From Sinotaia quadrata (Eukaryota > Mollusca > Gastropoda > Architaenioglossa > Viviparidae): DNA of 64,000 nucleotides. The stretch is from positions 46,633,891-46,697,890 of the forward strand of contig CM054179.1 in the NCBI GenBank assembly GCA_028829895.1. Reading direction: 5' to 3'. The notes beneath the pieces were generated by a model, which searched no databases, was not told the DNA's origin, and saw only the letters and a program-made list of their open reading frames with translations. Both the position numbers and the translations under genes were made by a program. This document shows positions 1 through 64,000 of the stretch, piece after piece (position 1 is the first letter of the stretch; every line of letters begins with the position of its first letter).

Positions 1-1234
1 TACGACAAGCGTCTAGGTGTTTTTAAACATTTCGCTATTTATTTATTTATTATAAATTTTCTTGACCAGCCTGCAAAATTGTTTAAAATGTCGTTTTACA
101 AATATCTATTAAAAGATTCTTTGCATATTTTTAATAAGATTTAAACATCGAAAGAAACTAAACGCAGATGATAAAATGACACATATTTTACAAAGCTGCG
201 TTTTTCGAAACACACAAAAGGCAAAGTTGCAATGAAAATGGTTGCAACTGGGTTATCTTTTCCGCACTCAAGATAGACTTGAAAAAGGGCAGTGCTCTAC
301 TGACATAGCTTAAGACTTTACCTGAAGTTTTTCTAAGGCGCTTAAGCGGCAATGATATAAAAGGCTGCTTTAGTGATAGACTCAATAGACTTGCAAACGT
401 GTATTCTTCCAAGGCCGTTCAATAGAAAGTGGCTACAAGATCGCATTTGCTGAAAACAATATAGAGTTTAAACGCAGAACTACACAGACTATGGTTTGAC
501 AAGATTAAGTTTGCAGAAGGCAGGAAAAAGCTACCAATACTAATTGTGTTGTTGTTGTATTACACTGATAAAAAGAAAACAAACATCCTCAGAACTATTA
601 TGAAATGTAAGAACAATGGTCATGCACAGACTGCTCAGTAAATGAATTTACTTATTTACAATAGGTGTCCAAATCTGGTAGTCTAGACTTAAAATATAGG
701 CGGCAATCAAAGGACGATAACTTTTATAACTATTTTTAAAAGCATCATTCATACGTCCGGATGTTAGCTTAAAGCGCTAAGGTCTTTCGTCAGTATATTC
801 AACAGTAATGAATCACAAACGTTACAATTCCGGGGCTGCGTTTTCATTTTGATTCGAGCTGTCCGAAATTCAATCCTTTCAAAACAATATTTCTTTTCAA
901 ACGGCTACCGAGAAAGCCAGAAGAGACATAAAAGGCGAGTGCAAATTACAGTATGTTAACGCCTCAAACGTTATTCCCTTAATGTTGTGCATGAAATTTA
1001 TGATACGTTTTTATCTGAGAACGAGATGTGGCGTGGTAAAGACTAAAAGGAGATACGGCATTAAAACACAATGTTTTCACTTTGCCGTCTCCTGCCGTGT
1101 AAAATCAAAACGCCAAGCTTAAGGCCCAGACTGAAAGACTCTGGTATTAAATGGCGTGGATTAAGGGATAACGACAACCACGGTTCAAGTTTCAGTCCTT
1201 TCAGGCTAGCAATATTTTTTTCTTCCCCTTTGCT

Positions 1235-1236
<2 letters not shown>
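1..1236. other. AT-rich sequence without a supported gene
   Basis: No exon, RNA gene or repeat could be supported. Short open frames occur on both strands but none has coding character, a family motif or good splice context. If the minus-strand gene at 8387-8855 runs this far, the stretch would be its intron or 3' flank. Confidence 0.4.
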
Positions 1237-1291
<55 letters not shown>

Positions 1292-1295
1292 CTCT
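1237..1295. repeat. (CT)n microsatellite
   Basis: Near-perfect CT dinucleotide run ending in a slightly interrupted CTCTC tract. The open frame across it is an artefact of the repeat. Confidence 0.95.
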
Positions 1296-1421
1296 TTAGC
1301 TCGCTCTTATTCAGAATGTCTTTCGTTGTCTTATTCTTTCATTTTAATGATAATCTATTTATCTAATATGTCTGTCTGTTGAATAAAACATCTTTTGTTT
1401 ACCAGTATACTCGCATATATT

Positions 1422-1426
<5 letters not shown>

Positions 1427-1474
<48 letters not shown>
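1427..1474. repeat. (AC)n microsatellite
   Basis: Uninterrupted AC dinucleotide run of about 24 units, just upstream of a 48-bp minisatellite. Confidence 0.97.
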
Positions 1475-1477
<3 letters not shown>

Positions 1478-1528
1478 TAATGTAGTCTCTCAGAATATAT
1501 ATTACATTTCCCTCGGCGTGTGTTTCTC

Positions 1529-1960
1529 TTCTGTGAATACAGTGACTTGTTAGGTACTGTAATTTTGGCGTGTAGGTTCTGTGAATACAGTGACTTGTTA
1601 GGTACTGTAATTTTGACGTGTAGGTTCTGTGAATACAGTGACTTGTTAGGTACTGTAATTTTGGCGTGTAGGTTCTGTGAATACAGTGACTTGTTAGGTA
1701 CTGTAATTTTGACGTGTAGGTTCTGTGAATACAGTGACTTGTTAGGTACTGTAATTTTGACGTGTAGGTTCTGTGAATACAGTGACTTGTTAGGTACTGT
1801 AATTTTGACGTGTAGGTTCTGTGAATACAGTGACTTGTTAGGTACTGTAATTTTGACGTGTAGGTTCTGTGAATACAGTGACTTGTTAGGTACTGTAATT
1901 TTGACGTGTAGGTTCTGTGAATACAGTGACTTGTTAGGTACTGTAATTTTGACGTGTAGG
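1529..1960. repeat. 48-bp minisatellite, nine copies
   Basis: Exactly nine head-to-tail units of 48 bp (432 bp), nearly identical. The main variant is an A/G difference in the GACGTG/GGCGTG part. Each unit contains an imperfect dyad, TACAGT...ACTGTA. Because 48 is divisible by three, the array is open in frames on both strands and yields long repetitive translations. These have no start or splice context or family similarity, so I treat them as non-coding. Confidence 0.96.
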
Positions 1961-2089
1961 TTCGTTCGGTTTGGTACGTTATCTTTAGGTTTGTTATGCG
2001 TTCAATGTTTATGTGTATGAAGACTATGTGCATTGTATGTGTATGCATATATATATTACACTATAACATTTGGCCTATAATTAACTAAA

Positions 2090-2690
2090 CATTAACATAA
2101 TGACTATAGCTAACTACTCTTTAACATAATGATCTTTATTTAAGCTTGTCTTTAATATATGACTCTAGAATAGTTAAACTATACTTTAGCATAATGAACT
2201 ATAGTAAACTTCACTTTAAAATAATGACCTTTTGTTAACATTTCTTTAACATAATGACTCTAATATAGTTCAACCACACTTTAACATAATGATCTATTGT
2301 TAATAACTCTTTAACATAATGACCTTAGATAAAATCTTCATTGTAACATAATGGCCTATAGCTATGGTCAAAATTCACTTTAACCTAAGTGACTTTTAAA
2401 AGTTATTTATTATAATAGTTTTTTTCTTTAACATAATAGTCATAGTTAAATTTCTCTTTAATATAATGACCTATTGTTAAATATCCCTTTTGCATATTGA
2501 CCTATTGTTAAATATCCCTTTTGACCTATTGTTAAATTTTCCTTCGAAATAAAGACCACAGTTAAACTTTAACATAATGACCTACAGATAAATTTCATTT
2601 TTTTAATAATGACCTCTATTTAAATTTCCTGTTTACATTGTTAAACTTCACTCCTACATAATGACCTATAATTAAATCCTTAATGGTAAA
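2090..2690. repeat. Degenerate AT-rich tandem array (TTAACATAATGACC-type)
   Basis: An irregular array in which the core TTTAACATAATGACCTA recurs every roughly 25-45 bp, about fifteen times, with many substitutions and indels. It looks like an old minisatellite that is decaying. Confidence 0.75.
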
Positions 2691-3112
2691 TATAATCTCG
2701 TTGTTGTCTGGGTTGGGATTGGAAATTTCGTAGCCAATTGTTAGTTAGTGATAAATTATTAAATGCTATGTAACACCTGACATAAATATTGAAATGTGGT
2801 GAGCTGTGTGGTCTGCCACGTTTAAGTATTAATTGCTAGTTTCCTAAGTAAATATGGAGTAGCCGGTGACAAACAGTGAAAGACACTGGCTTTTTTAAAA
2901 GTCCAAGTTGTTAACCACAAATGATAAATAAAACTAGCTTTTAGTTCCTTCTGCGGGGACGCCAAGAAGTGATTCCATTGATACAAACGCTAGCAGTTGA
3001 ACATCAGAGGAAAACCTCCGCAAAATTCTGCGGACAAACTTTATATAACTGTACTTTTCCCTCTACAGCACTACATCTTCACTTTCTAGAACTTGTTTCC
3101 CTCCCTTGGTAC

Positions 3113-3406
3113 TGTCGCTCCCCTTTCCGAAACTTAATACCCCCTCTTAACGCTATCTCCTTAATTCCATCCCCTTTCCAGAAATTAATTCCATCGCTTG
3201 ACGCTATTTCTTCCCCTTTCCAGAACTTAATTCCTTCCTTGGTGCTATCTCTCCCCTTCCAGAATTTAATTCCCTCCCTTGGCGCTATCTATACCCTTTC
3301 CAGAATTTAATTCCCTCCCTTGGCGCTATCTATCCCCTTTCCAGAACTTAATTCCTTCCCTTGGCGCTATCTATCCCCTTTCCAGAACTTAATTCCCTCC
3401 CTTGGC
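3113..3406. repeat. About 40-bp minisatellite, about seven copies
   Basis: The unit is built on CCCTTTCCAGAACTTAATTC followed by CCTCCCTTGGCGCTATCT. The right-hand copies are most alike and the left-hand ones diverged, so the array seems to have been homogenised from its right side. The open plus-strand frame across it is incidental. Confidence 0.85.
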
Positions 3407-3750
3407 GATGGTTTTCTAAATCAATGGAAAGTCTAGCATTCACAACAGGAATTAATTCTTTCACTAAATTTGCATAGTTGTTCGATTGAATTCGTGTTTA
3501 GATAGCGTATAAAACAACATTAAATATAAACTTTGCAAATTTAGCATATACTTCAGTAAAATTATTTAAAATTGAGTAAAACGCACAGAAATAGATCCAT
3601 ATTTTGAACAGAAAATCATCTTTTAAAAAAAAATCACTCTTAAATGAGGACTGAGTGTGTGTGGTTGTGGGTGTGGTGTATGTTTTTGTATGTTTGAGTT
3701 TTGTGTGGGTGGGTGAGTTGGGTGTTTTTACCATCTCATTGGCGAAAGAG
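3407..3750. other. AT-rich spacer
   Basis: Nothing supported. The minus-strand frame here is low complexity, driven by GT-rich plus-strand sequence near 3655-3725. Confidence 0.4.
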
Positions 3751-3783
3751 ATGGATGGATGGATGGACGGATGGATGGATGGG
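3751..3783. repeat. (ATGG)n microsatellite
   Basis: Short ATGG tetranucleotide run with one ATGGACGG interruption. Confidence 0.9.
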
Positions 3784-4289
3784 ATGCCTTTTTAGAAAAA
3801 TCTTAATAATTCATCAAGGGGACGCAAGTTGAGTTAAACTTTCATAACGGAACTGACACGATCTCACGACCTTTAGTAAGAGTGCATGCCCTTCCCGCAA
3901 GGTGAAAGGTCGAGCGAAAGGAGCGACACCATGCCGAACGGTTGTAAACGCTGGTAATTGGACGCAAGTGGAAATAAACTCAGGTCGGTAAATAAAATTA
4001 TGAAGACAACTATCTCAGTCAGATGTCTAATTAATCATGGGCATCCAATTGACTTGGAGCATAACCGAGTTTAAACTTCGAAATTACAGATACAGCACAA
4101 CTTTAAAGCTGGTTCTGCTGTGTGCGAGAAGTGCTCAACATATTGCTTTGAGTGACTGCGTATTTCTTGCTATCGGGGGAGTATGCTGTCGCGAGATATC
4201 ACTTGACGTGGAAAACGGGTATCAATTTCAGATCTATGTGCATTTTTTTAAAAAATAAATAAAAATAAAAATAGCAGTAAATCTGAGTG

Positions 4290-4488
4290 TCCTCCAAGCA
4301 CACATATCCCTCTGGCAAACACAAGACACATCGACATGATTGTCGGCAATCACGATATGGGATATCGCTGTGCGGGAACGGTGTTGGCTTTGGGCTTAAC
4401 GAAGAATTTCTGAAAGTGTTCAACGTTGCCTGTAATTCTTCAAGACGAGCGACGTCTTGGCCCGGCTCTTGATGGCGGGTGTACACCC
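4290..4488 (-). CDS. Possible cysteine-containing exon, minus strand (weak)
   Basis: A patch more GC-rich than its surroundings is open on the minus strand. A possible AG acceptor at 4490-4489 would leave two bases before GTG TAC ACC. This phase fits the one-base overhang of the NtA-like exon at 8387-8855. The translation ends with several cysteines (CRQSCRCVLC and two more), which could suit an extracellular module. Against it: a poor polypyrimidine tract, no clear donor, and an open plus-strand frame over the same bases. It could be chance. Confidence 0.2.
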
Positions 4489-4711
4489 CTGCGTTTATCT
4501 CACCCTGGGTTTGCATGTTTATGGTTTTTATTTATATTTTATCCTCCCTGGAATCCTTTTCACTAATAACGTTTATCTCGCGGCGGAACCGCACCTTAAC
4601 TTTGGTCATTGAACAGAGATAAGAAAATTGCCTTCAGTATTCTTATTCACGTGTTTTAAATTATTGTTATATTATTACTGGTGTTTCTTCGTGCTTTTGC
4701 GAAAAAATATT

Positions 4712-4833
4712 CTGCTTCCTAAGTGGTGGTAATGAATGATTTAGTGTGTGAATTAATCTCAGTACAAATAATCTGCTTCCTAAGTGGTGGTAATGAATGA
4801 TTTAGTGTGTGAATTAATCTCAGTACAAATAAT
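4712..4833. repeat. 61-bp tandem duplication
   Basis: Two essentially identical head-to-tail copies, 4712-4772 and 4773-4833, each starting CTGCTTCCTAAGTGGTGGTA. The lack of divergence points to a recent duplication. Confidence 0.95.
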
Positions 4834-4869
4834 TGCGTTGTGAATGCATAGTGATTGTGGACGTGTTTC

Positions 4870-5520
4870 AACCTATGAATTTTGTATATTGAAGTCTGTT
4901 AATTAATCTTGCAGTGAGTTTTGTATTGAAGTCTATTAATCTTACAGTGATGTATTAAAGTCTGTTAATCTTTCAGTGACTTTGTGTTGAAGTCTGCTAT
5001 CCTTGCAGGGAGCTTGTTTTGAAGTCTGCTATATTTGCAAAGGCGTTGTATTGAAGTGTGAGAAATTAGCAGCAAAATTTTATTGAAGTTAAAAGTTTAC
5101 GAATCTCATAATGAAGTTGTATTGATGTCTATGAAACTTATAATGAAGTTGTAGAGAAGCCTGTAAATCTTATAACGAAAATGAAAATCTGTGTCTTTCG
5201 TATCGAAGGTGTATTGAAATCTAAGAGTCAAAAAGAGACGTTGTAGTGAAGTCGATGAATGAGCTAAATTGAAATCTGTTATTTTTATAACGACGTTATA
5301 TTGAAATATGTAAATCTTACTTTAAAGTGGCATTAAGGTCAATGATTTCTTCTTTAACAAAACTCCATAAAGTCTATAATTTTTATTACGAAGTTATTTT
5401 GAAGTCTTTTATTCTTTACATGAAGTTGTTTAGAAGTCTTCGATTCTTGAAATGAAGTTTTATTGAATCTATCATTTTTATAAGGCATTTACATTGAAAT
5501 ATGTAAAGTGTAGAAGATTT
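4870..5520. repeat. Degenerate array with TATTGAAGTCTGTTAATCTT core
   Basis: The core TGAAGTCTGTTAATCTT.GCAGTGA recurs irregularly every 30-45 bp with heavy decay to the right. No gene is supported. It may be the source of the open-frame gap between 4.8 and 5.8 kb. Confidence 0.65.
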
Positions 5521-6058
5521 ATATATTTATTATTTTTTTTTAACTTTATAATTTGTTTTTTAGTTAACAACATAGTACAAAAATCTATTATATATAGAAC
5601 AAACTGTATTAAAGTATGTGAAATTTATTAAAAAAAACTTACTAAAGCATAAGATTTGTTAACAAAATTGTGTTGAGGAGCATGACTTTAAATAAATTGC
5701 TATATACGGATAAATTCTACATTAAGTAAATTGCGTTAGATACATGAAGGGCCTATATTAAATAAGCTGCCTTAGATGTGGGCATGCCCTTCATACTATA
5801 ATAAGAATAAAACAACAAAATACAAATCACATCAGTTGTGATGAAGATTTACTATGGGGTAGCTTCAATACAAATTTCGGTTGTCGGTTGTCTTCATACG
5901 AATAAAAGGTTGTCGATGCAGCGCGTCATCAGGAACACCATAACTTGCGACAAGCTGTTGATGTCTTTAGCCAGAGTGAAAGCAATGTGATGTTGATGAT
6001 TCAGATTAATTTTAAAACGATGTCGCTTTCTACTCATGTAGGATAAGCTACTGATAGA

Positions 6059-6450
6059 GCTTAGTGTTGTTTATTGACTCAATGAGGCAGTTTAGTGTTG
6101 TTTACTGACCTACTGAAGCAGTTTAGTGTTGTTTGTTGACCTACTGAAGCAGTTTAGTGTTGTTTGTTGACCTACTGAAGCAGTTTAGTGTTGTTTGTTG
6201 ACCTACTGAAGCAGTTTAGTGTTGTTTATTGACCTACTGAAGCAGTTTAGTGTTGTTTGTTGACCTACTGAAGCAGTTTAGTGTTGTTTGTTGACCTACT
6301 GAAGCAGTTTAGTGTTGTTTATTGACCTACTGAAGCAGTTTAATGTTGTTTATTGACCTACTGAAGCAGTTTAGTGTTGTTTATTGACCTACAGAAGCAG
6401 TGTAGTGTTGTTTATTGACCCACTGAAACAATTTAGTGTTGTCTATTGAA
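6059..6450. repeat. 31-bp minisatellite, block A, about twelve copies
   Basis: The unit is TTTAGTGTTGTTTATTGACC followed by TACTGAAGCAG (31 bp), with well conserved copies and edge copies that decay. It shares the core TTTATTGAYCTAMTRAAGCA with block B (7024-7541), so the two blocks belong to one repeat family. Confidence 0.93.
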
Positions 6451-7023
6451 ATAATGATGCAGTTTTGTTTTGTATTGTATATTGATTTAATGCAGCAACT
6501 GCTAATGATGCACCCTAATGATGCAAATTAGTTTTGTTTAGTGATCTGTAAAGAGAAAGGCAATAGGTATATAGGTTTATTTATTGACATAATGATGCAA
6601 ATTAGTTTTGTTTACTGATCTGATAAGAGAAAGGCACTAACATGTAGATTTATTTATCGATCTAATAATGTAAATTAGTTTTGTTTATTGATCTGTAAAG
6701 AAAAAGGCAAAAGGCATTTTAGGTTTATTTATTGATCTACTGAAGCATTTAGCTTTGTTTACTGACTTAATGAACAAAAATAGTTTTCTTTACTGATTTA
6801 ATATTGCAATATAGTTTTGTTTACTGACATAAGGAAGCGATATAATTTTTCTCACTAAATTAATAAAACAATATAGTTTTGTCTTCTGACCTAAAGAAGC
6901 AATATAATTGTTTTCATGACTAGTTTTATTTACTAATCTAATAAAAGTAATATATTTTAATTCTCTAATCGATGTAAGTAATATAAATGATTATATCTGC
7001 AGATACAGTATAGCAGAGTCAGT
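6451..7023. repeat. Decayed copies linking the two 31-bp blocks
   Basis: TTTAGTTTTGTTTACTGA-type fragments recur with indels between the two homogeneous blocks. I read this as older, diverged units of the same array. Confidence 0.65.
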
Positions 7024-7541
7024 GGGGTTTACTGACATAATGAAGCAATATCGTTATGTTTATTGATCTAATAAAGCAATATCGTTATGTTTATTGATCT
7101 AATAAAGCAATATCGTTATGTTTATTGATCTAATAAAGCAATGTTGTTATGTTTATTGATCTAATAAAGCAATGTTGTTATGTTTATTGATCTAATAAAG
7201 CAATGTTGCTATGTTTACTGACTTAATAAAGCAATATCGTTATGTTTATTGATCTAATAAAGCAATGTTGCTATGTTTACTGACTTAATAAAGCAATATC
7301 GTTATGTTTATTGATCTAATAAAGCAATGTTGCTATGTTTACTGACTTAATAAAGCAATATCGTTATGTTTATTGATCTAATAAAGCAATGTTGCTATGT
7401 TTACTGACTTAATAAAGCAATATCGTTATGTTTATTGATCTAATAAAGCAATGTTGCTATGTTTACTGACTTAATAAAGCAATATCGTTATGTTTATTGA
7501 TCTAATAAAGCAATGTTGCTATGTTTACTGACTTAATAAAA
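7024..7541. repeat. 31-bp minisatellite, block B, with 62-bp higher-order repeat
   Basis: About sixteen 31-bp monomers of the form TTTATTGATCTAATAAAGCA plus an 11-bp variable part. To the left the monomers are uniform. From about 7206 two monomer types alternate (TTGCTATGTTTACTGACTT and CGTTATGTTTATTGATCT). The TTGCTATG motif therefore recurs exactly every 62 bp, at 7206, 7268, 7330, 7392, 7454 and 7516. This is a higher-order repeat made by amplifying a diverged dimer. Confidence 0.93.
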
Positions 7542-8254
7542 AAAAACTCTATCAATGTGTTTAATAATCTCTGAATTACCTAACAAAGCACTCTCTTTAT
7601 GTTTACTGATCTAATAAATCACTATCATTTGATTTAACTATCTAAAAGGCAATATCATTTGTTTAATGACATAATAAAGCAATATATTTTATTTATTGAC
7701 TTAATACAGTAATTTTATTGTATTTATTGACCTAAATTAAGCAATATCCTAAAGGACAAATTACCTAAATAAAGCAACATTCTAAGGGTCTTAATGACCT
7801 AATGTAATCACAAGCACGGGGTTCAATGTCCTAAGGAGCAAAATAATTGTGCTTACTGATCCATGGCGAACAGGTGGGTCAGATCCTGTACGGAATGGAA
7901 ACATCACTAAGTTCAGAACTAATCCTAATCCAAAGGAGACACTCAGCACATGATGCAGGTGACTTACGACACGAGTAACCTGGCCAGAAAAGTCCGGCTA
8001 AGGGTTCCGGCATGTGCTACAATGGTCCATTGCAACCTGCAGAAACTCTGCCACGAAAGCGCTGCAAGCTTCTACAAGTTAAAATGCTCTTCAGACACCA
8101 GAGAATATCACGAAAAATAATTGGAAAAAAACATTAGTAACAAGGTGATGGGAGAAAAGAAAAATGGTTACTGATGACAATAGAAAGCTGAAAATAATAA
8201 TGACAATTTCGCTTCTTTCATGATTTTTAAATCAACACCCGTAAAGAAACAATA
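7542..8254. other. Decaying repeat tail, then AT-rich spacer
   Basis: Up to about 7860 weak copies of the 31-bp family can still be followed. Beyond that the DNA is unique, with no supported gene. It would lie in the first intron of the minus-strand gene whose first coding exon is at 8387-8855. Confidence 0.5.
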
Positions 8255-8385
8255 GCGCCAAAGAGAAGTCTTTAAAAATTTAAGGAAGCGATTATGAAGG
8301 GAGGGTGTCAAAGACTCAAAAGCACCAAAGAGAAGTCTTTAAAAATTTAAGGAAGCGATTATGAAAGGAGGGTGTCAAAGACTTA
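8255..8385. repeat. 67-bp tandem duplication abutting a splice donor
   Basis: Units 8255-8321 and 8322-8385 share GCRCCAAAGAGAAGTCTTTA and the rest of the unit, with few differences. On the minus strand the duplicated segment begins inside the GTAAGT donor of the exon ending at 8387. The right-hand copy is in the functional position; the left-hand copy lacks the donor because its edge reads ACTCAAAA instead of ACTTACCC. Confidence 0.9.
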
Positions 8386-8386
8386 C

Positions 8387-8855
8387 CCAAATAGTCCAAC
8401 ACCTGTCGCTCGTTTTCCTCAGAGAATTCTGCGGCAGCACCAAAGACATCGTCGTATTTCGCAGAGAGCCGATTCCGGAAAACGGTCAAGAAAAATATAT
8501 ACATTTCTCCGTGTCTGACGTCGGCGTAGCACATGGCTTTGTCGCCGAAGTTGCTGATGTTGAATACAGACGCAGTGGCCAGCCCTCCAGCCTTTGAAAG
8601 CACGTCTTGAATCAGTTGCGCCCCTTTGTGGACAGTAAGGATGCGAACCTCGGCCGTGTACGTTCCAGCGTTGGTGCGTACGTTTTTAAAAGCGTGCAAA
8701 ACCTCCCCGACCGCCACAATGTCTGCGAGAGAGGACCGCTCGTAGACTGTCAGAGGTGACCATCCGTTGAGCAGCAGTATGCAAGCCAAGGACAGGTGAC
8801 TTAAGTGCACGAGACAGTAGAAGACGAAGCATTTGGTACCACCTCTGGGAGACAT
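8387..8855 (-). CDS. First coding exon of a secreted protein with agrin NtA-like (TIMP/netrin-fold) domain
   Basis: The reading frame starts at the ATG at 8855, with A at -3 (AAACATG). It runs 156 codons plus one base to a good donor (TTGG|GTAAGT) at 8387; downstream read-through soon hits a stop. Residues about 8-30 form a hydrophobic signal peptide. Residues about 43-130 follow the agrin N-terminal domain pattern: ADIVAVGEV, then TYTAEVRILTVHKG, then ISNFGDKAMC and MYIFFL. These parallel the NtA strands and its FGD...C...IFF signature. In agrin this domain binds laminin. Here only the fold-level likeness can be claimed, and the protein could be another secreted OB-fold protein. The downstream exons were not found with confidence. 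Confidence 0.7.
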
Positions 8856-10400
8856 GTTTGGTTGAAGGTACCCAGGGAGATGAAGAGTAGGGGTGTTATT
8901 TGTCTGACGCTCAATAATTAGTCACCTTTTTTTTCCTCAACCAGTCTTTCGCAGCCTATGCTAGTGGATTAGCTGGAGCGTGGTGCTAAATTCCTTTGTC
9001 TCCACGAATCTTTCTCGCGTGCAGTTCGATTGCCGGAGCTTTTTGAAGAAAATGCACTAAATTTCGTTGTGTGCGGCGATTCTAGATCTGACGTCGGCTA
9101 ACAGTGCCAGAGCAGGAATCCCTCAAGTCTAGAATGTTCCTGACCGCAAAATAATTACACACGTTTTACCCACACTGTTGCTGTGACTACCAATTAGTTA
9201 TGCCTGAAGTATTCTTAAAATTTTCTCTCCGTTCAGGTTGTTAAGTGTGCATTTATAGGAGAGAGATTGTAGGAGTGGGTGGAGGTGGTGGATACCTTTC
9301 ATCAATTAAATGGTGCTGAACTTCGCTCTGGGATTTGTCGTATCGCGGTCGGCATTACTGGCAATTGTTGTAACAACTTTTATTTTTGGATTTAAATAAA
9401 TCTGACAATGTTTACTGGGTTCATTTCGAAATTTTCAAGACAGTGCACCTGGCTATCATTTATCTCTCTATATATATATGTCAAAAATGTTAAATAATAT
9501 TAAATAAATACAAAATATTTCACGAGTAAACTATTTACAATATGCATTCATAATAGTTGTAGACAAGAGCATGTCGAGCTCGATACGCACGACAATATTC
9601 ATCAGTCGCCTGGCGAAAAAAAAAAAATTCCAATCTACACATTTTTTCTGTTCATAATATTCCGTAAAACACGTGCTTTGACCGATATATAGATCGGGGG
9701 GAAGGGGAATAAAACTATAAAAGCTTCTTCATTATAGATTTCAGCAACTCTTATGTCCATTTAAATTACTTCTTTGTCTCGAAGCCAATAATCTGTTTCA
9801 TATTTCCGTGCTTTTGATGGGGAGTTAGTTGTCTTCCTAACACTCGAAAGTAAACACATTCGATTGCATAGCAATAAAAACCTAGATTTAGCATCTGTAA
9901 CTAGATCAATTTAAAAAAAAATATTAAATCACCACTTCTACTTTAAAATGCAATGATGTCATAAAAGCCAGAGTCCCGCTCTCCAACCAGTCCAGTCTTG
10001 GAATCTCCCAGTGACTCGTCCCCACTGCTCTTCTCTTCATGTCGGTTTCAATCGTACATCAACTTGGGGCACGCGGAGCAATGAGAAATCACTTTTGGCC
10101 AAAAAATTTTCAGAGACGTTTTTGGCGTGGAAATTTTATTCCTTTTATTTTTTTTTTGGTTGGTGCTGTTTTTAAATTTTCGGAGTTTTTTTTTTTTTCC
10201 AGTCTCGTTACTAGGTAGAAGGCTTACTGTCGTCTGCTTCACTAATTTATGCGTTTTTCCCCTTTCTCGCGCTACCCTTACTAGCACGCGATCGCTTGAC
10301 TGACAGTTTGCCCCACGCTGCTCGTCTTTTCCTCACTGGCTTCGTCTGTCGTTTCTTGCCTTGCCTAAGCTGTTTGGATTGCCCGGAGAGGAGAAGAGGG
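8856..10400. other. 5' flank of the NtA-like gene and intergenic DNA
   Basis: The first few hundred bases right of 8855 should hold the promoter and 5' UTR of the minus-strand gene, but no clear TATA box or initiator stands out. The rest is AT-rich with short A and T runs. The small frames at 10048-10502 are built on poly-T and poly-G tracts and are not convincing. Confidence 0.4.
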
Positions 10401-10408
10401 GAAGTATT

Positions 10409-10439
10409 TTTTTTTTTTTTTTGGGGGGGGGGCGGAGGG
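10409..10439. repeat. Poly-T/poly-G tract
   Basis: A run of T followed directly by a run of G, then CGGAGGG. Its low complexity explains the proline- and phenylalanine-rich translations on either strand. Confidence 0.9.
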
Positions 10440-11307
10440 AATACTACCAACAATAGGAAGCAAAATACCTTTGTAGCCTTTGGGTACTATTTAATCATCT
10501 AAGTGACTTCTTGTCAAATTGGTCAAGATTTTATTTTACTCTCTTCCACCCTGCCCACCCGGTCTCCCACCTAACAACGTGCTGTCGTGTCTGTCCTATT
10601 GTAAGTTACGTGGCCGTCACAAATGACTGATTCCCCGACTGGCGACAGGTCACAAATGACCGATTCCCAGACTGGCGACGTCACAAATAGTCGATTTTCG
10701 GACCGGCGACTCTTGACAATAGCCGTCCTTTGGTAATTTTTAAAATTTATTTATTTAGTGTGACTAGGACCCAGAAAGCAGACATTCAGAAAGGATGAAG
10801 TTGCAGCCGCAAGAGAAACTAGGACATTTGCAGGCATAAACTGTTAACAAAGCAGAATGGCATTAAGGCTGCTGTAATGTTGGAATACGAAAGTAGTGTG
10901 AGTTGCAGATGAACAGAGAGCCCGAGAAAACAACAGAGAATCCGTTTGCTGGGGGACCGAGAGAGAGAAAATGACAAAATTAAATAACCACTCTTGTAAC
11001 TCAAAGTTACGGAAAACGGTGGACGAAAATGATTCAACTTTGGACAACTAGAATGACACGCGGACAAGAACAGAATAAACTGGCTTCTATTCTGCATGAA
11101 GGGGAAAAAATCTACCTCTACGGGGTAAAAGAAAATCACACACATACCATTAGACCAGGCTGGGATGTTCGAAGGAAAATCTTTTCTTAGAGAAGAAAAA
11201 CTTTTTTTTTTTTGACAGATAGCCAGGAATGCTCAACTCGATTGCAATTTGATCACTTAGTTAAGAAGAACTGAACAAGCTGATGGCGTTATAGACAAAA
11301 AGAAAAC

Positions 11308-11574
11308 CTGAGTGAGGAATAGAAAGTGACTGCGAGATAGACAAGTAGAAAGTGACTGCGTGATAGACACAAGTTGAGCGAGGAATAGCAAGTGACTGCA
11401 TGATAGACACAAGTTGAGTGAGGAATAGAAAATGCGTGATAGGTTGAGGAATAGAAAGTGCGTGATAGACACAAGTTGAGTGAGGAATAGAAAGTGGCTG
11501 CGTGATAGACACAAGTTGAGTGAGAAATAGAAAGTGGCTGAGTGATAGACACAAGTTGAGTGAGGAATAGAAAC
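11308..11574. repeat. About 39-bp minisatellite, about seven copies
   Basis: The unit AAGTGACTGCGTGATAGACA followed by CAAGTTGAGTGAGGAATAG recurs with internal deletions, for example near 11430-11460. Three minus-strand frames across it give Ser/Leu/His-rich repetitive peptides with no coding support. Confidence 0.9.
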
Positions 11575-11814
11575 TCTGCCTATTAGACAGTCGGGCAATA
11601 AGACGGATAGAGAAATAAAGTACACCAAAGTTAAAGATAACGATAGCAGAAATTGATTTCGCTTTTTTAAAGGGGGGGAGGGTGTAGATAAGTAGCCAGA
11701 TTTTTTTTTAACTGATCACGTTTGGACAAAAGCTGCATAGAAGGACAGAACACACGTTATATTGAGAGCATTTAGATAATTAAAGAGAAGCAGAAAAAAT
11801 ATTACTTTTAAAAA

Positions 11815-12440
11815 TATAGCAGAAGAGAATTATAGAAAATACGAAGGGAACAAATAGATAGCCAAATAGAAAAATAGAAAAAAATACATTTGAAACAGAT
11901 AGCCAAAAAGAAAGATAGAAAAAGTACATTTGAAACATAGCCAAAGAGAAAGAAATAAACAAAATGCATTTGAAACAGATAGCCAAAGAGAAAGACAGAA
12001 ATAAGTACATTTAAAACAGATAGCCAAAGAGAAAGACAGAAATAAGTACATTTAAAACAGATAGCCAAAGAGAAAGACAGAAATAAGTACATTTAAAACA
12101 GATAGCCAAAACGAAAGATTAAAAAATAAGCTTAGAATAAGTAGATAATGAAAGAGAATGATAGCAAAATAATGTTTTAGAAACAAATACATAGCCAAAG
12201 AGAAAGATAGCAAAAATATTACATTTAGAAAAAATACATAGCCAAAGAGAAAGATAGCAAAATATTACATTTAGAAGAAATACATAGCCACAGAGACTGA
12301 TAGAAAAGATATGTTTAAAACAAACACGTAGCGAAAGAGAATGGTAGGAAAATATTACATTTAGAAGAAATAAATAGCCAAAGAGAAAGATAAAAAAGAT
12401 ATGTTTAAAACAAATAAATAGACAACGAGAAAGCGATGTT
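11815..12440. repeat. About 41-bp minisatellite, about fifteen copies
   Basis: The core ATTTAAAACAGATAGCCAAA followed by GAGAAAGACAGAAATAAGTAC repeats. The middle copies (11975-12110) are nearly identical and both flanks are decayed. It starts about 240 bp after the 11308-11574 array and shares only A-rich character with it. Confidence 0.88.
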
Positions 12441-13471
12441 TCAGATGATTATCTGTGGGTCAAAGAGATAGCCGTAAGAACATTAAAAGACAAATGATTA
12501 CGCTTAGAGCAAATTGGGAAGACAGACAGATGCATAAATAAAGAAAATATATCGCTTCGAGATAAAGAGAACATAGAAGAAAGTGGTTTGTTTTTGTTGA
12601 GAGATGTGTATTTGAAAGGACGACAAAAGAAATTGATTACAGTTATCTTACTTGAAACAGGTAAGTTCAAGGACACTATAGAGTCAAATGAAAGTAGGGA
12701 GCGGTATAATTAATTTAACTGAAAACTTGAAATTGTGGTGAATGGCAAGCTGAGTGTAGAATGGATGTTTAGGTTTTGTTTTCTTGTTGTTTTATGTTGT
12801 CTTAATTATTATAGGGAAAGTTGGGGAGCATTTGTTGAGCAGACTGTTAATGAAAAACTTACTTTTGATTGGTTAACTAAGTAAGTGAATTCATCCTTGA
12901 TTGCATTATTGGGTGGTTTAGGGGGGTGGTCATTTTGTGGACTTGTTTGTGTTGGGGAGTTTTTGGTTCTTTTATGATTGGTTGGTTGGTTGGTTTACTG
13001 TATGTTTTTTCCTTTTGATTGGTTCGTGTTGAGTTGCTTATTATTTTATAATTATATTTCACTTTTACCAATTGCAACTGCATTTTATAAATATATTAAT
13101 GATTTTTATATACAAAGTCAACAAATAAAGTTGAAATAGCCTACATTTTGTATTTTTTACAACGGTGACAAAGCGGAAGTCGTTACCAAATATTGTTAAT
13201 GATACGCAAAATCCTAAAGATGAAATTAACTTAAAGTTTCTGCACTCAAGCCGTAAAAAGCTGCTCCTTCTTCGCTGATAATACATCAGCTGTAAGAAGA
13301 GATAACTGGTGATATACAGTGGCAATTGCGTCCCCTGACTCGTTAGGCAATTTAACTTCTGCACTCTGCGATTAAACTTTAATAAGCGGCGCTTTTTAAA
13401 AGGCGACGAACCAGAACCTGGCGCCATGATTATCTTTTTTTTTTTCCAAATCTTAACTTGTGGCAAATTAG
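12441..13471. other. AT-rich spacer
   Basis: No gene supported. A minus-strand frame across 13065-13550 contains lysine/arginine-rich parts but no recognised domain, and it overlaps the candidate plus-strand exon at 13472. Confidence 0.4.
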
Positions 13472-13566
13472 AATGTACTGCTGCGGCCAAGGACAAGGAA
13501 GCAGCCACTGAGGCACTGACCACAGTACGCAAATGCTGGTCACAAGGCATATTAACTGCTCAGTCA
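13472..13566 (+). CDS. Possible internal exon, plus strand (weak)
   Basis: A poly-T tract (13435-13445) and TTAG acceptor are followed by 95 bp open in one frame and a strong donor (TCA|GTAAGT). The 31 codons include AAKDKEAATEALTTVRKCW, helical in character. Nothing in it was recognised and no partner exon was found. An artefact of a GC-richer patch is equally possible. Confidence 0.22.
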
Positions 13567-13916
13567 GTAAGTCTCGTCGCAACAGGAGATATATATCACC
13601 TGCTCAGACGCATGTGAAATTTGGGGAAATGGTGTAAAGTGGTTCGTCACCCCGTGATAAAATAACCCAGCTGTCTGTCTTCGAGGTGGGCGTGGCTTAG
13701 ATTGAAAGACTGACATGACGGACAGCTAAGGACGATGCGGGATGAGCAGGGAACAAAATCGAAAGAAAACACGCACGTCTCGAGTCTGGTTTCGGATAGG
13801 GCTGCGAGATCTCTAATCGTACTGTAGCTGAGAGGTAGAAAAAACGAGTTTCTAATGGAATATCGATTTCAGCGACAAACTCTTCTTGGTTCAAGTGCAG
13901 ATTTTAACACTTCCTT

Positions 13917-13920
<4 letters not shown>

Positions 13921-13949
<29 letters not shown>
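13921..13949. repeat. Poly-A run
   Basis: About 29 consecutive A. It could mark the tail of a retroposed sequence on the plus strand, but no target duplication or SINE body could be recognised to its left. Confidence 0.85.
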
Positions 13950-13952
<3 letters not shown>

Positions 13953-14739
13953 GTTTGAAATTAATTTTTAAAAGACAGTAACTTTGTGTATGTGCCTCTG
14001 CCTGTATATGTGTGAACTTGTGTGCGTGCGTGCATGTCTGTATAATACGTACGCACGTGTAAGTGTGTGTGCTTTTTGTGTTGCATAACACGTTATCCTG
14101 CACTCTGAAAAACGAAAGGCAAATTTTAAATAAACAATAAATAAATATTTAAATTTTAAAATTAAGATTTAAAATAGATATTTATGGAGAATAATAATAT
14201 TATGAAACAAATGTGGAGAAATAAATAATTTTTTAGATCCAAGCTTCTATGCTTTGTTACCTACATGCATTTCCCCTCTTCCAATCAACAATAAAAGATT
14301 TTGCATCTTTAATATAGCATTTTTAAAAAAAACAATTTTAATAGCAATAAATCATCATTTGCGTGGGTTTTCTTAATTTTATTTGAGGTTTTACTTGTTT
14401 TACTTTTAGTGTCAGTTCTTTGTTTCGTGGTGGTGGTTTGTTGGGTTTCTTGGGTTTGTTTGCTTGGTTTTTTTTTTTTTGGGGGGGTGTTTTGGGGTGT
14501 TGGTTTTTGTTTTTGTTTTGTTTGTTTGAAGGGGTTTTTTTGTTTGTTTTTTTTTTTTGGGGGGAGAGGTGTTTTTCATTTTTTATTTTTATTTTATATT
14601 TTGTGGGGGTGACTGTGAATATCGGATATTAATGAAATTCTTTTTTGTTCTTATAATACTTCTGGTTTCTCATTGGTGCCGTTCACTTTTTTAACCTACC
14701 TTTTACCATGATATTTCATTTTTTTATTACAGTGTGAGA
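13950..14739. other. AT- and T/G-rich spacer
   Basis: No gene supported. Between about 14405 and 14615 the plus strand is composed almost only of T and G. That gives low-complexity Phe/Gly/Cys-rich translations in two frames, which I do not accept as coding. Confidence 0.5.
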
Positions 14740-15160
14740 AGGGTAACATGTGGAATTGACAGTAATAATGTGAACCATAAACTTGTGACTTTATTATGAA
14801 AATCGCGAAAAGACTTTTAAGGCTTCGCCTATACAAGGTTATGTAGAAACTATTATCGCCAATTCTGTTAACTGATAAGAACTATCCTGTAATTTGTAAT
14901 GACACTGATCTGTTGAATTATTTATTAGGACATAAGACTGTATAGTTACTGAAATTGTTTGAATGTGGTTTCATGGAAATATTGATTTCAAGAATCTTTA
15001 TCATTGTATTTGTTATATGTATATTTGATTGTTGATTTAATCAATTTATTGAACTTCTTACACATATTGATAATCTTATGTTGGAGAAAAAAGTGGGTGG
15101 ATGAGGGCTCGCTAAAAATAGATTAAAGATAGATTTGTCTTCTCCTTTAGTAAGAAGTTT
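14740..15160 (+). repeat. Left arm of a long imperfect inverted repeat
   Basis: Read forwards, this arm matches the reverse complement of 15414-15840 over most of its length, with substitutions and indels. Clear shared blocks are AGGTTATGTA, GAAATATT.AT.TCAAG, ACTTCTTACACATATTGAT (arm pair differs at one or two places) and CTCCTTTAGTAAGAA at the inner end. The arms could be two inverted copies of one unknown transposon fragment, or one foldback element. Confidence 0.8.
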
Positions 15161-15413
15161 CGAGTTTCGCTAGGTATAACAATCTTCATGTGATGTAACG
15201 CCACATAGTTAATGAAAATGATTATTATTAATTAATCATACAAAACTAATTACAAGTGATGAGAATCTTAATTTTATTTTATTAAAAAATTATCCTCAAG
15301 CAGACACCACTCGTCTCTCTCAATTAGTTGATATACTGGCTCTGTAAATATTTTCTCTCTTCCACAACATAAAAAATAAATATTCACGGTCACAATATCT
15401 TTCCATTGGTGGA

Positions 15414-15840
15414 AGATTTCTTACTAAAGGAGGAGACAAATCCAACTTTAATCTATATTTAGTGACCCCCCATCCACCCACTTTCCTTCTCCAACACAAG
15501 ATAATCAATATGTGTAAGAAGGTCAATAAATTTATTAAATCAACAATCAATCAAATATACATAAGATAAATACAATGACATATATTACTTGACATTAATA
15601 TTTCCATGTATCCATGCTCGGATAATTTCTTTGCTTCACAGTCTATCATAAATACATTTCAACAAAATGTCAATACAATTCACAGGTTAGTTCTATCAGA
15701 AAATAGAAATGGAGTTATTAGAGATAGGTGATTATCATCTTTTTACATAACCTGGATTAAGATTGCTTCAACAGTCTTTCACTTGCTTTTGCAACAATGT
15801 CAAAATGTCCGCAATAACACGTGTGTCTCTCCACACTCGT
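15414..15840 (-). repeat. Right arm of the long imperfect inverted repeat
   Basis: Partner of 14740-15160, separated by a 253-bp spacer. Homology fades gradually at the outer edges near 14740 and 15840, so the ends are approximate. No terminal motif or target duplication was identified that would assign it to a transposon class. Confidence 0.8.
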
Positions 15841-15927
15841 GGAAAGCACTGATACACTATTTTTCTCTTGAACCAACTTGAGCGCCCTCTTCACCGTGTC
15901 GGTTCCTTCAAGCAGTACGCGATTACA
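15757..15927 (-). pseudogene. Unidentified ORF remnant within the right arm of the inverted repeat
   Basis: Fifty-five codons with amphipathic, coding-like composition end in TAA at 15759-15757. They include KRALKLVQEKN and ERHTCYCGHFDIVAKASERL. The frame is closed by a TAA just upstream, so it would need an exon boundary or is a fragment. The left arm holds a decayed version (DFIMKIAKRLL). This suggests both arms carry the 3' end of the same former gene or transposon ORF. No family was recognised. Confidence 0.35.
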
Positions 15928-17133
15928 TTACTTTTGGTAACTTCACTGTACTAGAATTTTCTTGGTGTACCCAACATACTTTGCCTCAATACATCAAAAG
16001 TGTATAGCATACTTCATTAAGCTTACACACAGATGAACCAGTAGATTCAATAAAGACATGAAAATAGGAAACTGGAAGGCTACTTGCTCACTACAAAATA
16101 TAATTAAGGAACAAACGTTAAGCTTCTAGTTTAATACTTTATAATTCCATTCTTTCTTACATTTCTAGTCTCCACTTAAAGTTTCCTTAACGTTATTTTT
16201 ATTAGCTCATTACACGCGCAGAGCACTATAAATACAGCATATCAAAGCAATGTCAAGTGGCAACGCACTAAATGTGAGCAGCTTAGTTCAAACATTTGTG
16301 GAAATAAAAGCCAACTCACATAATACATCTCTACACAAGTATAACATATCAATAGCGAAAGTACATGAATTATTTCTAAGTCCATTCTTACTCAACCTGT
16401 CAGCTAACTCACCATCAAGCTAACGGCCAACTTTCACAACCGGACTTTCTTCTTGCCACTCCAAATTCAAAGTGATTAGACCATAGAATTTTCTACAGCA
16501 AGTAAACTTTTTAATCTCAGCCCATTGGCTGGTCTCGTTCTTGTAAATCATATCCATTGGATAATAAAAACTACTCACTAGTTTGCATTACATCAGAACA
16601 TCTATAATATTCTTGCCTCGAGCGTTTACTTCAACTCAGACATTTTCAAAAATACTACCCTAAGGAGTGCCAAGGTAGGTTACTCTGACAATTTAACTAT
16701 TTAAATTTAAAAATAGGGAGAGGCAAATTTACTCCGCCACACTTCAGTTGTGCTGTTTTCATCAATAGACTTTCAGATTGCTATTCTCTAATAGTCTAAT
16801 TGGTCAATATACACTTACAAGATTACTCTGTCTAATCTCATCACTGATCTGTTTACATTGAACCAAATACTTTAATTGTATTTAATTAATGACTTTATTT
16901 CCCTGTGTTGTTACGTGTACCGAACAGAATGCTTTATTTAAATAGTTTGTGCACAATTTTGTTCTTTTTACTTGTTAGTGAAATGTATTTGTATGGCATT
17001 AGTTTTGTTGTTGTTTTTTTTTTTACTGAGTAGAATTAATGATAAGCATGTAGACATTGCTACGACATGTATTTACATGTTCATCAATGCATACAATCAC
17101 TCAAGCATTTTCACTTTCGTAAATATGCACACA
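15928..17133. other. AT-rich spacer
   Basis: No supported gene or repeat. Confidence 0.4.
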
Positions 17134-17346
17134 GATGTAATGTACACTCACAATCACAACAAATTATGTATGCATATAGATGTAATGTACACTCATAATC
17201 ACAACAAATTATATATGCATATAGATGTAATGTACACTCATAATCACAACAAATTATATATGCATATAGATGTAATGTACACTCATAATCACAACAAATT
17301 ATATATGCATATAGATGTAATGTACACTCATAATCACAACAAATTA
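17134..17346. repeat. 45-bp minisatellite, about five copies
   Basis: Units begin GATGTAATGTACACTCATAA at 17134, 17179, 17224, 17269 and 17314, exactly 45 bp apart and almost identical. As 45 is a multiple of three, the plus strand is open and translates to a 15-residue repeat rich in His, Asn and Met. There is no evidence that it is translated. Confidence 0.95.
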
Positions 17347-17403
17347 ATTATATATGCAGGTCCAAAACTTTCACATTCCTGCCTGTCTGCCTTTCTGTCT
17401 CGT

Positions 17404-17455
17404 ACTTGTCTTTCTTTATAGCTGTCTTTCTCTCTCGCTCCTCTCTCTCTCTCTT

Positions 17456-17504
<49 letters not shown>

Positions 17505-17816
17505 GTGTCTTTCCTTTTAACTATCTTTCTTTCCCTATTTGTCGTCTGTCTAGCTCTTTGTCTGTGTTCTGTCTATTTGTCTTTCTCTGTCCGTCTCTTC
17601 CTTTGTCTGTTTGTGTCTCACCCACTCTCTTTCTCTGTTTCTGTCTCTTCCTTTCTATCTCGGACTCTCTCTTTGTATCTCTCTCTGTCTCTCTTTCTCT
17701 CTCTTTCTCTCTGCCTTTCTTTGTTTCTGTCTCTCTGTCTCTCTCTAAGCCTCTCTCTCTTTTTTTTTTTTTGTTTCTGTCTCTGTCTGGTTGTCTGTCT
17801 TTCTCTCTCTCTCTTT
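17404..17816 (+). repeat. Polypyrimidine tract with (CT)n core
   Basis: About 410 bp are overwhelmingly C and T on the plus strand, with pure CT runs near 17430-17500 and a T run at 17761-17772. Two overlapping frames read as Ser/Leu/Phe repeats, a consequence of composition. Confidence 0.92.
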
Positions 17817-18040
17817 GATATTCACTTGCGCAGAGTGAGTGCTTAATGGTGAAAAAGAAAAGCTATCAGTATGTCAGATTCAAGTTTTAAAGGCTTAATA
17901 TTACTCTCTCTAGTATGACGATCGTATATGGCAACCCACTCACCCATCATCTTTCCACCCTACCCACCCCATTTGTTATCGCTAGCACCTCACTCCGCAT
18001 CCTACCCAATCTGACTGGTAGTCTCTCTTCGCCCCTGTTC

Positions 18041-18063
18041 ACACACACACACGCACGCACACA

Positions 18064-18127
<64 letters not shown>
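18041..18127. repeat. (CA)n microsatellite
   Basis: CA dinucleotide run of roughly 40 units with ACGC interruptions at its left end. Confidence 0.96.
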
Positions 18128-18130
<3 letters not shown>

Positions 18131-18551
18131 TTTTTAGAAGTGTGTTGCAGTCTTTACACTCTAACTCAGCTAGCTGGCTCTCTGTGGCCCTTGAAAGAGT
18201 TCAGTCCCTGGGCTGCTGCCAGTTGTTGGCATTATTTCACCACACAGTGATTGATTGAAAAGCACAATGTTGTGTTCACACGACCATGTCCTGAGTCGAA
18301 CCCCAGTGCTTTTAAATTAGGGCCCCAGAAATCGAGGAAATCTGTAAGTTTAAAAAGGTAAATAAAATAAAAATAAAAAAATCAATACATTTCCATCTGG
18401 CTTCGACATCCTGTTGCGGAAACAGCTGACGGTTTGAGTAAATCACTTCAATTCTGGAAACGGTTTTTAAAGGAAGGGTAGGCGTAATATTTTCAAAATA
18501 AAATCCAAAACATTCTTTCTTCCTCTTTAAAATTAGATTTAAAAGTAGCGA

Positions 18552-18660
18552 TTAATCATCTGTATTATGAATATTTATTAGTTACAATTATTTTGTCTGC
18601 ACTCTTTGACACCATTATGAATATTTATTAGTTAAAATTATTTTGTCTGCACTTCTTGAC
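18552..18660. repeat. About 55-bp tandem duplication
   Basis: ATTATGAATATTTATTAGTT followed by AMAATTATTTTGTCTGCACT occurs twice, the second copy starting near 18614. It leads into the 46-bp array. Confidence 0.8.
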
Positions 18661-19190
18661 ACTCAATAAACATTAATATTAAGCCTAAAAATCGCGATAC
18701 TATGACGGTAAACAAACGTTAATATTAGGCCTGAACATCGCGTTATCCCGACATTAATCAAACTCTAAACTTCAAGTTGTTCTATCATTAAACAAACATT
18801 AGCAGAAGGCCTAAACATCGCCTTACTCTGCTATTAAACATGCATTAGCATTAGACCTAAACATCACTGTACCCTGATATTAAATAAGCATTAACAGTAG
18901 GCCTAAACATTGCGTTACCCTGTTATTAAAAAGCATTAGTATTAGGCCCCTAAACATTATCCTCATATTAAAGAAACATTAACATTACGCCTAGACCTCA
19001 CGTTACTCTTACATTAAATAAACATTAACATTAGGCCTAAACATCGCGTTATTCTGTCATTAAACAAACATTGACATTAGGCCTAAACATCGCGTTATTC
19101 TGTCATTAAACAAACATTATCATTAGCGGCCTAATCATCGACCAACTGTGACATTAAACAAGCATTAAGCGTAGGCCTAAATATGGTATG
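18661..19190. repeat. About 46-bp degenerate minisatellite, about eleven copies
   Basis: The core ACATTAACATTAGGCCTAAA followed by CATCGCGTTACCCTGACATTAAACAA recurs with frequent substitutions. Conserved positions are AGGCCTAAACATCGCGTTA. No reading frame persists through it. Confidence 0.88.
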
Positions 19191-19433
19191 TCCTTGACAT
19201 TTCACACTACACATCGGCTAGACTTGTCGACATAGTCAGATCAGACTGACAGTAAACAACATATCGCGACATTGTAAAAATACTTTAAGTGAACACGACT
19301 TTACCACATTACAAAAGCCGAAATGCAAGCCAACCTTGTCTCATTCGTATATACGTCTTAATGCAAAGATTTCTCAAGCAAAATTATTTCTTTATCGCGC
19401 TAATGTCGTTGAATGTTAAATAAACAATCACTG

Positions 19434-19593
19434 TTGTATGGGTATTCGCTCGTTTGCTAATTACATTTATATGTTGTATGGGTATTTGTTCGTTTGCTAA
19501 TTACATTTATATGTTGTATGGGTATTTGTTCGTTTGCTAATTACATTTATATGTTGTATGGGTATTTGTTCGTTTGCTAATTACATTTATATG
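19434..19593. repeat. 40-bp minisatellite, four copies
   Basis: Four units of 40 bp at 19434, 19474, 19514 and 19554, beginning TTGTATGGGTATTTGTTCGT. Only the first differs slightly (ATTCGCTCG), so the expansion is recent. Confidence 0.95.
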
Positions 19594-20014
19594 TTTGTGT
19601 GCTTGCTGTGCACTGTGTATGAGCGCGTATGGTGAGTTCCCTGCGTGCGTGTTTTGTGCGTTCGTTCGTGCGTGCAATCATGCGTGCCATGCGCGCGCGT
19701 TAAGTTCTCTTTCCCTTTATTTATTAAAAATTATTTTTCCCATTTTTTTAATTCTGAATTGCTTCTATCCTCCCTTTGACACCATGACGTGGGCTTTCCG
19801 CACAAAAATGTCGTGATGCCTCCTATTCTTATTCAAAGGTTAGCAGTTTTGCTGTGAAATATAACTTCCGCCCATGTCGGAGAGATGCAAAAATAACACC
19901 TAAGGGACAAAACTCATGCCTTTCCTGTATTTAAAGTGAGATGACGTAGGAACGGTACAGTGTATGTAGCAATAGAATCGTTAGGTTGCAGTGAAAGACG
20001 ACGTGTCGCCGTGT
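19594..20014. other. Unique spacer
   Basis: No gene supported. A GC-alternating patch (GCGTGCGTG, GCGCGCGCG) lies around 19640-19700. Confidence 0.4.
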
Positions 20015-20256
20015 TTCTTCTTTCCTTCATCCTGTTGTGTTCGAATCTTTTAGAAAATAACAACCAACATGCAAATTTCTTCTTTCCTTCATCCTGTTGT
20101 GTTCGAATCTTTTAGAAAATAACCAACATGCAAATTTCTTCTTTCCTTCATCCTGTTGTGTTCGAATCTTTTAGAAAATAACAACCAACATGCAAATTTC
20201 TTCTTTCCTTCATCCTGTTGTGTTCGAATCTTTTAGAAAATAACCAACATGCAAAT
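20015..20256. repeat. Alternating 62/59-bp tandem repeat, four copies
   Basis: Copies start at 20015, 20077, 20136 and 20198 with TTCTTCTTTCCTTCATCCTG. Copies 1 and 3 have AATAACAACCAACATG while copies 2 and 4 lack CAA. The long-short-long-short order means a 121-bp dimer was duplicated as a block. Confidence 0.95.
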
Positions 20257-20569
20257 TTCCAAACGTAGAGTCGGGGTCGTTTCGGTTGATATTTTTATTG
20301 TTTTATGTTTCCCTATATTTGGATTTTTTAGTTGTGCTAATGGTGGGGGTGGGGTAGGGGTGGGGGTGGGATTTTATCTATAGAAAAGAATATGAAGTGG
20401 GAATTATTAGAGGAGACACGAATAACGGCCGAAAAGAAAACGACCGAGAGTATATTTTCTTTTTAAATTAACATAGTAAATTACTTTAAGAAAAATCTGT
20501 TTATATTTGTATTTAAGTACACCAGAGTGTGGACAAAACTCAGGATGGATGGATGGGTTTAAGTAGGTA

Positions 20570-20608
20570 GGTAGATAGATAGATAGATAGATAGACAAAC
20601 AGACAGAC

Positions 20609-20700
<92 letters not shown>

Positions 20701-20701
20701 T
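20570..20701. repeat. (TAGA)n microsatellite
   Basis: Long TAGA tetranucleotide run with a short CAGACAGACAG interruption near 20595-20610. The minus-strand SIYLSIYL-type translations come from the repeat. Confidence 0.97.
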
Positions 20702-21264
20702 ATTGCAAAGATGTTTCAGAGGGGCTGTTAACATTCATTCTACCCTTTTCGTTTCGTTTCTTTTTGTCGTCCATTTTTTATATCCCTTTCGTTGTCTGTA
20801 CGTGATACTGGTAAGAAAAATATTTGAGGTTTGGTGTGGTTTTTGGAGGAGGACTGCAACATTAAATCTGGTGTGGACAAAAAACGTACAGTGTCTGAGG
20901 ACGTGTATGTCGATAGGCGCCGAGCGATGGCGTGTGACTCGGCGATGGAAAGGGAGGTAAACAATATTTTGTAAAAGGGGAGGCGAACAACAGGTATATA
21001 AACAGCAGGAAAAGCAAACACTAGAGCAAGACGAAGACCTCGGTAACAGTAGCCTTGAAAAGAAAATGTAATATAAACATGTAATACACGTACAAGGAGA
21101 CTGAGGAAAGGCATCGCTAAAAAGTAAAATTAAAACATAAAATAAAAAAATATTAAAAAGATTTCGACTGGTCCTTTAGTGCTCCTCGAATAGTAATAGG
21201 ATTTCCACAATTCATCATACTCTTGACATACAAGAGCGCTTAATCTTTAATTCTTTTAATAAAG

Positions 21265-21267
<3 letters not shown>

Positions 21268-21351
<84 letters not shown>
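21268..21351. repeat. (GT)n microsatellite
   Basis: Pure GT dinucleotide run of about 42 units. Confidence 0.97.
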
Positions 21352-21471
21352 GGAGGAAGAGTACAAATGCCGATCTGATCTGATCGTACATGCTGCAGGT
21401 CGAACAAGTACTTTGTGCTGACGTCCAGTGAAACAGAGTGAGATGTCGGGCTTCATTCTCTTGGAGCAGGG

Positions 21472-22112
21472 AGCCACTGTTTTGAGTGGGAGTTGGGGGG
21501 GGGATGGTGGCACAGACAACCATTGTTTTGAGTGGGAGTTGGAGGGAACAGGCAGCCATTGTTTTGAATGAGAGCTGGAGAGATCAGACAGCCATTGTTT
21601 TGAGTGGGAGTTGGAAGGAACAGGCAGTTATTGTTTTGATTGGGAGTTGGAGGAAACATGGAGCCATTGTTTTGAGTGGGAGTTGGGGGGGGGAACAGAC
21701 AGCCATTGTTTTGAGTGGGAGTTGAGGGGAATAGGCAACCATTGTTTTGAGTTGGAGGTGGAGGGAACAGAGAGCCATTGTTTTGAGTGGGAGATGGAGG
21801 GGAACAGGCATCCATTGTTTTGAGTGGGAGTTGGAGGAAACAGGGAGCCATTGTTTTGAGTGGGAGTTGGGTGGGTGGAATAGGCAACCATTATTTTGAG
21901 TGTGAGTTGGAGGGAACATGCAGCCATTGTTTTGAGTGGGAGATGGAGGGACACAGGCAGCTATTGTTTTGAGTGGGAGTTGGAGGGAACAGGCAGCCAT
22001 TGTTTTGAGTGAGAGTTGAAGGGAACAGAGAGCCATTGTTTTGAGCGGGAGTTGGAGGGAACAGAGAGCCATTGTTTTGAGCGGGAGTTGGAGGGAACAG
22101 CCAGCCAGTGGC
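21472..22112. repeat. 36-bp minisatellite with a SOX-like motif in each unit, 17 copies
   Basis: The unit AGCCATTGTTTTGAGTGGGA followed by GTTGGAGGGAACAGGC is 36 bp with occasional G-run insertions up to nine G. I counted 17 copies. The octamer CCATTGTT, a canonical SOX-type binding sequence, is exact in thirteen. Several long open frames on both strands follow from the 36-bp period. They carry QNNG- or LKTM-type repeats with no coding evidence. Confidence 0.94.
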
Positions 22113-23590
22113 AAATATTCGAGAAGACTAGTGTGCTGAGTTTTAAAGTCTCTTAGAGATTTCCGAGTACCTGTATGTGAAACATGCTGAAATTTCTGCC
22201 ACAGAGAGGACCAGATACAAGACAGTTACAATAATCAAATATTTCGGCACCAACAAGCCGATGAAACTTTTTATGACTCCGAATACTGGAGGACCTGAAG
22301 TAATGTGAGTCTGGCACTTGAAATTTGGACTACTGTTTTATTATTTAATATATTACTTTTGAATAAAAAATATTACCTATAATCTTTGGATAAGGATTTA
22401 TTTCAATTGTCATTTGTTTTCATGAACATAGCTCGGCATTTCTGATGTGGAATTAAGACTGACTGAAGTACTCTTAGTGAAAAATAGTCAGTCAATATTT
22501 TGCAGTACAGGTTTCAGTGTACGTACAGACATAGAGGCCTATAGGCACACATATTTCTTCATGTCACAGATCTCTCGTTCAAAAATAGTCAGTCAGTAGT
22601 CTGGGGCTCGTAAATCCACATGCGTATCTAAAAATAGACTCAAACTCCACCCACACCTATAACCAGCGCGTCGCAGTGAGCATGCGCCTCAATTGTTAGA
22701 ATTTGTTCTTGAGTTTTTAATTATGCTTCATGTTTTCCACTAAAATGATTTAAAGCTATTAAGCTTCTCGCATGTAACATACAATTATCTCTCTTTACTC
22801 GATAGACATTGTTAGCGCAAATGCTATAGACAGTACAGCTCAAAATGCGAGGATAATTAAGATGTCTCTAAAAGATTTATAACATCTGCAGCAACAATTT
22901 TTTGTTTTGTTCAAAATTGAAGATATTAATGATTAATCTCTGCAGCACATAACGTAAAGAGATGAATATTCAGCATTTTAACTACCAATCAGTAAAAATA
23001 TTTTGTTTTAAGAACCTACAGATTGCAATTTCATGAAATTCATGAGCAATGAACAACATTTTGTTCAGCTTCGTAATATTCAAAGTGCAATTTTCACCCA
23101 ATTTCATTGCTAAACTGATTTATCGCTTTTCAGGTATTTCAACCCTACGGCATGTCACTCTGATGAAATCGTGACGTATTATATTACAGTCAATTCACTT
23201 TTCTCACTATAATATTGTTTGTACAATGTCATGTATACAATTGAGTGTATATACGTTTCTGAGACATCACACCGTACGCACACATACGCACACATACACA
23301 CGCGCGCGCACATCTCTATGGTGCTTGTTACTCTGTGGCGCTACAAGCACCACTGTCCACAACAGGACGAGTTTATTCTTCATTTAATGATACACCAGTG
23401 GTGTTACGAATTTTATAGTCAGCTCGCTCGATGTTATTCAACTTATCACGTCCCACCTAAGGCACTCCGATACAGGCAAGGTAGTATCTTTACCTCAGAC
23501 ACGTTAGTCATAATTGCTATGTCCGATATATATATATTTTTTTATCTTTCTTTAGTGCGGACGAGCAAGAGGACAGTCAGATTTAATAGT
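22113..23590. other. AT-rich spacer
   Basis: No gene or repeat supported. The 23219-23617 frame on the plus strand has no recognisable features and runs into the next array. Confidence 0.4.
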
Positions 23591-23592
23591 GC

Positions 23593-24020
23593 AATAGTCC
23601 GTAACAATCTGGTGTAATGGTACCTAAGTACTAACAATCTGGTGTAATGGTGCCTTAGTCCATAGTCTGCTGTAATGGTGCATTAATCGATAACAATCTG
23701 GTGTAATGGTGCCTTAGTCCATAGTCTGCTGTAATGGTGCATTAATCCATAACAATCTGGTGTAATGGTGCCTTATTCCATAGTCTGCTGTAATGGTGCA
23801 TTAATCCATAACAATATGGTGTAATGGTGCATTAATCAATAGCAATCTGGTGTAATGGTACATTAGTCCATAACAATATGGTGTAAGGTGCATTAGTCCA
23901 TAGTCTGGTGTAACTGTGCCTTAGTCCATTAATCCGATCCACAAACTAGTATAGTGGTCATTCCTAACCACAGAGTAGTATAATAGTACATTAGTTCGAA
24001 CCACGGATTAGTATAGTGGT
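23593..24020. repeat. About 30-bp minisatellite with 59-bp dimer structure
   Basis: Two related monomers alternate: ACAATCTGGTGTAATGGTGC with CTTAGTCCAT, and AGTCTGCTGTAATGGTGCAT with TAATCCATA. At least three dimers are regular (23630-23810) and the right side decays. Confidence 0.85.
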
Positions 24021-24429
24021 GCATTGTCTCACAAAGCTAATCAATACCCAGTAAACTAATTTGTAAATATTGTATTTATTTAACTCATCAAAAAAAACCC
24101 ACATACTTTACGATTTAAAAAAATATATATCATTATTATATTTTCCTCCATAATTATCTTCTGTTCGTCCTGTGTATAATTATTTTTTTTAATCATACAA
24201 AACTGTAAAACTCCGGCTCTCATTCAAATTTGCGAAGATCAAAGTCTCTTCCTTCATGAGAGGACAGAAACATGACCACTAGAGAGACTTTAATAATGGA
24301 ACACACCGCAAGCTCTTTGGACCTGGTGTTTTGCTACGATGTCCTCCCCACCCCCAACCCTCCAATCATTTGCCCACAGACAAATAACCTAGCCAACCTA
24401 AAATGACACCCATTTCCTCTAAATTCACA

Positions 24430-24674
24430 GACCACACATTAAATCGCGCGTTCGCGAAAAGACTAATTCTGTCCACGGACTCACTCCCTGCTGCGTTCAG
24501 TGGCCCGACATTTTCTTCCGCGGGCGGATGCAAACGCGCCGCCATTGTTGAGGAAGAAAAAGCTGGCGTGGCGTCTGATGTCTGCTCGTGTTTTCTGGAG
24601 CGTGTTCAGTTGGCAGGGTGCGAGCTCGGCATTTCTTTGTGGCGAGGGTCCCCGTGAACAAAAAGTACTTCAAT
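24430..24674 (+). promoter_or_regulatory. GC-rich promoter-like patch
   Basis: A short GC- and CpG-rich island in AT-rich DNA lies immediately upstream of the candidate first exon at 24675. Around 24538-24552 it contains GCCGCCATTGTTG, the reverse complement of CAACAATGGCGGC. That is a YY1-type (ATGGCGGC) site common at TATA-less animal promoters. Several overlapping open frames inside the patch reflect its low stop-codon density. Confidence 0.45.
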
Positions 24675-24771
24675 ATGGTCGTACGCCATGGCTCTGTCGG
24701 TCAGAAGTTAAGTAGAGCCATTACTGTTTGCATCCTTTTATTTATCACTCGACTGGATGTTTTGCCCATCA
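24675..24771 (+). CDS. Candidate first coding exon with signal peptide
   Basis: ATG GTC GTA begins a 32-codon frame with a basic N-region (VVRHGSVGQKLSR) and hydrophobic core (AITVCILLFI). It ends at a strong donor, ATCA|GTAAGT, with one base over. Together with the GC-rich patch upstream this suggests the start of a secreted or membrane protein gene. No following exon could be joined. The candidate at 27405 has the wrong phase for direct splicing, and a weak possibility near 26014-26108 fits only with a poor acceptor. Confidence 0.42.
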
Positions 24772-24849
24772 GTAAGTAGAAACCAGTGGATTTACTGTTA
24801 AATAAACCGCTGGGCCCAAAGATTTCATTGACTGTTTGGGGAATTTAAT

Positions 24850-25760
24850 TATTTCTGAGCAATTCGTGCTTTAACTTGTTTTTTAATTCACTACTTATGT
24901 TTGACTGTTCTTTAATTTTTAATAATTTGTGCTTGAACTTTTTCTTTAACTCTTATTAATTTGTGCTTTAAATTTTTCTTTAAATCTTAGTAATTTGTGC
25001 TTTAACTTTTTCTTTTATTCCAAGTAATATGTTTTCGGACTGTTCTTTAATTTTTAGTAATTAGTGCTTTAATTTTTCTTTAATTCTTATTAAATTATGC
25101 TTTAAGTTTTTTCTTCAATATTTGGTAACTTTTGTTTTGGCTGTTCTTTCATTCTTAGTAAGTTAGTAGGTTGTGCTTTAACTTTTTCTTTAATTCCTAG
25201 TAATTTGTGCTTTAACTATTTTATTAATACTTAGTAATTTTTGTTGTAGCTGTTCTTTAATTCTTACCAATTCATGTTTGTGGCTGTTCTTTAATTCTCA
25301 GTAATTTGTGCTTTAACTTTTTCTTTAATTCTTAATAACTTGTATTTTAAGTTTTTTAAAGTTTCTTAGTAATTTTGTTGTGACTGTTCTTTAATTCTAA
25401 GTAAGTTTGCTTTAACTTTTTCTTTATTTCTTAATAATTTGTGCTTTAAGTTTTTCTTTAATTCTTAGTAATTTGTGTTGTGACTGTTCTTTAATTCTAA
25501 ATAAGTTTTGCTTTAACTTTTTCTTTATTTCTTAATAATTTGTGCTTTACGTTTTTCTTTAATTCTTAGTAATTTGTGTTGTGACTGTTATTTAATTCTT
25601 AGTAATTTCTTAACTGTTCTTTCATTCCAGCAATTCGTGATGTAATGTGTCTTTAATTCCTAATAATTCATTTTTTAAATTTTATTTCACTATTCATAGT
25701 TTTAAGAATACTGGTCTCTTAATTCCAATGAATTCATGCTTTAACTCTCTATATAATTCA
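24850..25760. repeat. Degenerate T-rich array (CTTTAATTCTTAGTAATTTG core)
   Basis: CTTTAATTCTTAGTAATTTG followed by TGCTTTAACTTTTT recurs every 35-45 bp, about twenty times, with strong decay. Its T bias agrees with plus-strand transcription from about 24.5 kb. Confidence 0.8.
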
Positions 25761-26112
25761 TTGCCAGTATATATATTATAATTTTTAATTTCTTAAAATT
25801 CATGTTATTATTTAACTTTAACACCATCTAACTTTTGTAGTTATTTTTCTTTGAGTTCTCACTGATGATTTAACTTCGTTAATTGCTCTTAAACCATCTT
25901 TAAATTGTTTCCTTTAATTCAGATTGTCATGTTGAGATTTTTCTTTAATTCTTAACTTAGTTCGGATTAATTTTAATTTCTAATTATTAAACAGGGGTAG
26001 CAAGAAATAGCCGCAGTGTCCAAAATGAAAAATAAAAATCAAGCCACCTCAGATTCATATGAAGATATTCTTATGCAAAACCGGGAATATGAGGAACCAA
26101 TTACTCTAAAAT

Positions 26113-26300
26113 ACTTTTGCTTAAGTAATTCGTGACTTTAGACTGCAAAAAGTCTTTTACATACTTTAGTTTAAGTAATTCGTGACTTAGACTGCATAAA
26201 GTCTTTTACATACTTTTGTTTAAGTAATTCGTGACTTAGACTGCATAAAGTCTTTTACATACTTTTGTTTAAGTAATTCGTGACGTAGATTACATAAAGT
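26113..26300. repeat. About 48-bp tandem repeat, about four copies
   Basis: TTAAGTAATTCGTGACTTAG followed by ACTGCATAAAGTCTTTTACATACTTTTG repeats with small indels in the first and last units. Confidence 0.92.
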
Positions 26301-26480
26301 TCTTGACCGCGAGTACAAGAGCACAAGAACTTTTCACCAGAAGGCTCGCATGTCTGTGCGTACGTGGGCTAGTATTAGTCAACATCTTCCACAAAGAATA
26401 ATATTATATGTTTTAAAATTATAATATATAACTTCTTCCCATCCTTTGCTTTTTTTTAAAGCATTAAGTTTTTTTAAATA

Positions 26481-26744
26481 ATTTTCCGTTCGTTCTTTTA
26501 ATGCAGTACGTTTGTTTTATATTTTCCCTTCGTTCTTTTAAAGAAGTACGTTTGTTTTATATTTTCCATTCGTTCTTTTAAAGAAGTACGTTTGTTTTAT
26601 ATTTTCCATTCGTTCTTTTAAAGAAGTACGTTTGTTTTATATTTTCCATTCGTTCTTTTAAAGAAGTACGTTTGTTTTATATTTTCCATTCGTTCTTTTA
26701 AAGAAGTACGTTTGTTTTATATTTTCCATTCGTTCTTTTAACAC
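26481..26744. repeat. 40-bp minisatellite, about 6.5 copies
   Basis: Exact 40-bp period (26481, 26521, 26561, 26601, 26641, 26681, 26721). The unit starts ATTTTCCATTCGTTCTTTTA and the central copies are identical. The first copy reads AATGCAG where the rest read AAGAAG. Confidence 0.96.
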
Positions 26745-27404
26745 ATTTTCGTTCCTTTAACACATATTACCTAGTTGTTCACATGTGGTCTGCTGTCTGG
26801 ACATCATGTCTGAAGAGGGGTAAAATTACTTCTGTAAAATTACAGCTAATGGCTGTACTCTGTGAGTTATTTAACTAATAAAAAAAATCATCATCGTCAT
26901 TTTAAACCATCATCTTTATTATCATCATTGTCAAGTGTTGTGTTTTATTTAAAGACCCTGTCGCAGTATCAGACTCAAAATTATTAATCGTTAATTTTAT
27001 TATATTAGCTTTAATACTGACAACAGCCTAGGCGGCCTAATCTATCTTTCAGTCTGTTATGTCAGACTCGTTCTGTGGGACCCTTATTCGTCTAACATAC
27101 CGACAAACAAATTAGCTGACGTGCCACCAGTTATCAAAGTTATCTTTACCTTTAATTAATTATGACTTGTATAACATCCACATTTCCGGCTCAGAACCCC
27201 AGCCAATTCTTCTCGGTCACACTAATAATTAATTAACCAAAATGTGGGTTTCAGATAACAAAGAACAGAGAAGATTTAATAATAACAATAAAATGAAAAC
27301 AACAGTATTCGATTTCCAAAAATACAGGTCAACCGAGACCATTTATTTACTGTCCCAATGTTACCGATTGTTTATCTGATTATTGTCCCATTGGTTGATT
27401 ATAG

Positions 27405-27649
27405 AATGTGTGACTTGAGATCACTTAGCTCTGTTGTCAATGGAGATGAACTCCTGCTGTTTCACACGTGCAACGCCTTCTCACCCATGTTGACGATGTC
27501 CAAAGACCACGTGACAACCATCAACCCGCTGCTAGAGTCGGATGTGCATTTCAGAGGGAACACAGGGAACAGTGCAGCAGAAAACCATGATGATAAGGAA
27601 GAAGAAAAGGCCAGCTGCAATAGACAATCGTATCCCTCCGTAGCTGCAG
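27405..27649 (+). CDS. Candidate internal exon, plus strand, product unknown
   Basis: A region more GC-rich than its surroundings is bounded by a TATAG acceptor at 27404 and a CAG|GTAAAT donor at 27649. It is open for 81 codons in one frame. Hydrophobic LLLFHTCNAFSPMLTM is followed by an acidic/basic stretch ENHDDKEEEKASCNRQS. Upstream the frame stays open to an ATG at 27358 (MLPIVYLIIVPLV), so this could instead be a first exon with a short hydrophobic leader. No family recognised. Confidence 0.35.
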
Positions 27650-29748
27650 GTAAATACGAGACAAGGTCAAGGCTTTGTGGCAACAGCATTAGACGACTCT
27701 TACAATTTTACGTCATTAAACGTTAGCTACAAGCTAACTTATAATTTGCAAAGTTCTCTCATGGAGAGGATCTGACAATAATATTCCAATTCCACATTTA
27801 CATAATCTGAATAGTTAAGCCAAATGCAATGAATTGTTTACGTCGAATTGATATTGAATCATTATCTCAATCTACTATTTAGTCTCACTTGCTATAAATA
27901 GTTTTAAATGAATAAAACATAGCACACATTATGTGTTTATCCAGTTTCATCATCTGCATCTGTGGAATGATTTATTACTAGTGCCACTTAATCTTCGCTG
28001 AAAGAGATATGCATTTGTTTCATACAATAAATTAGTAAAAATATATGAACATTCTACACAACATTCTAATCAATAATATACAACAATAATTTCTGATAAG
28101 TCAATATATTTACCACTCTCGGAAACATGCAAAACTTTCTCATCTACACAGATTTCAACCCTTCTTTATGGTAAGAATGCATGGTTTTATCAGCAACATA
28201 TATATGAATGACTCTGGGTTAAACTACAAGTTCTTTCGCATCATTGAACGGAATGCTAATGTCCATATAAGGGCGTCCCGTATCTTATCAACATTCACCC
28301 ACCTTATTGTCACCTCTCACCCTTCTATACGTCATCACTGCCCACGCGTGATCAATGAACTTGACCTAAATTCTTTTACACTATCTAGAATCTAGATGAG
28401 TCTGCAGATTACATAATCGGCTATTTGGAGGTCAGCTGTAACTAGTAACAATTACAAATTATTAATATAGAAAAGACATAATAGAAAACAAGGAGTATAA
28501 TTTGCCCATGGCTGATTTGTCAAATCATTATCATGACAGGAAATATCACAAATACTGTATGTTCTTTTATCGCACTAAGATTTTATGGCACTGATTTTCT
28601 CAGCAGTAGTTTGTGAAATACGGGTCATGCTTCACTTTCTATGTAGTGGGTTTATCATTACTATAACTTACCTTTTAGGGCAGCAATCTCGAACTATGGG
28701 GATTTGTTTTCTTTGTAGACAATTATTTATAAATTGCGGGATGTTTTATTTTCTAGTTAGTGGTTTCTAAATTACGGGATGTGTTCTATTTTGTATATAG
28801 TGATTTCTAAATTACGAGTGTATTTGACTTTGTAGGTAATGATTTCTAAATTACGGGATGTATTTTACTTTCTAAACAGCGATTGCTAATTTACAAGATT
28901 ATTTTTTAGTTTCTTGGTAGTGATTTCAAAATTAGGTGGATGTAATTTACACTCTAGGAAGTGATTTCAAAAATACGGTATGTACTTTACATCTATGTAG
29001 TATTAGTATTTTTTTCACATTATAGTTGGCATATTACTTTTACTTTCTATATAATTGTGTCACCATTGTAATATTTTTACCTGCAGTAAGTTTTATGTGA
29101 ACAATGTATACTTCAGGTAACTTATTGTCATTCAAGTAAATAAGCTCTACGTCCAATAAGTGGAAAGACTTGATTACAACTGCCTTCTTCGTCTCAGTGC
29201 TTAGTGTAAAAACTTCAGAAAGTTTCAAACACATCTGCTCCTGACATTCTAAGAACTAGATTTCAATGCAGTATTCCTCTCTTCTCCACTTCCTACACTG
29301 TTAGCCAGGATCAAGTTCAAGGTCTCTTCATTCTGCTCTGTTTCACTGTCAAGACCCCGGTGTAATGTTAATGTAGTACCTGTCCGTCCTCGCATCTTCA
29401 ACGTGTGGCTCTTTTTATGATTTTGCATTTAGTGAACCCTAAAACACATTTTCTTATATTATCAGGATTCTGTCACGTGGAACAAAACTGCCTTTAGAAT
29501 TCAGTTGTATCAAGACATTTTCAACAAGGATTTTATAATTCCCTTTCATGACCGGCATGTTTTGGTTTTTCTTTATGTCTTAGTTATATGGTATAACAGT
29601 AATTATCCCCCTTTAACGTTATATATGTTCTTTTATTATATTCTGTTTTCAGTTGTTACTATAAGCTCATTATTGTGTGCTGCTCTATATATTCACGTGT
29701 ATTGTGCGTGTAAATACATATAGCGAGCGTTGTTTTTATTTGCAACCG
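27650..29748. other. AT-rich DNA with decayed repeats
   Basis: Between about 28600 and 28990 the phrase GTGATTTCTAAATTACGGGA recurs about eight times with heavy decay. The rest holds no supported gene. If the candidate exon at 27405 is real, this would be its downstream intron or 3' region. Confidence 0.45.
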
Positions 29749-30025
29749 TTTTGTTTATTGTGTCCTAGTTAATACACGTCTTAACATGTTATTGTATTGC
29801 ACGTTTTGTTTATTGTGTCCTAGTTAATACATGTCTTAACAAGTTTATTGTATTGCACGTTTTGTTTATTGTGTCCTAGTTAATACATGTCTTAACATGT
29901 TATTGTATTGCACGTTTTGTTTATTGTGTCCTAGTTAATACATGTCTTAACATGTTATTGTATTGCACGTTTTGTTTATTGTGTCCTAGTTAATACATGT
30001 CTTAACAAGTTATTGTATTGCACGT
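29749..30025. repeat. 55-bp minisatellite, five copies
   Basis: Units begin TTTTGTTTATTGTGTCCTAG at 29749, 29804, 29860, 29915 and 29970 (one with an added T). Each carries two near copies of the palindrome ACATGT, spaced as ACATGTCTTAACATGT. Confidence 0.95.
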
Positions 30026-31133
30026 TCATATAGTCCTGAAAAGCACTCGTAAGAGTTTTTTTTTTTAAAAGGAAAAATTAAGTGAGCAAATGCTAACCTT
30101 TATTACTAGTATTTTATTTGTAGTAATTGATTATATTACGATATTTCTCTGCTGATGTGGTAAATGTCACATTACAGTAACTCTTGGTATTTGTTGTTCC
30201 TGAAAATTCTCTCGCAAACTGTGCATTCGGCTGGAACCAAGTCATACGCGTACAGAAGTGAATGTACAAGCTCAGGTGTGCTGATTTTAAAGACGTCACT
30301 GTATGGTCTCTCTGTAATGGTTGCCCCCGCCCCCTTTAAAGTTGTGTCCTTGAGATAGCGGTTTCATAATGAAATAAATATGATCATCGAACGTTTAAGC
30401 ATTCAAGATTAAATTCATCAGATTGTTTTCACTTCACGTTTCTTGGTATATTTTTTTAAAATATAAAGACTCATCATTATCGATGTGTTCTTTAGTTAGT
30501 AGTTTCATAATAAAAAGATTTTTGGTGCTAGTTTAAAACCATTTTGAACTTTCTACTTTTTTGTGTCATGAAAGTATGTGTTAGGGTCAAACATTTCACT
30601 CACTCATTCCAATGTGAAGGTTACATTTTGTAGAGTCACGTGTACTAATAATTTTAAACACTGCTTGGTGGTTTTTTTTGTTGTTGTTTTTTTTTTGGAG
30701 GTTTAGTATTAGGAGTTAGTTTACTAAATTAACCTAAACCATTTGTTTAGCAATAAATCGAATACCCTTCTTATCTACAATCTTGATGATGAAGTATACT
30801 GTCGTTGACAGACCAATGAATAATGAGTCTATTTTTTTTATTAATGTCATTTTGGGGCTTTAACCAACTCGGACTCGTTTAGACAATAGCCCCACAGTCC
30901 AGTTCTAATCAGTCACCACCTTCAACTTTTGTTTACCGGTTGTCTTTTCTTGATGGTGAGTGGAAACCATTTGTAATACGCAAACTGTCTACGACTGTAA
31001 AGCCATATGGAAATTGATTTTGTTGTTTTTTCTTTCCGACAGTATCTACGGTTCTGACATTTTACGAAACAACCTTTCTTTCACAAAATGGCACAAAAGA
31101 AGAATACCAACAACAACAACAAAAAAAAAACTG
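30026..31133. other. Spacer between convergent transcription units
   Basis: No supported gene. The plus strand is T-rich up to about 31 kb and A-rich beyond, which I read as the meeting point of a plus-strand unit and the minus-strand CLASP gene. Confidence 0.4.
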
Positions 31134-31139
31134 TTTATT
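31134..31139 (-). terminator. Candidate distal polyadenylation signal of CLASP
   Basis: On the minus strand AATAAA is followed by CAG, a ten-base T run and a GTTGTTGTTGTTGG stretch, the layout of a signal, CA cleavage site and U/GU-rich element. It lies at the point where the A/T strand bias flips. Use of this site would give a 6.4-kb 3' UTR. Confidence 0.4.
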
Positions 31140-34100
31140 GAACGAACATTACAGATCAGTTAACAGCACAATAGCTCGGACAACACCGTGTGTTCCGGAA
31201 AAGTTAAAATGGCTGTCACATTAAATCACAGTGCCCGATCATATGTCTATTTCTATGGTTCAGAAAGCATCATTTAAACAAATAACAACAAAAAAATTTT
31301 AAATTACACATGCATACATCTCGCAAACAGCATAAAAATGCACTTGTTCACAGAAAATTGTCTGACTATAATTCTTCGTTCTTTTTATCTACACGACAAA
31401 TGTTGTAGAAGCAGACCAATACATTAGTGTAAGAGACGGGCAGCATATCAATGGCAAAGTGTTACACAGCTAAAATGTACATGCGTGAGATACACGTAAA
31501 ACGCTTACAATTACACACCGAATTCAGATTGGTTTGTTTACTTTGGCCGTACGAAATTGCACACAAACAACTGTGAATGCTAGTGTAGAAGTGAACAATA
31601 AACTTAAAATTTTATTTGACATACACCACTATGACAGGCATGTAACTTCCTGTCTACACAATAGTCACTCTACCATTAAAAGATTTTACTTTTTTAAAAT
31701 GAATACAAATAAATAAATAGTTAGATAAATAAATAGTATGGAACTTCATGTATGAAGGCCAAAGATTTTCTTTAAAATCCTTCCTTCATAAAATGTAACA
31801 TACAAAACTAAAACAAAGCACAGGCAAAAAAAGAAAAAGAAACCATTTTTTTTAATAAAAAAAAAAAAAAAAGCACACATCCCTTTCACTAGAAATCCAC
31901 AGTAAATATAATGTGATCCCATTAAATAAAAACCACACTTGAGAATAAAAAAAATAATTTTACTACAATTAGGAAACAATAACAAGGTATGTATGTAGCC
32001 TGCTTTGGGCAAATTTTTATGGTTGTTAATTGTCAAAACATGTAACACAATTTAGTTCTGTAAGCAATTTGTCCTCTTTCCTCCCACCTTACCCACAGAC
32101 ACCTTCAACTTGGCTTCAAACTAAATTGCTACATACCATTAAGTCTCCAGCACTTAAGGAAATTCTTATTACTGATAAGTCACAGAAACACACACACACA
32201 CTCAAGAACAGTCCCATGCTTGCCTTACACTGTTGCAAGTCATTGGCAGACAATTTCCATTTCACTACTGCTTTTTTTTTTTTTTCTCTTTAAGAAGAAA
32301 ACCCATCATACCAGTCAAGTATATCGACAATTGAAATAACTGTCTCAAACTCCACAACCACCTGGATCTGGTTAAATAAATAACACATTAACCAGAATAA
32401 AGTGGTTTTCTAAAAAATAAAATTTAAAAAAAAATTGAGAGAGAAAAGAAAGTGAAAAATACACACAATCAGTGATTTATGCAAAAGTCTTCAATGATGC
32501 ATTTCTACAACTTTTCAACAAAATGTTCATAGTTTAATTCATTTAAGGTGGAGTCATCAATTAAAATTATCTGCATGATGACATTGTACACCTAAGTATA
32601 TAATGTATTACACCTTAGCCTCAGGCCTCTATAGAGTATATATATGTGTGTGCAGAATGAAGAATTTCACATTAGATAATGTACACAATCACACAAGATA
32701 TAAACTATGCCATAAGAAATGTATAAAACCTAAAATAAAACATTCTTGACAACTAGCAAGCAGTGGCTGCCACATCCTGTCACTGCTTAAGACTGCATTT
32801 ACATGAAGACAGCATTAATAACAAGTCAAATAAAAAGGAGTAAAAGGCATACAATTCAAGATCCACATTAAAAAATATAACTCAATAAGAGTGTGTGTGT
32901 GTGTACTACCAATTGGATGTGATTGATAGTCTTCAAGTCCAAAGCAAGAAAACAGGTTTTGAAAAAAAAAAAGCATAACATACAAAACACCATGCCCTGA
33001 TACACTTATAAGCTATGATTTAGAAATTAGAGTATTCATTTCATTGTTGAGATAAATTGTGGATGATTACAACATTCTCTTCCTCTCTCTCACTCTTTCT
33101 CTCTATTTCTTCATTCTCTCTGCAAACAAATCGATATGCCTGCTGGCAGTGATGAATTCAGAAAGTATGATATGAACAAGGGGTAAATAGTTTACAGTTA
33201 AATGCTTTCTAGATGTCTGAAACTCCAATCCAAACCTTAAAAAAAGGAAATACAATAATTTTTAAAAATTAAACTAAAAAAATATATATTCTTAGCTAAT
33301 TACATGAGAACGTATGTACTTGTCATTATTGTTCAAACAAGAAATATATGGTAAAACAAAAACTTTTTATCATGAGCATAAACAGCAGCCAGAACTCGTA
33401 CAACACAGTCTGCTCACGGCTGGGAATACACAACACAGTTTGCTCACACAATATTCTGAATGTAGGAAGCACATCAAATACATAAATTACATGTGACAAA
33501 TCTGAAAATGATTACAGGTATAACCACAAGCAACAACAACAAGAAACAAAACAATAAAAGTTATCAGAAATTTATTTGAAAGCTACAAGACAAAACACTG
33601 AACACATGAATGGAATGACATTAAAAAAAAAGTTTTCAAAAAAATCCATAAAAAGATTATTGGAAAAAACTGTACAATATGTTTCTTTTCCCACTGAAAC
33701 CTTGGACTATGTGCAAATGATTTTTTTCAATCACTTATAGGACACCTGGGATTATATGTGAAATGAATTTCTCAACCACATACAAACCTTGGATTAAAAG
33801 CAAAATTAATTTCTTGACCATATTATAAGCCTTGGATTATATGTAAAATGAATTTCTCAGCCATACAAAAGCCATGGATTAATGTGATATGAATGTGTCA
33901 TATTATCATTCCAAATCTCCAATAAAATTACATCTGAAATTAATACATAAAATATTTGGTAATATTAACTATGAAAAGTCAATTTGTTGCAAATGGGCCA
34001 ATGGATGGTGTAATATTGATTCCATTCCAAAATGTAGAAAACTGTTTAATGTGGGGGAAGAGGAAGGGGAATAACATGACTCCTCAAAAAGACAAAAATA

Positions 34101-36938
34101 GCACCCTTCCATCTATTGAAAACAATCTTGTTGCAAACTCCACGATACAAACAGGCTTCTGATTCAACTTTGTACATATTCCAGGACAAAGGCATTCTTA
34201 CAAATCAATATTAAAATTCTCAAATAAGATAAATGTGTGTCTATATTCAAAATTTCCTCTCTTTCTCCAGCCTTTTCATACTGTATACATAATAGCACAA
34301 CTATTTATATACACACTCCATCATTACAAATACCTCAATATGTTGAAATAATGTTGGCTGACTCAAAGTTAGTTAAATGGGAGTCTAAACAAACTAAATG
34401 TAAATGTGTCTTTTAATTTCAGACAAAAATTATCAAACATGTTTTAATTACCCAATGTCCACTACAAAGATGTTGGATTTTGTAAATGGCACATACTTTT
34501 CTCTAATACTTCAATTGTACAGGCTCAGCACCAATTTTGAAAAGAAAATAGTCTAATTTTGTATGACTAGTGTACAATCACACCAATTTTCTTTCTCCAT
34601 CTCACCCGCCGTCCTTATTCTATCAGATATAAAAGAAATAGAAAGTTTTAAGTGCCAACTAAAAGGAATGAATTTTATCTAGCTTGGATAAGTTTATGCA
34701 AAGGGTGTCTTTCCTTGAAAACTATAATCACTATTCTGCACCAAAATGACTGTGGAATGCATCTACCTAGAAACGAACAAAAAGTATAAATTAATACATT
34801 TTAAAGAGGAAACATTCCACAAACAAGGAAAATGTATTTCTATATCAATATTTCATTTTAAATCTCTAGCATCCACCTGAAAAAGCACACGCCCACAAGC
34901 TAAAGTTGCACAACATATTTTTCCGCATCTCTTTAGAATGGGTAAATAATTTACTATTCTTTTCACTAACATACAAATACTTTCTCATGAAAAATATAAC
35001 AAATAAAAATATCCCAAATAAAGTACTAATGAAATAATATTAAAGACACACATTCTTTTCTTATAAACACAAACCATTATAACAGGCAAATATGAATATT
35101 TATTTAGTCTGATTATTAGCAATATCATAAAGTCACTATACCTATGGTCATTAGCATAACAAACATGTAAGTGAATTTTTAAAAAAATTAATTTAAAGAA
35201 TTAGGGCAGATGCAGTAACGTTTGTTTGTCATCAAATTGCTGCATTAAATAAAATGGCTGTCAAGAATCCATTCCCATAAAGTGTATGTGCAATGAAGTC
35301 ATACTTTGAACAGCAGTAGAAACTACTCAAACTCTGCTCATCTCACACGAATCAGTTTTCAAGACCAAACTTAAATTTCTAACTTCAGAAGCACACACAC
35401 ACACACACACATACACGCACACCTACAAAAGCTATATCTAATATATCTAACCCCTACAGTTGTTAATAATAAATTTTTTTTTAATTAAAAAGTTATTCTT
35501 TTTAAAAAATAACTTTTATGAAAATGATCAAAATCTAAATGCACAAAAAGGAATATAATCAGTGTGTGTGTTTGCCTGTGTATATATAATGAAAGAGAAA
35601 ACACTTGTGCAAATCTTTCCTTTATTTATGTACAAGACCTGAGATCTGGGGAAGCATTTATACATTATGTAACTAAAAGTTTAAATAATAATCAGATTAT
35701 AAATGATTAAATAAATACCCTAACAAACAAACTTCATTTCATTATCGTAAGTGGAATATGCAAACTTCTACTAAATTAATGATGTCTGTTGCAATATAGA
35801 AGTGGAAATATCCAACCTTTTTCCAGACAAACTACAAGATGATAACTTCTTGAAATAATGCTACCTGCTCTTTGGTTGAGATTTGCACAGCCTAAAGAAC
35901 AACACTGAATTCAGAGCAGTACACAGATCCTGCAAAATAATGTTTGGAAGTAAAAACAATACAAAACTTGAAAACAAGAATACGTGATTGAGGTTATAGG
36001 TCACTTTTCTGCTGTTTAACTCAATACAAAGGGATCAACTCCATAGAAATTTACATTCAGCAAATCAAGAGACATTCAAGTCTTTTTCCAAATTCTCACT
36101 GACATCAGAGTTTCTTTCTGAATTTTTCTTTCTAATTCAAGGCCACCTGTGTCTAAGATTCTGAGCAGCCAACACTAACACATTAGCTGTCGTTCAATAA
36201 AGGTAGATAACTATTCATAAGAAACTAACCTGTCTGTTTACCATATTTTACCCAAATACACTTATTCCAAATATAATTTTAAATAAAAGACCCAACATAC
36301 CGATTCTGCACACAAAAAAATCAAATTTTGTGTGTGCTGGGGGTGAGGGGAGAATCACAAAACAAATCAATGAAGACGAGAATGCATTTTCAGGACTAGT
36401 ACAGGCTTTTCAACACCATCTCGCTGACACAAACAGAACTGTGACAGACAGTTTCCACTCCAATAAGCCAAATTCCACAGGGGGCCAGCATTCACAGGAC
36501 ACTACATGTTTTTCAACAAAATGCAGAAGCTCTTGTTCAAACTTTTACAGCACCCAAAGCTTCACAATCTCTGGAGAAGCCTGCCATAACTATGCCAGCC
36601 TTTAAAAAAAGTATCAGAAAAATAATATAATGCCATATCTGAAGGAAGTAAATTAAGTACAGTGATCTGATTTGACCCACCAGATACCAACCATTAAAAC
36701 AAACAGCAGTGATGCAAATTACCATGTCTGATGGATAACCAGTCATATAAACAATATTAAGATACTGCTAGTAATTATGATCCTAGTGTCTCAACATGCA
36801 ATCATATTTGTCTTCAGTGGTCAATTTCATGGTCTTTGGTATTTTGAACTGGCACAATAAGACAAAAATTCACATTCAAAGACAGTAAACTTCATTTGAT
36901 TTTATTATTGTCCTGCTTGCCTTCAAACTATGTTCTTT

Positions 36939-37154
36939 CAAACTTTATGAAAGGAGTTGAGAAAAATGTGCATGCAAACTTTATGAAAGGAGTTGAGGAA
37001 CGTGTGCATGCAAACTTTATGAAAGGAGTTGAGGAAAATGTGCATGCAAACTTTATGAAAGGAGTTGAGGAAAATGTGCATGCAAACTTTATGAAAGGAG
37101 TTGAGGAAAATGTGCATGCAAACTTTATGAAAGGAGTTGAGGAAAGTGTGCATT
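36939..37154. repeat. 36-bp minisatellite, six copies, in the CLASP 3' region
   Basis: Six exact-period units starting CAAACTTTATGAAAGGAGTT at 36939, 36975, 37011, 37047, 37083 and 37119, differing at only a few positions. Frames are open on both strands because the period is a multiple of three. If the long 3' UTR is real, the array is transcribed. Confidence 0.96.
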
Positions 37155-37417
37155 CTACTAAAACCATATGCACAATACATATGCACTATTTTTCTTATTT
37201 ATTATTGTGCACTAGATTTTTTGGGGGGTCTTATTTATCAATACATGTAAAATGTATTGTAGCATTAAAATGTATCTGTATAGCAGGAGCATGATTTAAA
37301 TAAGATATGCCGTTTCTGTCACAAAGTCTGTAACACCCAGCAGTAAAGCACAAAGCAGGCACTACTGACTTCCTCAAGGTATGATCACTGTAGCTGTAGC
37401 TAATATTTTTTTTAATA

Positions 37418-37423
37418 TTTATT
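37418..37423 (-). terminator. Candidate proximal polyadenylation signal of CLASP
   Basis: AATAAA on the minus strand about 110 nt after the CLASP stop codon, followed by A/T-rich sequence and GTGATC. It is weaker in downstream GU content than the distal site. Confidence 0.3.
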
Positions 37424-37531
37424 TTAATGGCTCAGTTTCAGCTACATTTCAGCACCCTGATGGCAGCTAAGGAATTGACCATCTTGAAGCAGCGAGACAG
37501 CACTGCAATAATAACATGACGTGACTGAGGG

Positions 37532-37615
37532 TCACGTATCAGAACAGGTTGGTGATGTGATTCCACTTTTGGAGTCCTCTTGAGCTCTCTTGATGTACAA
37601 GTTTAACAGCTTGGT
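37532..37615 (-). CDS. CLASP: CLASP terminal exon
   Basis: Acceptor TGCAG at the right edge; 27 codons then TGA at 37534-37532. TKLLNLYIKRAQ is the conserved last helix of CLASP; the following 15 residues are a variable tail. Confidence 0.93.
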   Translation of the reverse strand, partial: TKLLNLYIKRAQEDSKSGITSPTCSDT

Positions 37616-40600
37616 CTGCAAAAAATTCAACTATTAGCATGAGACCTGCATGCAACACAGTATATCATGAGATAACTCATTTCAAAAATAAAGAAAAGTA
37701 CATCAGCATGATGCACATATGCAAAAATGTCCAGACTTGTAAAATAAACATTTAACAACAATCAAGAAACTACAGGTCAAAACTGGTATTTGCTTTTAAA
37801 GAAAGAAGTGAATGTTTCTAGAAATAATCATGAAATTAGAGAGAAAAATGTTGTAAATCACCTTGCTACTGTTGAGTTCCAATAGATAAGGTCGCAACGC
37901 CTCACCCACTGCCATGTAAATGTTGACCAGACAAAACACACTGGCTTTACGAACCCGGCTGTCACTATCATCATAGCCCTAAAAATTAACAAACAACTTA
38001 AATCTTAAGTACTAGCAAAGACTTTGCCAACAGATTTTAATCAATACACTGTCATAGCTCTAAAAACAAAAACTAAAACCAAATGAAATAAAAACAATTA
38101 ACAAAAAATCTATTTAAATAATTGCAGTTCCACAAATATCACATAGGGTATAAATATTAAGAGCAATTAAAACTGTTGTACTCCACAGCAAATGTGAAAC
38201 TGCCACAGCAAACAAAATTTGGAGGAAAGCTATCTTGCTCACAACTAGTAAGCCGCATCTCACCATTATCAGTCCTGGCACAGTGTCTGGCAAGGTTCGC
38301 TGAAGAACTTCTGGTGGTACCAGTTTCACTACCTGTACCATGAAAACAAAATTACAACACTTTAGAAGAAGAAGAAAAAGGCCAAAATAGAAAACATCTT
38401 TAAATAAGACAAGTAAAAGAGTGAAGATGCACAGTCAAGATCAGAGTGCTTCCAATCCAAAAACTTTCAGAAACTTTAAATATTTTCACTTTCAAATAAT
38501 CATTGGATAACAAATTGCTTCCAATCCAATGTTTACATGCACTTTACACATTTTCACTTTCAAAATAATCATTAGAAAACACTTTTCACTTTCACTTTCA
38601 AATAATCATTAAAAAATTGCTTCCAATCCAATATTTTCTTATACTTTAAATACTTTCACTGTCAAATATTAGACATCAAAAAGCACAAACAATATATATT
38701 TTTTAATAAATAAAGAAATATTTCAAACTGATTAATTATATAATGTAAACAAGCAATACAAGTTAATCAATCAATCAAATAAATAAAATTAAAATGAATT
38801 CAATACATAAATAAATACTATCTTCTTTACACATTTAGAAACAATTAATTCATTCATTATACAAAACTACTACAATCCATTTACATTTAAAAGTGAAAAA
38901 TGATAAGACTATCCATCCCAAGACTGAGCAATTAAATCAACCATGTACATACATACAAATATAATATATAAAATGGGAAGTTACTGATCTTATGTTCATG
39001 GGGTAATGAAAATATTTTTACAATAACACTGCTTGGTCTTCCTTCATAAATTATATTATCACAGAGCCCAAAGACAGAAAGTGGTCTCATTCCATTCATC
39101 ATCAAAAGGCTAACAGAAATCTCTCAAGCATATGAATGCTCATAAAACACAGCTCAAATACTTTTTTATGTATTTAGAGTCATAAAGTATCTATAATTAT
39201 ATTTTTATCAAATAAACCAATTATATAATGAGTAGGTACAATAGCACCCCTTTCCTATACAGTCATCAATACATTCAACTCACCTAATCCATGTCCACAC
39301 CTATACAGTTACCCATGCATTCAACTCACTTTATTGGTTCACACCTATACACTTACCCATGCATTCAACTCACCTAATCCATGTCCACACCTATACAGTT
39401 ACCCATGCATTCAACTCACTTTATTGGTTCACACCTATACACTTACCCATGCATTCAACTCACCTAATCCATGTCCACACCTATACAGTTACCCATGCAT
39501 TCAACTCACTTTATTGCTTCACACCTATACAGTTACCCATGCATTCAACTCACTTTATTGGTTCACACCTGTACAGTCATCAATGCATTCAACTCACCTA
39601 ATCCAATGGTCTACATCTGTAAGTCACCCACACATTCAACTCAATTAGTCTATTGGTTCACAACTATACAGTCACTCACACATTCAACTCAATTAGTCTA
39701 TTGATTCACAGCTATACAGTCACCCACACATTCAACTCGATTAGTCTATTAGTTCACACCTATACAGTTATCCACATACTCAACTCAATTAGTCTATTGG
39801 TTCACACCTATGCAGTTACCCTGATATTTAACTCAATTAGTCTATTGGTTCACACCTACACAGTTACCCAACACATTAAACTCAATTAGTCTATTGGTTC
39901 ACACCTATACAGTCAATCATACATTCAACTCGATTAGTCTACTGGTTCACAACTATACAGTTATCCACCTATTCAACTCAATTAGTCTATTGGTGCACAC
40001 CTATACAGACACCAACATATTCAACTCAATTAGTCTATTGCTCCACAAGCATCTGTATGCCCTCAAGAAAATAATGAACAGATTTTGAACATATTTTTTC
40101 CATTTGAAGACACTGTTTACAGTACTGTTTCCAAATTTGTAATTAAATCTAGAATAATAAATATCAAAATATGTTTATTTGGTATTGTACACAACATTTT
40201 AATCCTTTTATGCTGGTGAATAAAAAAAAGAATTGTGCTTCATTCCTCAGTCATCATTTTGGATCATATATATTCCTTTCATCATCTTCACATGCCAGCT
40301 CAATTTGTCTGTGAATGCATTATCAGCTGCCAATCTGCAAACTTTAATCTTAGTTTATTTTCACAGGCTAAATTACTGTATTAACAACAATATCAGGCTA
40401 AGTTTAATTTCCATGAAAATTCCTATTAGCTCCTAAGTTTTAATGTTAGAACTAAATAAGGGATTACAAAAATAGTGACTAGCAGACAATTTTGTTTGCA
40501 TAATTAAAAAATATCCATAAATGGGTCAGTCAATCATTCAGAAGAGCACTATTTTTCTTCACTTCAACTTCTGAAATCTGAAAGTGTCATTGCTAAGGCA

Positions 40601-43600
40601 GACAACACTCACATGTACTGCTATTCTAAACTGGATTACAGATATTTGAACCACGACTGTGTTCATAAAAATGGTCTCATCTTCAGCAATCTCTACATTC
40701 ATACTACACTCTCCTATTCCCCTCTCTCTGTCTTGGGCTTGCTTTATGTGAGAAAACATCTTGCCTTTACTTGATAACTTTACTACGGATACCACTAGTT
40801 ACCAAATGAAATACTTACAGCGACATTTCAAAAGCCAGGCAAATTTAAAATATTATGCAAAATAAAATTCAAACCCAGATTTTGTGCATGCAGGCTAATA
40901 AGACAGTGGCTGGGTTGCTAGAATACAAATAATCCGTGCTCTTGCACATACTTGGAATTTCAGTGTCAGCGATAATCAACATTTAATTCTGAACAATATC
41001 AAATAAGATTACATTTAAATTTATGCCACTTAATAGCAACTTTTAAATGTCTAGGGCATTTCTTTTTTGAATAACATATACTGTTCATCTTTTCTACTAC
41101 TATAACAATCAGAGAGAGCTCTGTGTGAGTACATTTGATATTTTGTAAAGCAAACACATTTATATATATAAGTACCATAAAATGACAATACAGTAAAATT
41201 ATTTCCTGACATCTGCGATCATTTGAGCAGCAGATAATGAACTTTATAAATAGTAATTTGCAGCAAGAGTGTATATCAGACTTTGGTGAATAGTTTGCTA
41301 GTGATAGCTCTTGCCTACTAAAATGAAACCATAAAAGTGGATATATAAAAAGTGTGGACAATTTGAATAATGAAAGTTAACACCAATCATATTAAAGCAA
41401 CTCTTACCTCCACCTGCATTTTGATGGCTGCCCAGTGGACTGGGAATTTAGCTGTGTGGATAATGGAGTTGAGAATAGGAAGTGCTTGCTCTGGATTGAT
41501 TGCCGTCGGTATGACCAAAGCACATTCTTCGGCTGCACGCTGTACCTGAAAATATAAAAATCAAAGTCAAGGAAAAAGTGAGTTACTCATCAGCATAAGC
41601 CAAATAGGGGAAATTTAGAATGCCCTAAGACCCCACTGATATCAGCTGACATTTGTGAAGAATGTTATGGTTAATACACTCTCCATGTTGATCTCATACT
41701 TTACTGCCTGCTAAAAATTACTAAAGAGTTAAGAGTTCTGTAACCTATAGAGTGAAATGGGGATGAAAGGCTTTTTGTGGTGTTTTTTTTTTTTTTTGAA
41801 AAGTCCGAGACACAGTCTGATATAACTGTGGAATGAAAGGCTATGTATACTAAAGTGTTTAGTTAGGATAAGTTTAAGGGATAAATACATAATTTTCTCC
41901 AGAGTTTGAGTGAAAACTTCATTGAGTATATTTTATAAGAATGCTTGACATGTATTTTGACTCTTGGTTATGTTGAAAGTAGTGTATCATATAAAATGGT
42001 TGTGAAGTCCCTATGCTAAGTGTTTAGATGTGATAAGAAACAGTCTTATTTGGTCATCAATTTTATTAACATAGAATGAACTTCCAGTAATTATTCCAAA
42101 CTGAGGTTCATACATGAAGAAATGCAAAGAAATTTCATATTTCAACCCTGTGAGAAAGGGACACACACTATCACTTACTGTGTGTATTGCAAACATCTAC
42201 ACTGCAAAGAGGGGCTGACAACTCCACCAGGTTCAGATGCCTAAGATCATTTGCCACTTCTGCTCCTACAGAACTTGAGTAATTCTGACTAAAAGTGGAA
42301 GTTGCAGATTACCCAGCCAGAGGTGCTTTGCAAAATAATTGCCAGAACACAGCAGTAACAGTAATGAAGATTTCTTTATACTATAAGTATGGCTGAGATT
42401 TAAATTTTTAAATTGGATATATTTTACAGATACTTTTGTTCCATCACTTTATGCTGATTTTCAACAATAAATGCATATTTGCAAGATGGAGAAGCAAATT
42501 TTGATTTTCAACATTAAATGCATATTTGCAGGATGGAGAAGCAAATTTTGACATTCTACATGCAGGACACTAGGCATGTCTGTTCATAAAGACAGCTGCG
42601 CAGGGAGTTTGTCAGTTTGAGTTTGTTCAGGTTTGAGAGAGTGATAGTTCACAAAAAGAGAGCTCCCTCCTCTCCCACCCAAGGATGTCAATGTTGATGT
42701 CAATGTCCAATGAGTGAAAGAATAATTGTGATACAAGTACTTCTCTATCCAAAATGATTGGTTTACTCATAAGCTTGTAGAACACTGCTCTCTACTTTGC
42801 TACACTAAGTCATCTTGACCGTTGGTGAAAAGAAACTACCAGAGATTTCTACATTCTCCTCTTCAGTCCTGTGTCAATGACATGTCAGTGGAAGTTAACA
42901 AGAAGAGTGTCAATGACATGTCAGTGGAAGTTAACAAGAAGAGTGTCAATGACATGTCTGTGGAAGTTAACAAGAAGAGTGTCAATGACATGTCAGTGGA
43001 AGTTAAGAAGAAGAGTGTCAATGACATGCCAGTGGAAGTTAAGAAGAAGAGTGTCAATGACATGTCTATGGAAGTTAAGAAGAAGAGCAAAATCCTAAGT
43101 ACTAGCAATATGCAGTGAACATTTTTATGTGCAACATTTATATTTGTGACACACTGCATTTTAGGCTGATAGTTACATGTATTTTTTGATACCATGAAAC
43201 ACTAATATCTTCTTAAAATTAAGTTCTATATTATCATCATCATCATCATCAATACAAACAGCTCAAAACAACACAAAAACAAAGCCAACAGGGTTTTCAA
43301 AGGCAAAGCCAGTAAATCTGCTTTTGGGGTCTTTTTTTTTATTTGGGGAGGAGGAGGGAGGGCATGAATGCAAATCACAATAAAACACAACACCACTGTC
43401 TAACATCCTAAATCAGGGAGAAAAGATACAGCATGAATAAAATTTAATTCACTCTAACTTAAAAATCCGTCCTCCTCCTTGGTTAGTTTAGAGATGAAAA
43501 GTTTAAGTATGAAAAGCAAAGAACATTAGTAGCATTTCATGAGACGTAACACAACATGACATGACGACTGATACATTTAGTAGTTAAATGAAAGATAATG

Positions 43601-46600
43601 AAAGATATGATTAAGTGACTATTTCAAATAATGGATTAATAAATGATCCTAATGGCAGAAGTGTAAAAGAATGAAAAATATGATGAAATGGTAGGTTGAA
43701 TGATGAATAAAATTTAATTTCTAATCGAAAGATATGCTGACTGATTTAAAGTTGCTTAGATGGTGTATATATTAACAAGTTTAAAGATTAATTTAACCCA
43801 CCCTGTGCAGTTATATGACATATTGTTAGCAGCAGCAGAAGTAGTTTCTAAGACAAAAAAATTGTGCAGAAGTACAGTCTAACACAGTGGTTCCCAACTT
43901 TTTTGTGACCAGGAGCACATTCAAGTTTTCAAAAGAGTGTGGTAGGCACCAAAATTTTTCAAGGCTTACTTTGTATTTGGACTTAATAATATGCAAAACA
44001 TTATATGTAAAAATACATAATGTCATGAAACAGGTCACTAAATACCATCCTCACCATAACTACCAACTGTGCTGTATCCAATATATCTGTCGACTCATCA
44101 AACTGCAGTGAAAACCATTCACATGTATGCAAATCATCTTTGAGTTTGTATGTCACTTGAAATTGTATGTATCTTTCTCTTGTTGTCTGATAACTGCAAA
44201 TCCTGTATTGCCGACAAAATCTCACGCTTGATGCAGCAGATTAATACTCAAATAATATAATAATGGAAACACAGGTCACTGACATCTTACTTTGTGCTTG
44301 TGCATTTGCAAACTAAAATGTGGTGGTACACTACTGAGCTATATACAGCAATACAGATTGGGAGAAATACCCTAAACAAGCGGGTCATAGAATAATATGA
44401 AGGCTATCATGACTGTCACAGTCTGATAAAATTGTCCGACTTCGTGACCCACTTGCCTTGTTTACTTCAAATTCGAATATTTGAAACCCTTGGCCCTTTG
44501 TTCAAAGCTTCCTTTTTCTAGGTGCTTCTAGAACAGGTCAAGATGTTATGTAACTTTAGGACCATTGTCCAGTTCTCGAACCAACCACATGCTTTGCGAA
44601 CAGTCACGTGATACGCAATATACCTTTCTATATATGTACCCACACGCTTCCGCTCCCTCACTTCGAGCACATTTTAGCTAATTCCATCAGCTTACTCGGG
44701 TCGTGAGAGGCAGCCGGCGCCATAGAGAATCAAGGTACCCTTCGACTTCTCTCAAAGGTATCATTTTATTTAATAGTATTTGCCTATGTATTGTTTAAGT
44801 ATGTATTTGTGCTATGTATTATATGATTTCCATATACACTTGAGCATGGTTCAAAGAAATAGCTGAAAACCTATATGTTACGGAATATAAATTTATTGTA
44901 ACCATTTTTCCATTTCTGTACTTTAATTTATATTGTTTTAATTCACTAAAGAGCCAGAATGCTGCGCTCGATATGAATTCTTCATGTAATTCAATTATTG
45001 CGTGTAATTTTAATTGTAAATTGTGAAGCGCTCTGTCGGTTTGAATTACCTCTTGTATGAACATTAATTTAACGTTGTATCTATTTTATTGCTTCATACG
45101 TCATGACTGTTAAATGGAACACATGTGAGACGATTATATTTTTTCTAAAATCTAATTGTAAGCGACGCGAAGTCGAAACTCTTTGTTCAGCGCATTTAAT
45201 TGAGCCATGCCCAGGTAGGACCTGTTAGGTTGAGAATTATATCCAAACACGTTGCATCCACAGGTCGGCTCATGGTTCATGTTTCACCATGCCTCACCTG
45301 CATTAGCTTATTGGTGTAAGCGTGTCGAAATCCACTCTGAGGGCCATGCTGCAAAAATTCCAGTTCCTAGCCACTAACAAAGGGACATCATTCCTTATGC
45401 ACCACGTGTGTCGTTAAAGGGGGACTGAGGGAACGAATCAGCATGACTGAGTGTTGAGACCAAGGATACAAGAATAGAGCTAAGTGCAAGATCAAGTGTA
45501 CAGATCTCAAAGGAACACTTTTCTGGCAATTTAGATTGACAAAAATCAGGCATAGGCGCGTAAAGACAGAGTGAAGACTATTCGCGTTGCATTCGATTTA
45601 TTGTTAATTTGTTAAACTTCATTAAATCTTATTTTCTCTGTTAATACCTCTTAGTAGTTGATTTCTATGCACAATAGACCAATTAGATTAATTCTTAGAT
45701 TTGAATGGGGGCGGATGAGCAGAAAGATTGATGACGAGTGCATATTAATTTAGAGGGACTTAACTGTTTTCAAATCTAGCTAAAAGTTCGTAGTTTATTA
45801 GTCTGTAAATTTGTCGTCTGAACTACAAGACGCACTTTTAATTAGTCAGATAATAAATTGAGCAACCAGTCTGCGTAGAATATGAGAGGAAGAATTAATT
45901 ATATTTAAAGTCTTTTAATTATTCTAAGCAGGGTCTTTAAATAAATACTGGAAACGTAACAAGTGTGGGTCGTCGCGGGATTGATATGTATTAAATTGTA
46001 AATTGTAACATTTTTATACATAGGGCGCATCATAACCTAGAAACGAACGAACGAACAGAATTGCCAATTGTTCTTTTGATTTTTGTATCACTGATTTTCT
46101 TTGCTTTTGTTGTGACATGTGCATGTATTCTTTTGCAGAGTAGCGTGCATGTTTAGTTAATGTTGATATATTTAAGCGTAGTTAAATATGTCATGTTAGC
46201 TATTGAATGATTTATTTAGTATTGTGTTACTGAGTACTTCATTGTGAGGAGTCGAAGGTTATACCGCCAGCTAGGAGAGTTATCGGTAGTAACAGACTTC
46301 GGACTATTATATTTAGGGTGCTAGATATAATGTGTAATGTTGTATGGTAGGAGCCGTGACATTACGAAAGTCTTGGAACAGCGGACACTGTGACAAGCAG
46401 GTGAAACGTGTAAGAGTTAACGCGCAATTTATTTCGGAAGGTGTTCTGAGTAAATTAAATAATTTTGTAAGGTTGTAGCCTAAAAGTTATTTTCGGGATA
46501 AGCGGAGTTATCGCCGACGGTTAAAACACACAATTCACGAGATACATTCTTATTGTAGCCAGCGCGCTAAGACAGTAAAATGGATCGCAAACAGGTTCTC

Positions 46601-49600
46601 GAAGACCTGAAAGAAACCGGTATCATGATAGGATATCAGGGTGACGAACTGACTAGCTACATTAAAACTGAGCTAGAGAAAGCGGAAAAGGAGAGACAAG
46701 AGATAGAAAGGGAAGAACGGTTAGCCGCCCGCGAAGCAAAAAAATTAGAGGCTGAAAGACTAGCCGACATCGAAACAAAACGAATCGCAGCGGATACAGA
46801 AGCCAAACGCATCGCGGCAGACGCGGAAATAAAACGGTTAGAATGGGAAGTAAAGAAACTAGAAGTTACCAATCCAAACCGTGATCGCAGAAGCAGTGGT
46901 GATTCGCGTTCTAGCGATGGAAATAATCACAGTAGAATTGAAAATATCATTCCAAAGATAAATATGGTCCCATTTGATGAGAACAAAGATCAAATAGACG
47001 CGTATTTAAAAACGTTTGAAAAGTTAGCCAGAGCAACAAACATTCCAGCGGAACATTGGGCGATAAATTTATCGGGGTTATTGCAGGGCAGTGCGAAAAA
47101 CGAGTTCAATAAGCTTAGCGATTCTGAGTCAGATAATTACGACACAGTCAAGGCCGCATTATTGAAACGTTACAAACTCACAGCAGATACATACCGACGT
47201 AAGTTTAAACAGGCCACTAAAGCCAGTTCAGAGACGCACGCACAGTACATACGACGTGTAGCTGACTTGTTCCAAAGATGGATAGATCTAGCCGAAACTC
47301 CACAGACGTACGCAGGTCTTAGGGATGAAATGGTAAAAGACCATATTCTCGGGTCATACAAATCAGATCTACTGATTCACTTAGCAATAAGGGAAAAATC
47401 TACGCTAGAGGAGATAGGCAACGCCGCCGATCGCTTTGATGACGCACATTCTCAATTCTCGAACGCACACGCGAACAACAAGTCTCGACCGAACGAACCG
47501 CAGACTCGAAAGGATAAGAAAAATGACGGGAAGGCACATAGTGAGCGTGATGATAAAACATCTAAACCCGACACTAAAAACAAGTCCGACAAACAGAAAG
47601 ATAAAAAGAATCTTGCATGTTACACTTGTGGTGATAGTGGCCATTTTTCACGAACATGTCCTGAAAAGAAAACAGCTAAAGTTTACGCAGTAGAAAGTCA
47701 TACACCTAAAACAGAAAAGTCGAATCGAACACCAGTACAGGCAAACGGTCACGATACAATCGCTTTGCTTGATACAGGGTGTGAGCTAGACGCTATTGTA
47801 AATGCATCATTAGTTAACCGTACCGACTACACAGGGGAGACAATCTCTGTCACCTTTGCAAACGGCGAACAAGACATTTTACCAGTAGCTGAAGTCTCGA
47901 TTGTTTCAGACTTTGTAGAAGGAACAGTCAAAGCGGCAGTTATGGAAAACTCACCGCATGACGTGATCCTTGGTTGCAAGTATGTTTTGCCGTGCAAAAA
48001 ACAAACTTCAACTGAACCACCACTGGTTAACGCTGTAACCAGAGCAGCGAGTAGTAAAGACAAATCTGTAACTGCACCGATGTCTGCCGCACCAGCCGTA
48101 GATAAAGCAACAGTTAGCGAGATTAAAATATTACAAGCTGAGGACGAAACACTATACAAGTTACGCAAGCAAGCTGTACTTGTTAGTGACGTCAACACTG
48201 ACGATTCGAATAAGAAAGCGTGCATTATTCTGAAAAAGGGTTTATTGTACCGCTATTCGAAAGTGGGAGACGAATTTCGGAAACAATTAGTCGTTCCACA
48301 AACCAAACGAAATGACGTATTACGATTAGGTCATGAGAGTCCTTTTGGTGCACACATGGGTGTACAAAAAACAACTAGTCGTATTACAAGTGAGTTTTAT
48401 TGGCCGGACATCACTGCCGATATCCGTAGATTCGTGTTAAGTTGCGACACATGCCAGAGAACACAGTCTAAAAATTCAATCAGACCCGCACCGTTAGGAG
48501 AGCCTGAACTGATCAGTGAACCCTACAAGCGCGTAGCATTGGATTTGATTGGGCCTATAATACCCACATCAACGAGAGGTAATCGATACGTGCTGACCAC
48601 TATTGATTACGCAACAAGATTCGCCGACGCAGTACCATTGAAAAATATTGATACTGAAACTGTCGCCGAAGCCCTTTTCGGTCTTTGGAGTCGTGTTGGA
48701 ATTCCTACTGAAATTTTGACGGATCAGGGGAGTCAATTCATAGGCAACGTAATGAAGGAAGTAAATCGTTTACTTTCCATCAAACATCTTACTTGCACAC
48801 CATACCACCCCCAGGCAAATGGTCTGATTGAAAAATACAATGGGACATTAAAAACAGCACTTAAAAAGCTCGCCACAGATAAACCGAAAGACTGGGACAG
48901 ATACATCCCTGCCCTACTATTTGCATATAGGGAGGTGCCACAATCTTCCACCGGGTTTTCACCATTTGAGCTACTTTACGGACGTACTGTACGCGGACCG
49001 ATGATGATTTTGAAGGCACTTTGGACTGATGAAAAGACAGATGACGAAGTTAAGACAACTTATACATACGTCACTGACTTAAGAAACCGTCTTGAAACTA
49101 TAGGCAAGATAGCACGGGAAAACTTGACGATAGCTCAGTCTAGACAGGCAGAATATTACAATAAGCACACCAAACCTAGAGAATTTGAAGTTAATGACAA
49201 AGTGTTACTGTTGCTTCCTGAAGCACATAACAAACTTCAGATGAAATGGAAGGGGCCCTTTGTAGTTACCGCCAAGCTAGGGGGACTGAACTATAAGGTG
49301 CAGACAGGAAAGAGAGAGAAAATCTTTCATGTTAACCTACTCAAAAAGTACATAAGCCGTGAGGATCAAACCACTCAAGCTGATTTTGTCGTAGCGACGA
49401 TAGTTACAGAAGACGAGGGGGATACTGATTGCGTCACTGGTACTTTACCAAACTGTCCTCTACAGACGGACGAAACTGTCAAAGACGTTAGGGTAAATGA
49501 AGCCTTGACAGAAAGACAGAAAAAAGAAGTGAATGAATTGCTTAATGAGTTCTCATCTACTCTGACAGACAAACCAGGGTTGACAGACTTAATAGAATTT

Positions 49601-52600
49601 TCACTGAAGCTGACTGACAACAAACCGATACGTTTGAAGCCGTATCCGTTGCCACACGCTAAGATAGATGACGTTAGACGTGAGATTAAGACTATGCTAG
49701 ATCTAGGGGTCATAGAGAAGACTGACAGTGCCTACGGATCACCCATCGTGTTGATTAAAAAACGTGATAACTCGTTCCGTTTTTGCGTAGACTACCGCAA
49801 ACTCAATCAAGTGACAGAGTTTTGTGCCGAACCTCTTCCTGATCCGGATCTCATCTTCACTAAGCTAGCTAACGCTCATTACTATACCAAAATAGATTTG
49901 TCACGCGGTTTTTGGCAAATCAAGGTCAAGGACACTGATCGACACATACTAGCTTTCACTACACCAGTAGGAAACTACACATGGAAAGTTATGCCTTTCG
50001 GAGTTTCAAACGCTCCAAGCATTTTTTCTAAAATGATGCGGTCATTGTTAGAACCACTGTACGGACGCGGAGTTGAGAACTTCATGGATGATTTAATTCT
50101 AGGCACCCAGACATGGGAGGAGCACTTAACACTCTTACGAGATGTGCTAGCCAGATTAAAACAAGCCAACCTCACTGCCCGCCCTACGAAGTGTGAAATA
50201 GCACAATTCTCCTTAGACTTCTTGGGACACAAGTTGAGTCATGGAACTATGTCGCCAAGTGAAGCTAAGATAGCACAACTTAAGGACACTTCACAACCGC
50301 TAACAAAAACACAAGTTAGAAGTTTTCTTGGTCTTGCTAACTACTACAGAAAATTCGTACCAGATTTTAGTGCCATTGCATGTCCTCTGACTGACTTGAC
50401 ACGTAAGAATATGCCTACAAAAGTAGTGTGGACTGATGCATGCCAAAACGCTTTTGACACACTGAAATCTAGACTGACTTCAGATTTAGTTGTTAAACTG
50501 CCAGATTTGACAAAACCATTCTTGTTAAGGACTGATGCTAGCAACACAGGATTAGGAGCAGTGTTATTACAAGAACACAATGACACCAAACACCCAGTTG
50601 CATATGCAAGCCGTAAACTCACAACTACTGAACAGAAATATTCCACCAGTGAAAAGGAATGTCTTGCAATAGTTTGGGCCATAAAAAAGTTCGAAAACTA
50701 TTTGTACGGAAAAACCTTTGTCATTGAGTGCGATCACCAGCCGTTGGCCTTTCTCGGACAGGCGCAATTTACGAACAGCCGTTTAATGCGTTGGTCTTTG
50801 TTTCTGACACAGTATGACGCAAATATTCATTACATCAAAGGGTCTTTGAATGTTGGCGCAGATTACATGAGTCGTGCTTGATGCCATCAAGTGCCGGTAC
50901 TGATAGAATGTTGTTTAATCAATTAACTGAACCCTACGGATTCCTTCCTGTAAATATGAAATATAGTTGCACACTTTATTTCTAGGAATGTTGAAATTTT
51001 TTTTGTGTAAATTTTTCTTCATTGTGGACTTCTACATTTTATCATACATAATTTGTAGGAGGCATTTTATCTTTGGTAAGATAAACGCCTCAAAAGCAAG
51101 GGGGTGTCACAGTCTGATAAAATTGTCCGACTTCGTGACCCACTTGCCTTGTTTACTTCAAATTCGAATATTTGAAACCCTTGGCCCTTTGTTCAAAGCT
51201 TCCTTTTTCTAGGTGCTTCTAGAACAGGTCAAGATGTTATGTAACTTTAGGACCATTGTCCAGTTCTCGAACCAACCACATGCTTTGCGAACAGTCACGT
51301 GATACGCAATATACCTTTCTATATATGTACCCACACGCTTCCGCTCCCTCACTTCGAGCACATTTTAGCTAATTCCATCAGCTTACTCGGGTCGTGAGAG
51401 GCAGCCGGCGCCATAGAGAATCAAGGTACCCTTCGACTTCTCTCAAAGGTATCATTTTATTTAATAGTATTTGCCTATGTATTGTTTAAGTATGTATTTG
51501 TGCTATGTATTATATGATTTCCATATACACTTGAGCATGGTTCAAAGAAATAGCTGAAAACCTATATGTTACGGAATATAAATTTATTGTAACCATTTTT
51601 CCATTTCTGTACTTTAATTTATATTGTTTTAATTCACTAAAGAGCCAGAATGCTGCGCTCGATATGAATTCTTCATGTAATTCAATTATTGCGTGTAATT
51701 TTAATTGTAAATTGTGAAGCGCTCTGTCGGTTTGAATTACCTCTTGTATGAACATTAATTTAACGTTGTATCTATTTTATTGCTTCATACGTCATGACTG
51801 TTAAATGGAACACATGTGAGACGATTATATTTTTTCTAAAATCTAATTGTAAGCGACGCGAAGTCGAAACTCTTTGTTCAGCGCATTTAATTGAGCCATG
51901 CCCAGGTAGGACCTGTTAGGTTGAGAATTATATCCAAACACGTTGCATCCACAGGTCGGCTCATGGTTCATGTTTCACCATGCCTCACCTGCATTAGCTT
52001 ATTGGTGTAAGCGTGTCGAAATCCACTCTGAGGGCCATGCTGCAAAAATTCCAGTTCCTAGCCACTAACAAAGGGACATCATTCCTTATGCACCACGTGT
52101 GTCGTTAAAGGGGGACTGAGGGAACGAATCAGCATGACTGAGTGTTGAGACCAAGGATACAAGAATAGAGCTAAGTGCAAGATCAAGTGTACAGATCTCA
52201 AAGGAACACTTTTCTGGCAATTTAGATTGACAAAAATCAGGCATAGGCGCGTAAAGACAGAGTGAAGACTATTCGCGTTGCATTCGATTTATTGTTAATT
52301 TGTTAAACTTCATTAAATCTTATTTTCTCTGTTAATACCTCTTAGTAGTTGATTTCTATGCACAATAGACCAATTAGATTAATTCTTAGATTTGAATGGG
52401 GGCGGATGAGCAGAAAGATTGATGACGAGTGCATATTAATTTAGAGGGACTTAACTGTTTTCAAATCTAGCTAAAAGTTCGTAGTTTATTAGTCTGTAAA
52501 TTTGTCGTCTGAACTACAAGACGCACTTTTAATTAGTCAGATAATAAATTGAGCAACCAGTCTGCGTAGAATATGAGAGGAAGAATTAATTATATTTAAA

Positions 52601-55600
52601 GTCTTTTAATTATTCTAAGCAGGGTCTTTAAATAAATACTGGAAACGTAACAATGACATGCCCAAGAGATGGTGTGGGTGGTTGGGGGGATGGGAAACAA
52701 CCATCAGCATTGGCAGGATTGATTTGGAGAGGGTCTGTTACTATGCCTGGACATGGTTTGAAAGAAATAATGAAATCCATCACAGCAGAAAAAGATTGAA
52801 GTTCATCTGCTTAGTTCTGATACTTTATAGTGTCCCACTTCCCCATTCTTACACAGCCCCCTTTCCCCATATGAAATCAGCATAATATGGGAGCACTCTC
52901 CCCAACTAAATCAATAAATAGTAACAGTATACAAATAATGTGAGACTGGATAAGACGGCACCATGTTGGGGACCACTGGTCAAACAGAATTACAAATTTT
53001 GAAGTGCCCAGAAATGAAGGAGTTAAAGATGATGCAAAGGCCAACAAGCTGTCCACAAACAAGCTGTCCACAAAACCAACACAGACTGAAGCAGAAATCA
53101 CTGAATTACAAGGTCTGGGTCAGATGACAGGGCCAATGTGGACACAAATGAGAGAGACATGACTAATGGAAAAACAGCTATATAAGCAATGAATAAATAC
53201 CATAATGAAAAAAAGAACAGGCATGAAAAGTAAGATACACAAGTGCTTTTAAAAATTACATGAAATACTATGTTCAGAATGGGCGTATTTTCATTAAAAA
53301 AAATAAAGAAAAATCAATGATAAGATGGACAACAAAAGCAATTAAGCAGGAGAGAATTAGAGCAGTGGGTGTTAAAATCATGAGGGAGCAAATAAACAGA
53401 TGTCTGTGCAGAAGGATGGACGGATGAAAGTAAATTTTACATCAGTTGCTGAATCTCGTACATCTTTAGATGGGTCCCGGTGAGCTTCACAAATCTTGAG
53501 AATTGTCAACTCAGCATAATCTCGGAAACGAGCAGGCTGGCGTTTCAGAATTGACCGGAACACAATAAGGGCATCCATCCGCATGGCTTTCTGCAAATTA
53601 GAAAAAGAACTAGTACAAATAATGAAAGTATCTTACTAAAACATTTTGGAATTACTAAAAAATATTTTAAGTATCGATAGCATTATTTTATATTAAATAA
53701 TAATATTTTTTAAATAAAACTATGTTTATATTTCTTTCTAAATTTTTAAAGGTGTAATTTTGTAATAATACTACCATGCATAATTGAATATAAATCCACA
53801 AAAATTTGCATTGAAAAAACTGTGGTCAGTGACCAAAATCATCGAAGACTGTCACCAACAATGGCGGATTGAACCGAGCAGCTTCGCGCTCCACACGCGA
53901 CATTGAACCAGTTTCCACTTTGCAATCTCGCCGCACATCATTCTGTTTGAAGATGTTAGTTGCTAAGTTAAAATCAATTATTTTCATTTTTAAATGTGTA
54001 TTTTTTAATTTAAAGGACTATATTAGCCGATAAATAAGAACTGTAGGTCTGTAGGCCTAAAGTGGCATTCATCTTTGAAGGTTTTGAGGGTGAACATGGA
54101 AAATGGCTTTATGAATTTATGCCTGCCTTATTCGTAGTTTAAGTGTTATATCATTCAATAGGGGAAAGATTTATTTTCAATATTATGCATTTGGTTTATA
54201 TAAATAGCGTATTATTTGTTTTTAATTCTTTTTATTTTGTGAATTTTTCATTCTTTGATAAAAAGTTAAACATTTTTGAAGTTAGTAACACCAGTCAGTT
54301 CCCACAGAAAATTCTAATTTGCATATAATAAGCACATAAATATCATACTTTTTGTTTGTCTGATTACTCCCCTTTGATAGTCTGGGGAGTTATGTACTTT
54401 AAAATGTATAGTGAAAAAACTATCTGACATAAATTTTTTTTTTTTTTTTAAAATAAACATGAGATTCTGAACTTTAATAAATTAGAAAATACCCACTTTT
54501 GAATTTTTTTCACTTTAGATGGATTTTCCCAGACAGCGTCACATACACATTTCAGAACCTAGGCAGAAATATGTTCTAAATAAGCCCAGTGTGTAGCGAG
54601 GAGTAAAATCACCAAAAAACCTCACGGCAGAAGAGAGTTAAGAAACAGTGACAATTGTATGTGTGGAAACAGAAAAAAATCTTGTCAATTTTATTAACAA
54701 GATTTATATTTAAACTTTATACCTAACAGAAGCCAATCTCAATGATCATCCTTGCATTTAATTCATGTCATGCTGGGAACAAATCTTGCAGATTGTATAA
54801 ATGAGTGAGATATTTAAGCTTTAAATCTACTAGAAGCCAATGTCAACCTTCATTCTTACAATCAACTCACATCGCTATCCCCAAAAGTCTCGATCAGTAT
54901 GAGCAGAATGGATTTAAAGTGTTCATCCCACTGCTCTGTGGTGATGGCATTTTCCCTCACCATCTTTAATAAAGTGTCAAGCATCCGCCGTCGCTCTCGC
55001 ACCCTTAAAAAAACAGCACAACAAAAACTTAATGTCAGTGTCTAGCAATAAAATACCAATTTTAAACAACAGTGAGAAAGGAACTATCCATCAATAAAGC
55101 AACACAGTGTTCTATTGTTCATGTCTGACAATTAAAATAGTCACAATTATAATAGTCACAAACGACAGTGAAAAAGGAACTATCCATCAATAAAGTAACA
55201 CAGTGTTGTGCTCATGTCTGACAAAAAAAACAGTCACAAACAAGAGTGAGAAAGGAACTATCCATACATAAGTACAAATCTTCAAAAATTATGCTACAAC
55301 TCACCTCTCATTGTGATTAGAGAGTTCGCGCAAAATCTCCTGAATGGTTATTCTTCTATCATATGTTCCTGTACAAGAACAAAGATAAATTCAATTTTCA
55401 GGAAACTGGAATTTTCTAAGTAATAAAGGTTATTTTCCTTGAGTTTGTTTCAGATGATAAACACAAGGAGTATTAATAGATCTGCATAATACAAAGCCAG
55501 ACAGCCCAAAAAGGGTGATCATATACTCTCAAGGGGAGGAGATAAAATGACAAAGAACTTACCATTGCATACCTCTGAATGAGGGTGATAACCTCTCATA

Positions 55601-58600
55601 CCCCTAAAAAAAAAAAATGAGGGTCACGCAGGACCATCTAGTAAATGTTCTGAAGTTTTTAAGTAAAACCCCCTTGTGAATCATACAAACATGAGCAAAT
55701 ATGTGAACAGGGGATGACCATTTTCCAAATGAAATGTATATATAGAGCACATACTTACATGTTAAAGGTAGGAAGAAATGATGGACTGTACATTTGCATT
55801 CCTTACAGTTTTACATCTGTAATTATTTCAAGCTATATAAGATGGAAAGGAGTCACTATATTCTTATTTTGCAGCCATATTCCCAACAGTCATCTGGTAC
55901 CATCAAGGTCAAACACAACTAGCAAACAGCTTAAGCGTCAACTAGCCAAAAGCCAGGAAAATGTTTTATGTGGACTTGGATACACACACCAAAAAACACC
56001 CCAAAATCCCAACAGGAATGAAAAGAACCAACATCAACAATTAAAAAAAAGAAGGAAAGCTGGCACTTTCAAAACATCTATACACTGAACAAAAAAACAT
56101 CTTAATAGTACCAAATGATAAAAGATAGAAGGGATATTTTCTCAATAAGTAGTATGCTGCTGATAGTTTTATCTCATAGGGGCATATGGGCTTCTTATTG
56201 ACCATAGTACTATACACCTATAGCAATGCTGATAATCCATTCATATCCAACTGATTGCATGATGGGAAAATTCATATTTCTCTTGCAGTAAAATCACAAG
56301 TTTTGTTGATTCTAGTGATTTTTCTTATAAATATTTACTAAGATTTAATTAAAAAAAACATTAGAAAATTAAACAGCAGAAAAGCACTGTACTTGTGGAA
56401 TCAGCATGAACTCCATTACAATGATCCTTTTATATTGTTGTGTAAGTGGGGCTCAAAATCAGAATGCAAAATTTTCTCTTTTAAGGGAGAGAGTGAATTA
56501 AGAAAGAAAATATATATAAATACAATTTTATTTACCTGTATCTCCTTCTACTGCTATGGCCGATTTGTTATAGCCATTGAGAGTTTGCTGAAACAAAACA
56601 ATCTACATATCAAGATATTAGTATTTCCATAAAAATAAACAGCTGAATCTACATTTCAAAAAATTAGTGTTTCCATAAATATAAACAGCAGAATCTACAG
56701 TTTACAATCTTACTATCATTATAATGATGAACAATAAAAACTATAGTTTATGACATTGATATAAAGTCTAAACTCACAAACTACAACCTGTGAAATGAAT
56801 AATAGAGGATTACTGACATTATGCAAGCCAGATGTGTGTGTGCGTGCGTGCTTGTGTGTTACACACATGCATATTAAAAGGGGAAGAAAAGAGATTCCAG
56901 CAACAGGTCTTATGAGTTATATCCCCTTATATACCCCATTCACTAGAAGCAAGTTACAGGATGAAAATTAGGGATGGGAGGAATTATGTATACTCATCTG
57001 ATAATTAAGTATTCATTTAAATATTTCAGAACTAATCCTAACTCCAATGAAGGAAAAATTTTTAAAACTCTATTTGGATCTTTCTCTTTCTATAATTGAG
57101 TATAAGCCCTGAAAGTTTGTTTGGGGTTAAGTCCAATAAAGTGTCTGATTGTGTTTACCAAGCATGACCCTATCTATAACCCTTAGTAGTATCTGTCAGT
57201 CTCTTGTAACAGTAGTACCTGCCTATCTCTTTACTTCAAACAAATGTGTGAAAAAAATCCAAGTCAATACTGCTCCAGAGACCTACGGCAATCAAACTTT
57301 TTTGTATCAATAGGAAACTATCCATTTGGCCTGACAAACTGCTACAGTCCTATACATTCTATGTTAAGTTTTCAATGTGTCTTTGTTGTGTCTGTTACAA
57401 TCTGAATAATATTCTGAATGTGAGCATCCATAACTGAGACTATGCTCTCTGTCATATTCAAAATGCATAAACAATTGCATCTCTCTGAAAGTCAAGGTCT
57501 TTTACAAGTGTAATTTCAAGTCCATTTTGTCTGAGATCAGACAGTGTAAGATTTTGTTGTTCTATAAAGAGTGTGAGGTAATTGTAAACAGCAACTTTCT
57601 ATGATGGTCTAGAAGGGGGAAGATTGTAGAGATGATGAAAACAATATGATCTGATGAATGACCATTAACATTATTAAAATTTATGTATAATTTGTTAAGG
57701 AAATCTCTTCTCTAGTAATTAACACTGTACGAATGTAATAACAGAAGCTGCAACCACTAATCATCTCAACTTAAGAGCTTTTAAAGACAGTATTTAAATT
57801 CTTGCATGAATACAAAATCATACTTCAATAAATAATAGCTCAAATCTTAATAAAGAATTCAAAGAATTAACTCCAACTCACCATTGCAATCAAATGAAAG
57901 CTGCTTAGGCAAATAATTCCAAGCATAGTTAAAGTTACAAGGAACAATATATCCATGGGAAAAATATTTTTTACTCACATCATCCTGGTATTGGGATGGG
58001 TTATATGTGTGTAAATTTCCTCGCCTTGCATCCACTCCGTCAGGGCTGTCGTTGCGTAGTTCTTGAATACCACTGTCCTGCGAGGCAAACTCACGCTTCT
58101 TCTTGATGTCATCATAACCATCTAGTTTTGTACCAAGACTAAGATTCTGAATATCTGCAGAAGTCTTTTTGATTGAGTTGTAAATATCTTCTGGATTCAT
58201 GTTTTCAGTCTCAAAGTCTTCAGGCTGACCAAGACTTTGCCTGCAGCAAGAAACTCTTTTTTATAATAGTGAATAATAGTGCATCTAATTAATTCCATAT
58301 TGGAAAAAATGCCAGCTTCAAAGAACATTTCTGCCATTCATTTCCAGTTTTAACAAACAGGTTGAAAGGAGACCATCAACTACATTTTATCTACTGATAG
58401 GTAATTAATAAGACTGACTGCTGCTGCAATCCAGCAATGAAATATAATTTCAAAATGACTTACATTTCACAACATAAGATTACATCCTCAAATATGTTAT
58501 CTGAATCAAAGATTATTCTCCACATGTACTTTCCCCCATTAACCCATTTGCTATGTTAATTTAAAACAGGCTAGCTTATAACCGTCCAGACAAAGTGTTT

Positions 58601-61600
58601 TGTAGATATATAGAGATATTAACAGATAAACATGAAATATTTTTAATTTGCACACATGGCAGGTAAAAAAATAGAAAATGCCAAACTTGACTGTATGAAA
58701 AGAACTATTTCTCAGTTAGAATTTCAAATTTTGTTAAAATTAAACTTATATAAACAAGAAAAATGTATATTTCTAATTGTAAGCTTATTTCATTGAGTAT
58801 TACTGAAATAAATATTGATTTATTTGTATAGACTTAACCTACCCTCATCAAAAATAATGGTTTGGTATTGCAAAATCAACCCCTTAAAATGCAACAAAAA
58901 AAGTGGTAATGTTGGAACTAGTGAAAAACCTGAGTCAAGTCATTTATGAGCCAGTGAGTCAGTCATTTATTAACCAATTATTAAATATAGATGGGATGGA
59001 TGAATTTTGTGAGATGGATTTCTTCTAGTGAGACCATTGGACATAAAGTCACTATAGGCTGCATACCTGAATCAAAACACTGGAGAAATAGCACATAAAG
59101 CTACAAGATCGTTTACACAAAATATACCTTGACCTATTGGCATGATGCTTGGGCCTAATGAAACCCAAGCATGATTGGAGACAAAAAACTTTGACAATAA
59201 AAATTAATGTGAGGGATGGAGGTGATGAAAGTGTTAAAAACTACCAAGGACCTGAAGAGCCTATGCAGCCCTTAGTCTCTTTCCGAATACTATGTGAAAA
59301 AAAATCTCATATGCATATGATGCATATGCACCCATCTGCAAAATCAACAAAGTGGATGCACAAGTAAATCAAGTCATCAATATGAGTAGACAGTCCCACT
59401 GCCACCACTTCTGAGGTAAAAACTCACAAACACGCACACATTTGCTAAAATTTACCACAGAGTGGTTTTCTTTACACCTCAACTAACCATTTTTATATGA
59501 AAATAAAGATAGATGTTTCATCTTTCGAACTGTAGTTTTGTTTTTATTCTGAATTTTATTATAGTATCTATAAACTTTGATGAAAGTACCTTAGAGTTTA
59601 AAATAATGGGTCAAATATTGCCTCAAAGCTGTAAAAGTAAAATTCGCATTTTGGGTACTGCATTTTAAGAAAAAAGGGAGCTTCCAAGATTTTGTAACCC
59701 AAAAATTGATTGGTCCATTAAATAGAGGACAGATAACTCTTTACACTCATATTTTTTCACTTTTGTTTGTTGTGAATAACCAAATAAATTTTCAAAACAA
59801 AGTTCAGGATACATTTTTCTAAAGAAATATCTATCACAAAATAGTGCAAAAAGTATCACTTTTTGCAGAATTTCAATATCTCTTTAATGATATGCAGTAG
59901 CCAATTAGTGACCTTTGGATTATCTGCAAAATGAAAACCCCATATTACACATCCTGTGTCAGTCATGACTTCCTCGTGGGAAACGCGTTGACACTACTGC
60001 TAATTTTTTTATACAAACAATTGAAACTTCTTATTAGTAAGATCTTTTTGTAAGCATTTCTTAATGATTACTTTATTCTGTGATTATTTTATCTGTAAAC
60101 ATATCTCTATTTTTAAAGCAAAATTATTAATTTTGTCACCATCATCACTACCACTTTTGGAGTTTGAAAATAGGTTAGTCAGTGCATTATTCAATCATGA
60201 AAGTTTGATTGCTATTTCCTTTGGAATACATATTCTGAAGTTGCCATCATATTTAAATATATTATTTTACTTACTGAATTAATTTTAGTCATGATGGTAA
60301 TTTTATTATTTAGAAAAATAGTTTTCGAACAACGATAATTTAAACAAGACAAGATAACTCTCGATGCAAAAATAGTAAACAACCAAATCACTTGGATCTA
60401 TGAAATATTTATTTCAAGCAGTGGATTTACAATAATCTAAGATATTTTATTTAGTGAATGCATTTATAATATTTTTGTCTTGTTTTGCTTTGAATTTGAA
60501 CATAATGTTTTCCTCTTCATTTTTAAAATTTGTTTGGCTTCTGCCTTTGTTTTGGTTTCACGATCTTTTAAATTCTTTGGTGGTACATAAATGAAGAATG
60601 AGGATTTTTATATTACATTATTTAACAATGACAACCAATGGAAGTACTCAATGTGCATGCATTCTGAATGATATAATCTGTTGCTGGACCTTTACAAGTA
60701 TGCTGATATGAGTAAATAAACAAAGGTGTCTTCAATACACTTACTAAAGTCTGACTAAATTGTATCTCAAAGACAAAACACCAGAAAGACGCCAATAATC
60801 AGAACAAACACTGCACCCAGAGCTCAAGCTATTTCTGTTCACAATAACTTTGAATCATCAATGTCCTTTTTACCAACTGACTTTCAATGCTCTGGGGAAA
60901 ATGGGGGAAATGTATTATTATTTATCCACATATAAAAATAAACAAGACATCACCATTCCACCAGACATACTTTCAACATTACCTGGATGGAGGCCGGCTT
61001 CTTTGTTGGCCAGCAGGAGGGGATGTAGCATTTCGTGGTGACAATACATCAGATGTGGATTCTGTCGCAGAGCGCATATGGCTGTGCAAAATCTTGGTTG
61101 CACCATCCTAAATTAAAAATTATAAAGGAAAATCACAATTAAAAATTGTCATAAAATTCGAAATGATGACTGAGCCTTTAAATAACCATCAAAATATCCA
61201 GAATGATAATCCAGTACTTCATATTACTTTGTTTTTCAACATACCATAAGTTTTCTTTAACCTAAAAAAAACATCAGAAGAACAAATAACTGAGAATTTC
61301 TAATAAATTTTTTTAAATGCACTATTATAAATACAGTTCTGCTATGTTCTATTTTATTTCAATGCACTTCTTTTGTTTTCAACAAGGCAAAATTATAGTA
61401 CTATATGACTCCAGCCCTAGGCTCCTTCGAACAAATCCCTAAACCTTGAGAAATATAAATTAAATTCTATGAGAAAGATAAAATTCTTATTTACAATACT
61501 CTAAAATAAATTAGCACAACTACAAACTATCTATCATCATTCAAAACAAAATAATTATAAATGTATGTTAATTTTATTTACCAAATGTTCAAATATTTAT

Positions 61601-62245
61601 TAATATGATGGCAAAAATTTTATATATATATATAAAATAAATAATAATATATTTATAATAAAACATCTATTTTTCATGACAACATCATTACTTAAAGATG
61701 AATATTTTCTCACAAAATATTCATCAGGATTTCACACTTCTTTCTATTTAAAACATCTTTTCCCAAACGGTAATTAAAAATAATGAAAATTAAAAATATA
61801 CAATAAAAATCTAACCCAAAAGGACATACTTTCAGTCAACATACCTGGAATGCTTTAGGAAGAGCAGCTAACATGAGTGAAAATTCAGGTGGGTTTAAAT
61901 TGAACAAAGCAATTAAGACCGCCTGGGCATACTGCACACACAAAACAAAAAACACAAATGAGCAATTACAGTATACACTATTTCTTAAATACATATTTGG
62001 TTGTGACCATTTTCCTTTTTTGTTGTTGTTGGATACTGCACCTGTCTCCAACCTTCTAGGACCAGTGCAAATCACGCAACAAAACATAATTAGCGACAGA
62101 CCTTTCTAACTTCTGCACTTCTGGGCTCCATTGTCCAATTAATGATGCGAGAGACAGCCAACCTGGTGTCCATGGTGTTGTTGAAGTCTGATGGCTCCAT
62201 GATGGCAATCAATGATTGCAGGTAATTTAACATGGAAATTTTTAC
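37532..62245 (-). CDS. CLASP: CLASP, CLIP-associating microtubule plus-end protein (3' part, twelve exons)
   Basis: CLASPs stabilise microtubule plus ends at the cell cortex and kinetochores, using TOG domains that bind tubulin and a C-terminal domain that binds CLIPs and kinetochore and cortical partners. Coding exons in transcript order are 62245-62102, 61931-61845, 61107-60983, 58240-57979, 56587-56536, 55368-55305, 55003-54871, 53590-53462, 41545-41408, 38332-38264, 37978-37862 and 37615-37532. All phases agree and the sum is 1,404 nt: 467 codons and TGA. Hallmarks against animal CLASP include TRLAVSRIINWTMEP, PPEFSLMLAALPKAFQDGA, RELSNHNER, QPARFRDYAEL and LLNLYIKRAQ at the end. The translation starts inside TOG3, so the earlier two thirds lie beyond 62245 or outside the window. 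No frameshift or internal stop was seen. Confidence 0.95.
37862..37978 (-). CDS. CLASP: CLASP exon 11 of the traced set
   Basis: TTTTAG acceptor and AAG|GTGATT donor; 39 codons, phase 0 on both sides. GYDDSDSRVRKASVFCLVNI matches the penultimate HEAT-like repeat of the C-terminal domain. Confidence 0.94.
38264..38332 (-). CDS. CLASP: CLASP exon 10 of the traced set
   Basis: ACAG acceptor and ATG|GTGAGA donor; 23 codons, phase 0. PPEVLQRTLPDTVPGLIM aligns with the LLPEIMPGLI helix of vertebrate CLASPs. Confidence 0.92.
38480..38680. repeat. Degenerate tandem repeat in a CLASP intron
   Basis: TTGCTTCCAATCCAA, TTTAAATATTTTCACTTTCA and AATAATCATT recur three to four times, about 65 bp apart with deletions. 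Confidence 0.7.
39264..40060. repeat. 44-48-bp minisatellite in a CLASP intron, about 17 copies
   Basis: The unit TTCACACCTATACAGTTACC followed by CATGCATTCAACTCACTTTATTGG repeats. In the left part two variants alternate (CTTTATTGGTTCACACC and CCTAATCCATGTCCACACC), a dimeric higher-order form. In the right part the linker is AATTAGTCTATTGGTTCACA. The overlapping plus-strand frames are repeat artefacts. Confidence 0.9.
41408..41545 (-). CDS. CLASP: CLASP exon 9 of the traced set
   Basis: TTTTCAG acceptor and GAG|GTAAGA donor; 46 codons, phase 0. VQRAAEECALV, INPEQALPIL and HWAAIKMQ match the C-terminal CLASP domain. It follows the 11.9-kb intron that contains the nested transposons. Confidence 0.95.
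42455..42548. repeat. 47-bp tandem duplication in the CLASP intron
   Basis: Copies 42455-42501 and 42502-42548 begin GATTTTCAACAWTAAATGCA and differ at only a couple of positions. Confidence 0.93.
42871..43086. repeat. 36-bp minisatellite in the CLASP intron, six copies
   Basis: Units start GTGTCAATGACATGTCAGTG every 36 bp from 42871 to 43051. The array is open on both strands, giving NDMSVEVKKKS-type translations. No splice sites frame it and it lies inside the large intron, so I treat it as non-coding. Confidence 0.95.
43877..43884. repeat. Left 8-bp target duplication of the hAT element
   Basis: GTCTAACA here and GTCAAACA at 52979-52986 agree at seven of eight positions. Eight base pairs is the length made by hAT transposases. 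Confidence 0.8.
44001..44225 (-). pseudogene. hAT transposase fragment
   Basis: The open frame contains WFSLQFDESTDILDTAQLVV, the hallmark segment around the first catalytic aspartate in the hAT/SCAND3-ZBED5-like family (FSL.LDESTD..D.AQL). The BED finger, the rest of the RNase-H-like core and the dimerisation domain are absent, so this is a non-functional relic. Confidence 0.8.
44409..44413. repeat. Left 5-bp target duplication of the LTR retrotransposon
   Basis: ATGAC directly before the 5' LTR; the identical ATGAC follows the 3' LTR at 52653-52657. Confidence 0.95.
44414..45961 (+). repeat. 5' LTR
   Basis: Begins TGTCACAG and ends CGTAACA; 1,548 bp. A TATATATG box at 44629-44636 is a likely core promoter. 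AATAAA occurs at 45852-45857 and 45940-45945 and would end transcripts in the downstream LTR. An 81-codon minus-strand frame (44819-45064) is also present in the other LTR simply because the LTRs are copies. Confidence 0.97.
44629..44636 (+). promoter_or_regulatory. Candidate TATA box of the 5' LTR
   Basis: TATATATG about 215 bp into the LTR, followed by a C/T-rich stretch (CGCTTCCGCTCCCTCACTTC) suited to an initiator. Start of the R region would then be near 44660. Confidence 0.5.
45966..45983 (+). other. Candidate primer binding site
   Basis: Four bases after the LTR end, TGGGTCGTCGCGGGATTG begins with the TGG that would pair with a tRNA CCA end. The stretch is more GC-rich than its surroundings. 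I could not match it to a particular tRNA acceptor stem, so the primer is unassigned. Confidence 0.4.
45984..46579 (+). other. Retrotransposon leader
   Basis: Untranslated leader between primer site and gag start, where packaging signals would be expected. No motif was recognised. ACGAACGAACGAAC near 46043-46056 is a short tetranucleotide run. Confidence 0.6.
46580..50881 (+). CDS. Gag-Pol polyprotein, order Gag-PR-INT-RT-RH
   Basis: One frame of 1,433 codons, no frameshift or stop between gag and pol. Residues about 30-100 are a charged coiled coil. About 205-295 resemble the SCAN domain (YRRKF, then RWIDLAE, then LRDEMVKDHIL). A CCHC knuckle lies at 347-360 (CYTCGDSGHFSRTC) and the aspartic protease DTG at 398-400. 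Integrase: H585, H592, C622, C625 finger; D655, D715 and E751 triad with 35 residues between the last two; GPF at 892-894. Reverse transcriptase from about 1000 with FMDD at 1168-1171. RNase H from DAS at 1319 to a last aspartate five residues before the end. It makes the particle, cDNA and integration machinery. Cleavage sites were not determined. Confidence 0.97.
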   Translation: MDRKQVLEDLKETGIMIGYQGDELTSYIKTELEKAEKERQEIEREERLAAREAKKLEAERLADIETKRIAADTEAKRIAADAEIKRLEWEVKKLEVTNPNRDRRSSGDSRSSDGNNHSRIENIIPKINMVPFDENKDQIDAYLKTFEKLARATNIPAEHWAINLSGLLQGSAKNEFNKLSDSESDNYDTVKAALLKRYKLTADTYRRKFKQATKASSETHAQYIRRVADLFQRWIDLAETPQTYAGLRDEMVKDHILGSYKSDLLIHLAIREKSTLEEIGNAADRFDDAHSQFSNAHANNKSRPNEPQTRKDKKNDGKAHSERDDKTSKPDTKNKSDKQKDKKNLACYTCGDSGHFSRTCPEKKTAKVYAVESHTPKTEKSNRTPVQANGHDTIALLDTGCELDAIVNASLVNRTDYTGETISVTFANGEQDILPVAEVSIVSDFVEGTVKAAVMENSPHDVILGCKYVLPCKKQTSTEPPLVNAVTRAASSKDKSVTAPMSAAPAVDKATVSEIKILQAEDETLYKLRKQAVLVSDVNTDDSNKKACIILKKGLLYRYSKVGDEFRKQLVVPQTKRNDVLRLGHESPFGAHMGVQKTTSRITSEFYWPDITADIRRFVLSCDTCQRTQSKNSIRPAPLGEPELISEPYKRVALDLIGPIIPTSTRGNRYVLTTIDYATRFADAVPLKNIDTETVAEALFGLWSRVGIPTEILTDQGSQFIGNVMKEVNRLLSIKHLTCTPYHPQANGLIEKYNGTLKTALKKLATDKPKDWDRYIPALLFAYREVPQSSTGFSPFELLYGRTVRGPMMILKALWTDEKTDDEVKTTYTYVTDLRNRLETIGKIARENLTIAQSRQAEYYNKHTKPREFEVNDKVLLLLPEAHNKLQMKWKGPFVVTAKLGGLNYKVQTGKREKIFHVNLLKKYISREDQTTQADFVVATIVTEDEGDTDCVTGTLPNCPLQTDETVKDVRVNEALTERQKKEVNELLNEFSSTLTDKPGLTDLIEFSLKLTDNKPIRLKPYPLPHAKIDDVRREIKTMLDLGVIEKTDSAYGSPIVLIKKRDNSFRFCVDYRKLNQVTEFCAEPLPDPDLIFTKLANAHYYTKIDLSRGFWQIKVKDTDRHILAFTTPVGNYTWKVMPFGVSNAPSIFSKMMRSLLEPLYGRGVENFMDDLILGTQTWEEHLTLLRDVLARLKQANLTARPTKCEIAQFSLDFLGHKLSHGTMSPSEAKIAQLKDTSQPLTKTQVRSFLGLANYYRKFVPDFSAIACPLTDLTRKNMPTKVVWTDACQNAFDTLKSRLTSDLVVKLPDLTKPFLLRTDASNTGLGAVLLQEHNDTKHPVAYASRKLTTTEQKYSTSEKECLAIVWAIKKFENYLYGKTFVIECDHQPLAFLGQAQFTNSRLMRWSLFLTQYDANIHYIKGSLNVGADYMSRA
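50882..51091 (+). other. Retrotransposon 3' untranslated region
   Basis: About 210 bp between the gag-pol stop and the polypurine tract, T-rich, without an envelope-like or other supported frame. Confidence 0.8.
51092..51104 (+). other. Polypurine tract
   Basis: AAAAGCAAGGGGG directly before the 3' LTR, with a single pyrimidine. It is the expected primer for plus-strand DNA synthesis. Confidence 0.92.
51105..52652 (+). repeat. 3' LTR
   Basis: Same length and, by line-by-line reading, same sequence as 44414-45961 (offset 6,691 bp). It is followed by the second ATGAC duplication. Confidence 0.97.
52653..52657. repeat. Right 5-bp target duplication of the LTR retrotransposon
   Basis: ATGAC, identical to 44409-44413. 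The hAT sequence resumes after it. Confidence 0.95.
52979..52986. repeat. Right 8-bp target duplication of the hAT element
   Basis: GTCAAACA directly after the terminal CCACTG, pairing with GTCTAACA at 43877-43884. Confidence 0.8.
53462..53590 (-). CDS. CLASP: CLASP exon 8 of the traced set
   Basis: TTTGCAG acceptor; 43 codons with QPARFRDYAELTILKICEAH, highly conserved in CLASPs. The donor is placed at GAT|GTACGA because joining to VQRAAEE then matches the family without a gap. A second in-frame donor 21 bp further (GAT|GTAAAA, exon end 53441) would add seven residues. Confidence 0.9.
53830..53960. promoter_or_regulatory. Small GC-rich patch with ATGGCGG motif in a CLASP intron
   Basis: A CpG-containing island in AT-rich intron sequence includes CACCAACAATGGCGGATTG, a YY1-type motif like that at 24.54 kb. 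It might be an intragenic promoter or enhancer. The ATG opens only ATG GCG GAT TGA. Confidence 0.25.
54871..55003 (-). CDS. CLASP: CLASP exon 7 of the traced set
   Basis: TTAAG acceptor, GAT|GTGAGT donor; first base completes the arginine codon split from exon 6, then 44 codons. TTEQWDEHFKSILLILIETF matches the WDEHFKTILLLLLETLGD helix pair of the C-terminal domain. Confidence 0.95.
55080..55270. repeat. Imperfect repeat in a CLASP intron, about three copies
   Basis: GTGAGAAAGGAACTATCCAT, CAATAAAGCAACACAGTGTT and CATGTCTGACAA recur with a shortened third copy. Confidence 0.75.
55305..55368 (-). CDS. CLASP: CLASP exon 6 of the traced set
   Basis: TACAG acceptor, GAGAG|GTGAGT donor; 64 nt with split codons at both ends. 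TIQEILRELSNHNER corresponds to the LLKELSNHNER start of the C-terminal HEAT-like domain. Confidence 0.94.
56536..56587 (-). CDS. CLASP: CLASP exon 5 of the traced set
   Basis: TTTCAG acceptor, ACAG|GTAAAT donor; 17 codons plus one base. GYNKSAIAVEGD aligns with the PFNKSALKEA linker segment before the C-terminal domain. This is a likely place for alternative splicing in the family. Confidence 0.88.
57979..58240 (-). CDS. CLASP: CLASP exon 4 of the traced set
   Basis: TGCAG acceptor, GATGAT|GTGAGT donor; 87 codons of serine- and aspartate-rich linker including ENMNPEDIYNSIKKTSADIQ, which matches the ENMNSEDIY..L motif of vertebrate CLASPs. Mostly disordered and likely phosphorylated. Confidence 0.95.
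60983..61107 (-). CDS. CLASP: CLASP exon 3 of the traced set
   Basis: TTTAG acceptor, CCAG|GTAATG donor; 41 codons plus two bases. DGATKILHSHMRS ends TOG3 and the rest (SPRNATSPPAGQQRSRPPS) is a Ser/Pro/Arg linker. Confidence 0.95.
61845..61931 (-). CDS. CLASP: CLASP exon 2 of the traced set
   Basis: GTGCAG acceptor, CAG|GTATGT donor; 29 codons. VLIALFNLNPPEFSLMLAAL is the last-but-one helix pair of TOG3. Confidence 0.95.
62102..62245 (-). CDS. CLASP: CLASP exon 1 of the traced set (internal)
   Basis: TTTTTTTCAG acceptor, AAG|GTCTGT donor; 48 codons in phase 0. MEPSDFNNTMDTRLAVSRII corresponds to MDPGDF.NSSETRLAVSRVI in TOG3. The next upstream exon was not found before the window edge. Confidence 0.95.
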
Positions 62246-64000
62246 CTGAAAAAAATTAAGTGATAATAAAATTCTCTTTCATGCTGATATATTAAAAAAA
62301 ATATCTAAAGAGAATGAATTTGAAAATACTAAAGAAATTAATCTGAAAATATTAAAAAATTAATAATAATAATAAATATTTTATAAGTTAGTTTTTTTTT
62401 TTTAAATTTATGCTTTTACAAGAGACATTCTGCTAAATATGTATGTATGTATTATAAATGAAAATGTTAAATAAAAACTAAAAGTTTAATTGTTATTATC
62501 TGATTCTAATTAAATAATTATAAAGATCATAAAATCAGCATCACAGCTTGTATGAAGGATCTTTTCTTCATCTATCAAGATCTACTCTAAAAAGTACACT
62601 ATGTCACTAGACCCTACAGGTTTTCTAAACTATGTACATCTTACAAAGTCTATTAAATCACATAAATCTAAAACCAATCTTTACAGAATCTGTAAACCAC
62701 ATAAACCATAACTCAATCCTTAAAGGTCTTTAAATCAAGTAAATCTAGACTCAATCCTTATAGGTTATGTCAACCACATAAATTATGGACTCAATCCTAA
62801 CTAGTAACAGGGGGGAAAAACCACATAAATCAAAGACTCAATCCTTTAAAGCAAATTAAATCTAGACCCAATCTTTACAGGTCTTTTAAATTCTAAAATC
62901 TAGAACCAATCCTTACAAAACTGTTAAATAGAATATGCCATTAGTTTAAACCAGATCTTCACAGGTCTTTTAAAACATAAATAAATCTAGACCCAATTAC
63001 ACATCTTTTAAATCAAATAAATCAACACTTATTTTTAAATAGCATAAATAATGATTCAATCCTTTCGGGTCTTTTAAATTACATAAATCTTGAGCCAATC
63101 CTTACAAGATTAGTATATAATCTAGAACTAATCTTTACAAGACTATTACATAAATCTAAAGCCAGTCTTTACAAAATTATTAAATAGCAAAAATCTAAAG
63201 CCAATCACCTTATTTTTTATTTAAATGCAGAACAATAAATAAATTAAAACAATTCAAATCCATTAAAACATCATTTTCATTGACTATTACCAAAATAAAT
63301 AAATAAATGCAATATTTCATGTCAAATATAATGTGTTTAGTTTGTCTCTCAAGGAAAAAAAAAAGGAATATTGCGTGCACACAAACAAATTAATTTAAAT
63401 CTTACAAAGCATTAACATAAAAATTAAAGAATATCAATAAATAATGTAATTATGCATCACCGATGCTTCGGTTTTAAAAATAATGATTTTATATGTACAT
63501 AAAGATAGTTATTTTATTACTTAATGTTACTATATTCAATAAATAAAACTATTCATACTGACTTGTTTCACACTTCATTCAATGCATTTAGCAAACATCC
63601 TAAGGCACTGTCAATGAACAGGGACAATGACATTATAAATTAAAACAATTCTCCTTTAGTAATTCTCATTTATTTTCATAACAATGCATAAATAATATAT
63701 TCTCATTAATTATTCTCATAAACCTTTAGTGTCATAACTTGTTATACAAAAACAAATTTTACTCTAGGCAGCCTTACAGCTGATGTTTTCAAACAGAAAA
63801 ATCTTTCATACAGTTTAGTTTATCAATCTGAAAAAAAAAAATTAACAAAACTTTCACAAAATCTAAATTTGAATAGCATTGCACAAACCATACCCAGCAT
63901 GCAAGGGTATGCAAAATGATAAATATGCCACCACAACACCAACTGGGAAAACAATAATGAACTGCATCAACATTTCTGTCATATTTTAAACCACTCTGAA
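62246..64000 (-). other. CLASP intron running off the window
   Basis: No exon matching the segment before the first traced exon could be found on the minus strand. The stretch is AT-rich with a decayed repeat array. Confidence 0.6.
62630..63215. repeat. Degenerate about 40-bp array in a CLASP intron
   Basis: AATCCTTACAGGTCTTTTAA followed by ATCACATAAATCTAGACCC recurs about fourteen times with many substitutions and indels. Confidence 0.8.

What the first reader, a model, noticed from the sequence alone, without database searches (positions are those of the whole stretch)
44414..52652. Intact Ty3/gypsy-type retrotransposon with integrase before reverse transcriptase (Gmr1-like)
Seen: one 1,433-codon frame ordered Gag, CCHC knuckle, DTG protease, integrase with D-D-35-E and a GPF module, then reverse transcriptase (FMDD) and RNase H. 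Known: nearly all Ty3/gypsy elements have integrase last, and the swapped order with gypsy-like domains defines the Gmr1 group, first reported from deuterostomes. Inference: this is a young, possibly active member in what looks like a protostome genome.
Basis: partly seen in the sequence, partly recalled or inferred. Interest (0 to 1): 0.85.

Follow-up and report, generated by a model that had tools for sequence, protein, structure and literature searches.

The report
Young integrase-first Ty3 retrotransposon swarm
A complete jumping gene of a known but unusual type (its integrase lies before its reverse transcriptase) sits here as one of hundreds of very recent copies that have shuffled sequence with each other, most of all in the front part of their capsid protein.

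Summary
Window 44414-52652 is an intact LTR retrotransposon: identical 1,548-bp LTRs, 5-bp duplication ATGAC, one 1,433-codon frame ordered Gag-CCHC-PR-INT-RT-RNase H. RT and INT are Ty3-type. The order is no private rearrangement or misassembly: 115 of 120 listed RT relatives (molluscs, echinoderms and a hemichordate among the named) have INT first, as does a second family in this genome. Its Gag is homologous to SCAN-annotated Gags. So it is a Gmr1-like Ty3/gypsy element, although no fish Gmr1 could be put in a tree. Gmr1-like elements in protostomes were published in 2013 and 2021, so the headline surprise is old. Less ordinary is the population: 757 exact junction copies; no substitution between the two LTRs in 18 of 18 sampled copies. 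Yet copies differ from each other, linkage between sites drops sharply within 150 bp and is close to background beyond 400 bp, and the Gag N-terminus is far more variable than the rest. Best reading: a currently or very recently mobile, strongly recombining family, probably in a mollusc.

The parts
44409..44413 (.). 5-bp target-site duplication, left copy (ATGAC)
44414..45961 (+). 5' LTR, 1,548 bp, TG..CA
45966..45983 (+). candidate tRNA primer binding site (TGG...), primer tRNA not identified
   Evidence: sequence; assignment is inference
46580..50881 (+). single gag-pol ORF, 1,433 codons
46580..46954 (+). Gag N-terminal coiled-coil-like modules (residues 1-125), hypervariable between copies
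   Evidence: coiled coil inferred from the residue pattern
46955..47689 (+). Gag capsid (SCAN-type, by homology) and CCHC knuckle (residue 347 on)
47771..47779 (+). protease active-site DTG (residues 398-400)
48260..49369 (+). integrase: H2C2, D655-D715-E751, GPF 892
49754..50236 (+). reverse transcriptase (RVT_1, FMDD at 1168)
50429..50815 (+). RNase H
51092..51104 (+). polypurine tract before the 3' LTR
   Evidence: sequence; used in the junction count
51105..52652 (+). 3' LTR, identical to the 5' LTR
52653..52657 (.). 5-bp target-site duplication, right copy (ATGAC)

Best explanation
It is a Gmr1-like Ty3/gypsy LTR retrotransposon, a member of a family that is or very recently was mobile in this genome. 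Inferred working: LTR-driven RNA is translated into one polyprotein; Gag packages RNAs from different copies together; reverse transcriptase switches templates between them, so each new DNA is a mosaic with two identical LTRs; integrase inserts it with a 5-bp staggered cut. Slipped switching in the repeat modules of the Gag N-terminus makes mostly in-frame length variants. Shown: anatomy, domain order, copy number, perfect duplications, LTR identity, low pN/pS, mosaicism. Inferred: transcription, co-packaging, template switching, present activity.
For: 757 exact copies of the 33-bp polypurine-tract/3' LTR junction, control 0; 1,560 exact LTR ends, control 0. Of the first 100 listed LTR ends 94 form 47 pairs, 5 stand alone, 1 is cut by the list end. 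150 of 150 scored RT matches (of 4,387 first-look candidates) are 100% identical in protein; 137 of 150 lie in an open frame of at least 1,400 aa (hand count). 18 of 18 copies with both LTRs complete have perfect 5-bp duplications; 16 of 18 LTR pairs have no difference and 2 differ only by 1 or 4 gap bases. pN/pS 0.06-0.14 in gagCA, PR, IN and RH among 19 copies, 18 for RH. 117 informative sites in 18 copies: mean r2 0.45 under 50 bp, 0.12 at 50-150 bp, 0.11 at 150-400 bp, 0.07-0.08 beyond 400 bp, permuted 0.057. LTRs differ by 1.4% on average between copies, L010 left out, with no substitution within copies, which puts the shuffling before or during insertion. High-frequency recombination during transposition bursts is reported for a plant family (PMC5668417: listed abstract and one reference passage seen).
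Against: No RNA, cDNA or insertion-polymorphism data. The sampled copies come from one chromosome and were listed because their RT protein equals the window's, which favours young copies and forces pN of RT to zero. Recombination is strong but not complete: 9 of 28 pairs of regions keep correlated distances at Mantel p below 0.05, and r2 stays slightly above the permuted value. Frames are not all intact: L025 is broken in gagN, and the ends of the L023 and L028 frames differ in length. The primer tRNA was not identified.
Confidence: 0.82

Rival explanations
1. The domain order is a private rearrangement of a conventional gypsy element, or an assembly error.
For: Gypsy elements in general have INT after RT (passage).
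Against: 20 of 20 copies share the order; 115 of 120 listed RT relatives are INT-first; a second family in the genome, 42-43% identical in INT and 43% in RT, is INT-first; three conventional Cordylochernes elements are 35% identical in RT and 31% in INT, and such elements fall apart from the rest.
Confidence: 0.02
2. The copies were shuffled after insertion by host gene conversion between dispersed copies, not during reverse transcription.
For: Ectopic conversion also makes mosaics and short-range linkage (general knowledge); linkage drops sharply within 150 bp.
Against: Conversion of single LTRs should leave the two LTRs of a copy different; 16 of 18 are identical and the other 2 differ only by gaps.
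Confidence: 0.12
3. A single master copy made all copies in one burst.
For: High identity in RT and IN.
Against: 20 of 20 LTRs are distinct; nearest neighbours are 0.26-1.2% apart for 18 of 20 copies, 4.3% and 16% for L014 and L010; linkage is near background beyond 400 bp; Gag N-termini come in several module arrangements.
Confidence: 0.05
4. The family came in recently by horizontal transfer, for example from a parasite or another mollusc.
For: No old copies in the sample, though the sample favours young ones. Fluke-like mtDNA lies in the same assembly, so contact with a parasite is likely.
Against: The joined IN+RT tree puts it next to elements of gastropods (Littorina, Babylonia; SH-aLRT 98), as vertical descent in a mollusc would; IN alone does not show this. 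A diverged copy exists (L010, LTR about 82% identical), so the family is not all new here.
Confidence: 0.1

Closest known systems
Gmr1 clade of Ty3/gypsy (Goodwin and Poulter 2002, seen only as cited in PMC8220671, PMC3587641 and PMC2582038)
   Same: PR-INT-RT-RNase H order with Ty3-type enzymes; SCAN-type Gag (PMC3424704, PMC4131045, passages)
   Different: No fish Gmr1 sequence was at hand, so clustering is untested; here in a probable mollusc, with a hypervariable Gag N-terminus
INT-first elements of Littorina, Haliotis, Pecten, Dreissena, sea urchins, sea cucumbers, crinoids and Glandiceps
   Same: Order; RT 43-52% identical; SCAN annotated in 76 of the 120 listed relatives (hand count)
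   Different: Only database predictions; their population structure was not examined
Ty3 (PDB 4ol8, 7q5b)
   Same: RT E 6e-51, INT E 1e-34
   Different: In the Ty3 chain the INT match (1085-1450) lies after the RT match (597-839)
Ty1/copia
   Same: Domain order
   Different: RT and INT match Ty3 and retroviral families; no copia-type RT family among the 15 hits
Recombining plant LTR family during bursts (PMC5668417)
   Same: Recombination between family members during bursts
   Different: Plant element; I saw the listed abstract and one reference passage only

Membership tests
LTR retrotransposon | Identical LTRs with TG..CA ends and a short target duplication | tested here: met
   duplications in 18 of 18 further copies
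LTR retrotransposon | tRNA primer binding site | tested here: inconclusive
   TGG at 45966; the search for the tRNA gene did not complete
Ty3/gypsy (Metaviridae) | RT and INT nearest to Ty3, not copia | tested here: met
Gmr1 clade | INT upstream of RT | tested here: met
Gmr1 clade | RT and INT cluster with other INT-first gypsy elements | tested here: met
   chosen rows only, conventional outgroup from one species
Gmr1 clade | RT and INT cluster with cod or other vertebrate Gmr1 | not testable with these tools
Gmr1 clade | SCAN-type capsid in Gag | tested here: met
   hhalign probability 100, E 1e-57 against Gags of 31 chosen SCAN-annotated relatives (rows under 200 aa dropped by the script), and phmmer matches to 29 of them, best 1.5e-49. 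Against: the direct SCAN Pfam hit is 13.1 bits, cut-off 27, and the nearest relatives P0001, P0002, P0004, P0005 and P0007 carry no SCAN annotation
Retrovirus or errantivirus | env gene | tested here: not met
   223 nt between pol and the 3' LTR
Recently mobile family | LTR pairs without substitutions | tested here: met
   0 substitutions in 18 of 18 pairs
Currently mobile family | Transcripts, cDNA or polymorphic insertions | not testable with these tools
   no RNA or second individual held

The most novel reading that the evidence does not exclude
The family behaves as a strongly recombining population inside the genome and keeps a diversified, module-shuffled Gag N-terminus. The coiled-coil segment would be an exchangeable cassette kept diverse because it is the target of host restriction or of copy-number self-control.
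Probability: 0.2. Interest if true: 0.7.

Novelty: new member of a known kind. Interest (0 to 1): 0.45.

Why it matters
The order itself is known, but a family of hundreds of near-contemporary copies close to linkage equilibrium is a natural experiment on recombination between LTR retrotransposons in an animal. It also offers a sharp question: why is diversity at least six-fold higher in the Gag N-terminus than in any other part measured. If that segment is a restriction target, the family could point to an animal counterpart of known Gag-directed controls.

Tried and rejected
Copia membership: rejected by RT and INT matches. Private rearrangement: rejected. Host = fluke: I first read contig C26 as showing a digenean host (mtDNA gene order, whose meaning is recalled; COX2 neighbours). 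I dropped this because p450 gives 93 matches on C1-C8, many in clusters (92 of 483 candidates scored), whereas flukes have about one such gene (recalled), and because a chromosome-6 stretch carries nad2-cox1-cox2 that reads like a mollusc (likeness recalled). Against this, the only near-identical cox1 match in the assembly is the fluke-like one on C26; the others are 66-84%. The trematode eggshell family PF08034 gave nothing anywhere and decides nothing. A strong LTR-to-IN distance correlation (Pearson 0.78, L010 left out) came mostly from one diverged copy, L014; with both left out it is rho 0.22, p 0.10, and 19 of 28 region pairs have p of 0.05 or more while 9 stay correlated. In gagN synonymous differences are raised too (pS 0.29, pN/pS 0.19), which speaks against simple positive selection on the protein; misaligned modules add to it. 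A count with 3 mismatches and a tRNA search did not complete. Paper searches: hypervariable coiled-coil Gag in retrotransposons, 5 papers, none on the point by title; Gmr1 with molluscs, 20 of 27 listed, and Gmr1 with flukes, 15 of 31 listed, no listed title reporting a Gmr1 element in either; the mollusc survey PMC6238403 names Gmr1 once, in its introduction, and the bivalve survey PMC10294476 has no word beginning Gmr.
Full report
What is there. The window holds a complete LTR retrotransposon at 44414-52652. The LTRs are 1,548 bp, begin TG and end CA, are 100% identical, and are flanked by ATGAC on both sides. One frame of 1,433 codons carries, in order, a coiled-coil-like Gag N-terminus, capsid, CCHC knuckle, DTG protease, H2C2 zinc finger, D-D-35-E integrase core, GPF module, RT with FMDD, and RNase H. 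After pol only 223 nt remain before the 3' LTR, so there is no room for env there.

Which kind. RT matches Ty3 RT best among solved structures (E 6e-51) and integrase matches Ty3 integrase best (E 1e-34). A search with RT residues 1000-1260 gave 699 hits, of which 120 were listed. Of the 120, 115 have integrase before RT; 2 show no integrase match; 3 are pseudoscorpion proteins in other arrangements. Named relatives include Littorina, Haliotis, Pecten, Dreissena, Nucella and Babylonia, sea urchins, sea cucumbers, crinoids, brittle stars and the hemichordate Glandiceps. In my hand count of the listing 76 of 120 carry the SCAN domain; the window's nearest relatives (P0001, P0002, P0004, P0005, P0007) do not. 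The window Gag itself scores only 13.1 bits against SCAN (cut-off 27), but it is clearly homologous to the Gags that carry it: I chose 31 SCAN-annotated relatives, and hhalign gives probability 100, E 1e-57 over 316 columns, with phmmer matches to 29 of them. SCAN derives from a Gmr1-like Gag according to PMC3424704, and among the frog LTR elements studied it was found in Gmr elements only according to PMC4131045 (passages). Quick trees of RT and of IN (60 chosen rows each) and of both joined (35 chosen rows) keep the INT-first elements apart from conventional pseudoscorpion elements (SH-aLRT 100 in each). The RT tree and the joined tree put the window with unnamed relatives beside Littorina and Babylonia (95 and 98); the IN tree alone does not. 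The outgroup is one species, so this does not show by itself that the INT-first order arose once. No vertebrate Gmr1 was available.

A second family. The 15-kb contig C18 carries two tandem copies, 6,762 bp apart, of another INT-first element, 42-43% identical in INT and 43% in RT, again with repeat modules in Gag. So INT-first order is not limited to one family here.

Copy number and age. The exact 33-bp junction of polypurine tract and 3' LTR occurs 757 times (control 0), the exact 24-bp LTR end 1,560 times (control 0). At about 8.2 kb each, 757 copies are about 6.2 Mb or 0.6% of the 984-Mb assembly; copies with a changed junction are not counted. Of the first 100 listed LTR ends, 47 pairs lie 6.2-6.8 kb apart, 5 stand alone and 1 is cut by the list; one of the 5 (33800646) has a junction match and so belongs to an element. 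Few solo LTRs are therefore seen. I fetched 20 stretches on C1 spread over the 150 listed RT matches. One was too short by mistake and one cut an LTR at its edge. In the other 18 of 18 the duplication is perfect and the two LTRs show no substitution; 2 of the 18 differ by gap bases only. That is about 27,800 compared positions without a substitution, so a mean divergence under roughly 1.1e-4 (rule of three). At 1e-9 to 1e-8 changes per site and year (recalled range, not measured here) the mean age is below roughly 5,000 to 55,000 years. The sample is biased to young copies, since the 150 rows have RT protein identical to the window.

Purifying selection. pN/pS among copies is 0.09 in gagCA, 0.14 in PR and spacer and 0.06 in IN (19 copies, L010 left out) and 0.06 in RH (18 copies); RT is zero by the choice of sample. 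Copies so young can hardly have gained these differences in place; I infer that they arose along replicating lineages under selection for function.

A mosaic population. Between copies LTRs differ by 1.4% on average, IN by 0.6%, RT by 0.5% (L010 left out), and 20 of 20 LTRs are distinct. With the two most diverged copies (L010, L014) left out, 18 copies give 117 informative sites. Mean r2 falls from 0.45 under 50 bp to 0.12 at 50-150 bp, 0.11 at 150-400 bp and 0.07-0.08 beyond, against 0.057 when permuted; the four-gamete test fails in 15% of the nearest pairs and in 43-47% in each class further apart. Of 28 pairs of regions 19 show no distance correlation at p below 0.05, and 9 do: recombination is strong, not complete. 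Since both LTRs of a copy agree, the shuffling most likely happened before or during reverse transcription. Such recombination is reported from a plant burst (PMC5668417, listed abstract; PMC6527191, passages).

The Gag N-terminus. Residues 1-125 differ by 9.9% in aligned bases with 19% gaps, against 0.5-1.6% in the other regions; lengths run from 375 to 508 nt. By script 17 of 20 are in frame over this stretch; the anchors may have clipped L010 and L024, whose long frames are open, while L025 is broken. Modules such as TEAKRIAAD and EAKKLEA are gained, lost and rearranged. Synonymous sites are raised too, so mutation and recombination in repeats, together with old lineages kept in circulation, may explain much of it; diversifying selection is possible but not shown.

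Host. The RT and joined trees, p450 clusters and a mollusc-like nad2-cox1-cox2 stretch on C6 (likeness recalled) point to a mollusc; the species is not identified. Contig C26 starts with fluke-like mtDNA that runs into other sequence with a stretch of N, most likely from a parasite in the sequenced animal.

Verdict. The element is a Gmr1-like Ty3/gypsy element in a probable mollusc, a new member of a known kind: PMC3587641 (2013) calls its crustacean elements the first Gmr1-like ones described in protostomes, and PMC8220671 (2021) adds an annelid. The interest lies in the young, strongly recombining swarm and its variable Gag end.

Noticed in passing
L029, L039, L040 (G000:C26:1-30000): Contig C26 starts with a fluke-like mitochondrial genome (cox2-nad6-nad5-long gap-cox3-cob; best named COX2 Ogmocotyle ailuri, 75%) that is followed by a second start of the same genome and then other sequence with 100 N: probable parasite contamination of the assembly.
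   Followed up: partly
L050 (G000:C6, around 73821032): A chromosome-6 stretch with open nad2, cox1 and cox2 frames in the invertebrate mitochondrial code: a recent nuclear copy or a misjoined host mitochondrial piece.
   Followed up: partly
L034 and L043 (G000:C18): Second INT-first family, two tandem copies 6,762 bp apart on an unplaced 15-kb contig, with its own repeat modules in Gag.
   Followed up: partly
L010: Diverged copy: LTR about 82% identical to the window, internal pieces 94-98%, which suggests LTR exchange between subfamilies.
   Followed up: partly
window 8316-8921 (-): Open frame with an agrin NtA-type domain (38.9 bits, cut-off 25.1), probably an exon of a host gene.
   Followed up: no
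window 1529-1963, 6048-7748, 21463-22107, 24843-25683, 39254-40048: Many minisatellite-like tandem arrays across the window.
   Followed up: no
G000:C1 about 25.1-25.3 Mb and 46.5-47.2 Mb; C5 about 53.2-53.3 Mb: Clusters of cytochrome P450 exons.
   Followed up: no
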